A stretch of 64,000 nucleotides of DNA. Source: Haloprofundus halobius (GTDB lineage Archaea > Halobacteriota > Halobacteria > Halobacteriales > Haloferacaceae). Positions 1 to 64,000 of the stretch are shown here, piece after piece (the stretch's first letter is position 1; each line of letters begins with the position of its first letter). A program made the translations under genes and the position numbers. A model generated the notes under the pieces. The model saw only the letters and a list, made by a program, of their open reading frames with translations, did not search any database and was not told the DNA's origin. The stretch lies in NCBI RefSeq assembly GCF_020097835.1, contig NZ_CP083666.1, positions 2,666,001 through 2,730,000 of the forward strand, in the 5' to 3' direction.

Positions 1-207
1 CGCGGGTTCTACTACGACTACGAGACGGTGACGCCCGGGCCGACGGCGCGGGGCTTCGACGAACTGCTCGACGCGCTCGAATCGGCGCTCGACGGCGACG
101 ACGACTACGGGGCCGAGCGGCGCGCCGTCCGCGACCGGTTTTTCGACGACGACGAGGGCGGCTACGCGGACGCCGTCTACGAGGCGGTGAGACAACGACG
201 TGGTTGA
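1..207 (+). CDS. CDP-glycerol glycerophosphotransferase (TagF/TagB family), C-terminal fragment
   Basis: Only the last 68 codons are inside the window; the start is off the left edge. The visible tail opens with RGFYYDYETVTPGP, which matches the 'FYD.E..APGP' segment near the C-terminus of CDP-glycerol:poly(glycerophosphate) glycerophosphotransferases. It is followed by a helical tail with a conserved-looking RFF and acidic stretch. The family transfers glycerol-phosphate or ribitol-phosphate from CDP-polyol to a growing chain at the membrane. The next two genes on the same strand are a glycerophosphodiesterase and a nucleotidyltransferase-HAD fusion, which supports a polyol-phosphate polymer role. 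The substrate is inferred, not seen. Confidence 0.72.
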   Translation, partial: RGFYYDYETVTPGPTARGFDELLDALESALDGDDDYGAERRAVRDRFFDDDEGGYADAVYEAVRQRRG

Positions 208-376
208 CAGTCGACCGAAAGATACAGAACAGCGTGTGCGGGAGGGCGGATGTGAACCGGAACGATGGGCCGTGACGGGCGAAGCGCTCCGGAGAGATAT
301 AGTCAACTAGGAGAGGTATGTACGCGAACGGAGATAGTTTGATGTACGTGACGGTACAAGGTTCGAACACGAACGC

Positions 377-1327
377 ATGGCACAGCTAGCAGGGCAGGCA
401 ACGACGACCGAGACGGAGACGGACGTGTCGCTCATCGCCCACCGGGGGTTCGCGGGTGTCTACCCGGAGAACACGCGGGCGGCGTTCGGGCGCGCGGTCG
501 GCGTCGGGGACGCGACGCTGACGCCGCAAGCGGACGTCGTCGAACTCGACGTGATGCCGACGGCGACGGGTGAGGTCGTCGTCTTCCACGACACCGACCT
601 CGGCCGGCTAACGGACGCGCCGACGACGCTCGCCGACCGGAAAGTGTGGGAGACACCGTACGAGACGCTGCGTGGGTTCGAGGTGCTCGGAACCGGCGAG
701 TCGGTGCCGCTACTCTCGGAGATTCTCGACCTGATTCCGGCGAGCGTCGGCGTCAACGTCGAGTTCAAGAACCCCGGCGTCGACGACGTTCGGTACGGCC
801 CCCTCGACGCCGCCGACCTCGACGCCCGGCGCGAGGTCTGGGAGCCGTTCGTCGACCGCACGCTCTCGTCGCTGGCCGACTACCCCCACGAGATGCTGGT
901 CTCGTCGTTCCACGAGGGCGCGCTCGCCGCCGCTCGGGAGTTCGACGAGTCGGTGCCGCTCGCGTCGGTGTTCTGGGACGACATCGAGGCCGGACTTCGA
1001 ACCGCCCGACGCTACGACTGTGAAGTGGTACACGTGCCGTGGAACATGGTGCACGGCACCGAACTGTTCAACGCGGAGTATCTCGCGGGGCCGTTCGACC
1101 CGATAGACGTCGTCGAAATCGCCCACGAAGAGGGACGGCGCGTCAACGCCTGGACCGTCGAGAGTTGGTATCAGGCCGACCAACTCCGACAAGCGGGCGT
1201 CGACGGCCTCATCGCGGACTATCCGAACCTCCTCCACTACGGTTCGAAGCGACCGGAGGCGGCGGAACCGGTCGAACCGACCTCGGCGAAGGGGTCGCCG
1301 AACACTCCCGACGCGCCGTCTCGGTGA
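377..1327 (+). CDS. Glycerophosphodiester phosphodiesterase family protein
   Basis: A 316-residue GDPD-fold protein. The N-terminal HRGFAG...PENT motif (about residues 22-34), the metal-binding ELDVMPTATGEVVVFHD segment, the VEFKN strand and the C-terminal VDGLIADYPN are the family's TIM-barrel landmarks. It should hydrolyse glycerophosphodiesters to an alcohol and glycerol phosphate with a divalent metal. There is no signal peptide, so it is probably cytoplasmic. The last 25 residues are low-complexity (Pro/Glu/Ala/Ser) and lie outside the barrel. It sits between the TagF-like gene and the cytidylyltransferase-HAD gene, so it may recycle or trim glycerol-phosphate units. ATG start; the 169 bases upstream hold no other gene. 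Confidence 0.88.
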   Translation: MAQLAGQATTTETETDVSLIAHRGFAGVYPENTRAAFGRAVGVGDATLTPQADVVELDVMPTATGEVVVFHDTDLGRLTDAPTTLADRKVWETPYETLRGFEVLGTGESVPLLSEILDLIPASVGVNVEFKNPGVDDVRYGPLDAADLDARREVWEPFVDRTLSSLADYPHEMLVSSFHEGALAAAREFDESVPLASVFWDDIEAGLRTARRYDCEVVHVPWNMVHGTELFNAEYLAGPFDPIDVVEIAHEEGRRVNAWTVESWYQADQLRQAGVDGLIADYPNLLHYGSKRPEAAEPVEPTSAKGSPNTPDAPSR

Positions 1328-1432
1328 GTGTCGGCGAAACCGTAGGTCCGTCTCGGACTACTTACTCTCGAAACCCTCATTCCGTAATTCGGTAATCCTC
1401 ACTTATTGTCCCGGGCGTGGTACACATAGAGA

Positions 1433-2956
1433 ATGACATTTCCAGAAACGGCAGTCATTCTCGCTGCGGGCATCGGCTCTCGACTCCGACCGATAACGCT
1501 TCGCAAACCGAAATGTAGCGTCACCGTCGACGGAACGCCGATTCTCGAGTACCAACTGCGCGCGTACGCCGAGTCGGGCCTCGACGAAGTCGTCGTCGTC
1601 GCCGGCTACCTGAGCGAGAAGACGCGGGCGTTGGCAGAGGGTGTCGCCGCCGAGTACGACGCGTTCTCGGTCACCGTCGTCGAAAACGAGGTGTACGCCA
1701 ACACCGACAACATGTACTCGCTGTCGCTCGTCGAACCGCTTCTCGACGGCGAACCGTTCTTCCTGAGCAACGGCGACGTGGTGTTCGACCCCGAGGTGGT
1801 CGAGCAGTTGGCGGCCGCCGACGCCGACAGCGCCATCGCCTGCGACACCTCGCTGTTCTCCGAGGAGGCGATGAAGGTGACCGCTGACGACCGTGACTGC
1901 ATCTCCAGTATCTCGAAGGAGTACACCGACTCGGAGGCCCACGCCGTCTCCATCGACCTCTACCGGTTCTCCGGGGCGTTCTCGGCGGCGCTGTTCGACG
2001 AGATCGAGCGGAGCGTCGAACAGCACGGCGAGTACGGCGGGTGGACGGAACTCGCCATCGACCGCTTGCTGAAAAGCGGCCGCTTCGACGTCGAGCCGGT
2101 GGACATCGCGGGCGCGCGCTGGGTCGAAATCGACGACCTCGATGACCTCGCGGCGGCCGACCTCCGGTTCGCGTCGCTACGCCCGCTCGACGAGAAGCGG
2201 GCGGCGTTCTTCGACCTCGACGGGACGGTCTACCTCGGCGACGAACTCATCGGCGGCGCGGCCGAAATCGTCACCGAACTCCGGGAGGCCGGCGTCGACG
2301 TGTTCTTCCTCTCGAACAACTCCTCGCGGTGGAAACCGGGATACGTCGAGAAACTCCGGAATCTCGGCATCTCGGCGACGCCGGAGTCGGTCATCCTCTC
2401 GACGGACGGCGTCATCGCCTACCTCGAATCGGTCGGCACCGACGAGACGTACGTCGTCGGTACCGAGGCGATGCGCGACGCGCTTCGTGAACGGGGGTTC
2501 GCCGTCGAGTCCGACGACCCGACACACGTCGTCGTCGGCTTCGACACCGAACTCACCTACGAGAAAGTCCGCCGCGCGACGCTCGCCATCCACGACGGGG
2601 CCGAGTTCCTGCTCGCTCACCCGGACGCGGTCTGTCCGACCGACGAGGGGCCGATTCCCGACTGCGGCTCCATCGGCGCACTCGTCGAGACGGCCGTCGG
2701 TCGCCCCCCGGCGCACGTCTTCGGCAAACCCAACCCCGAGATGCTCCTGCCGACGATAGAAGAGTACGGCTACGAACCGGAGGACGTGGTCGTCGTCGGC
2801 GACCGACTCGAAACCGAACTCCGGATGGCCGACCGAATCGGCTGTGAGTCCGTCTGCGTGCTCACCGGCGACGCCGACCGCGCCGACGTCGAGGCCAGCG
2901 ATATCTCCCCGTCGTTGGTCGCCCCGTCGATAGCGACGCTCTCGGAGTTCCTCTGA
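1433..2956 (+). CDS. Nucleotidyltransferase (LicC-like) fused to HAD-IIA phosphatase
   Basis: A two-domain protein of 507 residues. Residues 1 to about 245 form a sugar/polyol-phosphate nucleotidyltransferase: AAGIGSRLRP...PK is the nucleotide loop, and NTDNMYSLSL and SNGDVVFDPE resemble LicC-type cytidylyltransferases. Residues 255-507 form a NagD-like HAD phosphatase, with nucleophile Asp261 and acid Asp263 in FFDLDGTVYLG, SNNSS (motif II), GKPNPEML (motif III) and VVGDRLETEL (motif IV). The fusion suggests one polypeptide that makes an activated polyol and dephosphorylates a related intermediate. Together with the TagF-like neighbour, CDP-glycerol or another CDP-polyol is the best guess. 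A TATA-like 'cacttattg' about 28 bases upstream fits leaderless transcription from this ATG. Confidence 0.85.
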   Translation: MTFPETAVILAAGIGSRLRPITLRKPKCSVTVDGTPILEYQLRAYAESGLDEVVVVAGYLSEKTRALAEGVAAEYDAFSVTVVENEVYANTDNMYSLSLVEPLLDGEPFFLSNGDVVFDPEVVEQLAAADADSAIACDTSLFSEEAMKVTADDRDCISSISKEYTDSEAHAVSIDLYRFSGAFSAALFDEIERSVEQHGEYGGWTELAIDRLLKSGRFDVEPVDIAGARWVEIDDLDDLAAADLRFASLRPLDEKRAAFFDLDGTVYLGDELIGGAAEIVTELREAGVDVFFLSNNSSRWKPGYVEKLRNLGISATPESVILSTDGVIAYLESVGTDETYVVGTEAMRDALRERGFAVESDDPTHVVVGFDTELTYEKVRRATLAIHDGAEFLLAHPDAVCPTDEGPIPDCGSIGALVETAVGRPPAHVFGKPNPEMLLPTIEEYGYEPEDVVVVGDRLETELRMADRIGCESVCVLTGDADRADVEASDISPSLVAPSIATLSEFL

Positions 2957-3069
2957 GGTCGAGGACGGAAAACCCGAACCGTTCGCCCGAGACCGGAGGT
3001 GGCGAACCGCCAAGCACGCGGTGAGAACCGGCGGGTGGAGTTACAACGCCGGTGCGCGAATACGGAGCT

Positions 3070-3645
3070 ATGTTCGGACTGTCGAGAAGTGAAACAGAGG
3101 TAGTCGTTTCGTGGCTGCTCGTCGCCTTGTTGGTCGTGGTCGGCGTCGCGGGACTCCTGCGCGGCGCAGACGCGACGGCGGTGTTCGCGTTCCTTTCGGC
3201 GGTACTGGCCGCCGCCCCGGCGATTCTCACCCGGGAGCGACGCGCGACGCTCCCGTGGCCCGTCGTCGGACTAGCCGCCCTCGCGGCGCTCGGGCAGCGG
3301 TTCACGCCGTACGATGTCGTGGCGACGTACGTCTGGGTCGTCTCCGTGACGCTCATTCTCGTCGTCGACCTGCAGGCGTTCACCGACGTCGAGATGTCCT
3401 CGCGGTTCTCGGCGGCGTTCGTCGCGACGACGACGATGGCCGTCGGGGCGGTGTGGACGGTGCTGCGATGGGTCTCCGACGCGTTCTTCGGCACGTCGTA
3501 CCTCGGCGGCGTCGACCCCGTGATGTGGGAACTCGTCGGCGCGACGGCCGTGGGGGTAGTCGTCGGCATCGCGTTCGAGTCCGGCTTACACGAAGTCATC
3601 GACGAAGGCGTCGAGCGTCGTCTCGACCGGGGTGAGCGCCGATGA
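3070..3645 (+). CDS. Multi-pass membrane protein, unknown function
   Basis: A 191-residue protein with about six hydrophobic segments, a short charged N-terminus (MFGLSRSETE) and a charged tail. I do not recognise the family with confidence. It overlaps the next gene by four bases (ATGA), so the two are translationally coupled and probably act together. The next gene is a YjdF/DUF2238-type membrane protein. I chose ATG 3070. An in-frame GTG at 3052 would add six residues and is less likely because those residues precede the natural N-terminus of the first membrane helix. Confidence 0.78.
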   Translation: MFGLSRSETEVVVSWLLVALLVVVGVAGLLRGADATAVFAFLSAVLAAAPAILTRERRATLPWPVVGLAALAALGQRFTPYDVVATYVWVVSVTLILVVDLQAFTDVEMSSRFSAAFVATTTMAVGAVWTVLRWVSDAFFGTSYLGGVDPVMWELVGATAVGVVVGIAFESGLHEVIDEGVERRLDRGERR

Positions 3646-4274
3646 GTCTACTCACCGACCGCCTCGGTATCCCGCCCGCCTACCAGCGTGGCACGGCTCG
3701 ACTGATGCAACTCGTCTTGGCGGGAATCGCCGGCTACGGCCTCGTCACCGGCCAGTTCGGACTCGTCGTCAACGGGACGCTGCCGCTTCTCATCACGCTC
3801 GTCCCGGGGGTGTTGCGCCGCGACTACGGACTCCCGATGAACGCCGGGTTGACGCTGTGGGTGACGGCGGCGGTGTTCCTGCACACACTCGGGATGGTCG
3901 GCCTCTACGACGCCTTCGGCTGGTACGACCAACTGACGCACGTGCTTTCGGGGAGTGTCATCGCCGGCTGTGGCTACGCGGTCACGCGGGCGCTGGAACT
4001 GCACTCCGACGACGTGGAGTTCCCCGAGGAGTTCGTCTACGTGTATATGTTCATCTTCGTGCTCGCGTTCGGCGTCCTCTGGGAGATAATGGAGTTCTCG
4101 ACGGAGGTGGCGGCGCGGGTGTTCGGCGGGCAGGCGTATCTGGCGATTCACGGCGTTCGAGACATCGCGCTGGATTTCACCTCGAACGGCGTCGGAGCGG
4201 TGCTCGTCGCGCTGCTCGTCCGCGAGGTCAGAACGCGGTTCCCGGCGGCGCTGGCGCGCGAAATGGACGAGTGA
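3642..4274 (+). CDS. YjdF/DUF2238-like membrane protein
   Basis: A 210-residue protein with six or so membrane spans. The motifs YDQLTHVLSGS and FGVLWEIMEF, followed by RDIALDFTSNGVGA, are the conserved polar positions (D, H, E, D, N) of the DUF2238/YjdF family, whose function is not established. The start ATG overlaps the stop of the upstream membrane-protein gene, giving a two-gene operon. It converges on the Orc1/Cdc6 gene with only six bases between the stops, so no separate terminator is visible. Confidence 0.8.
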   Translation: MSLLTDRLGIPPAYQRGTARLMQLVLAGIAGYGLVTGQFGLVVNGTLPLLITLVPGVLRRDYGLPMNAGLTLWVTAAVFLHTLGMVGLYDAFGWYDQLTHVLSGSVIAGCGYAVTRALELHSDDVEFPEEFVYVYMFIFVLAFGVLWEIMEFSTEVAARVFGGQAYLAIHGVRDIALDFTSNGVGAVLVALLVREVRTRFPAALAREMDE

Positions 4275-4280
4275 ACGCGA

Positions 4281-5408
4281 CTACTCCAACCGGTCCAACA
4301 CCGCGTCGGGGTCGTACGACAGCGTCAACGTCCGCGACCGACCGCGACCTTCGACGCTGGCGTAGTTCGCCTCGATGACGCCGAGTTGGTCGAGTTTGTT
4401 GATGATTTCGGAGTAGCGCGTGTAGCCCAGTCCCGTGTCGGCGTGGAACGCCTCGAACACCTCGCCCGCCCGCTCGCCGTTGTGGTCGGCGAGCACCTCG
4501 ACGAGTGCGCGTTCGGAGTCCGACAGCCCGCGCAGACTCCGCGAGAGGTGGACGTACTTCGACTTGTCGTAGGCCTGTTCGACGTCTTCGAGAGTAACCG
4601 TCCGTGAGGCGCGCATCTCGGCGTTCAGCCCCGCCCGGCGGAGCAGGTCGATACCGACGCGCAGGTCGCCGCTCTCGGCGGTGAGTTCGGCGACGCGGTC
4701 GAGTTCGGGCGCGCCGATGACGCCGTCGTGGAAGCCGAGGCGGGCGCGCTCGCGGAGGATGTCGACGATCTCGTCGATGTCGTAGACGGGGAAGTACACC
4801 TCCTCGGGCCGGAAGACGCTCTGGACGCGCGTGTCCAGTTCGTCCATGATGTCGAGCGAGAGGTCCGAGGAGATGATGATGACGCCGATACGCGCGCCGC
4901 TGTGCGCCTCGTGGGCGCGCAGCAACGAGTACAACGTGTCCGAGGCCTCGTTCTCGTAGAACAGGTAGTTCACGTCGTCGAGCGTGACGACGAGCACGTC
5001 GTCCTCCTCGACGAGTCGGTCGGTGATCTGGCCGAACAGTTTCTTGAAGGAGATTCCCGACGAGGGGGGTTCGTACTCGAAGATGCTCTCGAACAGCCGG
5101 GAGAAGACGGCGTAGCGCGTCGAGTCGACCTGGCAGTTGACCCGAACCGTCCGCACGTCGGTCTGGCCGCGGAGTTCGCCGAACAGTTTCTGGACGGCCG
5201 TCGTCTTCCCGGTGCCGGGCGGACCGCGAACCATGGTGTTGAGCGGGCGCGCACCGCGAACGGCGGGACGAAGCGCGTACTGCAGGCTCTGCAGTTGGCT
5301 CTCGCGGTGGTGGAACGTCTCTGGAACGTAGTCTATCTCGAAGACGTGTTCGTCTCTGAACACCGTCTCGTCCCACGAGAGCATCCCCCCGTCGGGGTCG
5401 TCAGCCAT
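4281..5408 (-). CDS. Orc1/Cdc6-family replication initiator with variant Walker B
   Basis: A 375-residue AAA+ protein with GPPGTGKT (Walker A, about residue 60), a Walker B-like VVTLDDVNYLF, a sensor-1 region IIISSDL and a C-terminal winged helix ending in LTLSYDPD. The family binds origin repeats and loads the MCM helicase. Here the usual Asp-Glu of Walker B is Asp-Asp, and an Asn follows. ATG 5408 is preferred over GTG 5420 because a TATA-like ggttaagtag lies about 28 bases upstream on the minus strand. Downstream lies the DUF2238 pair; upstream is the 3' end of a MutS-like gene. No repeated origin boxes were seen beside it, so it may be an accessory Orc paralogue. Confidence 0.9.
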   Translation of the reverse strand: MADDPDGGMLSWDETVFRDEHVFEIDYVPETFHHRESQLQSLQYALRPAVRGARPLNTMVRGPPGTGKTTAVQKLFGELRGQTDVRTVRVNCQVDSTRYAVFSRLFESIFEYEPPSSGISFKKLFGQITDRLVEEDDVLVVTLDDVNYLFYENEASDTLYSLLRAHEAHSGARIGVIIISSDLSLDIMDELDTRVQSVFRPEEVYFPVYDIDEIVDILRERARLGFHDGVIGAPELDRVAELTAESGDLRVGIDLLRRAGLNAEMRASRTVTLEDVEQAYDKSKYVHLSRSLRGLSDSERALVEVLADHNGERAGEVFEAFHADTGLGYTRYSEIINKLDQLGVIEANYASVEGRGRSRTLTLSYDPDAVLDRLE

Positions 5409-5536
5409 CACTTTCACCACGCTTCGGTGGCTACTTAACCGTTTGCCACCCCCGGAGTGGAAGTGAAACTGGTCGTCAGAAGCCCCAACGGAGGCATAAA
5501 ATACAGTTAAAACAATCAGAATGTTCGTCCGGTGAC

Positions 5537-7555
5537 TCAGAACTTCTCCAGCAGACGCGCGTAGAACCCGCGGCGCGACGCCGCCTCGTCGCCGCTGGCG
5601 TTCGCCCGCTCGGCGTCGTCCCGCGCTTCCCCCGCGAGCTTCTCGACGATGAGTTCGGGCGTCGAGCGCGCGAGGTGGCCCTTGACGGGCGAGCGGTTTA
5701 CCCGGAGTTCGCCCTCGACGAGGCCCACAGCCTCGATACCGTCGACGGCGACGGCGAAGTCGGCGGCCTCCCGTATCTCGTCGGCGAGGTGCGAGACGAA
5801 CACGCCCGTCGTCCCCTGCTCGTGTAGCGCTTCGAGGATACCGGCGATGATGCGGGCGCTCGCGCCGGGTTCGGTGATGCTCTCCAGTTCGTCGACGAGG
5901 ACGAGGCGCCCCGACGCACCGGTCGTTAGTGTCGCGAAGTCGCGAAGCGTGCTCTCGAACGCCCCCGCATCGAGCGTTCCCTGGCTCTTCGCGTAGTAGT
6001 GCAGTTCGGAGACGCGTTCGAGGCGGGCGCGCTCGGCCGGGACGGGCAGTCCCATCTGCCCGAGGATGACGACGACGGCGACCAGGTCGAGCGTCGAGGT
6101 CTTCCCGCCGCTGTTGACCCCCGAGAGCAGCGTCACGCCGGAGACGCCGTAGTCGACGGGGTCGACGTCGGCGAACGAAACGTCCAGAAGCGGCGACCGG
6201 CCGCCCTCGAACTCGAATCCAGAGCCAGAAAACTCGGGGAGCACGCAGTCGAAGTCGCGGGCGAAGCGGGCGACGGCGAGTTCCACGTCGAGTTCGAGCG
6301 CGTCGGCGACGAGCGTCTCGACGGGTTCTCTGAGCGCCGCGAGGTCGTCGGCGAGGTCGGCTTTCAGCGTCGCCGCGCGCCGGTCGCGACCCGCTTTCAG
6401 TTCGGTTCGCAGCCGCGAGACCGCCTCCTCGTTGTGGCCGACCGGGAAGGTGGGGTCGCCGCCGAAGACGCGCTCGGCGAGGTCGTACTCGCCCTCTTCC
6501 AGCGAGAGCGCGTCAGAGAGGTGGTCTCGGGCCGTTTCGACGGCGGTGTCGTACTCGTCGGCGAGTTCGCGCGAGAGGAGGCTGTCGACGCGCGCGCCCT
6601 GTTCGACCAACGAGAGGAAGTCCTGGCCTTGTATCGTCACGTCCTGCTCGCTGATAGCCGTCCGGAGATGGTCGTTAGCTGCGGACTCCGCGGTCGAGAC
6701 CGCGGCGTCGAGGTCGGAAACGGCGGCGGTGAGTCGGTCGAGTTCCTGGTCGCCGACGAGTTCGCCGTTCTCGTCGACGCGCGCGAGGGCGTCACGGAGT
6801 CGTTCGGGCGAACACGCCGGGTCGATGTCGGCGGCCTCGTGGACGGAAACGGCCGCCAGCAGTCGCTCGCGGTTTTCGGCAAAGAAGGCGAGGAGGCGTT
6901 CGGGGACGATTTCCTCGGGATGTTCGGGGGCGTCCGGGCGGACGCGCACGTCGCCGTCGACGTCGACGCCCGCGAACGCCTCGTCGAGGGCGACGACCGT
7001 CGAGTACGACCGCGCGAGTTCGGCGAGGCCGTGGGCGTCCTCGACGATTTCGATCGACAGTTCCGGGAACGCGGCTTTCGCCTCGGCGTAGCGCTCGGCG
7101 TCGACCGTCGCGAGACAGCGTTCGCGGACGCGGAGGTTCGGCGGCGCGCGCAACGCCTCCACGTCGGCGAGCGCGTCGAGGACCGCGGGGTCGGGCGTCC
7201 GGTCGAGCGCCGACTCGACGAACGTTCGGACCTCCTCGATTCGCGACTCCGAGGCGGTGGGAAACAACGTTTCGAGCCGTTTCTCGGCGTACTCCGTGAC
7301 CGCGCGCGCTTGGAGCAAGCCGAGCACGTCGCGGTAGAGTTCGCGGGCGCGGTCGGTCGCGAGGAAGTCGCCGTCGTCGCCGTGCTCGGCCTGAATCGCC
7401 GCACGGGCGATGGCCGCCGCGCGACCCTCCGTGATACCCGGGGCGCGCGAGAGCGCCGCCACGTCACCGTCTCTGAGCGCCGCCTCGGCGTCGTCGAGTT
7501 CGGCGAGTGAGGCGGCGGTCTTCTCACCGACTCCCGGGATGGCCTCGAACTCCAT
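5537..7555 (-). CDS. MutS-like ATPase with N-terminal helix-hairpin-helix
   Basis: A 672-residue protein. Residues 1-55 contain two HhH-type turns (IPGVGEKTAASL and APGITEGRAAAI), which bind DNA non-specifically. The middle is helical, as in the MutS core and clamp. The C-terminal third is the MutS ABC-type ATPase: SGVNSGGKTST (Walker A), LVDELESITEPG (Walker B and signature region) and FVSHLADEI (His switch). There is no mismatch-recognition domain I, so it belongs with the archaeal MutS5/MutS2-like proteins rather than canonical MutS. There is also no C-terminal Smr nuclease. It may act in recombination or structured-DNA processing. Its 3' end faces the promoter region of the downstream orc gene. 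Confidence 0.88.
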   Translation of the reverse strand: MEFEAIPGVGEKTAASLAELDDAEAALRDGDVAALSRAPGITEGRAAAIARAAIQAEHGDDGDFLATDRARELYRDVLGLLQARAVTEYAEKRLETLFPTASESRIEEVRTFVESALDRTPDPAVLDALADVEALRAPPNLRVRERCLATVDAERYAEAKAAFPELSIEIVEDAHGLAELARSYSTVVALDEAFAGVDVDGDVRVRPDAPEHPEEIVPERLLAFFAENRERLLAAVSVHEAADIDPACSPERLRDALARVDENGELVGDQELDRLTAAVSDLDAAVSTAESAANDHLRTAISEQDVTIQGQDFLSLVEQGARVDSLLSRELADEYDTAVETARDHLSDALSLEEGEYDLAERVFGGDPTFPVGHNEEAVSRLRTELKAGRDRRAATLKADLADDLAALREPVETLVADALELDVELAVARFARDFDCVLPEFSGSGFEFEGGRSPLLDVSFADVDPVDYGVSGVTLLSGVNSGGKTSTLDLVAVVVILGQMGLPVPAERARLERVSELHYYAKSQGTLDAGAFESTLRDFATLTTGASGRLVLVDELESITEPGASARIIAGILEALHEQGTTGVFVSHLADEIREAADFAVAVDGIEAVGLVEGELRVNRSPVKGHLARSTPELIVEKLAGEARDDAERANASGDEAASRRGFYARLLEKF

Positions 7556-7636
7556 TCGCCCGCGATTACCGCGGCGGGTGATAAAAACGTTCGCGGAGCG
7601 ACGCGAGTCGACGTGGACGCCGAGGAGTCCCGTGAG

Positions 7637-7981
7637 TCACTCCTCGTCGAAGTCGGCGTCCTCGAAGTTCTCCGCTGCGAGTTCGTCGACGAGATCCTCG
7701 ACGTCCTCCCTCGTCTCCTCGTCGATGTCGTCGATGGCGCCGACGCCGTGGCCGCCGCTCTTCGCGGTCTGCAACGCGCGCTTGTTCAGGTTGCCGTCGG
7801 GGTCGACGACCGGCAGTTTGAGGTCGGTGAACTTCTCCGGCGGGAAGCCCGACGCCGAGAGCAGGAAGTGGTCGGCTATCTCCGAGAGGTCGTCGGTGTC
7901 GAAGTCCTCTTTCTGCGGGGCGTCCCACTCCGCTTCGGTCGTGCCCGAGAAGTCGGGTTCGTGCAGTTCGTAGTCGGTCAT
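7637..7981 (-). CDS. Small acidic protein, unknown function, phage-like motif
   Basis: A 114-residue, highly acidic protein with no membrane segment. I do not recognise the family. The central part (LPVVDPDGNLNKRALQTA, then a helical acidic tail ending ENFEDADFDEE) resembles a short helix-turn element found in phage prohead-protease and capsid-associated proteins ('LPV.D.dG.ln...l..A'). It could be a domesticated remnant or a convergent fold. It lies 81 bases upstream of the MutS-like gene on the same strand and could share its transcript. ATG 7981 is preferred; the upstream in-frame stretch is basic and unlike a haloarchaeal protein. Confidence 0.72.
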   Translation of the reverse strand: MTDYELHEPDFSGTTEAEWDAPQKEDFDTDDLSEIADHFLLSASGFPPEKFTDLKLPVVDPDGNLNKRALQTAKSGGHGVGAIDDIDEETREDVEDLVDELAAENFEDADFDEE

Positions 7982-8145
7982 CGTTCTCACGGTGTGTTCC
8001 ACGCCGAGCGTCGTCAGCGTTGGGCCTGAACTGTCGGGCGTCGAAAGCCATCGAAGGCCGTACGAGTGGTCGGGTTGGGCGAAGCGAACCGACTCGACGT
8101 GCCGGTGACAACGCGCTTTTGACCGCAGGCCGTCAACGACGGCGC

Positions 8146-9051
8146 ATGAGCCTCGACGCGAAGGTAGAAGCCGTGAAAGCGGACCTCGCCGAACGCGACG
8201 GCGTCGTCGTCGCGTTCTCCGGAGGTGTCGATTCGAGCGTCGTCGCCGCGCTGGCACACGACGCCCTCGGCGACGACGCCGTCGCCTGCACCGCCAAGAG
8301 CGAGACGCTTCCGGCCGAGGAGTTGGAGGATTCGGTGCGCGTCGCCGAGGAAATCGGCATCCGCCACGAACTCGTCTCCTTCTCCGAACTCGACAACCCC
8401 GACTTCGTCGCCAACGACGGCGAGCGGTGTTACCACTGCCGGACGATGCGTCTGGGCAAGATGTACGAGACGGCCCGTGACCTCGGCATCGACAGCGTCT
8501 GCGACGGGACGAACGCCTCCGACCCCGGCGAGGGCCACCGGCCGGGACTCCGCGCGGTGAAGGAGCTCGAAGTGTTCTCGCCGCTTCTGGCCCACGACGT
8601 CACGAAGGCGGAAGTCCGCGAAATCGCCGACCGGTACGGTCTCTCGGTCGCCGACAAACCGTCGATGGCGTGTCTCTCCTCGCGGATTCCGACGGGACTC
8701 GAAGTCACCGAGGAGCGACTGACCCGCGTCGAGAAAGCCGAGCGACTGCTCCGGACGTGGGGGTTCTCGCAGTTCCGCGTCCGCGACCACGACGGTCTCG
8801 CGCGCATCGAAGTCGCCGAACCGGAGCTGGAGCGGGCGCTCGACGCCGACTTCGTCCGCGCGGCGCGAGAACACCTCTCCGAGGTCGGGTTCGACCACGT
8901 GACGTTGGACCTCCACGGCTACGCCACGGGGAGCGTCAGTCCGGCGAACGACGCGTACGGCGAAAGTGGGAGCGACGACGAGGACGCCGAGGACGAACCG
9001 CTCGTCGCCGACGTGTTCGCACGGGAGTATCCCGTCGGCGAGGACGATTGA
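8146..9051 (+). CDS. larE: LarE-type ATP-dependent sacrificial sulfur transferase
   Basis: A 301-residue PP-loop ATPase. FSGGVDSS (about residue 24) is the pyrophosphate loop, and RPGLRAVKELEVFSPL and PSMACLSSRIPTG are LarE-family blocks. The Cys in the latter corresponds to the sacrificial cysteine of LarE, and a CYHC motif lies near residue 90. LarE donates sulfur to pyridinium dicarboxylate in nickel-pincer cofactor synthesis. No larB or larC is in this window, so the substrate here is uncertain, and a general ATP-dependent sulfurtransferase is the safe reading. The C-terminal 30 residues are an acidic haloarchaeal extension. ATG 8146 follows a cttttgac-type AT-rich step; the longer upstream frame is basic and unlikely. 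Confidence 0.85.
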   Translation: MSLDAKVEAVKADLAERDGVVVAFSGGVDSSVVAALAHDALGDDAVACTAKSETLPAEELEDSVRVAEEIGIRHELVSFSELDNPDFVANDGERCYHCRTMRLGKMYETARDLGIDSVCDGTNASDPGEGHRPGLRAVKELEVFSPLLAHDVTKAEVREIADRYGLSVADKPSMACLSSRIPTGLEVTEERLTRVEKAERLLRTWGFSQFRVRDHDGLARIEVAEPELERALDADFVRAAREHLSEVGFDHVTLDLHGYATGSVSPANDAYGESGSDDEDAEDEPLVADVFAREYPVGEDD

Positions 9052-9219
9052 GCGGCCCGTGAACTCGACTGCGTAGTTCACACGGTCGACAGGGCGATCC
9101 ACGAGGCCGACTGGGTCGACGGTGGACGCCGATCGTGGCGAACTAGTCACATCCGCACGATAGACTGGTTTTCCGACGCTCGCGAGGGTTGAACCGCGTG
9201 AAGCGAGTAGTTGAGCCAG

Positions 9220-9648
9220 ATGAAACAGACCGAGGTGATAGAGGTCGACGCACCGCCGAAAGCCGTCTGGCGCGTCCTCACCGACTTCGACGAGTACGAC
9301 GCGTGGAACCCCACGCTCAGCGTGAAGGGGCGACCGAAGGAGGGCTCGAAGCTCTCGGTGAAACTCGACCCGAAAGGCGTCTCGCCGATGCAGTTCCCCG
9401 CGAAAGTGACTGCAGTGAAACCGAACCGGCGCATCCACTGGCGGGCGCGCTCGCCGATTCCCGGCGCGTACGCCATCGACCACGAGTTCAGGTTGAAGCC
9501 GCTCCCGGCGGGGCGGACGCGACTCGAACAGACGGCGAACGTCCGGGGCGCGGCGACGGCGATGCTCCCCGGACGCGACGCGCTCGACGACGGGTTACGC
9601 GGGATGAACGACGCGCTCAAGCGGCGCGTGGAGTCGCAGTCGAAGTAA
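9220..9648 (+). CDS. SRPBCC-fold polyketide-cyclase-like protein
   Basis: A 142-residue START/SRPBCC protein. The opening strand EVIEVDAPPKAVWRVLTDFDEYDAWNPTL is the family signature, followed by alternating strands and a C-terminal helix (MNDALKRRVES) that closes a hydrophobic ligand pocket. The ligand cannot be read from sequence. An in-frame TTG at 9211 would add three residues; ATG 9220 is preferred. The gene stands alone between larE and the convergent tatC. Confidence 0.83.
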   Translation: MKQTEVIEVDAPPKAVWRVLTDFDEYDAWNPTLSVKGRPKEGSKLSVKLDPKGVSPMQFPAKVTAVKPNRRIHWRARSPIPGAYAIDHEFRLKPLPAGRTRLEQTANVRGAATAMLPGRDALDDGLRGMNDALKRRVESQSK

Positions 9649-9696
9649 GCCCGAGAAGTCGAGATGCCGAAAGAGCGTCCGGGGCGGACAGGGGCG

Positions 9697-10593
9697 TCAG
9701 TTCCCGGTCCACCGGAGCAGCGCGAGCGTCCCCTCGAACAGGAATATCATCGTGACGGCGACGATGATAGGCGCCATCCCCGTCGGGTCCGGCGTCGCGA
9801 TAAAGGAGATGCCGGCGAACGCCCCCCAGAACAGCAGGCGCTTGTCCTCCATCCAGAGTCGGGTGACGAGGTTCATCATCACCGCGAGCATGATGAACAG
9901 CGGAATTTGGAAGACGATGGACATGTACGCCGTCAGGAGGACGATGAGGTTGAACGTGTCCTGCAGCGCGAAGGCGACTTCCACGGCTCTGGTCGTGTAC
10001 ACCGTGAAGTAGTCGAAGACGAACGGAAGGACGAGGAAGTGTGAGAACGCCGCGCCGACGACGGCGAGGACGAGACTCGTCGGGATAGCGGCGAGGTAGT
10101 AGCGGCGCTCTCGGGGGTAGAGTCCGGGGCGCATGAAGCGGTACGTCTCGTAGACGAAGATGGGGAGGCCGACGATGACGCCCGCGAGTCCGGCCACCTT
10201 CAGTTCCGTGAGAATGAGTTCGAGCGGGCCGTAGACGTGCGGGCGGTTCTGCGCCGGGTTCGGGATGTACGACCCCCACAGATAGTTGATGAGGTCGGCC
10301 GCGAACGGGTAGGCGACGAGCGTGGCGATGCCGCCGAACAGAAAGACGACGCCGAGGCGGCGTACCATCTCCTCGATGTGCTCGGTGAGCGGCATCTCCT
10401 GGTCGGAGGACGGACCGTCACCGAACAGTCCGCCGTCGTCGGCGGATCCGTCGCTCGATTCCGGAGCGATGGTCTCGTCGGTCTCGGGCGTCTCGTGGGT
10501 CGCAACGTCGGCGTCAGCCGTCTCTGCCGACTCGACAGTGGAGTCCGTGGACACCTCGGAGAAGCCGGGCGTCGAGTTCGCTTCCTCGCCCAT
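9697..10593 (-). CDS. tatC: Sec-independent translocase TatC (single-domain)
   Basis: A 298-residue protein. The first 85 or so residues are an acidic, Thr/Ser/Glu-rich cytoplasmic extension typical of haloarchaeal TatC. MPLTEHIEEMVRRL begins the TatC domain, followed by six membrane spans; FRPGLYPRERRYY and the Pro-containing loop IATPDPTG are conserved TatC positions. TatC recognises the twin-arginine signal. It is divergently transcribed from the double tatC gene across a 102-base shared promoter region, with a TATA element (CTATAA on the minus strand) 28 bases from this ATG. Many Halobacteria export most secreted proteins through Tat, in line with the twin-arginine lipoproteins in this window. 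Confidence 0.95.
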   Translation of the reverse strand: MGEEANSTPGFSEVSTDSTVESAETADADVATHETPETDETIAPESSDGSADDGGLFGDGPSSDQEMPLTEHIEEMVRRLGVVFLFGGIATLVAYPFAADLINYLWGSYIPNPAQNRPHVYGPLELILTELKVAGLAGVIVGLPIFVYETYRFMRPGLYPRERRYYLAAIPTSLVLAVVGAAFSHFLVLPFVFDYFTVYTTRAVEVAFALQDTFNLIVLLTAYMSIVFQIPLFIMLAVMMNLVTRLWMEDKRLLFWGAFAGISFIATPDPTGMAPIIVAVTMIFLFEGTLALLRWTGN

Positions 10594-10695
10594 TCATCTC
10601 AACTACGACCCGGTGCCGTTATAGGCCTTATTCATCTGCGCGTCGGCGAGTCGGTGAGAAAAGATTGATAACCGCGAGAGAGCTTTCCTATACGT
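10594..10695. promoter_or_regulatory. Divergent tatC / double-tatC promoter region
   Basis: The 102-base gap holds two TATA-like elements, each 27-30 bases from one start codon. The minus-strand CTATAAC (around 10618-10624) serves tatC, and gattgataac (10663-10673) serves the double tatC on the plus strand. The spacing predicts leaderless transcripts in both directions, so the two translocase genes are probably co-regulated. Confidence 0.6.
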
Positions 10696-12885
10696 ATGTC
10701 TAGCGCCCTCGACGAGGACACCCGCCAGACGCTCGACGCGGGGCGGGAAACGGCCGGCGCGATGTTGCGCTCGGCCCAGAAAGACCTCCAGAAGGTCTTC
10801 ATCGTCTTTCTCATCGGCTTTCTCGGGACGTTCTACGCGCTCCAACTCTGGGTCTGGGAGTTCCTGAAGAACGTCACGGAAGCGCGGATGAACGCGGCGA
10901 CGGCCGAGAACGTCCGCTTCATTGCACAGACGCCGTTCGACGTCATCTTGCTCCAGGGGAAGATAAGCATCGTCGCCGGTATCATCGTCGCGCTCCCGAT
11001 ATTCGTCTACTTCTCCCGCGACGCGCTCAGAGAGCGCGACATGTGGCCGCAGTCGCCGGTGAAACCGTGGAAACTCGTCCTCATCGGTCTCATGGCGACG
11101 GCGCTGTTCTCGGCGGGGCTGCTCTACGGCTACTCGCTGTTCTTCCCGATCATGTTCAAGTTCCTCGCCGGCAACGCCATCTCCGTCGGCTTCGACCCGC
11201 GCTACTCCATCGTGAAGTGGGCGCAGTTCATCTTCCTGCTCACGCTCTCCTTCGGCTTCGCCGCCCAGATGCCGCTGGCCATCACGGGGCTTTCCTACAG
11301 CGGCATCGTCCCGTACGAGACGTTCCGCGACAAATGGCGGCACGCGACGGTTCTCATCTTCGTCTTCGGGGCGTTCTTCTCGCCGCCGGACCCGTTCACC
11401 CAGATCATGTGGGCCGTGCCGCTGCTGGTCCTCTACGGTGCGAGCCTCTACCTCGCGAAAGTCGTCGTCACCGCAAAGCGCGGGAGCCAGCAGATAAATC
11501 TCGGTCGCACCGTCCGCACACAGTGGAACGTCGTCCTCGGCGCCGCGGTGCTGTTCGGCGGAGCGGTGTACGCCTTCTACAGCTACGGCGGTATCGGGCA
11601 GGTGAACCGCGGACTGGCGTGGCTCGGCAGCACCTACCGCGTGGTACCAGTAGGCCAACAGCTCCCGTTCGCTTCGGAGACGACCATCCTCCTCTACTCC
11701 GCTGTCGCGGGCGTCGTCGGTCTCCTGCTCGGACTCCTGTACGGAATCTACCGCGACATCGAAGCGACCGCCGGACCGCAGGTCGGCGGCCGGCCAGGCG
11801 AACCGGCGGCCATCGACCTCGCGGACCTCGACGCGGCGGGCGTCCGCGCGGCCCCGCCGGAGGCGTTCGCCGACCTCACCGAGGAGGAGGCGATGAACCA
11901 CGCCAGCGCCGCCATCGACGACGGCGACAACGCGAAGGCGCAGGCCATCCTCGACCGGTTCGACGAGGCCGAGGAGAGCCGTGACGAAGAACCGGACGGT
12001 GAAGGCAGCGTCCCCGGCGTCAACGACGACGTGGGCGACAGAGCGTCGAGAGCCAGCGGCACGCTGCTGGAGGGACTCACCGACGGCGAACGCGACGAGG
12101 ACGACATCGGCGGCTACTACAAGGATGTCGCGTTCATCCTCGACAGTCTCCGCTCGCGGTCGTTCATCATCATCGGCTGGTTCATGCTCGTCCTCGCCGG
12201 GACGTTCGCGTGGCTCTACAGCGGCGGTATCGGCACCATCTTCGACGGCTTCCTCGCACAGATGCCCGCCGCCTTCGACATCGACCAGGTGAACGTCATC
12301 ACGCTGCACCCCGTCGAGGCGCTCATCTTCGAGGTGAAGTTCTCGACGCTGATCGCCGTCATCGCGACGCTGCCGCTTCTGGCGTTCTTCGCGTGGCCCG
12401 CCCTCCGCGAGCGGAACTTCGTCCGCGGCCACCGAATCGTCATCTTCGGGTGGGCCGGCGTACTGCTCACCGGACTCCTCGGCGGCCTCTACCTCGGCTA
12501 CATCTACATCGCCCCGGCGGTCATCTCGTATCTGGCCGCCGACGCGCTGGCGGCGAACGTCGTCATCAGCTATCAGATTACGGATTTCTTCTGGCTCATC
12601 TTCTTCACCACCGCCGGCATCGGCATCCTCGCCGACATCCCGGTGTTGATGGTGCTTCTCAACACAATCGGCCTCTCGTACCGCCGGATGCGCGGGCGCT
12701 GGCGGGAGGTCACGGTCGGAATTCTCACCGTCGCGGCGCTGTTCACCCCGGCAGACATCATCACGATGTTCATGGTGACGATTCCGCTGATGGTCGCCTA
12801 CGCCGTCGGTCTCACCGTGCTGTTCGTGCTGACGTTCGGCGGACGGCGCGACCTCGCGCCCGCGCCCGGAAGCAGCGACGCCTGA
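10696..12885 (+). CDS. tatC2: Twin-domain TatC translocase (TatCt type)
   Basis: A 729-residue protein with two complete TatC domains in tandem, about residues 30-270 and 470-715, joined by extra membrane spans and an acidic linker (about residues 375-465). Both halves carry TatC landmarks, such as the Pro-rich loops ending in SPPDPFTQI in the first half and TPADIITMF in the second. This fused architecture with about 14 spans is known from Halobacteria and is specific to them. It probably forms a built-in TatC dimer that recognises twin-arginine signals alongside the single-domain TatC encoded divergently next door. Confidence 0.94.
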   Translation: MSSALDEDTRQTLDAGRETAGAMLRSAQKDLQKVFIVFLIGFLGTFYALQLWVWEFLKNVTEARMNAATAENVRFIAQTPFDVILLQGKISIVAGIIVALPIFVYFSRDALRERDMWPQSPVKPWKLVLIGLMATALFSAGLLYGYSLFFPIMFKFLAGNAISVGFDPRYSIVKWAQFIFLLTLSFGFAAQMPLAITGLSYSGIVPYETFRDKWRHATVLIFVFGAFFSPPDPFTQIMWAVPLLVLYGASLYLAKVVVTAKRGSQQINLGRTVRTQWNVVLGAAVLFGGAVYAFYSYGGIGQVNRGLAWLGSTYRVVPVGQQLPFASETTILLYSAVAGVVGLLLGLLYGIYRDIEATAGPQVGGRPGEPAAIDLADLDAAGVRAAPPEAFADLTEEEAMNHASAAIDDGDNAKAQAILDRFDEAEESRDEEPDGEGSVPGVNDDVGDRASRASGTLLEGLTDGERDEDDIGGYYKDVAFILDSLRSRSFIIIGWFMLVLAGTFAWLYSGGIGTIFDGFLAQMPAAFDIDQVNVITLHPVEALIFEVKFSTLIAVIATLPLLAFFAWPALRERNFVRGHRIVIFGWAGVLLTGLLGGLYLGYIYIAPAVISYLAADALAANVVISYQITDFFWLIFFTTAGIGILADIPVLMVLLNTIGLSYRRMRGRWREVTVGILTVAALFTPADIITMFMVTIPLMVAYAVGLTVLFVLTFGGRRDLAPAPGSSDA

Positions 12886-13040
12886 GGCGAGCGGCCGTCC
12901 ACGTCGCCCGCGCGCCGTTTGGGTGCGACAGCCGATCTTCCGGAAAAACGATGACAGAACCCACCGCAGTCGGCCGATTTTGCCACCGGACGGCGGACCG
13001 AGAGTGTAACACGTAAGTGGCCGCCTTCGATATGGCGGGT

Positions 13041-13256
13041 ATGGCCAAGATAAGCGTCGAAGTCCCCGACGAGTTGCTCGCGGACCTCGACGAACACGTC
13101 GGCGACGACAAGAAGTTCGTCAACCGAAGCGATGCCATCCGAGCGTCGATTCGCAAGACGCTGGACCTCCTCGACGAGATAGACGACCGACACGGACGGT
13201 TAGCGGACGACGACGGAGTCGGTGGGGACGACGACAGCGAGGACGACCGTGCGTGA
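13041..13256 (+). CDS. Ribbon-helix-helix (CopG-like) DNA-binding protein
   Basis: A 71-residue protein. AKISVEVPDELLADLDEHV forms the beta strand and first helix, and NRSDAIRASIRKTL the second helix, of a ribbon-helix-helix fold. Such proteins dimerise and bind short palindromes. The tail is acidic (DDDGVGGDDDSEDD). ATG 13041 puts the strand at the N-terminus as expected; ATG 13032 and GTG 13017 are possible but would add unneeded residues. Its last codons overlap the likely GTG start of the transporter gene, so the two are coupled and it may regulate uptake of the transporter's substrate. Confidence 0.82.
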   Translation: MAKISVEVPDELLADLDEHVGDDKKFVNRSDAIRASIRKTLDLLDEIDDRHGRLADDDGVGGDDDSEDDRA

Positions 13257-13953
13257 GTCGCGCCTGGCGACGGGCGAAGTCGCGCTCGTCGGACTGTTCG
13301 TCACGGCGCTCGTCACCGCGCAACTGACCGCCGCGAAACTGCTCGCGTTCGGCTTGCCGGTGTCGCTGCCGGTCGTCGGCGACAGCCTCGCGCTCCCCGG
13401 CGCGGCGCTGGCGTACGCGCTGACGTTCTTCGCCTCCGACTGTTACTCGGAACTCTACGGGCGAGAAGCGGCCCAGCGTATGGTGAACGTCGGCTTCGCG
13501 ATGAACCTCGTCGTGCTCGCGCTGGTCGCCGGAACCATCGCCGCGCCCGCGCTCGACCCCGAGTTCGCCGGGCAGTTCGCCGCCGTGCTCGGTCCGAGCG
13601 CGAACATCGTCCTCGGGAGCCTCGTCGCCTACCTCGTCAGCCAGAACTGGGACGTGCTCGTCTTCCACCGCATCCGCGAGGCGACCGACGGTGACCACCT
13701 CTGGCTCCGCAACGTCGCGTCGACGGCGACGAGTCAGGCGCTCGACACGGTGCTTTTCGTCACGGTCGGTTTCCTCGTCGCGCCGGCGGTGCTCGGCATC
13801 GGCGAGGCGACGCCGGTTCCGGTCGTGATCTCGCTCGTCGTCGGACAGTACCTCCTGAAACTGCTCATCGCTATCGCGGACACGCCGTTCGTCTACGCCC
13901 TCGTCGGCGTTCTCCGGCGGTCGGACGGCGAGGGGCAGATGGCTTCGGCGTAG
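13249..13953 (+). CDS. VUT/YhhQ-family queuosine (archaeosine) precursor transporter
   Basis: A 234-residue protein with six or seven membrane spans. LTFFASDCYSELYGREAAQRMVNVGF and the later NVASTATSQALDTVLF are signature blocks of the YhhQ/VUT family, whose members take up preQ0/preQ1. In Archaea preQ0 is the precursor of archaeosine in tRNA. GTG 13249 (MRESRLATGE) overlaps the preceding ribbon-helix-helix gene by eight bases; an upstream GTG at 13222 would add nine residues and a longer overlap. Coupling to a small DNA-binding protein suggests local autoregulation. Confidence 0.85.
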   Translation: MRESRLATGEVALVGLFVTALVTAQLTAAKLLAFGLPVSLPVVGDSLALPGAALAYALTFFASDCYSELYGREAAQRMVNVGFAMNLVVLALVAGTIAAPALDPEFAGQFAAVLGPSANIVLGSLVAYLVSQNWDVLVFHRIREATDGDHLWLRNVASTATSQALDTVLFVTVGFLVAPAVLGIGEATPVPVVISLVVGQYLLKLLIAIADTPFVYALVGVLRRSDGEGQMASA

Positions 13954-14099
13954 CAGCAACCGATTTCCGCGTCGTGACCGCGGGTCACAAATCTCGGAAC
14001 CCGGTTTCGGCATCGCTCGACGCCGTGAACACCCTTTTCACCGGGACCGTCTCGGAAACCCGAGTTGGGACTTATCGCCGCCAGTAGCCAACGGGAGCC

Positions 14100-14282
14100 A
14101 TGAGTTCCGTGCGTCGTATCCGACTGACCGAGAGCGACTGGATGGAAGGCGGCATCAACTGCCCGAACTGCGACCGCTATCTGCCGTTCGGCGATATCGT
14201 CGCCGTCGGCCGGTGTGGGGGCCGCCCCCGACCCGGCGAGGCGTGTCGAACCGAGCTGGCGCTGGACGTCGTGGTGCGCTGA
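14100..14282 (+). CDS. Small CPxC-type zinc-finger protein
   Basis: A 60-residue protein with INCPNCDRYLPFGD and, about 20 residues later, RCGGRPRPGEAC. The four cysteines fit one zinc ribbon or knuckle of the type common in haloarchaeal small proteins. The tail is a short beta strand (ELALDVVVR). The function is unknown; small two-CPxCG proteins in Haloferax have been tied to varied regulatory phenotypes. It converges on the rlmE-like gene, with 33 bases between the stops. Confidence 0.8.
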   Translation: MSSVRRIRLTESDWMEGGINCPNCDRYLPFGDIVAVGRCGGRPRPGEACRTELALDVVVR

Positions 14283-14315
14283 GTCGGCGACGCGTCCTCC
14301 GGAGTCGGCGACGAA

Positions 14316-15095
14316 CTACGAGTCGTCGCCGACGCGCTCGGCGAAACCGAACTTCGGCTTGACGTCGGTGATTCGGACGCGGACCGTCTCGCCCGCCTCG
14401 GCGTCGGAGACAAAGAGCGTAAAGCCGTCGACGCGGCCGATACCGTCGCCCTCCGCTCCGGTGTCGGTGATGTCGAGTTCGAGTTCCTCGCCGACGGCGA
14501 CGGGCGCGGTGATGCGACCCTTGGCGACGAGGTAGAGTTCCGAGGACTGCTTTCGGGAGGCTTCGGGGCGAACCTCGCGGACGTACTGGAACTCCGGTTC
14601 GATGTCGTCTTTCAGCTCTTGGAGGTCCTGGCCGTCGAACACCTTCACGGCGAAGTCGCCGCCGGCGTCGAGCACGTCCATCGCCACCTCGAACGCCTGC
14701 CGGGCGAGGTAGACCGAGCGGGCGTGGTCGAGCGAGTACTCGCCGGTCATGTTCGGCGCCATGTCCGAAATCACGACGTCCGCGCCGTCCTCGCCGACGA
14801 GTTTTAACAACTGTTCCTTCGTCTCGTCCTCGGTCATGTCGCCGCGAATCGTCTCGACGTTGGCCGCGTCGAGCGATTTGATCCGCTGGAGGTCGACGCC
14901 GACGACCGTCCCCTCGGGACCGACCGCCTCGGCGGCGACCTGCAGCCACCCGCCGGGGGCGGCCCCCAGGTCGACGACCGACGCCCCCCGGTGGAGGAGG
15001 TTCGCCGTCTCGTCGAGCTGCTGGAGTTTGTAGGCCGAGCGGGCGCGGTAGCCCTGCTGTTTGGCCTTGTTGTAGTATTCGTCTTTGCGCGCCAT
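14316..15095 (-). CDS. rlmE: 23S rRNA 2'-O-methyltransferase RlmE with TRAM domain
   Basis: A 259-residue protein. Residues 1-205 are an FtsJ/RrmJ methyltransferase: Lys in RSAYKLQQLD, DLGAAPGGW (SAM loop), Asp in ISDMAPNMTG, Lys in GGDFAVKVF and Glu in SSELYLVAKG supply the K-D-K-E catalytic tetrad. Residues 205-259 (APVAVGEELELDITD...FGFAERVG) are a C-terminal TRAM domain, an RNA-binding add-on usual in archaeal RlmE. It methylates a uridine ribose in the 23S rRNA A-loop region. ATG 15095 (MARKDEYYNKAK) is chosen because the sequence upstream is not conserved-like. Confidence 0.93.
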   Translation of the reverse strand: MARKDEYYNKAKQQGYRARSAYKLQQLDETANLLHRGASVVDLGAAPGGWLQVAAEAVGPEGTVVGVDLQRIKSLDAANVETIRGDMTEDETKEQLLKLVGEDGADVVISDMAPNMTGEYSLDHARSVYLARQAFEVAMDVLDAGGDFAVKVFDGQDLQELKDDIEPEFQYVREVRPEASRKQSSELYLVAKGRITAPVAVGEELELDITDTGAEGDGIGRVDGFTLFVSDAEAGETVRVRITDVKPKFGFAERVGDDS

Positions 15096-15180
15096 TTGCC
15101 GGGGGTTGCGCGCGAAGCCGGTAAACGCCTTCGTTCGGGGGCGAGAGGAGAAGAACACCGGACGTGAAGCGAAGGAGCAA

Positions 15181-15795
15181 TCAGTCGAGTTCGCAGTCGC
15201 TCTCGCTCGGCGAAATCACGTATCCGCCGAGTTCGTAGCCGACGGCGACGACGTCACACGCATTGGCAGCGAATCCCAACTCGCCGTCCTCGTCGATTCG
15301 CACCGCCGCCGAGCGGCCGTCCCGCGTGTCGTACTCCGGGGGACACGCGGAGAGCGACCACGTCTCGTCGAGCGACGCGCCGGTGTCGAGTCGGGCGCTC
15401 ACCTCGAAGCGCGCTCCGCGCGGACCGACGACGCCGAAGTCCAAACCCGATTCGGCGCTGACGCGATAGACGCCGTCGACGACCGGGTCGTCGTCCGAGT
15501 CGTCGGTGCCGTCGTCCTCGCGGGCGACCGACACCGAGAGGCAGTGCGCCTCGTCGTCGAAGTTCTCGACGTAGAATCGATCCTCGTACTGGTCCGGGTC
15601 GCGTGTCGTTCGCCGTTCGGTCGTTCGGTCGGTTCGAGACTGGTCGGTCGTCCCGGGGGACGGCGAGGGAGAGGGTGATGGAGACGGCGAGGGGTCGGCC
15701 GGCGACTCCGGCCCCGTCGAATCGGATACACAGCCGGCACAGAGGGCAGTCGAACCGAGCGCTACCGAACGGAGGAGTTGTCGTCTGGAGGGCAT
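15181..15795 (-). CDS. Twin-arginine lipoprotein, unknown function
   Basis: A 204-residue secreted protein. SRRQLLRS is the twin-arginine motif, followed by a hydrophobic stretch and the lipobox LCAGC (Cys about residue 22), so it should be exported by Tat and lipid-anchored. A Pro-Ser tandem repeat and a Thr/Arg-rich linker follow to about residue 68. The rest is a beta-rich domain with three cysteines (HCLSVSV, SACPPEYDT and ANACDVV). I do not recognise the domain. The product faces the cell exterior. Confidence 0.8.
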   Translation of the reverse strand: MPSRRQLLRSVALGSTALCAGCVSDSTGPESPADPSPSPSPSPSPSPGTTDQSRTDRTTERRTTRDPDQYEDRFYVENFDDEAHCLSVSVAREDDGTDDSDDDPVVDGVYRVSAESGLDFGVVGPRGARFEVSARLDTGASLDETWSLSACPPEYDTRDGRSAAVRIDEDGELGFAANACDVVAVGYELGGYVISPSESDCELD

Positions 15796-15849
15796 GTCGG
15801 CAAAGCGATTCTCGACGTGGAATAAATATTTTCTGTCGAACGCGTCCGT

Positions 15850-16389
15850 CTACTCGATTCGCAGTTCGTCGTCCTCGGGGACGTCGTCGGCGTTCCACGC
15901 GATGGAGAAGTCGACGCGCTCGCGGGTTCCGGTCTCCATCAGCGACGAATCGGAGTCGACGGCGACGTCGAAGGCGACGGTCTCCGGCGGGTTGATGGTC
16001 GCGCTGTCGTTGCCGACGAGGAACGTCACTTTTCGATAGCCCGTCGTCGAGTCGGATCGGTCGGCGTCGGCGCCCGTGGTGTCGTCGGCCGTGACGTCGG
16101 CGGCCGCGGTATCGTCGGTTGCTGCGTCTGTCGTGGTTTCGGCGGTCTCCTCGGTGTTAGCCTCGGCAGTCGTCGACGCGTCCGTGGCGTCCGTCGGCGA
16201 CGTTCGCGAGTCGGCGTCCGTCCCGGTCATCCGGGCGTCGGTCGTCCGGTCGGTCGTTCCGGTTCCGTGAGTTTCGCCGTGCTGTGTCGTCGTGTCGTCG
16301 CCTCGGCGGTCGAGTTCGTCGGCGAACTCGCGGAGGTACGCGGCGACCTCCGCACGCGACAGCTCTCGTGACGTTTCGAGTTCCGGCAT
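15850..16389 (-). CDS. Amphi-Trp domain protein with acidic low-complexity insert
   Basis: A 179-residue protein. The N-terminus (SRELSRAEVAAYLREFADELDRRG) is the first helix of the amphi-Trp domain. The C-terminus (ATINPPETVAFDVAVDSD, then TRERVDFSIAW) holds the strands, with the final Trp typical of the family. Between them, about residues 33-115 are almost only Thr, Asp, Ala and Glu. The domain is therefore interrupted by a disordered insert of some 80 residues. The family's role is unknown. It is divergent from pcn, 199 bases away. Confidence 0.78.
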   Translation of the reverse strand: MPELETSRELSRAEVAAYLREFADELDRRGDDTTTQHGETHGTGTTDRTTDARMTGTDADSRTSPTDATDASTTAEANTEETAETTTDAATDDTAAADVTADDTTGADADRSDSTTGYRKVTFLVGNDSATINPPETVAFDVAVDSDSSLMETGTRERVDFSIAWNADDVPEDDELRIE

Positions 16390-16552
16390 GGTGTGAGATA
16401 TCTACCGGAGAGAGTCCGACAGTTCGACTGCTTGCGTGCGCAGGTACGTCTTGCCCGAGTTCGCGCGCGGCGGCCGCCGTTTTCGAACGGGCGCGGCGGG
16501 GAATCACCGGACACCTCGGGGGTCATGCGCGCACGCGCACGCACTAAACCAC

Positions 16553-16569
16553 GGGTATTTTTAATACCC
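16553..16569. promoter_or_regulatory. pcn TATA box inside a perfect palindrome
   Basis: GGGTATT-TTT-AATACCC is a perfect 7+7 inverted repeat whose AT centre is the only TATA-like element at the right distance (centre 28 bases before the pcn ATG). A factor bound here would compete directly with TBP. The symmetry could also help divergent transcription toward the amphi-Trp gene. Confidence 0.6.
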
Positions 16570-16588
16570 CTCTCGTAGGTCGCCACAT

Positions 16589-17332
16589 ATGTTCCAGGCC
16601 ATCGTGAGCGCGTCGACGCTCCGGGACGCGCTCGATTCGGTGAGCGTGTTGGTCGACGAGTGTAAGATTCGACTCAACGAGGACGAACTCGCCATTCGAG
16701 CCGTCGACCCCGCGAACGTGGGGATGGTCGACCTCTCGCTCGACGCCGCAGCGTTCGAATCCTACGAAGCAGACGGCGGCGTCATCGGCGTCAACCTCTC
16801 GCGACTGGAGGACATCGCCGGGATGGCGAACACCGGCGACCTCATCCACCTCGAACTCGACGAGGAGACGCGAAAGCTTCACATCCAAATCGAAGGTCTC
16901 TCCTACACGCTCGCGCTCATCGACCCCGACTCCATCCGACAGGAACCGGACATCCCGGACCTCGACCTCCCGGCGACCATCGTCGTCGAAGGCACCCACC
17001 TCGACCGCGGTATCAAAGCCGCCGACATGGTGTCGGACCACATCGGTCTCCGCGTCGACGAAGACGCCGAGACGTTCCACATCGAAGCCGAGGGCGACAC
17101 CGACGACGTCGACCTCGAACTCGGCCGCGACGACCTCATCGACCTCTCCGCTGGCCCCGCCGACTCGCTGTTCAGCCTCGACTACCTCAAGGACATGAAC
17201 AAGGCGATTCCCTCCGACGCCGAGGTCACCGTCGAACTCGGCGAGGAGTTCCCCGTCAAACTCCACTACGAGTTCGGCGAGGGCATGGGTCACGTGACGT
17301 ACATGCTCGCGCCGCGTATCCAGAGCGACTGA
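16589..17332 (+). CDS. pcn: DNA polymerase sliding clamp (PCNA)
   Basis: A 247-residue [28 protein letters not shown] opens the first clamp half, the interdomain connector includes [13 protein letters not shown], and the C-terminal [10 protein letters not shown] is the site that partners with PIP-box proteins. It forms a homotrimeric ring that tethers DNA polymerase, RFC, Fen1 and ligase. The start is fixed by the conserved N-terminus and by the TATA element 28 bases upstream. PriL, Hjc and a zinc-finger protein with a primase-like helical domain lie within 7 kb. Confidence 0.97.
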
Positions 17333-17388
17333 GTCGCTCCGGCTTCGTTTCGTTCGGTCTCCCTCTTCGATTTCGACCGCGTACGTAA

Positions 17389-18783
17389 CTACTCGTTTTT
17401 CGTGTCCCCACCGTCGGTCTCGCCGACCGCTCGGTCCACTCTGTCGTCCACCTGGACGTCGACCCGTCCGCGCGCGAGACTCACGAGAATCGCCAGAATC
17501 GGCAGCACGAGCAGCGCACCCGCAACGAACGGCGACCAGTAGGTGAAGACGTACAGCGCCGCCATCGCGGGCGGGCCGACAGTCCGACCGAGACTGCCCG
17601 CCCCCTGCGTGACGCCGAAGGCGCTTCCTTGGGTTTCGGCGCTCGTCGCCTTCGAGACGAGCGTCGTCAGCGCGACGTTCAATAGGCTGTTGCCGAGTGA
17701 GAGCAGCGCGAGGACGACTAAGAGAGCGACGAGCGCGGGCGTGAGGTACGCCGGCGCGTCGACAGCAGGCAGGAGCGACCCGAGTTCCGGCGAGAACGGA
17801 ATCGCCGCGAGTGCGACGAGCAGAACCGTCGCTCCGGCGACGGCGATGGAGGCGTCGCGGTAGCGCCGCGAGAGTCGGCCGACCAGGACGCCCTGATTGA
17901 ACACGCCCAACACGCCGATGTAGGTGAGTAGAAACGCCGTCTGCGTCTCTTGGTACCCGTAGACGTCGGCCGCGAAGGGGATGAACATCACCTGGATACC
18001 CGAGAAGGCGACGGAGACGAGAAAGAAGGAGACGACGAGGCCCCGAAGATTCGGGTCCCTGAGCGCGTCGGCGAACTGCGAGACGAGCGTCGTCCGCGGG
18101 GCGGTACCGCGACTCCGCGACGGTTCTTCGAGGAACAGCGCCGCGAACCCCAAACTGAGGAGGCTGAGACCGGCGGCGGCGAAACTCGGTAGCGAGAACG
18201 GCGTCGCGGGGACGAACGCCGGGAGCACGTCTCGGGCCATTGAGACGACGGCATCGCTGGCGAACAGCCCACCGATAGCCGGGCCGAAGACGAAGCCGAG
18301 CGCGAACGAGGCTCCGACGAGGCCCAGCGCCTCGGCGCGTCGCTCGGCGGGCGTGATGTCGGCGATGTAGGCTTGCGCGGCGGCGATGTTGCCGCCCATC
18401 GCCCCCGCGAGCATCCGCGAGACGAACAGCACGGCGACGCCCGCCGTGAGACCGAGGGCGGCCGAGAACTCCGCGGCGAGCCCGAAGATGGTCCACGCGA
18501 CGGCGCTGCCGGCGAGCGAGAGCATGATGACCGGGCGTCTCCCGCGCTGGTCGGAGAGGCGGCCGAGAAACGGCGCGAAGCCGAACTGCAGCAGCGAGTA
18601 GGAGGCGGCGAGCAGGCCGATGAACACGTCGCTGACGCCGAAGCTCCGGACGTAGAACGGGAGAATCGGGATGACGACCCCGAAGCCGAGCAAGTCGACG
18701 AAGACGACGGCGACGACGATGGCGAGCGCCCGTCGCGGGTTCCGAACCGCGTCTGTCGCCGTCGCTGCGCGAGGGGCACTCAT
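17389..18783 (-). CDS. MFS transporter, TetA/multidrug-like
   Basis: A 464-residue major-facilitator protein with 12 predicted spans. The loop GRLSDQRGRRPVIMLSL between spans 2 and 3 is the MFS motif A, and VSRMLAGAMGGNIAAAQAYIADIT matches the drug:H+ antiporter (TetA-like) motif C region. The C-terminus is a charged cytoplasmic tail. It is likely a proton-driven exporter; the substrate cannot be told. It converges on pcn and sits upstream of the zinc-finger gene on the minus strand. Confidence 0.9.
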   Translation of the reverse strand: MSAPRAATATDAVRNPRRALAIVVAVVFVDLLGFGVVIPILPFYVRSFGVSDVFIGLLAASYSLLQFGFAPFLGRLSDQRGRRPVIMLSLAGSAVAWTIFGLAAEFSAALGLTAGVAVLFVSRMLAGAMGGNIAAAQAYIADITPAERRAEALGLVGASFALGFVFGPAIGGLFASDAVVSMARDVLPAFVPATPFSLPSFAAAGLSLLSLGFAALFLEEPSRSRGTAPRTTLVSQFADALRDPNLRGLVVSFFLVSVAFSGIQVMFIPFAADVYGYQETQTAFLLTYIGVLGVFNQGVLVGRLSRRYRDASIAVAGATVLLVALAAIPFSPELGSLLPAVDAPAYLTPALVALLVVLALLSLGNSLLNVALTTLVSKATSAETQGSAFGVTQGAGSLGRTVGPPAMAALYVFTYWSPFVAGALLVLPILAILVSLARGRVDVQVDDRVDRAVGETDGGDTKNE

Positions 18784-18893
18784 TGGAGAAGAGAGGCCGT
18801 CTGCGGACCTAACGCTGTCGTGGCCGAGCGGTCCGAGAAGGGGGAGTTCGAGCGTTTACGGACCGAGCCGACTCAGTCCGACGAGAGTCCGAC

Positions 18894-19481
18894 TCAGCCG
18901 TGCCGGTCGATGACGGCTTTCGCCGCCCGCGCCTTCTCTTTCCAGCCGTAGCCCGCCTCGTAGACGTGGCGCTTGCTCTCGACGAGCTGTTCGGGCGAGG
19001 CCTCCTCGAAGCCGCCGCGGGTCCACGTGCCGCTCTCTCTGAGCCACGCGACGACGTTCTCCTTCGTCTCGGCCCACGAGAGGCCGACCATCTCGTACCA
19101 CGCGATCATGGCGAAGACGGCGTTGTCGTGACAGCCGGGGTAGCTGCCCTTCCGATAGATGGTCTTCATCGGCTCTCGGGTCGGCTCGGAGACCATCTCC
19201 TTGTACTCGGCGGCGGTGAGCAGTTCGAGGCGGCCCTCGTCCTCCTGCAGGCGCTCGTCGTACTTCAGGCGATCGAGCGCCGCGACGTGCAGTGGGCCCC
19301 ACTCGCCGTGGACGGCGTCGGGGAGGCTCTCCTCGTGTCTCGGGCCCGCCGAGAGCAGCGAGACGATGTCGGTGTAGGCTTTCTCCACCTCGGGCCACGC
19401 GGTGCCCTCGAAGCGGCAGTCGGCGTCGTGCAGGCTGTTGGTGGTGAGACAGCCCGGACAGGGGTAGTCGAAGCGTGGCAC
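18894..19481 (-). CDS. Zinc-finger protein with PriCT-like helical domain, next to priL
   Basis: A 195-residue protein. The N-terminus YPCPGCLTTNSLHDADC offers a Cys2-His-Cys zinc site. The C-terminal 90 residues (from KGSYPGCHDNAVFAMIAWY through LVESKRHVYEAGYGWKEKARAAKAV) read like the all-helical primase C-terminal (PriCT) domain of replication primases, with 'G..N.vf.la.y....G.s..e' spacing. I infer a replication-associated role, supported by priL and pcn on either side; the identity is not proved. The start is GTG 19481 (MPRFDYPCPGC); no ATG precedes the zinc site, and the sequence upstream is palindromic and non-coding. Confidence 0.72.
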   Translation of the reverse strand: MPRFDYPCPGCLTTNSLHDADCRFEGTAWPEVEKAYTDIVSLLSAGPRHEESLPDAVHGEWGPLHVAALDRLKYDERLQEDEGRLELLTAAEYKEMVSEPTREPMKTIYRKGSYPGCHDNAVFAMIAWYEMVGLSWAETKENVVAWLRESGTWTRGGFEEASPEQLVESKRHVYEAGYGWKEKARAAKAVIDRHG

Positions 19482-20057
19482 GGTCTGGAGGTGGTTTTCG
19501 TCGAGTTGTCTTAGGTTTCGCGGTTGGAGGTTCTGGGAGATGGCCTCTGAGATGAATCGAGCGAGAATCTCGTGAGTTCGAGCGAAGCCGGACCGCAGAC
19601 CTCGGTCGCCGGGCGCACCGAGATGCCTCACCCCCTCCAGCCGACTGCGTTGCTCGGTCGCTTCGCTCCCTGCGCTACTCGCCCCTCGCGCATTCGTCGC
19701 GCTCACAGAGGAGCGCTCAGGCGCGCGCCACGGCGCGGCTCTGTCCGCGCTGTTCTCGCGCGAGGTCTGCGCGAACGAAGTGAGCGCAGGCTCGGAAGAG
19801 CTTCGCCCTTCCGGTGGAGTCGGCGACGCTCGTGTCGCCGACGAGGTTGGGGAGGTCTGAGGCTGGGGGGTCATCTCGGTGCGCCCGGCAGCAGTAATCT
19901 GCCGCTGGTCGTACACCGCAATCGTCGCTCTTCGAACGAACCGTCGTGACGTGCCAACCGAAATCGATAACGAACGACTCCAAACCAACCCAATCGTTGC
20001 TGTGCAATTACCACAATAGTGATATATTTCCGTGTCCAGCCCTGCAGAACAGTTGCT
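19482..20057. other. Intergenic block rich in inverted repeats
   Basis: About 575 bases with no supported gene. It contains CTGCGC-gaacgaagtga-GCGCAG (19767-19789) and a 9-bp stem GTCGGCGAC/GTCGCCGAC with a six-base loop (19819-19842). It also contains 'gcgaacgaagtgagcg', a motif type that recurs beside the tRNA near 57350. From about 19900 the composition turns AT-rich, ending in gatatattt (about 20022-20030), which is placed as a TATA element for the small ORF at 20058. It could be a relic of a palindromic element inserted between the zinc-finger gene and priL. Confidence 0.5.
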
Positions 20058-20156
20058 ATGAGAGGACAGCACACCGGCCGAAACTATCTGGGTATCGAAC
20101 TCGACGGCTGGCCGGCGACCGAACTACTAGACGACGAACTGCTCGAACGCCACTAG
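20058..20156 (+). CDS. Putative 32-residue small protein
   Basis: ATG to TAG gives MRGQHTGRNYLGIELDGWPA then TELLDDELLERH, with an acidic, helical C-terminus typical of haloarchaeal coding sequence. A TATA-like tgatatattt centred about 30 bases before the ATG supports a leaderless transcript. There is no homologue I recognise. It could instead be chance; the TATA position is the main argument. priL begins 156 bases downstream with its own TATA. Confidence 0.4.
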   Translation: MRGQHTGRNYLGIELDGWPATELLDDELLERH

Positions 20157-20312
20157 GTCACCGGCGGAAGTATCGGACGAGAGTCCGACGACAGCTCTCT
20201 GAGTCACCTTCGAACGCGGTAGCGCGCTTTTCTAACGACGTGTAGGGACACGCCCACGGACCCACCAGATAACCGCCGTATTTATCCATACCCACCGGAA
20301 ACCGTACGCTCC

Positions 20313-21398
20313 ATGAACGCGCGCCACGCCCGCTACCCGTTCTTCGCGGCCGCCAGAGAGGCCGTCGGCCAGTCGGACGTGGCGCTCTCCGAACTCGTCA
20401 CGAGCGACGACCCCGCCGTCTCCCGCGGTCTCGAACGCGTCGAGCGCGCGCTGATGGCCGGCACCGTCGAGAGCGAGACGCCCGGCGAGTGGACCGCCCG
20501 CGACGAGTTGCTCTCCTACCCCGTCGCGCGCATCCTCGTCTCGCTCATCGACGCCCCCGCCGCGGTTCGCAAGTACGCCCACGCCGAGGCGGCGACGGCG
20601 TACGACCGGTTCACCGAGGACTTCGAGACGAGCGACGACGGCCTCAAGAGCACCGGCACTACGACGGTCGAACTCGACGACTTTCTCACGGAGTTCGAGC
20701 TGACCGACGACGTGCGACCGGAGGCCGACGCCCAGGCGGCGGCGACGCGCAGGGACGACGCCTACCGCGTCTCGCTCGGCTCGTACCTGACGCTCTCCGA
20801 CCCCGACTGGGGCAAGAGATGGCGACTGGTCAACCGCGAAGTCGCAGACGGCGAGGTTCGCATCATCCGCGAGGAACTGTACGAGTTGCTCCGCGAGGCA
20901 GTCCGGCGACAAGTGGCCGAGGGCCTCCCGTTCGTCGTCGGCGACGACGCCATCGCCGAGGCACTCGACGCGGAAGTCGACTCGCTTCGCGGTCTCCTGG
21001 CCGACCGGAAACCCGTCGGCCGCATCGACACCGTCGTCCCCGACCTGTTCCCGCCGTGCATGAAACACCTGCTCGAACGCGCTGGACGCGGCGCGGAGCT
21101 GGACCACCACTCGCGGTTCGCGCTCACCGCATTCCTCACGGGCATCGGAATGGACACCGACGAAATCGTCGCGGTCTACCGCCAGTCGGCGCTCGACGAG
21201 GAGGAGATCCGCTACCAGACGGAGTACCTCCGCGACGAGGCGGGTACGCAGTACGCGCCGCCGTCGTGTGCAACCATGGTCGCCTACGGCGACTGCGTGA
21301 ACACGGACGAGCGCTGCGAGACCATCACGCATCCACTGGCGTACTACGCGCGGGCGCTCAACGACGAGGGCGAACGCGGAACGAACGCCGCCGACTGA
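20313..21398 (+). CDS. priL: DNA primase large subunit PriL
   Basis: A 361-residue PriL. The iron-sulfur ligands are visible: Cys249 (FPPCMKHLL), Cys319 (PPSCATM), Cys328 (GDCVN) and Cys335 (ERCETITHP). RFALTAFLTGIGMDTDEIV and the YQTEYLRDEAG segment belong to the C-terminal helical domain that contacts the initiating nucleotide. PriL with PriS makes the primers for replication; priS is not in the window. A TATA (gtatttatcc, about 20278-20287) lies 29 bases before the ATG. Neighbours include pcn and the PriCT-like zinc-finger gene. Confidence 0.95.
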   Translation: MNARHARYPFFAAAREAVGQSDVALSELVTSDDPAVSRGLERVERALMAGTVESETPGEWTARDELLSYPVARILVSLIDAPAAVRKYAHAEAATAYDRFTEDFETSDDGLKSTGTTTVELDDFLTEFELTDDVRPEADAQAAATRRDDAYRVSLGSYLTLSDPDWGKRWRLVNREVADGEVRIIREELYELLREAVRRQVAEGLPFVVGDDAIAEALDAEVDSLRGLLADRKPVGRIDTVVPDLFPPCMKHLLERAGRGAELDHHSRFALTAFLTGIGMDTDEIVAVYRQSALDEEEIRYQTEYLRDEAGTQYAPPSCATMVAYGDCVNTDERCETITHPLAYYARALNDEGERGTNAAD

Positions 21399-21418
21399 GA
21401 AGAGAACGGTTCTGTCCG

Positions 21419-21616
21419 CTACCGCGAGAGAAAGAGTCCGACGAGAGCCATCAGCACGACGAACAGCGCGATGCTAGCGACGAGCGCGAGACCGCCCGTC
21501 GGGTCGAGGTTCGACCCGCCGTAGCTCGTTCCGATGAAGAGAACGGCGACGATGAAGAGGCTGACGGCGACAACGGAGACGATGATTTCACGCAGCGTCT
21601 CCCCATCGAGTTCCAT
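21419..21616 (-). CDS. Small two-span membrane protein
   Basis: A 65-residue protein: a short polar start (MELDGETLREI), one span (IVSVVAVSLFIVAVLFIG), a polar loop (TSYGGSNLDPTG) and a second span ending in LVGLFLSR. It has no known function. It converges on priL with 20 bases between the stops. ATG 21616 is preferred over the long upstream frame, which is non-conserved-like and basic. Confidence 0.72.
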   Translation of the reverse strand: MELDGETLREIIVSVVAVSLFIVAVLFIGTSYGGSNLDPTGGLALVASIALFVVLMALVGLFLSR

Positions 21617-21828
21617 GCCGCTGGCTTCCCGCGAGTGGAGTAAAACATCTTCGATGCCGTTCTCCGGCGGAGCGCGCTGGACGGTCGTCGCCCACCCCCG
21701 AAACCGTGCCGAACCCAACACCCCGATTACGCCGAATTCTGGCGTTTCGAACGCACTAGCCGAAGGTTTAGGTGTCTCCGTCCCCTCCGTATAGCTACGG
21801 GGAGTGCCGCCCACGCCCCGGTGAAATC

Positions 21829-22530
21829 ATGACGCACTCACGAAACGCACTCGCGTCATCCGCGACTCGAAAGACCACGCTACCAGCCGACGGCTACGAG
21901 GGCCGGTCGCTGCGAGCCCGCGCCGACCCGATGGCCGTCCGACCGCTCCGCGACCGCCGCTACGTCGTCGAAACGAACAGCGGCACGTACGTCGTCGATC
22001 TCGAAGACCGCTCGTGTACCTGTCCCGACTACGCCATCCGCGGCGCGCGCTGTAAGCACCTGCGCCGCGTCGCCATCGAGGTGAACGAGCGACGCCAACC
22101 GGCGCCGACCGAGCGACGCTCCGTCTGCGCGGTCTGCGGCCGCGCGGTGTTCGTCCCGTTCGAGGCGACCGGCCCGCAGCTCTGCGCCGACCACGACTTC
22201 GAGAGCGGCGAGTTCGTCCGCGACCGCGAGAGCGGGTCGGCGCTCGTCGTCACGAACGTCGTTCACCGCCGCGCCGACGAGGTCGTCGTCGAGGACGGTA
22301 CCGGCCGCACCGTCGCCGACTACGAGACCAACGCGGAGTACGGCGGTCACGAACCCGTCGTCGAGGCCGTCTATCTCGGCTCCGTCCGCGCGGTGGACGG
22401 CGAACTGACGTTCGACCGCGCGCGGCGCTACAGTTTCCCCGCGTCACGACTCCGCCACGTCGACCGCGAGGAGACCGATCAACCGCGAGCGGACGGCTTC
22501 CAGAGCCAGTTACCGCTGGCGGAAGCGTAG
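21829..22530 (+). CDS. SWIM zinc-finger domain protein
   Basis: A 233-residue protein. CTCPDYAIRGARCKHLRRV (about residues 63-80) is a SWIM zinc finger (CxCxnCxH), which binds DNA or protein. A second Cys pair (SVCAVCGRAVF) with Cys-Ala-Asp-His further on gives a possible second zinc site. The C-terminal part is beta-rich and acidic. SWIM proteins partner with Rad51-like recombinases in eukaryotes. A link to the repair and replication genes nearby (PriL, Hjc) is plausible but inferred. ATG 21829 is preferred. Confidence 0.82.
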   Translation: MTHSRNALASSATRKTTLPADGYEGRSLRARADPMAVRPLRDRRYVVETNSGTYVVDLEDRSCTCPDYAIRGARCKHLRRVAIEVNERRQPAPTERRSVCAVCGRAVFVPFEATGPQLCADHDFESGEFVRDRESGSALVVTNVVHRRADEVVVEDGTGRTVADYETNAEYGGHEPVVEAVYLGSVRAVDGELTFDRARRYSFPASRLRHVDREETDQPRADGFQSQLPLAEA

Positions 22531-22643
22531 CTGCGATTGCAACGCGACTTCTGTATTACGGTCTACCGACCGAGCCGAACCGCTGGAGTTCTCACCCATC
22601 GAGACGGCTGGGTCCGACGAGACGCTGTCGACACCGACTCCCA

Positions 22644-23069
22644 TCAGCGGTCGCACGAGTTGTGCTCGAGTGCCGTCGGACAGCCACCCGCTTCGTAGAA
22701 CGACACCGGTCCATCCCCCAGACCGACCTCGTCGATCACTATCTTCTTGCAAATCTGTCCGTTCCCGTCCCACGTGATGGTGTGCCACGTATCGTCCTCC
22801 GGAAGACGGACAGCCATCCGGTAGGACCACGCCGACCGTGGCCAGTCACACGGGAGATGAATCACTTCGCTCGGTCCGAAGTCGACCGTCGAGCGAAAAA
22901 CCGTCTCGCCGTTCGCATCCAGTCGAAGGTCTACGCTGACCGACTCCGACCGCCGATTGCTGACCCGGACGTCGTAGAGACGAGTGCGGAAGAAAAGCGA
23001 GCTCAAACCCAGTAGTCCGGCACTACCGACGACGCCGCCCGCTTTGAGAACGGTTCGTCTCTGAGGCAT
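22644..23069 (-). CDS. Exported protein with Tat-like signal, unknown function
   Basis: A 141-residue protein. MPQRRTVLKAGGVVGSAGLLGL is a twin-arginine signal with a hydrophobic core and no lipobox cysteine, so it may stay anchored by the uncleaved segment. The mature part is a beta-sandwich-like domain (VRVSNRRSESVSVDLRL...) with a Cys near the end (GGCPTALEHNSC). It resembles haloarchaeal secreted domains that handle sugar- or metal-linked surface functions, but I cannot name it. Confidence 0.72.
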   Translation of the reverse strand: MPQRRTVLKAGGVVGSAGLLGLSSLFFRTRLYDVRVSNRRSESVSVDLRLDANGETVFRSTVDFGPSEVIHLPCDWPRSAWSYRMAVRLPEDDTWHTITWDGNGQICKKIVIDEVGLGDGPVSFYEAGGCPTALEHNSCDR

Positions 23070-23238
23070 GTGAATATCATATAGACTTCCTGGAAAATCA
23101 TGTAATGATTGCGGTTTTGCAGAACGATTCCGTCTCGCCGACGGCTGAGAGGGGAGAGACGGCGGTGTACCCGGCCGGACTGTCGAGCCGAGAGAGGAGG
23201 AGAAAAATCCCGAACGCGCCGCGCCGAACGCCTGCCGG

Positions 23239-23664
23239 TCAGGATTCGGCGTCGCCGAGCGTCGTCTTCGTCGACTCGCCGACGAACTCCGCGAAGTCCT
23301 CGCCGTCGGCCAGCGCCGTCTCCTTCTTCACCCGGTAGTTGCCGCCGTCGGTGACGTAGAGGTCGCCGGGGTGAAAGAAGTACCAGTCCTCGCGGTCGAA
23401 TCGGACCGCGATGCGGGCTTTCGCGCCGAAGTTGCGGGCGAAGTAGATGAGCGCCTCGACCTCCTCGCCGGTGAGGTAGATGGGGTCGCCCGCGCTCGAC
23501 TTCGCCTCGATGGCGTAGAACACGTCGCCGTTGCCGGCGAGCACGTCGGGGAGTTCGCGGGTCGTCGCGGCGCCGCTGGCGGGCGCGCGCATCACCGCGA
23601 ACCCGGCCTCGTCGAGTCTGTTGACGAGTTCGCGCTCGCGACGGTCACCTTTCGCGTTAGACAT
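23239..23664 (-). CDS. hjc: Holliday junction resolvase Hjc
   Basis: A 141-residue archaeal resolvase. [27 protein letters not shown] gives the catalytic Glu and the basic N-terminal loop; [20 protein letters not shown] carries the Asp and E-x-K of the nuclease fold. It acts as a dimer that cuts four-way junctions symmetrically. ATG 23664 fits the conserved start; the longer frame is unlikely. The next gene on the same strand upstream encodes a small membrane protein. Confidence 0.94.
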
Positions 23665-23696
23665 GGTGTGTTCTGTGCGGAATCGCGGTAAAAAGG

Positions 23697-23882
23697 CTAC
23701 GTCCGCCGCGTCAGGTCGGCGACGGGGTCGACGCCGCGTCCCGAGAGCACCGCGACGACGACGAAGGCGATTCCGAGGGCGAACCACGCGACGGCGAGCA
23801 CCGAGACGCCGAGCGCGACGTTCGCGATGCTGGCGAGCATGAAGAGCGCGATTGGCAGGGAGTACTCCTCGTCTACGTCCAT
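23697..23882 (-). CDS. Small two-span membrane protein
   Basis: A 61-residue protein with a short acidic N-terminus ([10 protein letters not shown]) and two close spans ([20 protein letters not shown], then [18 protein letters not shown]). Its tail is polar. It has no recognised family. It lies 32 bases upstream of hjc on the same strand, so the two may be co-transcribed. Confidence 0.68.
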
Positions 23883-24018
23883 GCCCGGCGGTTCCCGAGG
23901 CTCACTATAGGCTTTCTGTCTCCCGGCGCGCGGGGCGTCGAACGTCCGTCGGCGTGCTGACGCCGAACTGCCGGCCGCGAAGGGCCAGAGTGATAGTGTC
24001 GGGGTCCTGAGCGACGCT

Positions 24019-25575
24019 ATGGCTGAGGGTACGGACGAATCCGCGCGAGAGGGGGCGTGGCGATTCGAGGCGATGTTCGACGACCCCACCTCGTTCATCG
24101 GCGTGTTGACGCTGGAGGGGCGACTCCGCCGGGTCAACGAGACGGCGTTATCGTTCGGCGGCGTCGACACGGCGGCCGTGACCGACGAACTGTTCTGGGA
24201 GACGCCGTGGTGGTCGCACGACGAGAGGCAGGCGTCGGAGCTGGAGACGCACGTCGAGCGGGCCGCAGACGGCGAGTTCGTTCGGTTCGAGGCGACGAGC
24301 GTCGGAGCGGACGACGAGCGCGTTCACCTCGACGTCTCGCTGCAACCGGTTCGAGACGACGCCGACGTCGTCGTTTCCGTCGTGGTGCAGGGGCGCGACA
24401 TCACCGACCGCGTCCGCGCACAGCGGGCGCTCGAATCGCGGCAGACGACGATAGAGACGCTCCACGACGTGGCGAGCGACCTCGAAGCCAGCGACTCCAC
24501 GACGGCGGTGTACGAGCGAACCGTCACCGCCGCCGAGGAAGTGCTGGAGTTCGAGCGGTGCTCCGTCGGCGTTCTAGAGGACGGCCTCATCGTTCCGCGG
24601 GTACAGTCGTCCGGGTCGATGGGCGACGACACGCGCCCGCGACGTCCCGACGAGGGACTGGTCGGGAAGACACTCCGCACGGGCGAGTCGTATCTGGTCC
24701 GCGACGTCGCGTCCCACGCGGATGCTAAACCAACGAAAGAGACGTTTCGCTCGGGGATGAGCATCGCTTTCGGCGACGGCGCAGTATTTCAGGCCGTCGC
24801 CACGGAACCGGAGGCGTTCGACGAGTCGGACCTCGAACTGGCGGAGCTGTTGCTCTCGCACGCCACCGAGGCGGTCGCGCGCATCGATACCGAGGCGACG
24901 CTCCGCCAGCAAAACGAACGGCTCGACGAGTTCACCTCCGTCGTCGCTCACGACCTGAGAAACCCGCTGAACGTCGTTGCCGGCAACATCCAACTCGCTC
25001 GCGAGACCGGCGATTTGGACAGGCTGGACGCCGCGTCACGAGCCATCGAGCAGATGGAGGACCTGCTCTCGGGGCTGTTGGAACTGGCGCGCGCCGGGAA
25101 GGTCGTCGGCGAGACCGAACCGGTGTCGCTCTCGACGGTCGCGGAGGCGGCGTGGTTCGGCGTCGACGCCCCGGGGGCGACGCTGTCGGTGGAAGCCGAT
25201 CTCACCGTCGCGGCCGACGAGTCACGGCTGCGGCAGGTGCTGGAGAATCTGTTTCAGAACTCCGTGGAACACGGTTCCACGAGCGGGCGGGCGAAATCTG
25301 ACGACTCGGTCGAACACGGCGGGTCGACCGTGACGATAACCGTCGGGCGACTCGACGACAGACCGGGCTTTTTCGTCGCCGACGACGGTTCGGGAATCCC
25401 TCCGGAGCGGCGCGACACGGTCCTCGAACGAGGTTTCTCGACGACCGACGACGGCACCGGCTTCGGTCTCTCCATCGTCTCGACCATCGCCGAAGCCCAC
25501 GGCTGGACGGTCACCGTCGCCGAGAGCGAATCCGGCGGCGCGCGCTTCGAGTTTTCGGGCGTTCTCGCGGCCTGA
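24019..25575 (+). CDS. PAS-GAF sensor histidine kinase, soluble
   Basis: A 518-residue protein without membrane spans. Residues about 10-130 are a PAS domain, 150-290 a GAF domain (FERCSVGVLEDG, FQAVATEPEAFD), 300-365 the dimerisation helix with His311 in VVAHDLRNPL, and 400-515 the HATPase (N box NLFQNSVEHG; G1 DDGSGIP; G2 GTGFGLSI). It should sense a cytoplasmic signal and phosphorylate a response regulator, none of which is encoded nearby. This PAS-GAF-kinase layout is common in Halobacteria. The N-terminal PAS lacks an obvious cofactor cysteine or histidine. Confidence 0.92.
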   Translation: MAEGTDESAREGAWRFEAMFDDPTSFIGVLTLEGRLRRVNETALSFGGVDTAAVTDELFWETPWWSHDERQASELETHVERAADGEFVRFEATSVGADDERVHLDVSLQPVRDDADVVVSVVVQGRDITDRVRAQRALESRQTTIETLHDVASDLEASDSTTAVYERTVTAAEEVLEFERCSVGVLEDGLIVPRVQSSGSMGDDTRPRRPDEGLVGKTLRTGESYLVRDVASHADAKPTKETFRSGMSIAFGDGAVFQAVATEPEAFDESDLELAELLLSHATEAVARIDTEATLRQQNERLDEFTSVVAHDLRNPLNVVAGNIQLARETGDLDRLDAASRAIEQMEDLLSGLLELARAGKVVGETEPVSLSTVAEAAWFGVDAPGATLSVEADLTVAADESRLRQVLENLFQNSVEHGSTSGRAKSDDSVEHGGSTVTITVGRLDDRPGFFVADDGSGIPPERRDTVLERGFSTTDDGTGFGLSIVSTIAEAHGWTVTVAESESGGARFEFSGVLAA

Positions 25576-25594
25576 AAGTGCTACTTACGGGCGC

Positions 25595-26881
25595 TCAGGT
25601 CCCGTGCTGCCAGCTTCCCATGTACTCGCGCTGCTCGTCGGTGAGCGCGTCGTGTTCGACGCCCTCGGCGTCGAGTTTTATCTCGGCGACGCCGCGGTCG
25701 AGTTCGTCGGGCACGTCGTGGACGCCCGCCCCGTAGTTGTCGCCGTTGTCGACGAGTTCGCGGACGCAGACGGCCTGCACGCCGAAGCTCTGGTCCATCA
25801 CCTCGACGGGGTGGCCGAGCGCGAGGGGCGCGGCGAGGTTGACGAGGCGACCCTCGGCGATAACGTTGAGACGCCGACCGTCGTCCATCTCGAACGCCTC
25901 GACGCCGTCTCTAGCCTCGTAGCGGTCGACCGCGAGGTCGTCGAGGTCGTCGAGGTTCACCTCGATGTCGAAGTGACCCGCGTTGGCGAGGAGAACACCG
26001 TCCTTCATCACCTCGAAGTGTTCGCGGGTCACGACGTCGCGGTTGCCCGTCGTCGTGAGCACCACGTCGGCTTTCTCGGCGGCCTCGGTCATCGGCAGCA
26101 CCTCGTAGCCCTCCATGTGCGCTTCGAGCGCGCGGCGGGGTTCGACTTCGGTGACGACGACGTTCGCGTTCTGGCCGCTCGCCTTCTTGGCGACGCCCTT
26201 GCCGCAGTAGCCGTAGCCCGCGACGACGACGTTCTTGCCCGCCCACGAGAGGTTCGTCGTCATGGCGATCGTAGCGAGAGAGGACTCACCGGTGCCGTGG
26301 ACGTTGTCGAACAGGCGCTTCATCGGCGTGTCGTTGACCGCGAAGATCGGATAGTTGAGTTCGCCCTCGGCGTCCATCGCGCGCAGGCGGTGGACGCCCG
26401 TGGTGGTCTCCTCGCAGCCGCCGATGATCGTCTCTATGAGTTCGGGGTACTCCTCGTGGACGACTTTCACCATGTCCATCCCGTCGTCGACGGTGATGGT
26501 GGGTTCGTGCGCGACGACCGAGTGGATGGCCGCGTAGTAGTCGTCGTCGCCGACGCCGCGGACGGCGTAGGAGGTGATGTTCTCGTGGGCGTCGAGCGCC
26601 GCGCTCACGTCGTCGTGCGTCGAGAGCGGATTGCACCCCGTGATGGCCACCTCTGCACCGCCGTCGGCGAGCAGTTCGACGAGGTTCGCGGTCTTCGCCT
26701 CGACGTGCATCGCCATGCCGATAGTCTGGCCCGCGAAGGGTTTCTCGGCCTCGTACTCCTCGCGGAGCGCGGTGAGAATCGGCATGTGCTGTAGCGCCCA
26801 GTCCATCTTGCGGCGACCCTCCGCGCGGGCGGCCTCCACGTCGTCGAGGTGTTCGCTCACGGGAGCGTACGTCGTACTCAT
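25595..26881 (-). CDS. ahcY: S-adenosylhomocysteine hydrolase
   Basis: A 428-residue archaeal-type SAH hydrolase. VVVAGYGYCGKGVAKKASG is the NAD-binding loop. DVVLTTTGNRDVVTREHF and LLANAGHFDIEV are family blocks. It splits SAH to homocysteine and adenosine, keeping methylation going. ATG 26881 (MSTTYAPVSEHLDDV) is preferred over a longer basic N-terminus. The MTA/SAH deaminase lies two genes upstream on the same strand, so two routes for handling SAH are encoded in a 4-kb stretch. Confidence 0.95.
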   Translation of the reverse strand: MSTTYAPVSEHLDDVEAARAEGRRKMDWALQHMPILTALREEYEAEKPFAGQTIGMAMHVEAKTANLVELLADGGAEVAITGCNPLSTHDDVSAALDAHENITSYAVRGVGDDDYYAAIHSVVAHEPTITVDDGMDMVKVVHEEYPELIETIIGGCEETTTGVHRLRAMDAEGELNYPIFAVNDTPMKRLFDNVHGTGESSLATIAMTTNLSWAGKNVVVAGYGYCGKGVAKKASGQNANVVVTEVEPRRALEAHMEGYEVLPMTEAAEKADVVLTTTGNRDVVTREHFEVMKDGVLLANAGHFDIEVNLDDLDDLAVDRYEARDGVEAFEMDDGRRLNVIAEGRLVNLAAPLALGHPVEVMDQSFGVQAVCVRELVDNGDNYGAGVHDVPDELDRGVAEIKLDAEGVEHDALTDEQREYMGSWQHGT

Positions 26882-27139
26882 GGCTGTGGCTTTGCTCACC
26901 GCGCTCAAAACGGTACCGAAGGCGGAGACGAGAAGAGCGGGCCGCGGAGCGTTCGCGGGGCGAGACCGGAGCGAAGCGGGGACGGAAACGGTGCGGCCGC
27001 TCTCGGCGGGAGCGTCGGGGAAAACGACGGTCGGGCGCGAATCGGGTGCCTCTGTGCCCGGACGGAGGGCCGAGAGCGGAGGGCAGAGTGTCAGCGGGAG
27101 TCGGCGTCTACGGCCGCGTCGGCGCGCCGTACCGGTAGG

Positions 27140-28201
27140 TTACGCGCTGGCGCGTTCGTCGTCGGTGACGGTCGGACCCGTCACCGCGGGACCGTTGTCG
27201 ATTTCGGGCGAGCCGTCGCCGTTGTTGTTTCCGCTGCCGTTTCCGTTGTTGCCCGGACTGGCACCGTCGCTGCTGTTACCCTTCTCGTCGTCCGCGTCCG
27301 CGTCGTCACCGTCGTCGGAGGCGTTCGTCCCGTTCGCCTGTCCGGGATGGTCGTCACCCTTGTCGGGTTCGTGTCCGTTGCTCCCGTTCGAGACGTTAGC
27401 GCGGTCGGCGTTCGAGCCCGTCTCCTCGGGAGGACCCGCGTGGTCGGGTCGCTTCTCCTCACCCTGACCGGGGTTGTTCCCGCGGACGAACTCGGAGACG
27501 ACCTGTCCGATGCCGCCCTCGCGGTCGTCGTCGCCGAGCGTGCTCTGGACGAACGAGGAGACCCGCTGACCGAACGACATGGGTCTCTCGTCGGCGACGG
27601 TGAGTGTCGTCGTCGTGTTCACCGAGTCGTTGTCGGTCGTCGCGGTGACGACGAGCGTCACGTTCTCGGTCGGTTCGGGCAGCGAGACGCTACCGTTCTC
27701 GCTCGTCTCGTGCGAACCGACGCCGGAGTAGTTCGACTCGTTGCCGTCGGCGGCGACGTCGACCGTCGCGTTCTCGACGGCGCTGCCGTTGTCGGTCACC
27801 GAGACCGTCGGCTCACCGGCGTCGTCCTGCGAGACCGAGACGGAGAGACCCTCCTCGGTCGACGGCGTGAGCTCGACCGACTCGGTCGTCGCGAGCGAGT
27901 CGTTGGTGACGTTCAGCGTCACGTTCACCGACGACTCGGGCGCGGGGAGGACGACCGTCCCGTCGTCGTCGGCCGTGTAGCTGCCGACGCCGGAGTAGTC
28001 GCCGTCGGCGGTCACGTTCACCGTCGCGTTCTGTACTGCCGTCGCGTTCTGTGTCACGGTTACCGTCGATTCGCCGGTGTCGTCCTGCTCGACGTCCACG
28101 TCGAGCGGAGCGTCCGCCGCGAGTGCACCTGCGACGCCCGGTGCGACTGCCGTGCAGAAGAGCACTAACGCGAGCGTGAGTGTCTGTTTCTTTGAACTCA
28201 T
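27140..28201 (-). CDS. Secreted protein with two tandem beta domains and Asn-rich tail
   Basis: A 353-residue exported protein. MSSKKQTLTLALVLFCTAVA is a Sec-type signal. Two tandem beta domains follow (about residues 34-110 and 112-190). Both share 'DD.GE.TV.VT.N..AV.NATV.V.ADG...YSGVGS' and so arose by duplication. NxT/NxS sequons are very frequent, fitting a glycosylated surface protein. The last 120 residues are Gly/Asn/Asp/Ser-rich and probably disordered. There is no C-terminal membrane anchor. The ligand or partner is unknown. Confidence 0.78.
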   Translation of the reverse strand: MSSKKQTLTLALVLFCTAVAPGVAGALAADAPLDVDVEQDDTGESTVTVTQNATAVQNATVNVTADGDYSGVGSYTADDDGTVVLPAPESSVNVTLNVTNDSLATTESVELTPSTEEGLSVSVSQDDAGEPTVSVTDNGSAVENATVDVAADGNESNYSGVGSHETSENGSVSLPEPTENVTLVVTATTDNDSVNTTTTLTVADERPMSFGQRVSSFVQSTLGDDDREGGIGQVVSEFVRGNNPGQGEEKRPDHAGPPEETGSNADRANVSNGSNGHEPDKGDDHPGQANGTNASDDGDDADADDEKGNSSDGASPGNNGNGSGNNNGDGSPEIDNGPAVTGPTVTDDERASA

Positions 28202-28277
28202 CACCCGAAGCGACAACCGAGCAGTAGATAAAGGGGTGTCGTCGTTCACCCGGTTCGGGTCGTTGAAAACGGACGAG

Positions 28278-28294
28278 AACCGTTTATAACCGTT
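28278..28294. promoter_or_regulatory. Direct repeat AACCGTT x2 spaced by one helical turn
   Basis: AACCGTT-TAT-AACCGTT has a 10-base period, with a TATA-like 'tttataa' between the copies, about 80 bases upstream of the secreted-protein ATG. It could be a promoter or binding site giving a leader of about 55 bases. Confidence 0.35.
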
Positions 28295-28347
28295 CAAATA
28301 ACCTTCTCGTTCGTTGATTTGTGCTACAGAGAGAAATTCACGAGACG

Positions 28348-29637
28348 TTATATTGACCGGTCGAGCGCCTCGCGGGCGTGCTCGGTCGCCTGCCGCATCA
28401 CCGACGAGGCGTCGAGCGTGAGGACCTCACGGTCCCGCATCAACACCTCGCCGTCACAGACGGTGTGTCGGACGTCGGAGCCACGGGCCGCGTAGGCGAG
28501 GTGGCTCACGTGGTCGTGCGCGGGCGTCAGATGCGGCGCGTCGAAGTCGACGACGACGACGTCGGCGTTCGCGCCGGCTTCGAGGTGACCGGAGTCGAAG
28601 CCGAGCGCCTCGGCCCCGCCGCGCGTCGCCATCTCGACGACCCTCTCGGCGGCGACGGCGCTGGCGTCCTCGGCGGCGAGTTTGCCGACCATCGCCGCGT
28701 CGCGCATCTCGTCGAACAGGTCGAGGTCGTTGTTCGACGCCGCGCCGTCGGTGCCCAGTCCCACGGGGACGCCCGCGTCGAGCATCCGCTGGACGGGCGC
28801 GATACCGGAGGCGAGTTTCATGTTCGACGCCGGGCAGTGGATGACGCTCGTTCCCCGTTCTGCGAGCAGGTCGATTTCGGCGTCGTCGACGTGGACGCCG
28901 TGGGCCGCGAAGTCAGCGTCGCCGAGCATCCCGAGGTCGTCGGCGTACGCGAGCGGTCGCTCGCCGCGCTCGTCGACGATGGGGTCGACCTCGTCGGTCG
29001 TCTCGTTGGCGTGGAAGTGAACGGGAACGCCGAGGTCGCGGGCGCGAGCGACCGACTCGCGGAGTTCCTCCTCGCCGACGGTCGTGAGGCTGTGCGGCAT
29101 GTACGCCGTCGACACTCTCCCTTCTGCCGCGCCGTCGAACTCGGCGGCGACGTCGAGGCTCTCGTCGATGTCGGCCTGCGCGGCCTCGTCGTCTTTGCCA
29201 ACGGTGACGACGCCGTGACCGAGGCGGGCGCGCAGCCCCGCCCGCTCCACGACACCGACGATCTCGGGCACGTGAAAGTACATGTCGGCGAACCCCGTCG
29301 TTCCCGAGCGAATCATCTCGACCATGGCGAGTTCCGCGCCGACGCGCACGTCCTCGGGCGTGAACGCGCCCTCGACCGGCCAGATATCCTCTCTGAGCCA
29401 CGTTTCGAGGGGTTTGTCGTCGGCGACGCCGCGCAGCAGCGTCATGGGAACGTGCGTGTGAGCGTTGACGAGACCGGGCATCACGAGGCCGCCCGCGGCG
29501 TCGAGCGTCTCGTCTCCCGTCTCGGTATCGCCGACGGCGAGAATCTCGCCCAAGTCGGTGTCGACCAGTACGTCGCCGCGTTCGACCGACAGATCGGGTC
29601 GCAGGACCTCTCCGCCGGTTATCTGAAGCGTCGTCAT
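28348..29637 (-). CDS. mtaD: 5'-methylthioadenosine/S-adenosylhomocysteine deaminase
   Basis: A 429-residue amidohydrolase. HTHVPMTLLRG (metal His pair), HFHANET, AHGVHVDDAEI and GTDGAASNNDLDLFDEM are the family's metal and substrate motifs. It deaminates MTA or SAH to the inosine forms. The adenosyl specificity is assigned from the motif set; the close relatives DadD and guanine deaminase cannot be excluded. SAH hydrolase two genes downstream supports the assignment to SAM salvage. ATG 29637 is chosen; the frame continues far upstream but only in a shadow of other genes. Confidence 0.88.
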   Translation of the reverse strand: MTTLQITGGEVLRPDLSVERGDVLVDTDLGEILAVGDTETGDETLDAAGGLVMPGLVNAHTHVPMTLLRGVADDKPLETWLREDIWPVEGAFTPEDVRVGAELAMVEMIRSGTTGFADMYFHVPEIVGVVERAGLRARLGHGVVTVGKDDEAAQADIDESLDVAAEFDGAAEGRVSTAYMPHSLTTVGEEELRESVARARDLGVPVHFHANETTDEVDPIVDERGERPLAYADDLGMLGDADFAAHGVHVDDAEIDLLAERGTSVIHCPASNMKLASGIAPVQRMLDAGVPVGLGTDGAASNNDLDLFDEMRDAAMVGKLAAEDASAVAAERVVEMATRGGAEALGFDSGHLEAGANADVVVVDFDAPHLTPAHDHVSHLAYAARGSDVRHTVCDGEVLMRDREVLTLDASSVMRQATEHAREALDRSI

Positions 29638-29793
29638 GTGCCTCGGTAGACGGGAGGCGACCAAAGGCGGACCGGTTTCCGGAGCGCCCGACGGGCGTTC
29701 GAGGCGTGTCGGGGGACGTCGGACCTTCGGAGCGGTATCGCCGGTAAATCTTGGCGAACAACACTTATCAATATAAACGAACAAACACACGGT

Positions 29794-30183
29794 ATGGCCC
29801 TCACAACGTCCCCGCTTCGCCGCCTCGTCGTCGGCGACGAAGACGCCGTCGAGTGGCTCGCCCTCATCCCTCTCCTCTTCACCGCCGAGTGTATGGGCGT
29901 CGTCGCCTGTCGCAGTCTCGGTCTGTTTCCGCTGGTGGTCGTCCCCGGAGCGGTGGTCACGCTCGCGCTGATGGTGGTCCCCTCGGCGCTGAGCGCCGCC
30001 AACGGCGGCGGCCTGTTCGGGAGCGTTGTCCTCGGACTCGCGCCCGTCTCGGGGCTGCAACTCGCGCTGAGCGGCGAAGCGCCGCTCGGCGTCGACCTCG
30101 CGACCATGGCCAGCGTCGGCGTCGTCGTCGGCATCGTCCTCGGCGCGGTCGGATTCGCCGTCGGGGTGGCGATGCGGGAGTGA
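29794..30183 (+). CDS. Four-span membrane protein, unknown function
   Basis: A 129-residue protein of mostly hydrophobic sequence in four spans, with a charged N-terminus (LRRLVVGDEDAVEW) and a short tail (VAMRE). I recognise no family. Promoter-like AT-rich sequence (cacttatcaatataaac) lies within 35 bases of the ATG. It is followed by hisG after 69 bases and may be co-transcribed with it. Confidence 0.72.
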   Translation: MALTTSPLRRLVVGDEDAVEWLALIPLLFTAECMGVVACRSLGLFPLVVVPGAVVTLALMVVPSALSAANGGGLFGSVVLGLAPVSGLQLALSGEAPLGVDLATMASVGVVVGIVLGAVGFAVGVAMRE

Positions 30184-30252
30184 CCGAAGCGACCGAGGTG
30201 ATGAGAGCGACCGGAGGGAAAGACAGTTCTCCCGCGCCCGCGAGCATCCGGT

Positions 30253-31110
30253 ATGCGAATCGCCGTGCCCAACAAGGGCCGCCTGCACGACCCGTCGATG
30301 GACCTTCTCGAACGCGCCGGACTCCACGTCGAGAACGGCGCGGCCCGGAAGCTGTACGCCGAGACGGTGGACCCCGACGTGACCGTCCTCTTCGTCCGCG
30401 CCGCCGATATCCCGGGGTACGTCCGCGACGGGGCCGCCGACATGGGAATCACCGGGCTCGACCAAGCGCGGGAGTCGGGCCACGAACTGACCGACCTGCT
30501 CGATCTGGGCTTCGGCAAGTGCCGACTCGTGCTCGCCGCGCCCGAGGACGGCGACATCCACTCGGTCAGCGACATCGAGGGCAGAACCGTCGCCACCGAG
30601 TTCCCCCACGTCACGCGCTCGTTCTTCGAGGGTCGCGGCGTCGACGCCGACGTGGTCGAGGTGACCGGCGCGACGGAACTCACCCCGCACGTCGAGATGG
30701 CCGACGCCATCGTCGACATCACGAGCACCGGGACGACGCTCCGCGTCAACCGCCTCGCCGTCGTCGAGGAGGTGCTGTCGAGTTCGGTCCGGCTGTTCGC
30801 GCGGCCCGACGTGGCCGACGACGAGAAGGTCCAGCAGGTGCGGACGGCGTTCGAGTCGGTGTTGGCCGCCGACGGCAAGCGCTACCTGATGATGAACGCG
30901 CCGAAGTCGCGGTTGGACGAGGTGCGCGACGTGATTCCGGGGATGGGCGGGCCGACGGTGATGGATATTGCTGGGAAAGAAGGCGACGACGCCACCGTCG
31001 CGGTCCACGTCGTCGTCGACGAGCGCGAGGTGTTCGAGACCATCGGCAACCTCCGCGAAGTCGGCGCGTCGGACATCCTCGTCACCGAAATCGAGCGCCT
31101 CGTCGAGTAG
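30253..31110 (+). CDS. hisG: ATP phosphoribosyltransferase, long form
   Basis: A 285-residue His[20 protein letters not shown] starts the catalytic part, DMGITGLDQ and [17 protein letters not shown] line the PRPP site, and residues about 210-285 form the PII-like regulatory domain ([19 protein letters not shown]). The long form is hexameric and histidine-inhibited and does not need HisZ. It catalyses the first step of histidine synthesis. No other his gene is in the window. Confidence 0.95.
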
Positions 31111-31133
31111 GGTCGCCGAGGGCGAGAGACGAC

Positions 31134-32114
31134 TCAGCGCCGCCGCAGGTCCGGTTCCGTCAGCCCGGTGTACAGCACCACGCGGCCGTAGCGTGTCTTC
31201 GCCCACGCCGCGACGAGCAGACAGCCGAGCGAGAGCGCCGAGACGCCGAGTAACCCTGCCTCGGGGCCGAACGCGCCGCCGGTGTACAGGTCGGGACCGT
31301 GTCGGTTCAACACCAGAAGCGACGCCGAGGGGTCGACGCCGCTGACCGGCAGGCCGAACACCGGTCCCTGAAAGAGGTTCCACGAGACGTGAAAGCCGAC
31401 CGGGAGCGCGATTTCGCCGGTCAGCACGTAGGCGAACGCGAGCAACACGCCGGCAAACCCGACGCCCAGCGTGCTGACGACCGTCGCGTTGGGGTTGACG
31501 GCGTGCAGCAGCGCGAAAACGACCGCCGAGGCCACGATTGCGCCGCCGACCGCCCTGTCGGCGTCGAAGTCGGCGTGGCCGAACAGCCCCTCGGCGAGGT
31601 TCGTGACGAGGTAGCCGCGGAACAGCAGTTCCTCGTGGAACCCCACGAACGCGACGAGCGCGATCGAGAACAGCAGTTCGGGGACGAACGCGGCGAGCGG
31701 GGCGCTGAGCACCGCCTCGACACGTACCCACCCGGCGGCGTACTCGACGAGGAAGACGAGCGACATGAGCGCCGTACCGAGCGCGAAGCCGGCGCCAAGG
31801 TCGGTCCACCAGTCGTGGTCGACGTGGAGACCGAAGTCGGCGAAGTACCGCCGGTCGAGGAACGTCCCGCTGAACGAGACGGCCGCGATGGTCGCCGTCC
31901 CGAGGAGGACGAGTGGCGCGAACTCGGTGAGGGTCGCGACGGTGTCGCCGACGGCGGCCTCGGTCCCCGTCCCGGGGTCGGCGAGCGCCACGAAGAGGAA
32001 CCACCCGGTGAGCGTCAGCGCGCCGACGAGCAGCGTCGTCGCCGCGATGCGCCAGGGCGCACGCAACCGTCGCTCTTCGAGGTTCCAGAGGACGTTCGGA
32101 ACGAGACCGTTCAT
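31134..32114 (-). CDS. CPBP-family intramembrane metalloprotease
   Basis: A 326-residue protein with about eight spans. EELLFRG, FALLHAV and HVSWNLFQG are the EExxxR, FxxxH and HxxxN motifs that form the active site of the Rce1/CPBP family. It could process prenylated or membrane substrates, or aid protein maturation. ATG 32114 is taken. An in-frame TTG at 32180 would add 22 residues and lies inside a palindrome (32166-32185), with a TATA-like tagatacaa just upstream, so the true start deserves care. Confidence 0.88.
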   Translation of the reverse strand: MNGLVPNVLWNLEERRLRAPWRIAATTLLVGALTLTGWFLFVALADPGTGTEAAVGDTVATLTEFAPLVLLGTATIAAVSFSGTFLDRRYFADFGLHVDHDWWTDLGAGFALGTALMSLVFLVEYAAGWVRVEAVLSAPLAAFVPELLFSIALVAFVGFHEELLFRGYLVTNLAEGLFGHADFDADRAVGGAIVASAVVFALLHAVNPNATVVSTLGVGFAGVLLAFAYVLTGEIALPVGFHVSWNLFQGPVFGLPVSGVDPSASLLVLNRHGPDLYTGGAFGPEAGLLGVSALSLGCLLVAAWAKTRYGRVVLYTGLTEPDLRRR

Positions 32115-32165
32115 CGGTGGCTCACCACCCGAAGGCCGGTCGACCGGTGACGACGGAGCGACATT

Positions 32166-32185
32166 CGTTCTTACACTCAAGAACG
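32166..32185. promoter_or_regulatory. Perfect palindrome upstream of CPBP gene
   Basis: CGTTCTT-ACACTC-AAGAACG is a perfect 7+7 inverted repeat with a six-base spacer, in the 172-base gap between the CPBP gene and the next membrane-protein gene. It sits about 50 bases from ATG 32114, within reach of a promoter, and could be an operator. Confidence 0.5.
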
Positions 32186-32286
32186 TACTACTTGTATCTA
32201 TCCCGTCGTCGGACGCCGGAGCGGTCGCCGCGGAGCCAAAGGGAAACCCGGCCGGGAGGCGAGAGATGTTCCTCGGCCGCGGTCCA

Positions 32287-32658
32287 TCAACCGGGAGCGC
32301 TCTGCCAGAGCGCCAGCAGACTGAACAGTATCGCGCCGAGGATGATGGTGACCACGACGTGGATGACGACGATGTACAGGGTCAGCCGCCACGAACGGTC
32401 GTAGAGGTAGCGTATCGCAGCGGCGTCGAGCGTGAGCGCGACGGGTACCGCCACCGCTGCCGAGACCCCGAAGGCGGTGGAGAGCACCGCGATAACGGCC
32501 GGGAGGGGACCGACGGCGAAGGCGTTTCGCACGGCGACGTCGCCGAGAACGTTGCGGGCGGCGAGGTGAGCGGTCAGGGAGAGAAACAGCGCGAACAGGC
32601 CGACGGTCCCGGCGATGGCGATTGGGTTCCCGACCGTCGTCTGCAGCGGGACGAGCAT
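32287..32658 (-). CDS. Four-span membrane protein, unknown function
   Basis: A 123-residue protein with spans near residues 12-35, 45-75, 80-90 and 95-118; the loop DAAAIRYLYDRSWRLTLY is basic and cytoplasmic. I recognise no family beyond small haloarchaeal membrane proteins. It is divergent from the following plus-strand gene and upstream of the CPBP gene. Confidence 0.72.
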   Translation of the reverse strand: MLVPLQTTVGNPIAIAGTVGLFALFLSLTAHLAARNVLGDVAVRNAFAVGPLPAVIAVLSTAFGVSAAVAVPVALTLDAAAIRYLYDRSWRLTLYIVVIHVVVTIILGAILFSLLALWQSAPG

Positions 32659-32792
32659 GCGGGGAGTTGGGTCCCCGTCCGTATGGTGTTTTCCGAACGC
32701 GATGGGTGCGCGCCGTCGAACGGCCGGTCGACCAGCGGCGGAGAGAGGGAGGGACCCGACCAGTCTTGTGACTCGGTGTCGAACAGCGTGAT

Positions 32793-33182
32793 ATGCCGAC
32801 CGACGACCCGGAACGCGACGACGAACCGAGTTCTTCGAAGTCGGAGACGCAGGCTCCGAACCCGCCCGAGAACCTCCCGGCCGCGGTCGCCGAGACGCTT
32901 CGGACGCTCTCCGAACAGAGGCTACGGGAGGCGGTCATCTACGGACAGGAGTTGCTACAGGCGCGGCAAGGGCCGGCCCCGCACATCGAGCCGAAGCCGG
33001 GCGAGGAGTTCATCCGCGTCGAGGACCGCGAGGGCTACACGCAGGTCGTCAAGCGTACACCCTGCGGTAACGACTGCGAGGACTGTCCGCACGGGCCCTA
33101 CGTCTACCACGTCACGGAGGAAGAGACGCCGAGCGGAGAGCGACGAACGCGCTGGGCGCTCATCGGCCGCGCGGAAGAGTGA
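32793..33182 (+). CDS. Cys-rich small protein with CxxxCxxCPHGPY motif
   Basis: A 129-residue soluble protein. The first 45 residues are acidic and polar, the middle is helical (LREAVIYGQELLQARQG), and the C-terminal part holds CGNDCEDCPHGPYVYHV, three closely spaced cysteines plus His that could bind zinc or iron. This motif is reminiscent of 'CPHGPY' domains in proteins of unknown role. It ends exactly one base before the tbp stop codon, so the two genes are convergent with no gap. Confidence 0.78.
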   Translation: MPTDDPERDDEPSSSKSETQAPNPPENLPAAVAETLRTLSEQRLREAVIYGQELLQARQGPAPHIEPKPGEEFIRVEDREGYTQVVKRTPCGNDCEDCPHGPYVYHVTEEETPSGERRTRWALIGRAEE

Positions 33183-33743
33183 TCAGTCGAGAAGACCGAG
33201 TTCGGAGAGTCGGCTGACGATTTTGTCGACGGCGTGCTCGGCGTCGACCGGCTGTTTGCCGCCCGTGATGACGAGTTTGCCGGAGCCGAAGAGGAGGGCG
33301 ACGACCTTGGGTTCGTCGAGTCGGTAGACGAGGCCGGGGAACTGCTCGGGTTCGTACTCGATGTTTTCGAGGCCGAGGCCGATGGCGATGGCGTTCAGGT
33401 TGAGATTGCGTCCGAGGTCCGCGCTCGTGACGATGTTCTGGACGGTTATCTCGGGGTCGTCGTCGACGGGAATCTGGAGTTCTCGGAGTTTGTCGAAGAC
33501 GATACCGAGACTCTCGTGGACGTCGTCGGTGGATTTCGCGCCCGTGCAGACGATCTTGCCGGAGCGGAAGATGAGAGCGGCCGACTTCGGATTCTGCGTG
33601 CGGTAGACGAGGCCGGGGAACTGCTCGGGGTCGTAGTCCGCCCCTTCCAGGTCCATCGCGACGCTCTGAAGGTCGAGTTCCTGCCCGATTCCCGTGGAAG
33701 CGACCACGTTCTCTATGTTGATGGTGTCCTTGGGGTCACTCAT
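33183..33743 (-). CDS. tbp: TATA-binding protein
   Basis: A 186-residue TBP with two internally duplicated halves: INIENVVASTGIGQELDL and ITVQNIVTSADLGRNLNL open each, and both contain FPGLVYR and the FRSGK/FGSGK strands. Both halves have the saddle structure that bends the TATA element and recruits TFB and RNA polymerase. Halobacteria often carry several tbp paralogues; this is full length and canonical. Its own promoter (33751-33776) contains three TTTAAG/A elements. Confidence 0.97.
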   Translation of the reverse strand: MSDPKDTINIENVVASTGIGQELDLQSVAMDLEGADYDPEQFPGLVYRTQNPKSAALIFRSGKIVCTGAKSTDDVHESLGIVFDKLRELQIPVDDDPEITVQNIVTSADLGRNLNLNAIAIGLGLENIEYEPEQFPGLVYRLDEPKVVALLFGSGKLVITGGKQPVDAEHAVDKIVSRLSELGLLD

Positions 33744-33750
33744 GGAGCGA

Positions 33751-33776
33751 TTTAAGTATCGTATTTAAGGTTTAAA
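33751..33776 (-). promoter_or_regulatory. tbp promoter with tandem TTTAAG elements
   Basis: TTTAAG at 33751-33756, TTTAAG at 33764-33769 and TTTAAA at 33771-33776. The last two lie about 27 bases before the tbp ATG and make its TATA element. The first is between TATA and start. TBP binding to its own promoter would give autoregulation, an inference from the layout. Confidence 0.5.
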
Positions 33777-33911
33777 AAGGTTGGTGCAGGGGCTGATAGG
33801 TTCGATTCTAGTGAATTCGACCGATTTTGCGGCGCTCGACCGGTCGCATCCGAGAAGTCGCCCGCTCGGACCGTTCGACACGCTCATACGTCGGCCCCGA
33901 CAGATTCGACC

Positions 33912-34886
33912 GTGTACTGTCTGGAACTCGCCGGCGAGGACGACGCGTTCGCGGCCTACGAGGCCCGCGCGGCCGCCGGAGAACCGGAACTCGCCGCGCC
34001 GGGCGTCGCCGTCGCGCGAACGCTCGACCGAGCGCGCGCGAGAACGCTCGCGTACACCCGCCGAGTAGACGAGTTAGTCGGTCACACCGACGCCAGCGTC
34101 GAGAGTGCGCGCGCCCTCCTCGAAGCGGCGTCGCTGTCGCGCGAGGGGACCGTGGCCGTCCGCGCCCGCGACGTTCGCGGCGAAAGCGGCGTCTCGACGG
34201 GCGACGCCGAGCGCGAGCTCGGCGGCGTGCTCGTCGACCGGGGCTACGCCGTCGACTTGGACGACCCCGACAACGTCCTTCGAGTGGTTTTCGCCGGCGA
34301 GCGCTGTTTCGTCGGCTGGCAGGTCGTCGAGAGTGTCCGCGACTACGGGGAAAGAAAACCGACCGACCGACCGTTCTTCCAACCGGGGAGCATGGCGCCG
34401 CTGGACGCCCGCGCGTTCGCCAACATCGCCGGCGCACAACCGGGTGCAATGATTTTAGACCCGATGTGCGGCACCGGCGGCACGCTCATCGAAGCGGGAC
34501 TCGTCGGCGCGACGCCCGTCGGCGTCGACGCGCAGGCGAAGATGGCCGCGGGCGCGCGGACGAATCTCGACGCCTACGTCGACGGCGACGCTCACGTCGT
34601 CCGCGGCGACGCCACTTCGGTACCATTTTGCGAGGACGCCGTCGACGGCGTCGTCTTCGACGCGCCGTACGGTCGGCAGTCCAAAATCGCGCGACACTCG
34701 CTCCGCGACCTCGTCTCGGGGGCGCTCGAAGAGACACGCCGCGTCGCGCCGCGCGGCGTCCTCGTCGCCGACCGCTCGTGGCGCGAGGAGGCCGAAGCCG
34801 CCGGGTGGACGGTCGACGAGACGTTCGAGCGGCGCGTGCACCGCTCGCTCGTCAGGCACGTCCACGTGCTTCGAAGCGACGATTAG
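33912..34886 (+). CDS. trmG10: tRNA (guanine-10-N2) dimethyltransferase
   Basis: A 324-residue enzyme. The N-terminal part (to about 150) is THUMP-like. DPMCGTGGTLIEAGL is the SAM loop and DAPYGRQSKIAR is the catalytic [DN]PPY-type motif. It methylates G10 of tRNA. GTG 33912 starts the conserved MYCLELAG. It converges on a small membrane-protein gene, with which it overlaps by four bases at the stops. Confidence 0.92.
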   Translation: MYCLELAGEDDAFAAYEARAAAGEPELAAPGVAVARTLDRARARTLAYTRRVDELVGHTDASVESARALLEAASLSREGTVAVRARDVRGESGVSTGDAERELGGVLVDRGYAVDLDDPDNVLRVVFAGERCFVGWQVVESVRDYGERKPTDRPFFQPGSMAPLDARAFANIAGAQPGAMILDPMCGTGGTLIEAGLVGATPVGVDAQAKMAAGARTNLDAYVDGDAHVVRGDATSVPFCEDAVDGVVFDAPYGRQSKIARHSLRDLVSGALEETRRVAPRGVLVADRSWREEAEAAGWTVDETFERRVHRSLVRHVHVLRSDD

Positions 34887-35230
34887 GGCGCGCCGACGCG
34901 CTGGCGGCGGCGATAGAGGTAGTAGCCGAGCGCCGGGAGCGAAACGGCGTAGAGCGGCGCGCCGACCGCGGCAGCGACGTTGACGACCCCGCCCAGCGCC
35001 CACGCCCACGACGGTCGCCATCCGTAGTCGCCTCGGCGGAGCGCACGCAAATCGAGCGCGAGGGCGACGAGTACGCCGAGGGCGACGATGACCGCGAGAA
35101 TCGAGACTGCGAACGACCCTATCAACGACAGAACGTCGATGGTCGCCGGCTCGAAGTCGCCTGCGCCGAAGTAGACCCGCCTCAGGTACGAGTCGAACAG
35201 GAACGTCGAGAGATGCGTCAAAAGCGGCAC
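34883..35230 (-). CDS. Membrane protein with three or four spans
   Basis: A 115-residue protein starting at GTG 35230 (MPLLTHLSTFLFDSY), with spans near residues 30-55, 75-100 and a basic tail (YLYRRRQRVG). The hydrophobic sequence continues upstream of this start (WWCGVACFPLVP), so the true N-terminus may lie slightly further up, though I found no ATG there. I do not recognise the family. It is downstream of the phosphatidylserine decarboxylase on the same strand. Confidence 0.55.
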   Translation of the reverse strand: MPLLTHLSTFLFDSYLRRVYFGAGDFEPATIDVLSLIGSFAVSILAVIVALGVLVALALDLRALRRGDYGWRPSWAWALGGVVNVAAAVGAPLYAVSLPALGYYLYRRRQRVGAP

Positions 35231-35351
35231 GAGCGGAAAGCACGCGACGCCACACCACCAGCGGGGGGAGGAGGGACTGTCGAGAAACGGAGGGGACGCG
35301 GAACGGAGGGACTCGGCCGCCGGTTCACGGAGCGGAGTTATGAGGATTTCG

Positions 35352-35984
35352 TCAGGACCGTCGCGCGATAACCGTCTCGCCCGCCCGAACGCGCTGGCCC
35401 TTCTCGACGCAGAGGTCCGTCCCGTCGTACCCCTCCGGCAGCAGCACGTCGGCGCGACTGCCGAAGGCGATGTGGCCGATTCGCTGGCCGCGTTCGAGCG
35501 TCGTTCCCTCGTCAACGTAGGGGTGGATGCGGCGGGCGAACGCGCCCGCGATGAGCGACAGTTCGTACGCGCCGCAGTCGATGTCGACGCGCTCGTTCCG
35601 CGCCGAATCCTTCGTGAACGCCGGTTTGTGCGCACCGCGTCGGTGCGTCACCGACTCGACCTCGGCGTCGGCGGGCGCGCGGTTGACGTGCACGTCGGTG
35701 ACGTTCATGAACACGCCGACGCGGACGCGGTCGCCCTCGCGTCTGATGACCGAGACGCGGCCGTCGGCGGGCGAGACGAATCCCGACTCGGGGGCGATGC
35801 GGTCGGGGTCGCGGAAGAACCAGAGGACGAACAGCGTCACGCCGGCGCAGAGCAGACCGAGCGGCGGCACGAGAATCGCCAGCGGGAGGGCCAACAGCGC
35901 CGGTGGGAGCGCGTAGCGTCGTGTCGACGGCGCGAACTGCCGCGGGAACGCCGCCGTGATACGTCGAAGCGAGAGCGAGGTCAT
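35352..35984 (-). CDS. asd: Archaeal-type phosphatidylserine decarboxylase
   Basis: A 210-residue PSD proenzyme. Two N-terminal membrane helices anchor it. ESGFVSPADGRVSVI, FMNVTDVHVNRAP and HIAFGSRADVLLPEG are the conserved blocks; self-cleavage is expected before the Ser of GSR, generating the pyruvoyl cofactor. It should make the ethanolamine (or related) head group of archaeal lipids from archaetidylserine. Its ATG touches the stop of the upstream RFC gene with no spacer, so the two are translationally coupled. Confidence 0.93.
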   Translation of the reverse strand: MTSLSLRRITAAFPRQFAPSTRRYALPPALLALPLAILVPPLGLLCAGVTLFVLWFFRDPDRIAPESGFVSPADGRVSVIRREGDRVRVGVFMNVTDVHVNRAPADAEVESVTHRRGAHKPAFTKDSARNERVDIDCGAYELSLIAGAFARRIHPYVDEGTTLERGQRIGHIAFGSRADVLLPEGYDGTDLCVEKGQRVRAGETVIARRS

Positions 35985-36995
35985 CTACGCGGCCCCACCC
36001 GCGGGCGACCACTCGGTCAGCAGGTGACAGATGTGAATTCGGTCGTCGGTTCCCGTTTCGAGGTCGAGATCGACCGGTCCGGCGAGGCGGTGGAGGCGGG
36101 CGAGGTCGCCGCCGCTGTAGTCGGTCCGGGCGACGCGAAGCAGTTCGCCGAGTAGTTCCTGTCCGTCGTATCCTTCGCCGAGGAGGTCGTCGACCGTCTT
36201 GCGGGCGGCTTTGAACTCGCCCGCCTCCGCGTCGGCGAGTACACCGCGGAGCGCCTCGTCGTCGCCGACGTCGCCGAGCGTCTCGAACGCCGCGTTCATC
36301 GTCAACTCGTCGGCGACGACGACGGTCGCCTGCGCGCTGAGAATCGCCTTGCGGAGGTCGCCGCCGGCGAACCCGGCGACGTACTCCAGTCCGTCGTCGT
36401 CGTAACCGATGTCCTCGGCGTCGACGATCTTGCGGAGCACCTCGACCGTCTCGTCGGTCGTCGGCGCGCGGACCGGCACCGGGAAACAGCGCGAGCGAAT
36501 CGGCGGGATGAGTTTGGTCGGCTGGCGGGTCGTGATGACGAACTGCGTCGTCCGGTGGTGTTGCTCCATCACCCGGCGTAGCGCCTGTTGGAAGTCCTCG
36601 CGGATGGCCTCGGCGTTGTCGAGGACGATTGTCTTGTACTCGCCGGAGACGGGCGCGTAACTCGCCGACTCCTTGAGTACGCGGTTTATCATGTCGCGTT
36701 TGGCCATCCGACTGCGACCCGCGAGAAACGACTCGAATCGGGGGTCTTCGCGGAGTTCCTTCTTCGTCCGGCCGAAGAAGTCCGCGACGTTTATCTCGAC
36801 GAGGTCGTTCTCCGTGTCCTCGTGCGCCTCGCGGGCGAGCGCCCGGACTGCCGCCGTCTTCCCGACGCCCGGCGGGCCCTGAACGACGAGGTTCATCGGT
36901 TCGTCGACGGTTCGAGCGAGTCGCTCACGAACCGCCGCCTGCGGGAGGTCGGCGAGGTCCGGTGCGTGTGCATCGGTCCACAGGGGGGCGTTCAT
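35985..36995 (-). CDS. Replication factor C small-subunit paralogue
   Basis: A 336-residue AAA+ clamp-loader subunit. GPPGVGKT is Walker A. Walker B reads IVLDNAEAI, with Asn in place of the usual Glu. PPIRSRCFPV is the SRC arginine-finger motif. The C-terminal helical collar ends near residue 330. The variant Walker B points to a second, non-canonical small subunit, as known in haloarchaea and Methanosarcina. It loads PCNA. It is coupled to the PSD gene, which is an odd pairing of DNA and lipid functions. Confidence 0.9.
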   Translation of the reverse strand: MNAPLWTDAHAPDLADLPQAAVRERLARTVDEPMNLVVQGPPGVGKTAAVRALAREAHEDTENDLVEINVADFFGRTKKELREDPRFESFLAGRSRMAKRDMINRVLKESASYAPVSGEYKTIVLDNAEAIREDFQQALRRVMEQHHRTTQFVITTRQPTKLIPPIRSRCFPVPVRAPTTDETVEVLRKIVDAEDIGYDDDGLEYVAGFAGGDLRKAILSAQATVVVADELTMNAAFETLGDVGDDEALRGVLADAEAGEFKAARKTVDDLLGEGYDGQELLGELLRVARTDYSGGDLARLHRLAGPVDLDLETGTDDRIHICHLLTEWSPAGGAA

Positions 36996-37103
36996 TGGTT
37001 CGTTATTGTCGGCAATGACGTAAGAATCGGTCGGTTCGGCCGGTCGACAGCAACGCCGCTTAGCTTCGATTCGTAATCCCACAGAATACGGCCGACTTTC
37101 TCG

Positions 37104-37337
37104 CTATTTTCGAAGTTTCCCACGGTAGCGTTCGAGTTCTCTGCTCCGCTCACGAGGCGCTCGACTCGGCCGCCGGAGACTGTCGCGCGCGCCCTCGTAC
37201 GTCTCGGTTTCGAGCAGTCGTTCCAGTTTCCGCTCGAACGTCTCGTCGGAGAGCTCCCCGCGGGCGTACCGTTCCCGGAGCGTCACCAGCGGGTCCGTCT
37301 CCTCGGCGGTAGATGACGACAAGGAGCCATCCGACAC
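37104..37337 (-). CDS. SHOCT-domain small protein
   Basis: A 77-residue soluble protein. DPLVTLRERYARGELSDETFERKLERLLE is a SHOCT (short C-terminal) domain, a two-helix element thought to mediate oligomerisation. The rest is basic and polar. GTG 37337 (MSDGSLSSS) is used; the frame upstream is not conserved-like. It diverges from rnz by 31 bases, so both promoters overlap. Confidence 0.75.
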   Translation of the reverse strand: MSDGSLSSSTAEETDPLVTLRERYARGELSDETFERKLERLLETETYEGARDSLRRPSRAPRERSRELERYRGKLRK

Positions 37338-37368
37338 GGGTTTAGTCCGGGCGCGTCTCAGACCGTCT

Positions 37369-38298
37369 ATGTCGATGCGCGTGACCTTCTTAGGAACCAG
37401 CGGGGCGATTCCGACGACCCAGCGAGCCCCTAGTGCCGTCCTGCTCAATCGGGAGGGCGAGCGCCTGCTGTTCGACTGCGGCGAGGGGACCCAGCGACAG
37501 ATGATGCGCTTTGGAACCGGGTTCGGCGTCTCGCATCTGTTCGTCACGCACCTCCACGGCGATCACATCCTCGGAATTCCCGGGCTGATACAGTCGTGGG
37601 ACTTCAACGGTCGCGACGACCCGCTCGCGATTCACGTCCCACGGAGGTCGAGAGAGCATATCGAGAATCTCGTACACGCAGGGGGCTACCAACCGAGCTA
37701 TCCGGTCCGTATCCACGAGGTGAGCGCCGGAGCGACGGCGCTGGAAGCGGAGGAGTACGAAGTTCGGACGTTCAAAACCAACCACCGGACGCGCTCGCAG
37801 GGTTACGCGCTCGTCGAGGACGACCGACCCGGGCGGTTCGACCGAGAGAAGGCCGAGTCGCTGGGTATCCCCGTCGGGCCGAAGTTCGGGAGACTCCACG
37901 AGGGTGAGTCGGTCGAACTCGACGACGGCCGCGTCGTCGAACCCGAGGAAGTCGTCGGCGAGCCTCGGCCGGGGCGGACGTTCGTCTACACGGGCGACAC
38001 CCGACCGGTGCAGGCGACAGTCGACATCGCCGAGAACGCCGACCTGCTCGTTCACGACGCGACGTTCGCCTCCGACAACGCGGGTCGTGCCCGGCAGACG
38101 GCCCACTCGACGGCGGCGGAAGCCGCCGACGTGGCCCAGCGGGCGGGCGCGAAGCGTCTGGCGCTGACGCACATCTCGTCGCGCTACGCCGGCAACGCCT
38201 CGCAGTTGGTCGAAGAAGCGAAAGAAGTATTCGACGGAGAGTCGTTCGTCGCCGAAGACGGCCAGCGCGTCGAGATACCGTACCCGGACGCGACGTAG
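37369..38298 (+). CDS. rnz: Ribonuclease Z
   Basis: A 309-residue metallo-beta-lactamase-fold RNase Z. FDCGEGTQRQ, THLHGDHILG (metal site), TGDTRP and HISSRY are the family motifs. It trims the 3' trailer of pre-tRNA. ATG 37369 has an in-frame ATG two codons later (MRVTF), also plausible. It diverges from the SHOCT gene. Confidence 0.95.
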   Translation: MSMRVTFLGTSGAIPTTQRAPSAVLLNREGERLLFDCGEGTQRQMMRFGTGFGVSHLFVTHLHGDHILGIPGLIQSWDFNGRDDPLAIHVPRRSREHIENLVHAGGYQPSYPVRIHEVSAGATALEAEEYEVRTFKTNHRTRSQGYALVEDDRPGRFDREKAESLGIPVGPKFGRLHEGESVELDDGRVVEPEEVVGEPRPGRTFVYTGDTRPVQATVDIAENADLLVHDATFASDNAGRARQTAHSTAAEAADVAQRAGAKRLALTHISSRYAGNASQLVEEAKEVFDGESFVAEDGQRVEIPYPDAT

Positions 38299-38373
38299 AG
38301 TCGATCTGTCTCGGAAAACCACCCGCCGGTTTCGGCGTGGGGTATTTACTCACGGACCACTTATTCCGTCAGC

Positions 38374-40347
38374 GTGAACGCTCGGACGCGTGCGCTCGAC
38401 TCCGTCGTCTTCGGCGTCGACATCCAGAGCGGTGACGTTCGCGGAGACGCGCCCTCCTACGCACTCGTCGTCCTTGACGGCGACGAGGTGGAACGCGACG
38501 TGGTCTCGCTGCGGAAGCTGAGACGACTGGTCGAAGCGCGAGAACCGGCGATGCTAGCGACCGACAACATGTACGAACTCGCCGCCGACAAGGACGCACT
38601 CGTCCACTTCCTGCGGTGGCTCCCCGAGGGGACAAAACTCGTCCAGGTGACCGGCGCGGAGCGCCCCGAACCGCTCTCGCGGGTCGCCTCCCGCCACGGC
38701 GTCCCCTACGGCAAGAAGCCGATGAAGGAGGCAGAGGCCGCCGCGCGCCTCGCGCTCTCGAACGTCGGCTACGAGGTGAGCGCCTTCACCAACACGACGA
38801 CGGTGAAGGTCTCGCGCGGCCGCTCGACCGGCAAGGGCGGGTGGAGTCAGGACCGCTACACCCGCCGCATCCACGGCAACGTCAGGCGTCGCGCCCGCGA
38901 AATCGAGTCGGAGCTCGACAAGGCAGGGCTGGCGTACGAACAGGACGTAACCGAGAAGTACGGCGGCTTCTCGAACGCGATCTTCACGGTCGAAGCACGC
39001 CCCGGCGACATCCCCGTCTCGGCGAACCGCTCCGGCGACGTGCGGGTCGAAATCGAGCGCGAGCGACGCGACGGCGTCGAGTTCGAACCGCTGGTGAAAC
39101 GGCGCGACCGAGTTATCGTCGGCATCGATCCCGGCACCACGACCGCCGTCGCCGTCGCGGACCTCGACGGCAACGTCCTCGACGTCTACTCGACGCGGAC
39201 CGACGACACCGCGGGCGTCGTCGAGTGGCTCATCGAACGCGGGCGACCGACTATCGTCGCCGCCGACGTCCAGCCGATGCCCGAGACCGTCGAGAAGTTC
39301 CGTCGGAGCTTCGAGGCCGTCGGGTGGGCACCGCCGAAGGACCTCCCGGTCGACGAGAAACTCCACCGCACCCGTGACGTCGACTACGACAACGACCACG
39401 AGCGAGACGCGCTGGCGGCGGCGCTGTTCGCGTACGACGACCACGAGGACCAGTTCGCCCGCATCACGCGGAAGGTGCCGCCGAACGTCGACCGCAGCGA
39501 GGTCATCGCCCGCGTGCTCGCCGAGGAGGAGTCCGTCGAAGCGGTGCTCAGAGAGCTCGACCCGACCGTCGAAGACGACGACGAGGAGGAGTCGACGCAC
39601 GAACCGCGCGAACTCACCGAGGAGGAAAGGCGGATCAAGCGGCTCGAACGGCGTGTAGAGCGCCTCGAAGAGCACGCCGAGGACCTGAAGACGCGCCTCG
39701 ACGAGAAGGACGACACTATCGACGAGTACGAGCGCGAACTCTCCGATGCCCGGCGGAAGGAGCGTCGTGAGGCGCGGGAGCGGCGCGAGGTCAATCGCCT
39801 CGAACGCGAGAACGAGCGACTGGAGCGCGAACGGGATCGGGCCGAAGAGGAGGCCGACGAACTGGAGCGGAAACTCGACCGGTTGAAGACGCTGTGGAAA
39901 CTCGACCACTCGAACTTCTCGGACGTGGCGGGCGACCGCGACCTGGTCGCGGTGAAAGTCGTCGAGCAGTTCACCCGCGACGCCATCGAGCACGCCGACG
40001 AGCAGTTCGGCCTCGCCGCCGGCGACGTGGTGTACTTCCGCGACGCCAGCGGTGCGGGTCGTCGTACCGCCGAGTTGCTCGCCGAGCACGAACCCCGCGT
40101 CGTCCTCCGCGACGGCGGTCTCTCGGACGCAGCAGACGAGGTGCTGTTCGACGCCGAGATTCCGGTCGGACCGGTCGACGACGTTTCGCTGCAGGAGGTC
40201 GACGAACTCGCCGTCGCCCGCGAGAGCGACGTCGAAACCGTCGTCGACGACTGGGCCGAGCGCGCAGAGGAGCGTCGACGCGACCGGAACTCGGCGATGG
40301 TCGACGAGATCATCTCCGAACATCGCGCGGAGAATCGCAGCGGGTAG
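38374..40347 (+). CDS. DUF460 RNase H-fold protein with coiled coil
   Basis: A 657-residue DUF460 protein. VFGVDIQSGDVRG (about residue 13) begins the N-terminal part, DRVIVGIDPGTTTAVAVADL (about residues 247-265) a RNase H-fold nuclease-like domain with Asp, and residues about 405-510 form a long charged coiled coil (RRIKRLERRVERLEEHAEDL and onward). The C-terminal 130 residues are globular. The family is widespread in archaea and its role is unknown; structure-specific nuclease or RNA handling are the guesses. GTG 38374 has a TATA 28 bases upstream. Confidence 0.85.
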   Translation: MNARTRALDSVVFGVDIQSGDVRGDAPSYALVVLDGDEVERDVVSLRKLRRLVEAREPAMLATDNMYELAADKDALVHFLRWLPEGTKLVQVTGAERPEPLSRVASRHGVPYGKKPMKEAEAAARLALSNVGYEVSAFTNTTTVKVSRGRSTGKGGWSQDRYTRRIHGNVRRRAREIESELDKAGLAYEQDVTEKYGGFSNAIFTVEARPGDIPVSANRSGDVRVEIERERRDGVEFEPLVKRRDRVIVGIDPGTTTAVAVADLDGNVLDVYSTRTDDTAGVVEWLIERGRPTIVAADVQPMPETVEKFRRSFEAVGWAPPKDLPVDEKLHRTRDVDYDNDHERDALAAALFAYDDHEDQFARITRKVPPNVDRSEVIARVLAEEESVEAVLRELDPTVEDDDEEESTHEPRELTEEERRIKRLERRVERLEEHAEDLKTRLDEKDDTIDEYERELSDARRKERREARERREVNRLERENERLERERDRAEEEADELERKLDRLKTLWKLDHSNFSDVAGDRDLVAVKVVEQFTRDAIEHADEQFGLAAGDVVYFRDASGAGRRTAELLAEHEPRVVLRDGGLSDAADEVLFDAEIPVGPVDDVSLQEVDELAVARESDVETVVDDWAERAEERRRDRNSAMVDEIISEHRAENRSG

Positions 40348-40428
40348 CTGCCGGCGTATCCGGGGATCGGTGACGCAGCGCGGATTTCGGGCCCAAGAGC
40401 CATTCGTCCTCGCGTCGAGGGGTACAGT

Positions 40429-41457
40429 ATGTCTTCACGCGAGGTCAGCGGCGCCAACGTTCGCGTCGTCTTTGCCGGCACGTTGATTACTGCGCTGGGT
40501 ATCGTCGCCGCGCTGATTCTACTCCCCTTTCTCTCCTACCTGCTCGCCGCAGCACTGCTCGCGTTCGTGTTCTATCCGCTCCACGAGCGACTTGCCGGAC
40601 GTCTCGGTGCACGGCTCTCGGCCGCTTCGCTGGTGACGCTGTCGATTCTCTGCGTCATCCTGCCGTTGGGGCTACTGCTGTACCGACTGGCCGACGATGG
40701 GGACATCGTCCCGACAGAACTCGAAACGGCGCCACGGCTGCCGGCGATCGAATCGTTCGTCGAGCGCTCTTTCGGCGTCGAGGTGTCGATTCGATCGCAG
40801 TTGAACGCCGCACTCGGACAGCTGTCGTCGGTGCTCGCCGAGCAGAGTTCCAACATCGTCGGTGCCGGCCTGCACGCGACGTTCGGCGTGCTCCTGTTCG
40901 TCTTCGTGCTCTACTACCTGCTGAAGGACGGTCGCCGTCTCGTGGCTTGGCTCCGGTACGTTACGCCGCTCCCGAAAGCGGTACAGCGAGAGCTCCTCGG
41001 GCAGACGAACGCGATGACGTGGGCGGTGTTGAAAGGACACGTGCTCGTCGCCGTCGTCCAGGGCATCGTCGCCGGTGCCGGCCTCTTCGTCGCCGGAATA
41101 CCGAACGCCGGGTTCTGGACCGTCGTGACGACGATCGTCGCGCTCGTTCCGGTACTCGGCGTCGGCGTCGTCGTCGGCCCGGCCGTGCTCTATCTCGTCG
41201 TCGTCGAGCGACTCCTCGCCGCCGTGCTGTTGGCGCTGTACGGCGTGACCGTCGTCGCGCTCGTCGACGACTACCTGCGGGCGTATCTCATAAACCGAGG
41301 GTCGGCACTCAACTCGGCAGTCATCCTCGTCGGCGTTCTGGGTGGCGTGTACGTCCTCGGTCCGATGGGGCTGTTCTACGGACCGATTCTGCTCGGCCTG
41401 TTCAAAGCGACCATCGAGGTGTTCGACGACTACTACGAGGTGCTGGAGCATCCCTGA
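40429..41457 (+). CDS. AI-2E family membrane transporter
   Basis: A 342-residue protein with seven or eight spans. PLGLLLYRLADDGD, GIPNAGFWTVVTTIVALVPVLG and the C-terminal LGPMGLFYGPILLGLFKA are typical of the AI-2E (PerM/YhhT) family. Family members include sodium:proton antiporters and autoinducer exporters; the substrate is not known here. It is separated from tyrS by 335 bases. Confidence 0.9.
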   Translation: MSSREVSGANVRVVFAGTLITALGIVAALILLPFLSYLLAAALLAFVFYPLHERLAGRLGARLSAASLVTLSILCVILPLGLLLYRLADDGDIVPTELETAPRLPAIESFVERSFGVEVSIRSQLNAALGQLSSVLAEQSSNIVGAGLHATFGVLLFVFVLYYLLKDGRRLVAWLRYVTPLPKAVQRELLGQTNAMTWAVLKGHVLVAVVQGIVAGAGLFVAGIPNAGFWTVVTTIVALVPVLGVGVVVGPAVLYLVVVERLLAAVLLALYGVTVVALVDDYLRAYLINRGSALNSAVILVGVLGGVYVLGPMGLFYGPILLGLFKATIEVFDDYYEVLEHP

Positions 41458-41792
41458 CGCCTCGACGCGTCGCTCCGAGGGCGACAGTCGCCGATTGGCT
41501 GACAGCCGGAACTCGCAGTCGCGGAGCGGCGTTCCGGACACCCGCCTCGACTCGCTCCGCGGCGATTCTCAGCGCACGCATCGGAGTGGTCTCCTCACCG
41601 TATTTGAACGCTCGTCGCGTTCGCCGTCATCCGGGTGGCGGACAGCGCTGTCGTCGTCCTCTCGGCGCTCGAAGTCGTGGACCGCGTAGCCGAGCGAGTC
41701 GAGAGGCGAGTTTCGGCGCTCGAACGGCGACGATGCAAACGCCGTCGCACACTTCCAGAAGTCATATCCCACACCCCACGCTCGGTACGAGT
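41458..41792. other. Intergenic region before tyrS
   Basis: 335 bases with no supported gene and no Tyr-rich short leader frame. The only functional sign is cATATc (about 41764-41769), 27 bases before the tyrS ATG, fitting a leaderless promoter. Confidence 0.45.
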
Positions 41793-42788
41793 ATGGACGC
41801 CTACGAGCGAATCACCCGGAACGCCTCCGAGGTGGTCACCGAGGACGAGGTGCGTACGCTAGCTGAATCATCCGAAGGCAAGCGGGCGTACGTCGGCTAC
41901 GAGCCGTCGGGCGTCCTTCACATCGGCCACATGCTGACGGCGACGAAGCTCATCGACCTCCAGCAAGCGGGTTTCGAGGTTACTGTCCTTCTGGCCGATG
42001 TCCACGCCTACCTCAACGACAAGGGGACGTTCGAGGAGATCCGCGAGACCGCAGAGCGGATGAAGGAACAGTTCGTCGCCTACGGCCTCGACGAGTCGAA
42101 GACCGAGTTCGTGCTCGGGTCGGAGTTCCAGTTCGACCGCGAGTACATCCTCGACCTCCACGCACTCGAACTGAACACCTCGATGTCACGCGCCGAGCGG
42201 GCGATGGCCGAGATAAAGAGCGGCGAGACGGTGAAAGTCTCGCAGGCGGTGTACCCGCTGATGCAGGCGCTCGACATCGTCTACCTCGACGTCGACCTCG
42301 CAATCGGCGGGATGGAGCAGCGCAAGGTGCACATGCTCGCACGGGACACCCTCCCGAGCATCGGCGAGGAGTCGCCGACCTGTCTGCACACGCCGCTCAT
42401 CGCCGACCTCGGGTCCGGCGTCGGGAAGATGTCCTCCTCGAAGGGCGTCACCATCTCGATGGAGGACTCGACCGAGGAGATTCGCGAGAAAGTCAACAGT
42501 GCGTACTGCCCGCCGACGGCGGACCCGGAACCAGACGAGGAGGGTAACGAACGCGAGAACCCCGTGCTCCAGATATTCGAGTACCACGTCTTCCCGCGCT
42601 TCGAGACGGTGGTCGTCGAACGCCCCGAGAAGTACGGTGGAAACCTCGAATACGACGACTACGAGTCGCTCGCGGCGGACCTCGAATCCGGCGAGTTGCA
42701 CCCGGCGGACGCCAAGGGCGCGCTGGCGACGTATCTCGACGAACTCGTCGCACCGGGTCGCGAGAAGATTCGGCAGCAGCACGCCTGA
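41793..42788 (+). CDS. tyrS: Tyrosine--tRNA ligase
   Basis: A 331-residue archaeal TyrRS (class I). GVLHIGHML is the HIGH motif and GKMSSSKG the KMSKS loop. YVGYEPSG and LNTSMSRAERAMAEI are subfamily blocks. There is no S4-like C-terminal domain, which is normal for archaeal TyrRS. It charges tRNA-Tyr. The start is the ATG with a TATA 27 bases upstream; the same frame is open far upstream without coding character. Confidence 0.96.
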   Translation: MDAYERITRNASEVVTEDEVRTLAESSEGKRAYVGYEPSGVLHIGHMLTATKLIDLQQAGFEVTVLLADVHAYLNDKGTFEEIRETAERMKEQFVAYGLDESKTEFVLGSEFQFDREYILDLHALELNTSMSRAERAMAEIKSGETVKVSQAVYPLMQALDIVYLDVDLAIGGMEQRKVHMLARDTLPSIGEESPTCLHTPLIADLGSGVGKMSSSKGVTISMEDSTEEIREKVNSAYCPPTADPEPDEEGNERENPVLQIFEYHVFPRFETVVVERPEKYGGNLEYDDYESLAADLESGELHPADAKGALATYLDELVAPGREKIRQQHA

Positions 42789-43092
42789 AGGCGGCCGTAC
42801 CCGACGAGACGGCAGCGGCGGCGACCACGGTACCGCGACGCCGACGATTCGTTCGAGTCCGAGTGTACCACCACGGTCGGAGTCTTCGGACCGCGTTGGG
42901 ACTGGTGGTAGTTGCGACGGCGTCCCGTCGAACAGCACGGGTACCACACGCTCGGAACGCGGAAGAACTGCATCTTCGACCGACTAGAGAGAAAATTCTA
43001 CTGACGGTAGTGCAGCATATTGAAATGACACTCGGAAGTTTATGTAGGACAACGCACATCATAGGAGGGTGCCATATAAGATAAGTAGTGCA
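42789..43092. other. Intergenic region after tyrS
   Basis: About 300 bases with no convincing gene. From 42960 it turns AT-rich, with gtttatgta (about 43037) and catataaga (about 43073), both TATA-like. The second would start a transcript near 43100, inside or just before the small ORF at 43093. Confidence 0.4.
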
Positions 43093-43209
43093 ATGGAGAG
43101 GTGGACTCGGAAGGGCGAGTGGAAGGGAGGCGACGATCGACCGGGGAGTTCGTCCGCCCTCGGTCGGGAGGTGGACCGAGAGTTCACTGACGAGGTGTCA
43201 GTAACATGA
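43093..43209 (+). CDS. Possible 38-residue upstream small ORF
   Basis: ATG 43093 to TGA 43209 gives MERWTRKGEWKGG and on, basic and Trp/Arg-containing. Its stop overlaps the next gene's ATG by four bases (ATGA), as in coupled genes. The TATA at 43073 would put the transcript start just after this ATG, which argues against it. It is listed as possible, not sure. Confidence 0.3.
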   Translation: MERWTRKGEWKGGDDRPGSSSALGREVDREFTDEVSVT

Positions 43210-44954
43210 CGAAGCAGCCACAGTTCCCGACCGAACAAGTGTGCAGACTCGTCGAAACGTTACAACGACAGGAGGATCCGACATCGTCGATCCCGTTCGA
43301 GCCGATACTCGATCTCTCGGAGATGCTGCCTCGGTCGGAGAACGAGAGCAGTTTTCCCAACGATGCGTACAGAGAGTTGTACGACGTGCGGAGGGAGACG
43401 TGGCGTCACCTCGTTTCCGACACCATCCGAGGACGGTGTTTGGACCTGTTCGCCGGGTACGGGAGTCGTGCGTTCCTCCTCAACGAACTCGCAGACGAGG
43501 TGTACGCCGTCGAACCGCGCGCCGATGCACTCGAGATACTCAAATCTCGGATCGCCGCGAGGAACGAAGCGGTGACTCCCGTTCAGGGCGACGGCCGGTC
43601 GCTCCCCTTTCGACCGGGGTTTTTCCAGACGATCGTCGTTGATCTGGCGGCCGTGAAAACGTCGCCTTCCCACGCGGCGCTCTTCGAACGGCTCTCGACG
43701 CTCCTGAGTGACGACGGCGCACTCGTCGCAATTCTCAACGGCGTGACCGATTACCGGCCGAACTGGGAGTCCGTCACGGCGTCCCGCCTGTTCGCGCAGA
43801 ACAGTACGGAATCTAGCCGGACGGGAGCGACACGCACCCGACGGACGGCGTACGAATACGAGAAGCTGTTCCGCTCGACGGGCTTCCACGACGTGGAGTT
43901 CTACGGGCTCCTCCCGAACTCCCAGCTACCGGAACTCGTGTTCGACGTCGCCGACACCGAAGCCGTCGACCGGTGTATCGACTTCGCGCCGGGGCGGGCG
44001 AAACGACTCTTGGCACGGGGGTTGCAGCGAGTTGGCGCGCTCAAGCACCTCTATCCGAACTACGTGGCCGTCTGTCGGAAAGAACCGCGAGAGAACCGAA
44101 ACGAGACGGAGCGAAAGTCGGGACGTCTCCTGTGGAGCGGGCAGCTACGATCGACGATGCTCACCTTCGAAGACGGCGAACTACAGAGGATACGGAAGAT
44201 TCCACACGGGAAGAAGTTTGAGACGACCACGCGGAACGAGAACGAGGTCATCGAGGAACTCACCCGTCGTTCCTGTGTGGAGGGCTTACCGTCGGGTGGT
44301 CCGGAACCCTCGCCGTTCGGAGAGAGCAGGGTCGAAGCGCCCGCGTCGGGGAAACGACTGTGTGATTATCTCGAACGGGACCCGGAGCAGTTCGAATACG
44401 TCCTCGATCTCGGCTTCGACTGGGTGATTCCGTTCCACCGTCGCTGCAGGGAGCGAACGCTCACAAAATCGCCGCGCGAAGTAGAATCCGATCTCGACTG
44501 TCCCATCGTAGATGCCTCCCCGCCGACGGTCTCGGAGCCGCTGACCCTGTTCGAGGGACCGCTTCACGGCGATTACGCGCCACACAACGTGTTCGTAGAG
44601 GACGGTCGGGTCAGTACAGTCATCGACTGGGAGTACAGCGCTCAGTCGGGGCTCCCCATCGCCGACGCCGGTTCGTTCCTCCTGACGACGTGCATGCAAA
44701 CGTTCGGCGGGCTGGAGCCGGCGCTCGAACACGTGTTTGCTTCGCCGAACGAGTACACCGACGCAGTTCGAGACACAGTATCGCGGTACTGTGATGCGCT
44801 CGACATCGAACTGGAGACGTTCATCGTCTACTTACCGTACACCTGGGTGCGGATACTGAACATGTTCCCGGAGACGCAGTGGATGAAGCTCGGGGGCCAG
44901 CACCCCGGACTCGTCTGGGAGAACGGCGACCGCATCCGTCAGCAGCTCCGATAG
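43206..44954 (+). CDS. Methyltransferase fused to aminoglycoside-phosphotransferase-like kinase
   Basis: A 582-residue two-domain protein. Residues about 55-275 form a class I methyltransferase (SAM loop [11 protein letters not shown] with Asp80; [10 protein letters not shown]). Residues about 310-575 form an APH/choline-kinase-type domain: [11 protein letters not shown] with His454 and Asp456 (Brenner motif), then VIDWEYS with Asp474 as metal ligand. Such fusions occur beside polysaccharide gene sets in bacteria; here it stands alone. The substrate is unknown, perhaps a sugar or lipid-linked sugar that is both methylated and phosphorylated. A purine-rich gaggtg 9 bases before the ATG may be a ribosome site. 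Confidence 0.82.
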
Positions 44955-45010
44955 GGGCTCACGTCCGAGCGAACAGCGGTTTTAAAGCCCATCATCACGA
45001 ACTGCCGTTC

Positions 45011-45295
45011 ATGAGCGAACACGAGGGACGAAAGAACCTCAGGATGCCCAACGACGACGAGGTGTTCGCCGTCGTCACGAACATGCTCGGCGCAAACCGC
45101 GTGAAGGTCCGCTGTGCGGACGGCACGGAACGGACCGCTCGCATACCGGGACGGATGCAGAAGCGCATCTGGATTCGCGAGGACGACGTCGTCCTCGTCG
45201 AACCGTGGGACTGGCAGGACGAGAAGGCCGACGTGACGTGGCGGTACAAGAAGCAGGAAGCAGAGCAGTTGCGCGAGGAAGGCCACATCCAGTAG
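45011..45295 (+). CDS. eif1A: Translation initiation factor aIF1A
   Basis: A 94-residue aIF1[32 protein letters not shown] is the OB fold, and [22 protein letters not shown] the RNA-binding face. It helps the small ribosomal subunit start translation. ATG 45011 follows a ttttaaag TATA about 28 bases upstream. rio1 begins 100 bases downstream. Archaea often group aIF1A, Rio1 and a KH protein, and here the KH gene is 5 kb away. Confidence 0.96.
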
Positions 45296-45395
45296 CTTCG
45301 TTCTGCGGACGGAGGGCCAACTGTAACCACGATCAGGAGCGGTCGCTAGCTGAGACCTGTGAGTCTTTAGTGCCCGCGCTCGTAGTCCCTCGTGA

Positions 45396-46253
45396 ATGAC
45401 AGACGAGTTCGGCCTGGTGGAGCCCGACGCGGTCGACGGCTTCGGAGACGAGTGGGAGGAGATAGACGTCTCCGACACGGAGGCCGACCGCATCGCACGC
45501 CGCCGGGACCGCGAGTTCAGCCAGTTCAGAAAGCGCATCAAAGACGCCGACCAGTTCAAAGTTGAGCAGTCGGTGTTCGACGACGCCACCTTCGCGGCCA
45601 TCTACAAACTCGTCCAGGACGGCCACATCGAGGCATTCGGCGGCCCGATCTCGACGGGCAAGGAGGCCAACGTCTACGAGGCGTTGGGGGCCGAGGACAC
45701 CGACGTCGCCGTCAAAATCTACCGGATCAACGCCTCGAACTTCCGGCAGATGCGCGAGTACCTCGAAGGCGACCCCCGATTTCGGGGCATCGGCAACGAC
45801 AAGGGGAAAATCGTGCTCGCGTGGGTCCGAAAGGAGTACGCCAACCTCGAACGCGCCCAGAAGGCGGGCGTCCGCGTCCCGACGCCCATCGCCGTCGAAC
45901 GCAACGTGCTCGTGATGGAACTCGTCGGCCTCGTCGAAGAGCGCGCGCGACGACTCGCGGAGGTGAACGTCGAGAACCCGCAAACGGCGTACGAAGTCGT
46001 CCGCGAGTACATGCGCCGCCTCTACAGCGCCGGCCTGGTCCACGGCGACCTCTCGGAGTACAACATGATCATCCACGAGGGCGAGCTCGTCATCATCGAC
46101 CTCGGCCAGGCCGTGACGGTTCACCACCCCAACGCCGGGGAGTTCCTCGACCGCGACTGCGAGAACGTCGCGAACTTTTTCTCCCGGCAGGGTATCGACG
46201 TGACGGGCGAGGAACTGCACGAGTACGTCACCGAGGCCGAGCCAGAGCCCTGA
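45396..46253 (+). CDS. rio1: RIO1-type serine/threonine protein kinase
   Basis: A 285-residue Rio1 kinase. ISTGKEANVYEAL is the ATP loop, VAVKIYRI holds the Lys, HGDLSEYNMI is the catalytic loop (Asp) and IIDLGQAV the metal-binding loop. Rio1 takes part in final 40S/30S maturation. The N-terminal 60 residues are acidic. A TATA-like gtctttagtg lies 28 bases before the ATG. Confidence 0.95.
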   Translation: MTDEFGLVEPDAVDGFGDEWEEIDVSDTEADRIARRRDREFSQFRKRIKDADQFKVEQSVFDDATFAAIYKLVQDGHIEAFGGPISTGKEANVYEALGAEDTDVAVKIYRINASNFRQMREYLEGDPRFRGIGNDKGKIVLAWVRKEYANLERAQKAGVRVPTPIAVERNVLVMELVGLVEERARRLAEVNVENPQTAYEVVREYMRRLYSAGLVHGDLSEYNMIIHEGELVIIDLGQAVTVHHPNAGEFLDRDCENVANFFSRQGIDVTGEELHEYVTEAEPEP

Positions 46254-46269
46254 CACCGACCGGCGGCGG

Positions 46270-46503
46270 TTAGACGAGACCGACGAACAGACCGCCGAGC
46301 AAGTGGTACGCACCGAAGGCGGCGATAGCCGCGCCGAAGAGCTTCGTCAGGAGGACGTTCCACTCGGCTGGTTCGACGTCGCTCGCGCGAGTCTTGCTTC
46401 CGATGGCGTCCATCTGTTCGTCGAATCTCGTCAGTTCGTAAGCGTAGCGGTACACCGCGAGTCCGACCGGAAGCGCGAGGATACCGAGGAATGTGGAGGG
46501 CAT
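46270..46503 (-). CDS. Small membrane protein, two spans
   Basis: A 77-residue protein with an N-terminal span (FLGILALPVGLAVYRYAY), a polar middle (SKTRASDVEPAEW) and a second span (LFGAAIAAFGAYHLLGGLFVGL). The function is unknown. It converges on rio1 after 16 bases. ATG 46503 is preferred over the longer frame. Confidence 0.7.
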   Translation of the reverse strand: MPSTFLGILALPVGLAVYRYAYELTRFDEQMDAIGSKTRASDVEPAEWNVLLTKLFGAAIAAFGAYHLLGGLFVGLV

Positions 46504-46599
46504 CGTCGCCGAAAACGGTCGCTGTACGGTAAATGTTTTTCGGGGAACTGTTCTCCGGGGGACGACAACTCGAAGTAGTTTCCCGACGCTGACAGAGGC

Positions 46600-47508
46600 A
46601 TGAGCGACGAGTCGGAGACGCGCACCGTCGAACACCGGCCACCCGAAGAGACGTTCTCGCTTCTGGCCGACGAGACGCGACTCGCCATCCTCCGCGAGTT
46701 GTCGGACGCCGACGAACCGCTCGGGTTCTCCGACCTTAGAGCGCGCGTCGGCGTCCGCGACTCGGGGAAGTTCAACTACCACCTGAAGAAACTGCTCGAT
46801 TCGTTCGTCCGCCGCGACGAGGACGGATACGAACTCACACTCGCCGGGAGCCAAGTCGTCGGCGCGCTGCTGGCGGGGACGTACACCGCGTCGGTGTCGC
46901 TCGACCCCATCGAGATCGACGGCGACTGCCGGGAGTGCGGGGCATCGCTCGTCGCCGTCTACGAGGACGAACACGCCAAGATTCGGTGCATCGAGTGCGA
47001 CACCGTCAGGATGTCGTTTACGTTCCCACCGGGGACCATCGAGCAGTACGACCGCGAGGAACTCCCGTTGGCGTTCGAGCGGTGGGTGTTCTCGGAGTTC
47101 GCGCAAGCGACCCGCGGGTTCTGCCCGAACTGCTCGGGGCGACTCGACGCGAGTCTCGAACTCAACGAAGACGGCCACGACAGAAACCGCAGTTTACGGA
47201 ACGAGGTGGCGTACCTCCGGTATCACTGCGACAGGTGCGGGAACGAGATGCTCGCCAGCGTCGACACGCTGGCGACGAATCACTCGACGGTCGTCGCGTT
47301 TCTCGCCGACCGCGATATCGACCTCGACGACGTCCCCTCGTGGGAACTCAACCAGATACTGGATGCGAACGAAACGGAGGTGCTTTCGAGCGACCCGTCG
47401 CGCGTTCGGTCCACGGTCGGCGTGGGCGGCGAATACATCGCCCTCGTCGTCGACGACTTCGGTGAGGTCGTCGACGTCGAGCGGTCGGACGACCGAGAAG
47501 CTGTCTGA
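46600..47508 (+). CDS. Winged-helix regulator with zinc-ribbon-like region
   Basis: A 302-residue protein. Residues about 15-90 form an ArsR-type winged helix (FSLLADETRLAILREL, FSDLRARVGV, GKFNYHLKKL). Several Cys pairs follow (DCRECG, RCIECD, FCPNCSG and HCDRCG), enough for two zinc ribbons. The C-terminal part is beta-rich. It is likely a DNA-binding regulator that senses a small molecule or metal through the second domain. The target cannot be told; it sits between rio1 and an MFS gene. Confidence 0.87.
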   Translation: MSDESETRTVEHRPPEETFSLLADETRLAILRELSDADEPLGFSDLRARVGVRDSGKFNYHLKKLLDSFVRRDEDGYELTLAGSQVVGALLAGTYTASVSLDPIEIDGDCRECGASLVAVYEDEHAKIRCIECDTVRMSFTFPPGTIEQYDREELPLAFERWVFSEFAQATRGFCPNCSGRLDASLELNEDGHDRNRSLRNEVAYLRYHCDRCGNEMLASVDTLATNHSTVVAFLADRDIDLDDVPSWELNQILDANETEVLSSDPSRVRSTVGVGGEYIALVVDDFGEVVDVERSDDREAV

Positions 47509-47594
47509 TCTCAAACAGAACCCCGGTCCTGTTCTCGCCGTTACAGAGTAGTCATTCTGCTATCAGTTAACTCGGAGAGGTGAGACGGTGTAGT

Positions 47595-48908
47595 ATGAAA
47601 CAGCTCCTCCGAAACGCCCCGTTCCGTCGGCTCTTTCTCGGTCGTCTGGTGACGAACGCGGGCGATAGCGTCTACTACATCGCGGCGATGTGGCTCGTAT
47701 ACGACTTGACGGGTGATCCTGCGGTGTCGGGTCTCGCCGGGTTTCTCTCCGCCGCACCCTCCGGATTGCAGTTTCTCGCCGGGCCGCTCGTCGACCGCTG
47801 GAACCTTCGACGCGTGCTCGTCGGCACACAACTCCTCCAGTTCACGCTGATTCTCGCGATTCCCGCCGCGGCCGCGCTCGGCCACCTCTCCGCGCCGCTC
47901 GTCCTCGTCGTGATGCCGCTGCTCTCGCTGACGAACCAGTTCGTCTATCCCGCGCAGTCGGCGGCACTACCGCGCATCGTCGAACGCGACGAACTCGTCT
48001 CGGCGAACTCGCTGTTCTCGCTGGCGTACCAGGGCGTCGACGCCGGATTCAACGCGCTCGCGGGCGTCCTCATCGCCGTCGTCGGCGCGGTGACGCTGTT
48101 TCTCGTCGACGCCGTCACCTTCGTCGTCGCGGCGGTGCTCTTCGCGGGGGTCGTGGTTCCGCCGTCGAATCGGACCGGCGACTCGTCGTCCGCCGGAGCG
48201 GGTGAGTCGGACGGAGCCGTCGTCGCCGACGGTGGAGCCGACGAAAACGGTGAGAGCGACGACATTGACGGTAAGCCGTCGTATCTGACGTCGCGCCGAG
48301 AGGGTATCGACTACCTACGGGGAACCGTCGTGACGTACATCCTCGTCAGCGCAGTCGGGGTCAACTTCGCCTCCGGGGCGGCGCTCGCCTCCATGCCAGC
48401 CTACGCGGATTCGCTCGGTGGCGCGAGCGTCTACGGCGCGCTCATGGCGGCGCTCGCCGGCGGAATGTTCGTCGGCGCGGTCGGTGCGTCGAAAGCAGAG
48501 TCCATCCCCTTCGGACGACTCAGCGTCGCCAGTTTCTCACTCTCTGGACTCCTCTGGCTCGCCTCGGTCGTCGCCGCCACCGTGTTCGACTCCGTCGCGG
48601 CGGCGGTCGTCTTGTTCGCGCTCACGTCGATACCCGTCGGCGCGTTCAACGTGCTCATGGCAGCGCTCGTCCAGTCGATAGTGCCGGATGGGCTCTTGGG
48701 CCGCGTCTCTGCGGTACTCGGTAGCGTCGCGTCGGTTGCAGTGCCACTCGGATCTCTCGTCGTCGGGGTCGTCGCGGGGGCGTCCTCCCCGGCCGTCCTC
48801 TTCTACGGCGCAGGCGTCGCGATGGTGTGTCTCGGCGGTTACTGGGCCGCGGTGCCGACGCTTCGACGCATGCCGCCCGTCGCAGAGACCGAGACGCTGA
48901 ACGTCTGA
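47595..48908 (+). CDS. MFS transporter
   Basis: A 437-residue 12-span transporter. It starts at ATG 47595 (MKQLLRNAPFRRLFLGRLVTN); the motif NAPFRRLFLGRLVTNAGDSVYY is the N-terminus typical of the MFS_3/enterobactin-exporter-like group. A long acidic loop (residues about 195-235) separates the halves. It is likely an exporter; the substrate is unknown. It ends 48 bases before the trpS leader frame, whose own TATA lies after this stop. Confidence 0.88.
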   Translation: MKQLLRNAPFRRLFLGRLVTNAGDSVYYIAAMWLVYDLTGDPAVSGLAGFLSAAPSGLQFLAGPLVDRWNLRRVLVGTQLLQFTLILAIPAAAALGHLSAPLVLVVMPLLSLTNQFVYPAQSAALPRIVERDELVSANSLFSLAYQGVDAGFNALAGVLIAVVGAVTLFLVDAVTFVVAAVLFAGVVVPPSNRTGDSSSAGAGESDGAVVADGGADENGESDDIDGKPSYLTSRREGIDYLRGTVVTYILVSAVGVNFASGAALASMPAYADSLGGASVYGALMAALAGGMFVGAVGASKAESIPFGRLSVASFSLSGLLWLASVVAATVFDSVAAAVVLFALTSIPVGAFNVLMAALVQSIVPDGLLGRVSAVLGSVASVAVPLGSLVVGVVAGASSPAVLFYGAGVAMVCLGGYWAAVPTLRRMPPVAETETLNV

Positions 48909-48924
48909 GCCGCTCGCCGACACG

Positions 48925-48935
48925 CTTTTTTAATC
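48925..48935 (+). promoter_or_regulatory. TATA element of the trpS leader transcript
   Basis: cttttttaatc, centred about 26 bases before ATG 48956. The spacing predicts a transcript starting at or just before the leader ATG. No comparable element precedes the trpS ATG at 49120. Confidence 0.65.
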
Positions 48936-48955
48936 ACCGCATCTACGAACAGTCG

Positions 48956-49033
48956 ATGAACACCGCTCCCTGGCGCTGGTGGTCGCCCGCCTCGGGAGCG
49001 GACAGTCCCCCCGTCGTCGTCGCCGCGGCGTAA
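48956..49033 (+). CDS. trpS leader peptide with Trp-Arg-Trp-Trp
   Basis: A 25-residue frame, MNTAPWRWWSPASGADSPPV then VVAAA, stopping at TAA 49031-49033. Three Trp codons stand within four (48971, 48977, 48980), a very rare density. A TATA box is placed for leaderless translation of exactly this ATG. It lies upstream of trpS in the same direction, with no promoter in between. I read it as a regulatory leader peptide that stalls the ribosome when tryptophanyl-tRNA is scarce. A stand-alone small protein is the alternative. Confidence 0.75.
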   Translation: MNTAPWRWWSPASGADSPPVVVAAA

Positions 49034-49088
49034 CCCGGCGACCGCGACGCGGGCGCTCACTTCGTTCTCCTCTGTTGCATCGCGGTCG
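49019..49088 (+). promoter_or_regulatory. Two mutually exclusive inverted repeats between leader and trpS
   Basis: Stem A pairs 49019-49025 (GTCGCCG) with 49036-49042 (CGGCGAC); its left arm lies in the last leader codons. Stem B pairs 49039-49047 (CGACCGCGA) with 49080-49088 (TCGCGGTCG). The arms share 49039-49042, so A and B cannot both form. A ribosome stalled on the Trp codons would leave A free to form, and one that reaches the stop would cover A's left arm and favour B. B is not followed by a T tract, so the step controlled (termination or translation) is open. Confidence 0.6.
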
Positions 49089-49119
49089 ACCAGTACGACG
49101 AACCAATCCACCAGCACCC

Positions 49120-50274
49120 ATGCCAGAGTTCACCGTCACGCCGTACAGCGTCGAGGGCGAGGTCGACTACGACCGCCTCCTCGACCAGTTCGGCGCAGAT
49201 CGACTGACAGACGAACAGCTAGCCGAGTTCCCTCAGCCGCCGCACCCCCTGCTCCGCCGCGGTGTCTTCTACGCCGGACGCGATGTAGACCGGTTCACGA
49301 GTGCCGCCAGTGAGGGCGAGACCGTCTCGCTCGTGACCGGCCGAGGGCCGTCGGGACCGATGCACCTCGGTCACGTCCTCCCGTTCTACTTCGCGAAGTG
49401 GCTGCAGCAGAAGACGGGCGCGTACGTCTACGTCCCGCTCTCGGACGACGAGAAGTATTTCTCGAAAGATCTCGACTTCGAGGAGATACACGAACACACG
49501 CGCGAGAACCTCCGCGATTTGGTCGCCGTCGGCTTCGATCCCGAGCGGACGCGCTTCGTCGTCGACACCGCCGACGCCGATGTCGTCTACCCGCTGGCCG
49601 CCGAGTTCGCCAAAGACATCACGCCCGCGACGGTCGAAGCGACCTACGGCGACCCGCCGAACGTCGGCCTCGGATTCTACCCGGCGGTGCAGGCGACGCA
49701 TCTGCTGTTGCCACAACTGCTCCACGGCCGTCACCCGACGCTCGTCCCCATCGCCGTCGACCAGGACCCGCACATCCGCGTCTGCCGCGACATCGCCGGC
49801 AAACAGCGCTACGACGTAGAGAAACCGGGCGCGCTGCTCTCGAAATTCCTGCCCCGGTTGGGCGGCGGGGGCGGCAAGATGAGCAGTTCCGGTGACGAGC
49901 CGAGCATCTACCTCACCGACGACCGCGAGACAGTACGCGGAAAAGTGTCGAGATACGCCTTCTCCGGCGGTCAGGCCGATATCGACGAACACCGCGAGAA
50001 GGGCGGCGACCCCGAGGTGGACGTGGCGTACCAACTGCTGTTCTCGTTCTTCGAGTCGGACGACGAGACGGTCGAGCGACTCGCGCGCGAGTACCGTGAC
50101 GGCGAACTGCTGAGCGGTGAGCTGAAGCAGTACGCCGCCGACCGAATCGCCGACTTCCTGGAGAGCCACCAGTCGCGGCGACCCGAGGGACCGATTCGCG
50201 ACGCTGTCGACGCGTTCCGCCTGACCGACGAGGAGCGAGCACGGGTGCGGCCGGACGTGTTCGACGAGAGCTGA
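49120..50274 (+). CDS. trpS: Tryptophan--tRNA ligase
   Basis: A 384-residue archaeal/eukaryal-type TrpRS. GPMHLGHVLPFYFAKW contains the HIGH-type motif and GKMSSSGDEPSI the KMSKS-type loop. GFYPAVQATHLLLPQ is the family's substrate-binding segment. It charges tRNA-Trp. There is no TATA at the right distance before ATG 49120, nor a clear ribosome site, so it should be expressed from the leader promoter at 48925. That ties its expression to the Trp-rich leader. Confidence 0.96.
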   Translation: MPEFTVTPYSVEGEVDYDRLLDQFGADRLTDEQLAEFPQPPHPLLRRGVFYAGRDVDRFTSAASEGETVSLVTGRGPSGPMHLGHVLPFYFAKWLQQKTGAYVYVPLSDDEKYFSKDLDFEEIHEHTRENLRDLVAVGFDPERTRFVVDTADADVVYPLAAEFAKDITPATVEATYGDPPNVGLGFYPAVQATHLLLPQLLHGRHPTLVPIAVDQDPHIRVCRDIAGKQRYDVEKPGALLSKFLPRLGGGGGKMSSSGDEPSIYLTDDRETVRGKVSRYAFSGGQADIDEHREKGGDPEVDVAYQLLFSFFESDDETVERLAREYRDGELLSGELKQYAADRIADFLESHQSRRPEGPIRDAVDAFRLTDEERARVRPDVFDES

Positions 50275-50362
50275 GTCGTTGGACCCTCGACTCCCGCCCG
50301 GTCGCCGGATAGTCCGCGAAACCGCCGACGAAGGTTAATTCGGCTGACAGCGTATCGGCGCT

Positions 50363-51292
50363 ATGAATCGCGTGCGGACGGCCGGGTTGTTCCTTCTCTT
50401 ACCGCTGCTGTTCGGGGCCGCCTTCCCGGCTATCAAACTCGGACTCGACTACGTCCCGCCGCTTCTGTTCGCCGCGGGGCGCTACCTGCTCTCGGCGCTT
50501 CTGCTTCTCGGTTTCTCCGCCGCGACGACCGACGCGTGGCTGCCGCGGACGCGAGACGACTGGATAGCCGTCTTCGGCGCGGGCGTCTTCTTCATCGGCG
50601 GCACCGGACTCCTCTACCTCGGCCAGCAGTTCACCACCAGCGGCGTCGCCGCCATCATCTACAGTCTCATCCCGATTCTGACGCCGCTCATCGCGTGGGG
50701 GTTACTGCCGCACGAGCGGTTCTCGCGACGATACGTGTTGGGACTGTTCGTCGGCTTCGTCGGCGTCGCACTCGTGATCCGACCGGACCCGTCGAATCTC
50801 CTCGGAGAGTCCGTCGTCGGCGAGGGACTCGTCCTGTTGGCGGCGACGAGCGTGACGCTCGGCAGCGTGCTCATCCGGCGCTACCGGCCGACGATGTCAG
50901 TCGTCGCGCTCACCGGCTGGGCGATGGTCCCCGGCGCGCTGCTGCAACTGGCGTTCAGCGCCGCCATCGGCGAGTCGCTCGTAGCCGTTCGTCCAACGGC
51001 GACGGTACTGTTGCTATTGCTCTACCTTGCGGTGTTCGCCAGCGGCGTCGGCTTCGCCGTCTACTTCTATCTCCTAGAGACCATCGGACCGCTGCAGGTG
51101 AACCTCATCTCGTATCTCATCCCCGTCGTCGCGGTCACCGTCGGGTGGTTCTTCCTCGACGAACCCATCACGGCGCTCACGCTCGTCGGCTTCGGCGTCA
51201 TCGTCGTCGGCTTCGCGCTCCTGCGCGGCGACGACCTCGCGCCGATACTGCGTCGGCGACTCCGCGGACTCCGCAGACGCCCGGCCGCGTGA
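50363..51292 (+). CDS. EamA/DMT-family transporter
   Basis: A 309-residue protein with ten spans in two EamA repeats: PLLFGAAFPAIKLGLDYVP opens the first and GEGLVLLAATSVTLGSVLIR the second; LLYLGQQFTTSGVAAIIYSLIPILTPL is a family block. It is likely a metabolite or drug exporter; the substrate is unknown. A TATA (ggttaattc) lies 28 bases before the ATG. Its place after trpS allows, but does not show, an amino-acid link. Confidence 0.9.
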   Translation: MNRVRTAGLFLLLPLLFGAAFPAIKLGLDYVPPLLFAAGRYLLSALLLLGFSAATTDAWLPRTRDDWIAVFGAGVFFIGGTGLLYLGQQFTTSGVAAIIYSLIPILTPLIAWGLLPHERFSRRYVLGLFVGFVGVALVIRPDPSNLLGESVVGEGLVLLAATSVTLGSVLIRRYRPTMSVVALTGWAMVPGALLQLAFSAAIGESLVAVRPTATVLLLLLYLAVFASGVGFAVYFYLLETIGPLQVNLISYLIPVVAVTVGWFFLDEPITALTLVGFGVIVVGFALLRGDDLAPILRRRLRGLRRRPAA

Positions 51293-51365
51293 ATGTTGGT
51301 ATCGGGAGTCGGGGTAACGAGGCGCTGAGGGAAATCTTAAACCGCTCCGACGGGTAGCACGGAGC

Positions 51366-51905
51366 ATGCAACACGTGAAGGTTCCGCAGGACCGCATCGG
51401 TGTTCTCATCGGTGACGGTGGCGAGACCATGCGCGAGATCGAGCGTCAGGCGGAGGTTCGCCTCGACATCGATTCCGAGTCCGGGTCGGTCGCCATCGAC
51501 TCGGTCGGCGACCCCGTCACGGGTCTCGTTGCGCCGGACATCGTCCAGGCCATCGGTCGCGGGTTCTCCCCCGAGGCTGCGCTGTCGCTTCTGAACGACG
51601 AGATGCGGATGTTCGACCTCATCGACCTCGACGAACAGACCCGAAACAAGAACGACCTCCAGCGCCAGAAGGGCCGACTCATCGGCGAGAACGGGCGGAC
51701 GCGCGAACTGATGGAGGAACTCAGCGGCGCGGACGTCGTCATCTACGGGTCGACGCTCGGTATCATCGGCCAACCCGAGGAAGTCGAAGCAGTCCGCCGC
51801 GCGGCCGGGATGCTGCTCGACGGGGCACCCCACGGCGCGGTGTACTCGTTCCTCGAACGCAAGCACAACGAACTCACCCGCGGGTTCGACGTCTCCTCGG
51901 ACTGA
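51366..51905 (+). CDS. KH-domain RNA-binding protein (Pno1/Dim2-like)
   Basis: A 179-residue protein with two KH domains. VPQDRIGVLIGDGGETMREIE has the GxxG loop of the first; GRLIGENGRTRELMEELSGADVV has that of the second. It is the archaeal orthologue of Pno1/Dim2, which acts in small-subunit rRNA maturation together with Rio1 (encoded 5 kb upstream). The start is conserved (MQHVKVPQDRIG). Confidence 0.93.
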   Translation: MQHVKVPQDRIGVLIGDGGETMREIERQAEVRLDIDSESGSVAIDSVGDPVTGLVAPDIVQAIGRGFSPEAALSLLNDEMRMFDLIDLDEQTRNKNDLQRQKGRLIGENGRTRELMEELSGADVVIYGSTLGIIGQPEEVEAVRRAAGMLLDGAPHGAVYSFLERKHNELTRGFDVSSD

Positions 51906-51974
51906 GCGGAGCGTCTCGCCTTTCCCCCTATCGACTACTTATACCCACCGCGAGCGGACGTTTGTCCCCATTGT

Positions 51975-52000
51975 CAAAACCCACACCGTGTGCCGTTTTG
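51975..52000. promoter_or_regulatory. Inverted repeat upstream of thermosome TATA
   Basis: CAAAAC (51975-51980) pairs with GTTTTG (51995-52000), and an inner CACAC pairs with GTGTG around one base. It sits about 20 bases before the TATA element of the thermosome gene and could bind a heat-responsive regulator. Confidence 0.5.
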
Positions 52001-52020
52001 GCATAGCACCGTTCGACAGG

Positions 52021-52030
52021 TTTTTATAGA
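52021..52030 (+). promoter_or_regulatory. Thermosome gene TATA element
   Basis: tttttataga centred about 29 bases before ATG 52055, a strong TATA in a GC-rich background, as expected for a highly expressed heat-shock gene. Confidence 0.7.
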
Positions 52031-52054
52031 ATCACAAACAATCACGGCGTGATT

Positions 52055-53728
52055 ATGTCTCAGCGACGCCGAATGGGCAACCAGCCCATGATCGTACTCT
52101 CGGAGGACAGCCAGCGAACGTCCGGAAAGGACGCGCAGTCGATGAACATCACCGCGGGCAAAGCCGTCGCGGAGTCGGTCCGCACGACGCTCGGCCCGAA
52201 AGGGATGGACAAGATGCTCGTCGACTCCTCGGGCGGCGTCGTCGTCACGAACGACGGCGTGACCATCCTCAAGGAGATGGACATCGACCACCCCGCGGCG
52301 AACATGATCGTCGAAGTCTCGGAGACACAGGAGGACGAGGTCGGCGACGGCACCACCTCCGCCGTCGTCATCGCGGGTGAACTCCTCGACCAGGCCGAGG
52401 AGCTTCTCGACTCCGACGTCCACGCGACGACGGTCGCGCAGGGCTACCGACAGGCCGCCGAGAAGGCCAAGGAGATCCTGAACGAGCAGGCCATCGACGT
52501 CTCCGAGGACGACCGCGAGACGCTCGTCAAAATCGCCGCGACGGCGATGACGGGCAAAGGCGCGGAGAGCGCCAAAGACCAACTCGCCGAACTCGTCGTC
52601 GACGCCGTGCTCGCGGTCGCGGACGAGGACGACATCGACACCGAGAACGTCAGCGTCGAGAAGGTCGTCGGCGGCGCTATCGACAACTCCGAACTCGTCG
52701 AGGGCGTCATCGTCGACAAGGAACGCGTCAACGACAACATGCCGTACGCGGTCGAGGACGCCAACGTGGCGCTGTTCGACGGCGCGCTCGAGGTGAAGGA
52801 GACCGAGATCGACGCCGAGGTCAACGTCACCGACCCCGACCAGCTCCAGCAGTTCCTCGACCAGGAGGAGAAGCAGCTGCGCGAGATGGTCGACAAGCTC
52901 GTCGACGTCGGTACTGACGTCGTCTTCGTCGGCGACGGCATCGACGACATGGCCCAGCACTACCTCGCCAAAGAGGGTATCCTGGCGGTTCGCCGCGCCA
53001 AGAGCGGCGACCTCAAACGCCTCGCCCGCGCGACGGGCGGCCACGTCGTCTCCAACGTCGACGACATCGAGGAAGACGACCTCGGATTCGCCGGCTCCGT
53101 CGCTCAGAAGGACATCGGCGGCGACGAGCGCATCTTCGTCGAAGACGTCGAAGAGGCGAAATCCGTGACGCTCATCCTCCGCGGCGGCACCGAGCACGTC
53201 GTCGACGAGGTCGAGCGCGCCGTCGAGGACTCCCTCGGCGTCGTCCGCACGACGCTGCAGGACGGCAAGGTGCTGCCCGGCGGCGGCGCCCCCGAGACGG
53301 AGCTCGCGCTGCAGCTCCGCGACTTCGCCGACTCCGTCGGCGGCCGCGAGCAGCTCGCCATCGAGGCGTTCGCCGACGCGCTGGAAGTCATCCCGCGCAC
53401 GCTCGCCGAGAACGCGGGTCTCGACTCCATCGACTCGCTCGTCGACCTGCGCTCGCGCCACGACGGCGGCGAGTTCGGTGCGGGTCTCGACGCCTACACC
53501 GGCGACGTCATCGACATGAACGACGAGGGCGTCGTCGAGCCGCTCCGCGTCAAGACGCAGGCCATCGAGTCCGCCACCGAGGCGGCCGTGATGATCCTCC
53601 GTATCGACGACGTCATCGCGGCGGGCGACCTCCGCGCGTCCACCGACGACGGCGGCGACGACGAGATGCCGCCGGGCGGCGGCATGGGCGGTATGGGCGG
53701 CATGGGCGGTATGGGCGGCGCGATGTAA
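52055..53728 (+). CDS. Thermosome subunit (group II chaperonin)
   Basis: A 557-residue group II chaperonin. [16 protein letters not shown] and [11 protein letters not shown] are the ATP site, [15 protein letters not shown] the catalytic Asp region, and [15 protein letters not shown] a later block. The C-terminus is a Gly-Met repeat ([17 protein letters not shown]), a feature of haloarchaeal thermosomes that faces the chamber. It folds proteins in an eight- or nine-membered ring. ATG 52055 is preferred over GTG 52049. The promoter carries an inverted repeat and a strong TATA. Confidence 0.97.
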
Positions 53729-53995
53729 GCGCCCTCGAATAGGCCACACCAACCCACCGCAACCGCTTCGCACCGTCTCTCGACCGTCGGCCCGTTCGCC
53801 GATTCCGAATTTTTCGCGTCAACCACGTTCTCCGAGTAGCGACGCCGTTTCCCGACTGATGTCGCCGCCCTCGGCGTAGCGCTGGCATCGATTTCCGAGC
53901 CGGCAGGTACTGCCTCCGCCGGTGCGACTATCGCTTCCAAATACAAGCCCAATCGACAACTCGCTCATCTCCCCACAGTAACACAGGTGAGTTCC

Positions 53996-54601
53996 ATGTC
54001 GGAGAATCGGCGAACGTTCGTTCGAGGTATCGCTACGACAGTTCTCGCAGCAGGAGTCGCAGGCTGTGCCGATATGGGAGGAGAGACCGACGGCGACGGG
54101 GGCGACGAAGCCCAGGAGGGAGAGAACGGAACCGACGGTGCCGCTGACGCCGGTAACGAGACGGAGGCGACCGAAACGGAGGAGACCGCCGAAGACGAGG
54201 CAGGAGAGAACGAAACTACCGACGACGAGACCGCCGGGAACGAGACTGCTGGCGACGAGACGACCGGCGACGAAAGCGACGTGGAGGGGACGGTCGGTGA
54301 GCAGTCGCAGCAGGACCTCGAAATCGTCCGACACAGCTACTTCCAGCGCGACGGACAGAGCGGCGTCGAGGGAGTGATACGGAACACCGGCGACACGACG
54401 TACGAACTCGTCACCGTCCACGTCTCCCCCCGCACGGACGAGGGCGACGACAGCGCCAGAGAGTACCCCGAACAGCAGGAGGAGTACCGCGACACGCTCG
54501 CCCCGGACGCGACGTGGGAGTTCGAGGCCGTCTTCGACGCTCCGGAGGGCCGGAGTCCCGACAGTTACGTCATCTGGGTGACTGGTCAAGAGGACGCCTA
54601 A
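53996..54601 (+). CDS. Tat lipoprotein with FxLYD-like domain
   Basis: A 201-residue protein. MSENRRTFVRGIATTVLAAGVAGC is a twin-arginine signal with lipobox AGC. A long acidic linker follows (residues about 25-100) with repeats of ETAGNE/ETTGDE. The C-terminal domain (EIVRHSYFQRDGQSGVEGVI, then YELVTVHVS) resembles the FxLYD beta-sandwich fold of haloarchaeal surface proteins. ATG 53996 is preferred over GTG 53987. The role on the cell surface is unknown. Confidence 0.82.
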   Translation: MSENRRTFVRGIATTVLAAGVAGCADMGGETDGDGGDEAQEGENGTDGAADAGNETEATETEETAEDEAGENETTDDETAGNETAGDETTGDESDVEGTVGEQSQQDLEIVRHSYFQRDGQSGVEGVIRNTGDTTYELVTVHVSPRTDEGDDSAREYPEQQEEYRDTLAPDATWEFEAVFDAPEGRSPDSYVIWVTGQEDA

Positions 54602-54722
54602 CCGGGCTTTCGATGAGACTGTGTCGGCGACTCGGACAGCCAGAGACGACTCTCTCTTGACGGTGAGAGACAGTCACGAGCGACAAAAATCACATCCCGA
54701 CCGTCGTGGTACGGTGTCGCGC

Positions 54723-54932
54723 ATGACTGTAGTGAAAATCGTCAAAGTGCTCGGCACCTCGGAGGAGTCGTGGCAGGACGCCGCCGAGGAGGCGTTCCGA
54801 CAGGCGAGCAAGACCATCGACGACATCAGCGGCATCGAGATCGAAGACTGGACGGCGAACGTCGAAAACGACGAAATCGTCGAGTACCACGCGACGGCCG
54901 AGGTGGCGTTCCCGGTACACGACCAGGAGTAG
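54723..54932 (+). CDS. Dodecin flavin-binding protein
   Basis: A 69-residue dodecin. TVVKIVKVLGTSEESWQDAAEEAFRQASKTIDDISGIEIEDWTANVE is the whole family pattern; Trp in EDWTA is the flavin-stacking residue. Dodecins form twelve-mers that store riboflavin or FMN, known from Halobacterium. ATG 54723 starts the conserved MTVVK; a longer frame upstream is not needed. Confidence 0.95.
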   Translation: MTVVKIVKVLGTSEESWQDAAEEAFRQASKTIDDISGIEIEDWTANVENDEIVEYHATAEVAFPVHDQE

Positions 54933-55252
54933 CGAGGGACTGAGTAGCAGAAGACCGGAGAAACGAGAAGTCGGAACGGACGGCGAGACGACAGTTCGAC
55001 GAGACGACGACACCGCGTCGTCGTGCCGCCACGAAACGACGATGTGACGAGGATATTCGGGCAGTCGCGAACGGTCGCCCGGACTTTCATTTACGTGGTC
55101 TAAATCTAATGCCGAGACGAGGGTACGTTACTCGGGTTCTATTACATGTTCGTTCTCGCCAACGCGCCCGTAGACGAACAGCGTGCTCCAGACAGTCGAC
55201 CACACGGCCGGAGAGGCGTCACCGGGCTCGGACCTCTCAGCGAGGTATCGAG
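54933..55252. other. Intergenic region after dodecin
   Basis: About 320 bases without a supported gene. ACGACGAC-ACCGC-GTCGTCGT (55004-55024) is a perfect 8-bp hairpin that may end the dodecin transcript. AT-rich tcatttacg and ctaaatctaat (about 55088-55110) may carry a promoter, giving a long leader for the SRPBCC gene. Confidence 0.4.
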
Positions 55253-56041
55253 ATGACCGCGGAATCGCACGCGTCGACCGAAGGCGACCCCGGAGTCGTC
55301 ACCGGTGCGCCCGACCCCCCAAATGTGGAACTCGGACTCCCGAACCGACTCGTCTCGGCGGCCGTCGGCGGCTGGTTCGTGCTGTCCGGTCTCAGGCGGC
55401 GCTCGCTTGTCGGCGCAGTGCTGGCGGTCGTCGGCGGTTGGCTCGTCTATCGCGGCGGCGGGGGACAGCGCCGTCTCCGGTCGGCGAGGTCGAGTCCCGT
55501 CGGGGACGACCGGCGAGAGCGCCGAGAAAACGACGCGTCGGCGAGTCCGATCGACGTCGAGCGTGCGACCACGGTTAGAAAGTCCACGGACGAGTTGTAC
55601 GACCTGTGGCGCGACCCGGAGACGCTGACGCAGGTCGTGAGCGGCGTCGCCGAGGTGACCGTCGAAGACGAAGAGGAAGGGCGCTACCGCTGGCGCATCG
55701 ACGGCCCACTCGGGCGCACCCTGACGTGGGAGACCCGACTCGTCGAGGACCGACCGGACGAGTTGCTCCGATGGGAGTCGGTCGACGGCGCGAGCGTCGC
55801 CAACGAGGGTGCTCTGGAGTTTCGGCCAGCGCCCGCCGACCAGGGGACCGAAGTGACGCTGCGCGTCCGCTTCGACCCGCCGGGCGGCGCAGTCGGCGGC
55901 GCGGCGATGAGCTTCCTGGGGTTCGCCCCCGAGGTGCTCGCCTCCAAGATGCTCTACCGGTTCAAGAGCCTCGCGGAGACGGGCGAGATTCCGACGCTCG
56001 ACCGCAACCCGTCGGCGCGCGGGAAGGGTGATCTGGTGTGA
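55253..56041 (+). CDS. Membrane-anchored SRPBCC protein
   Basis: A 262-residue protein. One or two spans near residues 30-75 (LVSAAVGGWFVLSGLRR, LVGAVLAVVGGWLVYRG) form a DUF2892-like membrane part, then a SRPBCC domain (ATTVRKSTDELYDLWRDPETLTQ, YRWRIDGPLGRTLTWETRL) holds a hydrophobic pocket. Its stop overlaps the GTG start of the zinc dehydrogenase (GTGA), so they are coupled and likely work together. This pairing is also seen in bacteria; the joint role is not known. Confidence 0.85.
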   Translation: MTAESHASTEGDPGVVTGAPDPPNVELGLPNRLVSAAVGGWFVLSGLRRRSLVGAVLAVVGGWLVYRGGGGQRRLRSARSSPVGDDRRERRENDASASPIDVERATTVRKSTDELYDLWRDPETLTQVVSGVAEVTVEDEEEGRYRWRIDGPLGRTLTWETRLVEDRPDELLRWESVDGASVANEGALEFRPAPADQGTEVTLRVRFDPPGGAVGGAAMSFLGFAPEVLASKMLYRFKSLAETGEIPTLDRNPSARGKGDLV

Positions 56042-57207
56042 GAGCGCTCTGCTGGGAGGGCGTCAACGATCTGCAGGTCGAGACCGTTCCCGACCCCGAA
56101 CTCGTCAACCCGCGGGACGTGGTTCTCCAGGTGAACCTGACGACGACCTGCGGCTCCGACCTCCACTTCATCGACGGTTACCTCCCGACGATGCGCGAGG
56201 GCGACGTCATCGGCCACGAGTTCATGGGCGAAGTGGTCGAAGTCGGCCGGAAGGTCGAGACCGTCGAGGAGGGCGATCGGGTGGTCGTTCCCTCCTTTAT
56301 CGGCTGCGGTAACTGTCACTACTGCCAGATCGACCAGTGGTCGCTCTGCGACAACACGAATCCGAACCCGGAGCTCCAGGAGCCGGTACTCGGCTATCCG
56401 ACCGCGGGAATCTACGGCTACACCCACGCCTTCGGCGGCTACGCCGGGTCACACGCCGAGTACGTCCGCGTGCCACACGCCGACGAGGACTGCTTCGTCG
56501 TCCCCGACGAACTCAGCGACGAGCAGGCGCTGTTCGCCTCGGACGCGTGGCCGACCGGCTACATGGGTGCGGACTTCTGTGACATCGAACCCGGGGATAC
56601 GGTCGCCGTCTGGGGCTGCGGCGGCGTCGGGCTGATGGCCCAACAGAGCGCCGCGCTCATGGGCGCAGAGCACGTCATCGGCATCGACCGCTTCCCCGAG
56701 CGACTCCGGATGGCCGAGCGGGACGCCGGCTCGGAGACCATCGACTACACGGAAGTAGACAGCGTCGTCGACGAACTGAAGCGGCTGACCGGCGGGCGCG
56801 GCCCCGACGCCTGCATCGACGCCGTCGGGATGGAGGCGCACGGCACGGGTATGGGCCACGCCTACGACCGCGCGAAGCAGTCGATGAAGCTCCACACCGA
56901 CCGCGGCGACGCGCTCCGGCAGGCCATCCGCGCCTGTCGCAAGGGCGGGACGCTCTCGATTCTCGGCGTCTACGGCGTGATGGACAAGTTTCCGCTCGGC
57001 GTCATCATCAACAAGGGACTCACCGTCCGCACCGCCCAGCAGCACGGTCAGCGCTACGTGCCGCAACTGCTGGAGCACGTCGTCGAAGGCGAGATGGACC
57101 CGTCGTATCTGGCGACGCACACGATGTCGCTCGAAGACGCGCCGCGCGGCTACGAGATGTTCAAGGAGAAGGAGGACGGCTGCGTTCGAGCGGTGTTCGA
57201 GCCGTAG
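56038..57207 (+). CDS. Zinc-dependent alcohol/formaldehyde dehydrogenase
   Basis: A 389-residue MDR dehydrogenase. TTCGSDLHF gives the catalytic Cys, GHEFMGEVV the His-Glu, and CGNCHYCQIDQWSLC the four structural-zinc cysteines; VWGCGGVGLMAQQSA is the NAD(P) fold. It is closest to the glutathione-independent formaldehyde dehydrogenase group. GTG 56038 overlaps the SRPBCC stop. It oxidises an alcohol or aldehyde adduct; the substrate is unknown. Confidence 0.92.
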   Translation: MRALCWEGVNDLQVETVPDPELVNPRDVVLQVNLTTTCGSDLHFIDGYLPTMREGDVIGHEFMGEVVEVGRKVETVEEGDRVVVPSFIGCGNCHYCQIDQWSLCDNTNPNPELQEPVLGYPTAGIYGYTHAFGGYAGSHAEYVRVPHADEDCFVVPDELSDEQALFASDAWPTGYMGADFCDIEPGDTVAVWGCGGVGLMAQQSAALMGAEHVIGIDRFPERLRMAERDAGSETIDYTEVDSVVDELKRLTGGRGPDACIDAVGMEAHGTGMGHAYDRAKQSMKLHTDRGDALRQAIRACRKGGTLSILGVYGVMDKFPLGVIINKGLTVRTAQQHGQRYVPQLLEHVVEGEMDPSYLATHTMSLEDAPRGYEMFKEKEDGCVRAVFEP

Positions 57208-57239
57208 GGGGCACGTCCTCAGGTATTTGCGGACTACGA

Positions 57240-57376
57240 GAGCACGATAGGAGTTACGCGAGTAGGGCGAGACGGCTTCGCCGTCTCGCTGGCCTACGGG
57301 CGACCCACGAGTCGCCCGTAGACGAAGCGAGCGTAACTACATCGTGCGAGCGAAGGTGAACGAAGTGAACCTGAGC
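57240..57376. repeat. Palindromic element flanked by copies of the tRNA-Arg 3' end
   Basis: An outer stem pairs 57242-57248 with 57341-57347 and 57252-57259 with 57331-57338. It encloses two perfect hairpins: GCGAGACGG/CCGTCTCGC (57267-57289) and CTACGGGCGAC/GTCGCCCGTAG (57294-57321). GAGCACGATAGGA at 57240-57252 matches 12 of 13 bases of the tRNA 3' end (57377-57389). It has no open frame of its own. It could be a terminator, a small non-autonomous element or an integration remnant. Confidence 0.6.
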
Positions 57377-57450
57377 GAGCACGATGGGATTTGAACCCAC
57401 GACCGTCGGATTAGAAGTCCGACGCTCTATCCAGACTGAGCTACGTGCCC
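57376..57450 (-). tRNA. tRNA-Arg (anticodon TCT)
   Basis: Read on the minus strand, acceptor GGGCACG pairs with CGTGCTC, with G as the discriminator. The D arm is GCTC/GAGC, the anticodon stem TCGGA/TCCGA closes the loop CTTCTAA with anticodon TCT, and the T arm is GTGGG-TTCAAAT-CCCAT. The length is 75 bases; CCA is not encoded and there is no intron. It decodes AGA/AGG arginine codons, which are rare in this GC-rich genome. Confidence 0.95.
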
Positions 57451-57514
57451 TCGACTACGACGATTCGTCCCGACCAAAAAGCGGTTGTGGTTCACCACAC
57501 CGAGCGAAGACGGC

Positions 57515-57892
57515 TCACCCGTCGAAGCGGTACAGCGACGTCACGTACGGCAATCGGTTGAACATCCAGTACGCGACCGGCAGACCGACGATAGTTACGG
57601 CCAAGAAGGCGGCGACGTTCGCCCAGAGCCAACTCAACCACCAGCCGACGAGCACGAAGTATACTGCGCGGACGAGAAGCGAGTGCTGGCCGCGCGCAGC
57701 CTCCGGTTGCGAGCGCGAACGTGGTTCCTTCAGGCTCAAGACGGTCGGGACGAGGTTCGTGAGTTTGATGCCCAGCGGGAGGAGGACGACCGTCGCCGTC
57801 AGAAACCACGCGGCGTTGACGACGAGCGGGGTCGCCCACCAACCGACGAAGACGAACCACAGCGCGCGCACCACCAGAGAACGATCACTCAT
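57515..57892 (-). CDS. YccF-domain membrane protein
   Basis: A 125-residue protein with a repeated YccF unit: VRALWFVFVGWWATPLVVNAAWF and VRAVYFVLVGWWLSWLWANVAAF, each followed by a Pro-Leu-Gly or Leu-Pro stretch. YccF units form two spans each; the function is unknown. ATG 57892 (MSDRSLVVRALW) is chosen. It lies upstream of tRNA-Arg on the same strand. Confidence 0.85.
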   Translation of the reverse strand: MSDRSLVVRALWFVFVGWWATPLVVNAAWFLTATVVLLPLGIKLTNLVPTVLSLKEPRSRSQPEAARGQHSLLVRAVYFVLVGWWLSWLWANVAAFLAVTIVGLPVAYWMFNRLPYVTSLYRFDG

Positions 57893-57982
57893 ACGTGAAC
57901 GAAGGCGCTGCCGGGCGAAAAGCGTGCTGGCGGCCGGCGAGAACAGCAGGCCTAAGTCCGCCGTGCGAGTATCGGGAGTCGA

Positions 57983-58570
57983 ATGAGAGTCATCGGTACC
58001 GTCGGCCTGCCCGGCAGCGGGAAGGGCGAGGCCGCGACCGTCGCACGCGAGGCTGGAATTCCGGTCGTCACGATGGGCGACGTCATCCGCACCGAGTGCC
58101 GCGCCCGCGGCCTCGACCCCGCCGAACACCACGGCGAGATCGCGCAGACGCTCCGCGAGGAGAACGGCGCCGACGCCATCGCCGCGCGGTCGCTCCCGCT
58201 CGTCGAAGACCGCCTGGAGAACCACGACAGCGTCGTCGTCGACGGCATCCGTTCGGGCGTCGAGGTCGACCGGTTCGAGGAGGCGTTCGGCGACGACTTC
58301 TACCTCGTGAGCATCGAAGCGCCGTTCGAGGTGCGCGCCGAGCGTCTCTCCGAGCGCGGCCGTGACCTCGGGGAAGACGACGGCGGCGAGGGGCTCCGCG
58401 CCCGCGACGAGCGCGAACTCGGCTTCGGGATGGGCGAGGCGATGGAACGCGCCGACGTCCGTATCGAGAACACCGACACGCTGGAGGCGTTCCGCGACCG
58501 AATACAGGCGATTGTCAGCGGCGAGGAGTCCGCAATCGAAACCGGGGGGAGCGCTCGAGATGATATATAG
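57983..58570 (+). CDS. P-loop nucleotide kinase-like protein
   Basis: A 195-residue P-loop protein. GTVGLPGSGKGEAATVAREAG is the Walker A; VVTMGDVIRTECRARG and VVDGIRSGVEVDRFEEAF are blocks of the archaeal UPF0200/dephospho-CoA-kinase-like family. Its true substrate is not certain. The 3' end overlaps the next gene by 11 bases. A TATA (cctaagtcc) precedes the ATG by about 27 bases. The downstream gene encodes an RNA-binding protein, a pair that is conserved in archaea. Confidence 0.85.
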   Translation: MRVIGTVGLPGSGKGEAATVAREAGIPVVTMGDVIRTECRARGLDPAEHHGEIAQTLREENGADAIAARSLPLVEDRLENHDSVVVDGIRSGVEVDRFEEAFGDDFYLVSIEAPFEVRAERLSERGRDLGEDDGGEGLRARDERELGFGMGEAMERADVRIENTDTLEAFRDRIQAIVSGEESAIETGGSARDDI

Positions 58571-58973
58571 CATCGACGTCCGCATCGAAGCGCCCGTCCG
58601 AGCGACCGAGGTGACGGACCGCGTCGCCGACGCCGTCACGAACCTCTTTCCGAACGCCGAACTGGAGCACGAACCGGGGCGACTCGTCGCCGAGACGCAC
58701 TCGCTCGACGAGTTCTCCGACCGCCTCCACGAACAGGAGATTCTCGACACGGCCCGCCGGGAGTTCACGAAGCGGGGCGACGAATCGGGTTTCTCGTTCG
58801 CGCTGAAGAAGCAGGCGGCGCTGAAGGGCGTCGTCAACTTCGCGGTCGGCAACCCCGACGAGCTCGGCGACATCGAGGTCCACGTCATCGTCCGCGACCC
58901 GAGCGTCGACCAGTTCGTCGACCACGTCGCGCCGCCGACGAGAGACGGTCGCCCCGTCAGCGACCGCGACTGA
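58560..58973 (+). CDS. RNA-binding domain protein (UPF0201/COG1325 family)
   Basis: A 137-residue protein: MIYSIDVRIEAPVRATEVTDRVADAVTNLFPNAEL begins a family recognised in archaea as COG1325, with a ferredoxin-like RNA-binding fold. KKQAALKGVVNFAV is its C-terminal block. It may act in RNA processing. It overlaps the kinase-like gene upstream and the HPP gene downstream (TGATG), so the three are coupled. Confidence 0.85.
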   Translation: MIYSIDVRIEAPVRATEVTDRVADAVTNLFPNAELEHEPGRLVAETHSLDEFSDRLHEQEILDTARREFTKRGDESGFSFALKKQAALKGVVNFAVGNPDELGDIEVHVIVRDPSVDQFVDHVAPPTRDGRPVSDRD

Positions 58974-59536
58974 TGGACGACCCACGGGACCGGGTGCTCC
59001 CGGCGACGCTTCATGCCGCGGCCCTGATGACCGTCCTCGGAGCGGTGGCGCTCCTCACCGGTCGCTCGTTTCTCTTCCCGAGTCTCGGCCCCTCGGCATA
59101 CGTGCTCGCGACCGGAATCGGCGACGCCGACAGCGCGCCCAAACGCGTCGTCGGCGGCCACGTTATCGGTGTCCTCGCCGGGATGGCGACGTACCATCTG
59201 CTCGCATCGGGCATCGTCGTGCTCCAGATTCACGAACCGCTGTCGGCGGCCGGTATCCGACTCGCCGCCAGCGCGACGGTGGCCGTCGGGGCCACCACCG
59301 CGGGGATGCTGGCGACCGACCTCCGGCATCCGCCCGCCTGCGCGACCACGCTCATCGTCTCGCTCGGACTCCTGACGCAGGTGGGCGAGGCGCTCGCCAT
59401 CGTGATCGCGGTACTGCTCCTCGTCGCCGTTCAGCGGATTCTCGTTCGGGGGCGACGGACCGCGTCGACGGGAGATCGGGCTAACGAGTCGGTCGCCGAA
59501 GACCGCGTCCGGCGTTCCGAGACCGAACACGACTGA
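58973..59536 (+). CDS. HPP-family membrane protein
   Basis: A 187-residue protein with about four or five spans. SLGPSAYVLA, SAPKRVVGGHVIGVLAG and HPPACATTLIVSLG are HPP-family motifs. HPP proteins are linked to nitrite transport in plants and cyanobacteria; the substrate here is unknown. Its ATG overlaps the upstream stop by one base. The C-terminal tail is acidic and polar. Confidence 0.85.
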   Translation: MDDPRDRVLPATLHAAALMTVLGAVALLTGRSFLFPSLGPSAYVLATGIGDADSAPKRVVGGHVIGVLAGMATYHLLASGIVVLQIHEPLSAAGIRLAASATVAVGATTAGMLATDLRHPPACATTLIVSLGLLTQVGEALAIVIAVLLLVAVQRILVRGRRTASTGDRANESVAEDRVRRSETEHD

Positions 59537-59635
59537 TTCGACGACAGTCGTTCCGTGTGATACGCCCACAAACAGTTATTACGCGAACGACGTATCGTCT
59601 TCGAAGAGCTGAATTCTGTCGGCTCTGAAAGAACT

Positions 59636-60298
59636 ATGGACGTAGACAGATTCCTCGAAACACACGGACCGAAGGAGGGCGGAGACGTCTTCCAGCGCGA
59701 GAGCTCGAAAATGCTCGACGTCTCGCTGGACGGGAGCGTCATGGCGAAAGCCGGGGCGATGGTCGGCTACACCGGCGACATCTCGTTCGAGCGGAAGTCC
59801 GGCGGCGGACTGACGGGCATCCTGAAGAAGAAGGCGACCGGCGAGGGCGCCGTACTGATGCAGGCGACGGGGTCCGGACACCTCTACCTGGCCGACCAGG
59901 GAAAGGAGGTCCAGATTCTCGAACTGGACGCCGACGACGAGATAAGCGTCAACGGCAACGACGTGCTGGCGTTCGAAGACGGCGTCACGTGGGACATCAA
60001 GATGATGAAAAGCATCGCCGGCACGTCGACCGGTGGGCTGTTCAACGTTTACCTGAAGGGACCGGGTCACGTCGCCATCACGACCCACGGCGAACCGCTC
60101 GTCCTGCCGACGCCGGTCAGCACCGACCCCAACGCTACCGTCGCCTGGAGCAGCAACGTCTCGCCCAGCACGAAACGCGACCTGAACATCAAGAGCTTCC
60201 TCGGACGCTCCTCGGGGGAGACGTTCCAACTACACTTCGCCGGCGAGGGCGGCTTCGTCGTCGTCCAACCGTACGAGGAGCAGTCGCCGCAGGAGTGA
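59636..60298 (+). CDS. AIM24-family protein
   Basis: A 220-residue beta-rich protein. FQRESSKMLDVSLDGSVMAKAGAMVGYTGDISFERK and ATGSGHLYLADQGKEVQILEL are the AIM24/TRAP-like beta-sandwich. In yeast, AIM24 is needed for mitochondrial membrane organisation; prokaryotic members are of unknown role. It is soluble, with no membrane span. It converges on the nucleoside-gate gene after 20 bases. Confidence 0.92.
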   Translation: MDVDRFLETHGPKEGGDVFQRESSKMLDVSLDGSVMAKAGAMVGYTGDISFERKSGGGLTGILKKKATGEGAVLMQATGSGHLYLADQGKEVQILELDADDEISVNGNDVLAFEDGVTWDIKMMKSIAGTSTGGLFNVYLKGPGHVAITTHGEPLVLPTPVSTDPNATVAWSSNVSPSTKRDLNIKSFLGRSSGETFQLHFAGEGGFVVVQPYEEQSPQE

Positions 60299-60318
60299 CC
60301 GAGACGAAACGAAACCGC

Positions 60319-61296
60319 TCAGGGGACGAGCAACACCGCGACGGCAACACCGATGAAGACGACCTTCAGCGCAGTGTTGACCGCGACGACTTTCGATCCG
60401 AAATTCGCCCCCCAGATACCGTACTGAAAGGGAATAGAGCGCTTGAACGTCGAGACGGCGAAGGAGACGATACCCCCGAGAAGCATCGTCGCCACCGCCT
60501 GCCGCGGCGTGAACACCTCACCGACCTGCGGCGCGATGGTCACCGCGCCCGTCGTCGTGTCGAAGGCGAAGACGGCGATGACCGGCACGGCCGCGCCGGG
60601 GAGGCCGACGAGCGTCGCCAGCGGGTCCGCCACGCTCGTCAACGCCTGTAGCGAGTCCGTCTCCACGAGCAGCGTGACGAGCGCGTAGACGACGGCGAGG
60701 CGCGGGACGATTCTGCGAAGTTTCTTCCACGTGCTCTTCGCCGCGCCGCGGAGTTTCTCCGGCGTCGACTGCGTCTCGCGGTCGGGCGTGTCGACGTCCT
60801 CGGGGACGGCCGCGGAGTTCACGTTTCGCTCCGACAACAGGAGCGCCCCGGCCAGAATCCCGACGAGCGTGATGCCGAGCGCGATGGCGGCCCGCGCGCC
60901 GACGTACATGAGACCCACGCGAAGCCCGAGAATCGGGATCAGCACCGGTGCGTAGAAGGTGAAGATGTGCTGGACGAAGCCGAAGAACGTGTTGATGGTG
61001 ACGGCGACGAGCGTCGCGCGGTCGTCCAACATCTCCGAGTCGCGAAACTCCGCGAGCATCCCGTACCCCGCCGTCGTCGACGCGGTGGTCGTCAGAATCG
61101 CCGTGCCGACTTCCCGCGGGAGATTGGCGGGACCGGTCAGCGGGTACGCCAGCACGGTGATGTAGCGCACCGCCCCGAAGGCGACGGCGACGTTGGCGAG
61201 GAAGACGCCGACACCGATGGCGACGGCGATGGTCACGACGCGGGAGGCGACCTCGGCGAGAAACGACGGGTCGAGCGCCTGCACGACGGACTGCAC
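60319..61296 (-). CDS. Nucleoside-recognition (Gate) domain membrane protein
   Basis: A protein of about 325 residues with eight or so spans in two Gate-like halves: LPREVGTAILTTTASTTAGYGML and GGIVSFAVSTFKRSIPFQYGIWG flank a polar loop. Gate domains occur in nucleoside transporters and related proteins. I take GTG 61296 (MQSVVQALDPSF), where the first helix begins; ATG 61401 is an alternative that would overlap the upstream lipoprotein gene by 44 bases. The substrate is unknown. Confidence 0.78.
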   Translation of the reverse strand: MQSVVQALDPSFLAEVASRVVTIAVAIGVGVFLANVAVAFGAVRYITVLAYPLTGPANLPREVGTAILTTTASTTAGYGMLAEFRDSEMLDDRATLVAVTINTFFGFVQHIFTFYAPVLIPILGLRVGLMYVGARAAIALGITLVGILAGALLLSERNVNSAAVPEDVDTPDRETQSTPEKLRGAAKSTWKKLRRIVPRLAVVYALVTLLVETDSLQALTSVADPLATLVGLPGAAVPVIAVFAFDTTTGAVTIAPQVGEVFTPRQAVATMLLGGIVSFAVSTFKRSIPFQYGIWGANFGSKVVAVNTALKVVFIGVAVAVLLVP

Positions 61297-61357
61297 GGTC
61301 TGCGGTCGGTGCCGTGTGGGCAAATGGGCGTCGGTCGGCGACGGAGAGCAGTCGCGC

Positions 61358-61843
61358 TCAGCAAGGAGAGATGTCGTCTCCCTCGTCGCGTCGGATGTCA
61401 TCGCCTGTGACGACGTAGCGCGCGCTCGTCGCACCGTCAGCCTCCTCGACGACCGTCTCGTTGCCGCTCTGTCGCTCTGCGGAGTACCAGTACGGATGCG
61501 TCACTTCGACGTGAACGCCGTCGGCGGTGCGGTCGGTCACGGTCGCCTCCTCGTCGGTGACCGTCGGCGTCGCTCCCCACCCCGTCAGGCAGGACGCCCC
61601 TTCGAGTCGCTCCGTGATGTACGCCTCCTCGGTTTCGAGCGCGCGTTCTTTCGCCTCCTCGTCGGGAACGGCGGACGAGGGTATCGCGGTCGGTTCGGAT
61701 GTCGGTGAATCGGTGGACACCGAGTCGTTTCGGGTCGAGTCAGCGGGGTCGGTCGGTCCGGACTGGACACAGCCCGCGATTCCGACGCCGAGCGCGACGC
61801 CGCAGAACCTGAGGGCGTCCCGTCGACTGGAGGGCAGAGACAT
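61358..61843 (-). CDS. Tat lipoprotein, unknown function
   Basis: A 161-residue exported protein. MSLPSSRRDALRFCGVALGVGIAGC has a twin-Arg motif and lipobox AGC. A Ser/Thr/Asp-rich linker follows (to about residue 70), then a small beta domain with HVEVTHPYWYSAERQSG, which has clustered aromatic residues, and a Cys at the end. I do not recognise it. ATG 61843 is preferred. Confidence 0.75.
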   Translation of the reverse strand: MSLPSSRRDALRFCGVALGVGIAGCVQSGPTDPADSTRNDSVSTDSPTSEPTAIPSSAVPDEEAKERALETEEAYITERLEGASCLTGWGATPTVTDEEATVTDRTADGVHVEVTHPYWYSAERQSGNETVVEEADGATSARYVVTGDDIRRDEGDDISPC

Positions 61844-61890
61844 GACCACCAAGTCGCAGGTGGCGGCTAAATGTTTTGTGTGGGGGAAAC

Positions 61891-62046
61891 TCAGGCCCGG
61901 TACGCGTGGAGGGCGACCAGGAAGACCAAGAGCAGCGGTACGAGTGGGACCGCGGCTTCGAACGGGACCAGAAGCAACACTAGCGAGGCCATCACGACGA
62001 ATTCGAGTACCACGAGAACGCTAATGACTTCGGAGGGATTCGCCAT
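61891..62046 (-). CDS. Small membrane protein, two spans
   Basis: A 51-residue protein: MANPSEVISVLVVLEFVVMAS, then LVPLLLVFLVALHAYRA. It is almost wholly hydrophobic. The function is unknown. It lies between the lipoprotein gene and the MgtE-like pair. Confidence 0.6.
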   Translation of the reverse strand: MANPSEVISVLVVLEFVVMASLVLLLVPFEAAVPLVPLLLVFLVALHAYRA

Positions 62047-62175
62047 CGCTGTGCGGTTTCTGTCTCGACGTGTTAACTCCTCGGGGGAGTCGGGATCGAA
62101 CAATACGCCCACACGCCCACCGACGCATACTGACGACTGGCGCACACTACCGACTGACGCATACTGACGACCGAC

Positions 62176-62736
62176 TCACACGAGAATCCGCACGACCCCG
62201 AACAGGACGAGAACGCCGAGTACGTCGCAGGTGTTCGTTACCACCGGAATCACCACGTCGTCGGGGTCGAGTTCGAGGCGGTAGGCCGCGTACGTCGCGA
62301 CCAGCGTGACGACGATGGCGAGTACCGCGAGCACCGCCCCGCTGGCGGTGGCGACGGTGACGACGGTCAGAAAGTCGAGCGCCGTCCCGGCGACGGCCGT
62401 CTGAATCGTCCACGCGCCCGCACCGACGAGCGGAAACAGCGTCAGCGAGAGCGCGATAGTCGCGACCGCGTTGCCCAGAAGCAGGTCGTCGTCGGGCGCG
62501 AAGTCGAGCAGGCCGAGGTGGAACGCCGTCGAGAGGCGCGCGGCGAGGATGCTCCCCAGGTTGCCGGCCATTCCGATGGTGACCGGGACCAACACGAGAA
62601 GCGACGGATACTGCAGCAGCGTCGACTCGAACGTGTCCAGCACCAGTCCGCTGGCGAGTTCGACCGCCGTCAACACGAGGAGGACGGGGAGCATCGTCCG
62701 CATGATGCCGCGGACGCTCCATTGGGTTTCGGGCAC
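62176..62736 (-). CDS. MgtE-like membrane half-protein
   Basis: A 186-residue protein with five spans and the motif VPVTIGMAGNLGSILAARLSTAFHLGLL, matching the pore-lining region of MgtE-type magnesium channels. It lacks the CBS and N-terminal regulatory domains. GTG 62736 abuts the stop of the paired gene (TGAGTG), so both halves are made together and likely form one pore. The cation is inferred from the family. Confidence 0.85.
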   Translation of the reverse strand: MPETQWSVRGIMRTMLPVLLVLTAVELASGLVLDTFESTLLQYPSLLVLVPVTIGMAGNLGSILAARLSTAFHLGLLDFAPDDDLLLGNAVATIALSLTLFPLVGAGAWTIQTAVAGTALDFLTVVTVATASGAVLAVLAIVVTLVATYAAYRLELDPDDVVIPVVTNTCDVLGVLVLFGVVRILV

Positions 62737-63315
62737 TCACCCACCTCCTAGTGCGAGGACGACGCGGGCGGCGAACAGCATCGTCGCGATTCCGACCACG
62801 TCGCCGGTCGTCGTGACGACGGGACCGGCGAGCGTGTCGGGGTTCATCCCCTGTCTGTAGCCGTAGAAGACGACACCCAGTACTGCGATAGTCAGCAACA
62901 GTCCGGAGATGACGCCCGCGATAGCGGCGATACCGACGAGCGACCAGAGCGTTGCCGTGGGTCGACCGAGCGTCAGCAAGACTGCGTACGCGAGCACGGC
63001 GGCGAAGACGCTGACGAGAATCCCGTTTGCGAGCGCCGCGACGATGGCGTTGCGGATACGCCGGTCGGAGAACGTGAAGTACGGTTCGACGAGACCCTGA
63101 TGGAGACCGGAGGCGAGACGCGCGCCGAGCGACCCGTAGACGTTGCCGCGCGTCGCCAGCAACGCGGGGACGAGTACGATGAGTCCGGCGACCCGTTCGA
63201 GTTCCGCCTCCATCCCACCGAGGACGACGCCCGCGAAGAGGCCGCCGACGGCGCTCAATAGGAGCACCGGCAGCGCCTCTCGGTACGCTTCGACGGCGAC
63301 GTCGCGGACGGGCAT
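62737..63315 (-). CDS. MgtE-like membrane half-protein, partner
   Basis: A 192-residue protein with five spans. VPALLATRGNVYGSLGARLASGLHQGLV is the same pore motif as the downstream partner, and GPVVTTTGDVVGIATMLF is the second block. Two paralogous five-span units encoded back to back suggest a heterodimeric channel in place of the homodimeric MgtE. There is no CBS gating domain in either. ATG 63315 is the start. Confidence 0.85.
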   Translation of the reverse strand: MPVRDVAVEAYREALPVLLLSAVGGLFAGVVLGGMEAELERVAGLIVLVPALLATRGNVYGSLGARLASGLHQGLVEPYFTFSDRRIRNAIVAALANGILVSVFAAVLAYAVLLTLGRPTATLWSLVGIAAIAGVISGLLLTIAVLGVVFYGYRQGMNPDTLAGPVVTTTGDVVGIATMLFAARVVLALGGG

Positions 63316-63399
63316 ACGGGGACAGACGTGCGGCGACGGTAAAAGTCGGGCGGGCGAGAGTGTACGGCCGAGTCGTGTGTCACCGCCCCACGGGAGAAT

Positions 63400-64000
63400 C
63401 TACGCCGGCGTGGGTGCGTCGTCGCCGACGAAGACGAGGAGGACCGTCAGCGCCGCGGCGATGGCCATCGAGGCGGCGAGCGCGGTGAACGCGAGGCGGA
63501 AGCCGACGGTGTCGGAGAGGATTCCGACGGCCGCCGGTGCGAGTGCCCCCGCGCCCATCAACAGCGTCCGCACCGCGCCGAGGCCGCCGCCCGCGACGCT
63601 GTCGGGGATGACCGAGACGAGGTACGCACCCCGGACGGGGCGAAAGCCGTGCGCGCCGAGACCGAACGCGACGACGACGGCAGCCAGCGCGAGGAAATTC
63701 GCCTCGCTGACGGCGACGAGCGCGACGAGCGCGACTGCCGCGAGACCGAGCGTGAATCCGATGATGGGGAGTTGGCCCACGTGGTCGCTCGCTTCGCCGG
63801 TGAGCAGTTGGACGAGGCTGACGACGAACAGCACGCTGAAGATACCGCTGGCGGCGACGGTCGAGAGGCCAGCGCTCCGTTCGAGATACAGCGGGAGGAA
63901 CGCGACCGCGCCGTTGTACGCGAAGGAGAAAAACACCGTCACGACGACGAAAACGGCAAAGCGCGGACGGCGAAAGAGCGCGGCGTACTCGCGAGCGCCC
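63400..64000 (-). CDS. MFS transporter, truncated by the window edge
   Basis: The C-terminal part of an MFS protein, continuing past the right edge; the frame is open to base 64000 (...RRPRFAVFVVV...). Spans include FLPLYLERSAGLSTVAASGIF and LAAVVVAFGLGAHGFRPVRGAYL. The substrate is unknown. The GTG at 63942 is internal, not the start. Confidence 0.85.
   Translation of the reverse strand, partial: GAREYAALFRRPRFAVFVVVTVFFSFAYNGAVAFLPLYLERSAGLSTVAASGIFSVLFVVSLVQLLTGEASDHVGQLPIIGFTLGLAAVALVALVAVSEANFLALAAVVVAFGLGAHGFRPVRGAYLVSVIPDSVAGGGLGAVRTLLMGAGALAPAAVGILSDTVGFRLAFTALAASMAIAAALTVLLVFVGDDAPTPA

Follow-up and report, generated by a model that had tools for sequence, protein, structure and literature searches.

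A candidate ribosome-mediated tryptophan attenuator upstream of an accessory tryptophanyl-tRNA synthetase gene in haloarchaea

Ribosome-mediated attenuation is a textbook form of bacterial gene regulation, and the attenuator of the auxiliary tryptophanyl-tRNA synthetase (TrpRS) of Streptomyces coelicolor has reportedly been studied experimentally by Vecchione and Sello. In Streptomyces, trpS/trpS2 and leuS are preceded by classical trp-type attenuators (PMC1262725), and the logic and even the target of the element described here are therefore known from bacteria. Archaeal termination does not need a hairpin and instead relies on U-rich RNA read by RNA polymerase or by FttA/aCPSF1 (PMC8116511, PMC11616081, PMC8716108). 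While FttA/aCPSF1 termination offers a hairpin-free, U-rich output that could be masked by RNA pairing, it constitutes a general termination route, and attenuation by FttA/aCPSF1 was not found in the literature searched.

The locus lies in a 64,000-nucleotide stretch of Haloprofundus halobius DNA (contig NZ_CP083666.1, positions 2,666,001 to 2,730,000), hereafter the window, and trpS and the features of its upstream region are on the forward strand. The gene trpS (49120..50274) encodes an accessory TrpRS of 384 amino acids, whose score against NF008927 is 541 bits, above the NCBIfam curated cutoff of 478. Its accessory nature was absent from an earlier sequence-only reading of the window; a separate main TrpRS, about 35% identical to it, is encoded in the same genome (G000:C1:2950562). 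The accessory TrpRS is patchily distributed, being present in 148 of 392 Halobacteriales genomes, and the closest named relative found is that of Haloprofundus marisrubri (90%). Directly 3' of trpS, at 50363-51292, is an EamA/DMT-type transporter gene with a weak match (43 bits) to YddG, an aromatic amino acid exporter, which is a possible functional partner of trpS.

Upstream of trpS lies an element that shares with the Streptomyces attenuators a UGG-rich leader, exclusive RNA structures and an accessory TrpRS as the target. Unlike them, it is archaeal, appears to sit on a leaderless mRNA, is without an intrinsic hairpin and U-tract terminator, gives no match to Rfam Trp leaders, and has an antiterminating pair (2:3) that would itself cover the pyrimidine tract. 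As in the E. coli trp operon leader, the position of the ribosome would decide between helices 1:2 and 2:3, but here no 3:4 terminator hairpin was found, the leader start adjoins a stem arm and the domain of life is another. Synthetase genes controlled by tRNA charging also recall T-box riboswitches, from which the element differs by its coding leader; a T-box riboswitch or an Rfam Trp leader was rejected, since an Rfam search over 48400-49400 gave no match beyond chance, including to T-box, stem I and the Trp_leader covariance model. Measured against bacterial trp-type attenuators, the element has a short leader ORF with many copies of the cognate codon (Trp codons in 143 of 156 orthologues, and a Ser-rich version before serS) but not the intrinsic terminator, a G+C-rich hairpin followed by a U-tract, and would thus work like a trp-type attenuator without being a member of the bacterial type. 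No bacterial-type promoter or terminator is present in the window, and the absence of a T-tract terminator noted from the sequence alone holds, with 0 terminator-like sites in the window. Overall, an on/off switch worked by ribosome stalling, like those of bacteria, is suggested, and no archaeal ribosome-mediated attenuator was found in the literature searched, in which subscription journals were thinly covered.

Conservation was assessed over the upstream regions of 156 haloarchaeal TrpRS orthologues. The leader ORF of the window (48956..49033) runs for 25 codons from the ATG at 48956 to the stop TAA at 49031-49033 and encodes MNTAPWRWWSPASGADSPPVVVAAA; short ORFs with closely spaced Trp codons recur in 143/156 of the orthologue regions. 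A stricter definition of the Trp uORF is satisfied by 139/156 orthologues compared with 31/2987 random window positions (1%), so that the Trp run is not a matter of chance, and the Trp-rich 25-codon frame with three TGG codons described in the sequence-only reading is correct in all its positions (48971-73, 48977-79 and 48980-82). The leader peptides typically follow the pattern M..SAP/SAL..W[R/Q/H/P]W..ADS..AA, and Trp is retained though the run itself differs among leaders (WRW, WRWW, WQWRW, WRWRW, SWSWPW, WWRWW). One leader, L115, carries TGA in place of the second Trp codon TGG. The Trp-Arg-Trp-Trp codons of the window (48971..48982) fall in the loop of helix 1:2, where 138/146 loci have two to four in-frame TGG codons and 8/146 have one. 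Moreover, where the leader stop is found 17-32 nt beyond region 2, the span across helix 1:2 (P1) equals 2 mod 3 in all but 7 leaders, and it is uniformly 1 mod 3 in a leader class (f17) with a different stop; the loop indels therefore preserve the reading frame.

A BRE/TATA promoter of the leader transcript occupies 48920..48934, with a T-rich/TATA stretch at 48926-48934 and the TATA box near -30 to -22 relative to the leader ATG. When 142 leaders are combined, A+T content has maxima at -36..-34 (BRE) and -30..-25 (TATA) relative to the start codon, over a background of 0.36, so that the TATA position is not a matter of chance; an 8-mer with at least six A/T is found at the expected promoter place in 70% of loci compared with 13% at random positions. 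Because the BRE/TATA pair keeps a constant spacing to the leader start codon, the leader mRNA is predicted to be leaderless, and this spacing suggests that the transcript starts at the leader ATG. There is no TATA between the leader and trpS in the window.

A common RNA layout is shared by 146/156 orthologues. Region 1 (ACCGCTCCC, 48962..48970), spanning leader codons 3-5, forms the left arm of helix 1:2, as seen in the pair counts and by RNAalifold, which predicts the helix unprompted; in 115/146 loci it begins precisely 6 nt 3' of the first base of the start codon. Its partner, region 2 (GGGAGCGGA, 48994..49002), is a shared arm identified by pair counts and mutual information that can alternatively pair with region 3 (TCGTTCTC, 49062..49069), the pyrimidine-rich rival partner defined by pair counts and duplex energies. 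Between them lie the left arm of P2 (AGT..., 49004..49011; 81.5% of cells paired with 49050-49057, double changes at 4/8 pairs), the mini-hairpin P3 (49025..49037), and the right arm of P2 (49050..49057), supported by conserved columns and pair counts, which continues into a conserved GCTC[AC]CT block (49055-49061) located 52-54 nt from region 2 in 135/146 loci. P3 has conserved alignment columns with the motif GGCNTMACC, contains the leader stop codon in the window, and has two inner pairs preserved in nearly all sequences.

Sequence comparison indicates that helices 1:2 and 2:3 are both conserved across families, with strong covariation for 1:2 and modest covariation for 2:3. In helix 1:2, 95.9% of cells are paired, with double changes at 4/9 pairs (44 sequences), and the top three pairs of an untargeted mutual-information scan all fall within it, each paired in 120/120 sequences. 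In helix 2:3, 93.8% are paired compared with 56-69% in slid controls (0/500 shuffles), and the double changes are few, numbering 13; covariation counts throughout are inflated by relatedness. The duplex energy of 2:3 beats that of a shuffled region 3 in 41/43 genera, with no such gain in windows farther downstream. However, when region 1 is removed, a shuffled region 3 still pairs with region 2 in about 39/42 loci (MFE) because purine faces pyrimidine, region 2 being purine-rich and region 3 pyrimidine-rich, and the case for 2:3 therefore rests on register and duplex strength. Nor was 2:3 pairing reduced when the region 3 of one genus was exchanged for that of another; since pairing drops little or not at all in either test, neither is counted as proof.

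The sequence-only reading had proposed that the ribosome chooses between two exclusive stems, A (49019-49025/49036-49042, GTCGCCG/CGGCGAC) and B (49039-49047/49080-49088, CGACCGCGA/TCGCGGTCG). Both can be read in the window exactly as given, yet congeners do not conserve them: L004 has a disrupted stem A, while L002 and L003 lack the right arm of B. As the switch they were rejected, since they already fail within the genus, and the conserved exclusive pair is 1:2 versus 2:3. That reading would have fallen with a lack of conservation of the Trp codons or stems in relatives; the Trp codons proved conserved, the named stems did not, and a different pair is conserved in their place. The underlying idea of ribosome position choosing between exclusive stems is strongly supported by about 150 orthologues, by covariation and by copies of the element at main TrpRS, trpDFE and serS genes.

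Folding models over 107 loci, in which the ribosome is assumed to cover 18 nt before and 12 nt after the A-site codon and which use standard 37 °C energies rather than high-salt values, are consistent with such a switch. In the modelled naked RNA, 1:2 is dominant in 79% of the loci and 2:3 exceeds 0.5 in 17%. With a ribosome on the first Trp codon, 2:3 is predicted to exceed 0.5 in 86% of loci, compared with 33% when region 3 and its tail are shuffled, while with the ribosome at the leader stop 1:2 is dominant in 66% and 2:3 exceeds 0.5 in 11%. At the window locus, the model gives 2:3 a value of 0.96 in the stalled state and 1:2 a value of 0.85 at the stop codon, where region 3 is nearly free. 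In the models, the two helices thus behave as mutually exclusive structures set by ribosome position.

The spread of the element was examined with a covariance model built from it, which was run on 392 Halobacteriales genomes with an E cutoff of 0.01. Matches occur in 190/392 genomes, including 142/148 with the accessory TrpRS, the remaining 6/148 having none; a 247-genome sample of the phylum gave 0 matched genomes outside Halobacteriales, and no element lies 5' of the distant archaeal orthologues L039-L047. Weak matches (E 0.001-0.01) looked like chance, with no leader, and were discarded. Another 35 genomes, which lack the accessory gene, give matches of 1e-6 or better, and in 28 of these the element precedes the main TrpRS. 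In a sole case among the 392 genomes (L267, G049:C166:6144-6271), an element with the leader MLSAFRSWSWRWYRSGKRTVS precedes trpD-trpF-trpE; a general haloarchaeal trp-operon leader is ruled out, as up to 29 other trpD upstream regions have Trp uORFs at chance level and no element. In two genomes of one genus, an element with the Ser-rich leader MESTSRSRSQSSFWEVDS.. (Ser codons SRSRSQSS) lies 5' of the seryl-tRNA synthetase gene serS (L215, L217). The gene downstream thus concerns the same amino acid for TrpRS of two kinds, trpDFE and serS. That the leader codons fit the gene they precede, for Trp over three gene types and also for Ser, argues more strongly than anything else for decoding as the signal.

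Versions without Trp codons are rare (loop-masked model, 80 genomes). The exceptions to the match are GNAT acetyltransferase, methyltransferase and ABC transporter genes; three of the 35 genomes lacking the accessory gene have GNAT acetyltransferases downstream and one a methyltransferase. The GNAT cases (L216, L219, L274 and L194) are spread over several families and have leaders without a clear codon run (MRVASHPNMCGRHTEKRPVS.., MSALSTFAVTSRERTVRSAA, MVALSGWRRRVPG..); they are perhaps drug-inducible resistance genes. At L197/L198 the element precedes a SAM methyltransferase gene (leader MVSVSYLMRWLTFWEADS..), and at L230 an extra copy precedes an ABC transporter gene (leader MMSATGLGPVLWHGSTVADS..), the accessory TrpRS being present in the same genome. 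A second copy of the Ser version (L238, in G214) has a broken serS remnant downstream. Further, the element is followed at L204 by only a short accessory-TrpRS remnant, and L183 is a second, truncated accessory copy; the unit seems to undergo duplication and decay.

We consider it probable that the element is a ribosome-mediated attenuator that senses charged tRNA-Trp, in which 2:3 hides a U/C-rich termination or processing site. The promoter position, the Trp coding, the two helices and the cognate genes come from comparative sequence, and the switch from modelling; we infer stalling, the termination output and induction by Trp limitation. Transcription from the promoter would begin at the leader ATG and yield a leaderless mRNA. 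Under a shortage of Trp-tRNA, the ribosome would stall on the Trp codons and cover region 1, allowing region 2 to pair with region 3, which would close the P2 hairpin and hide the U/C-rich region 3, and RNA polymerase would continue into trpS. With ample Trp-tRNA, the ribosome would reach the stop codon, 1:2 would form, and the transcript would end or be cut at the single-stranded region 3, most probably through the archaeal termination that depends on U-rich RNA (FttA/aCPSF1 or intrinsic). Because archaeal termination uses U-rich RNA without a hairpin, a 2:3 helix hiding region 3 would be an antiterminator.

Termination is the presumed output step, and cleavage or a translational output are less probable. 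Region 3 is U-rich and consists mostly of pyrimidines at +10..+16; it has neither hairpin nor U-tract of the bacterial kind, and runs of at least four T occur in it in 33/146 loci, the longest being three or fewer in 113/146. The aCPSF1 of M. maripaludis requires U4 tracts (PMC8716108), which counts against the attenuator reading, region 3 seldom having such runs. The same lack of long U runs, along with the endonuclease activity of FttA and its preference for U-rich RNA (PMC11616081), would suit a sensor acting on mRNA cleavage or stability, with free region 3 as the site of FttA or another nuclease and 2:3 protecting finished transcripts. This is unlikely, given a leaderless start, an ORF and a three-segment layout that fit co-transcriptional folding, and no degradation signal was identified. 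We judge equally improbable that reinitiation at trpS, or access of ribosomes to it, is controlled by translation of the leader in place of transcription termination: the window shows no evident promoter-like or ribosome-site sequence immediately 5' of trpS, and translational coupling is known in prokaryotes including archaea, but the distance from the leader stop to the start of the trpS alignment, about 77 to 335 nt across orthologues, is long and variable for coupling, and region 3 is far from the start codon in most loci.

The sensor itself could be conceived otherwise. Uncharged tRNA-Trp might bind the RNA in T-box fashion, the looped UGG repeats pairing with the CCA anticodon, or TrpRS might autoregulate, the ORF being incidental and the synthetase targets fitting either case. 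Against this very unlikely account stand the lack of an Rfam match, the start codon 6 nt 5' of region 1 in 115/146, the frame-keeping loop lengths, the varying number and spacing of Trp codons (WRW, WQWRW, SWSWPW, WWRWW) and the several Ser codons of the serS version. Still harder to credit is a functional small protein, although the peptide sequence is conserved: conservation of residues tracks the paired arms and the run of Trp codons, whereas leaders differ in C-terminus, length and stop position, and in the f17 class region 2 is read in a different frame.

Beyond the attenuator reading preferred for the accessory trpS, one may tentatively imagine, though we lean slightly against it, a general haloarchaeal class of stall-sensing attenuators, in which one RNA frame carries interchangeable codons, with Trp leaders at TrpRS and trpDFE, Ser leaders at SerRS, and unusual leaders at acetyltransferase, methyltransferase and ABC transporter genes. 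For these last the signal may be ribosomes stalled by drugs, as it is in the bacterial erm and cat leaders.

If confirmed, the element would imply a coupling of transcription and translation in archaea tight enough for a ribosome on a leaderless mRNA to steer elongation, and it would provide a native assay for archaeal coupling as well as for archaeal termination. It would also represent convergence with Streptomyces at the same target gene, the auxiliary TrpRS.
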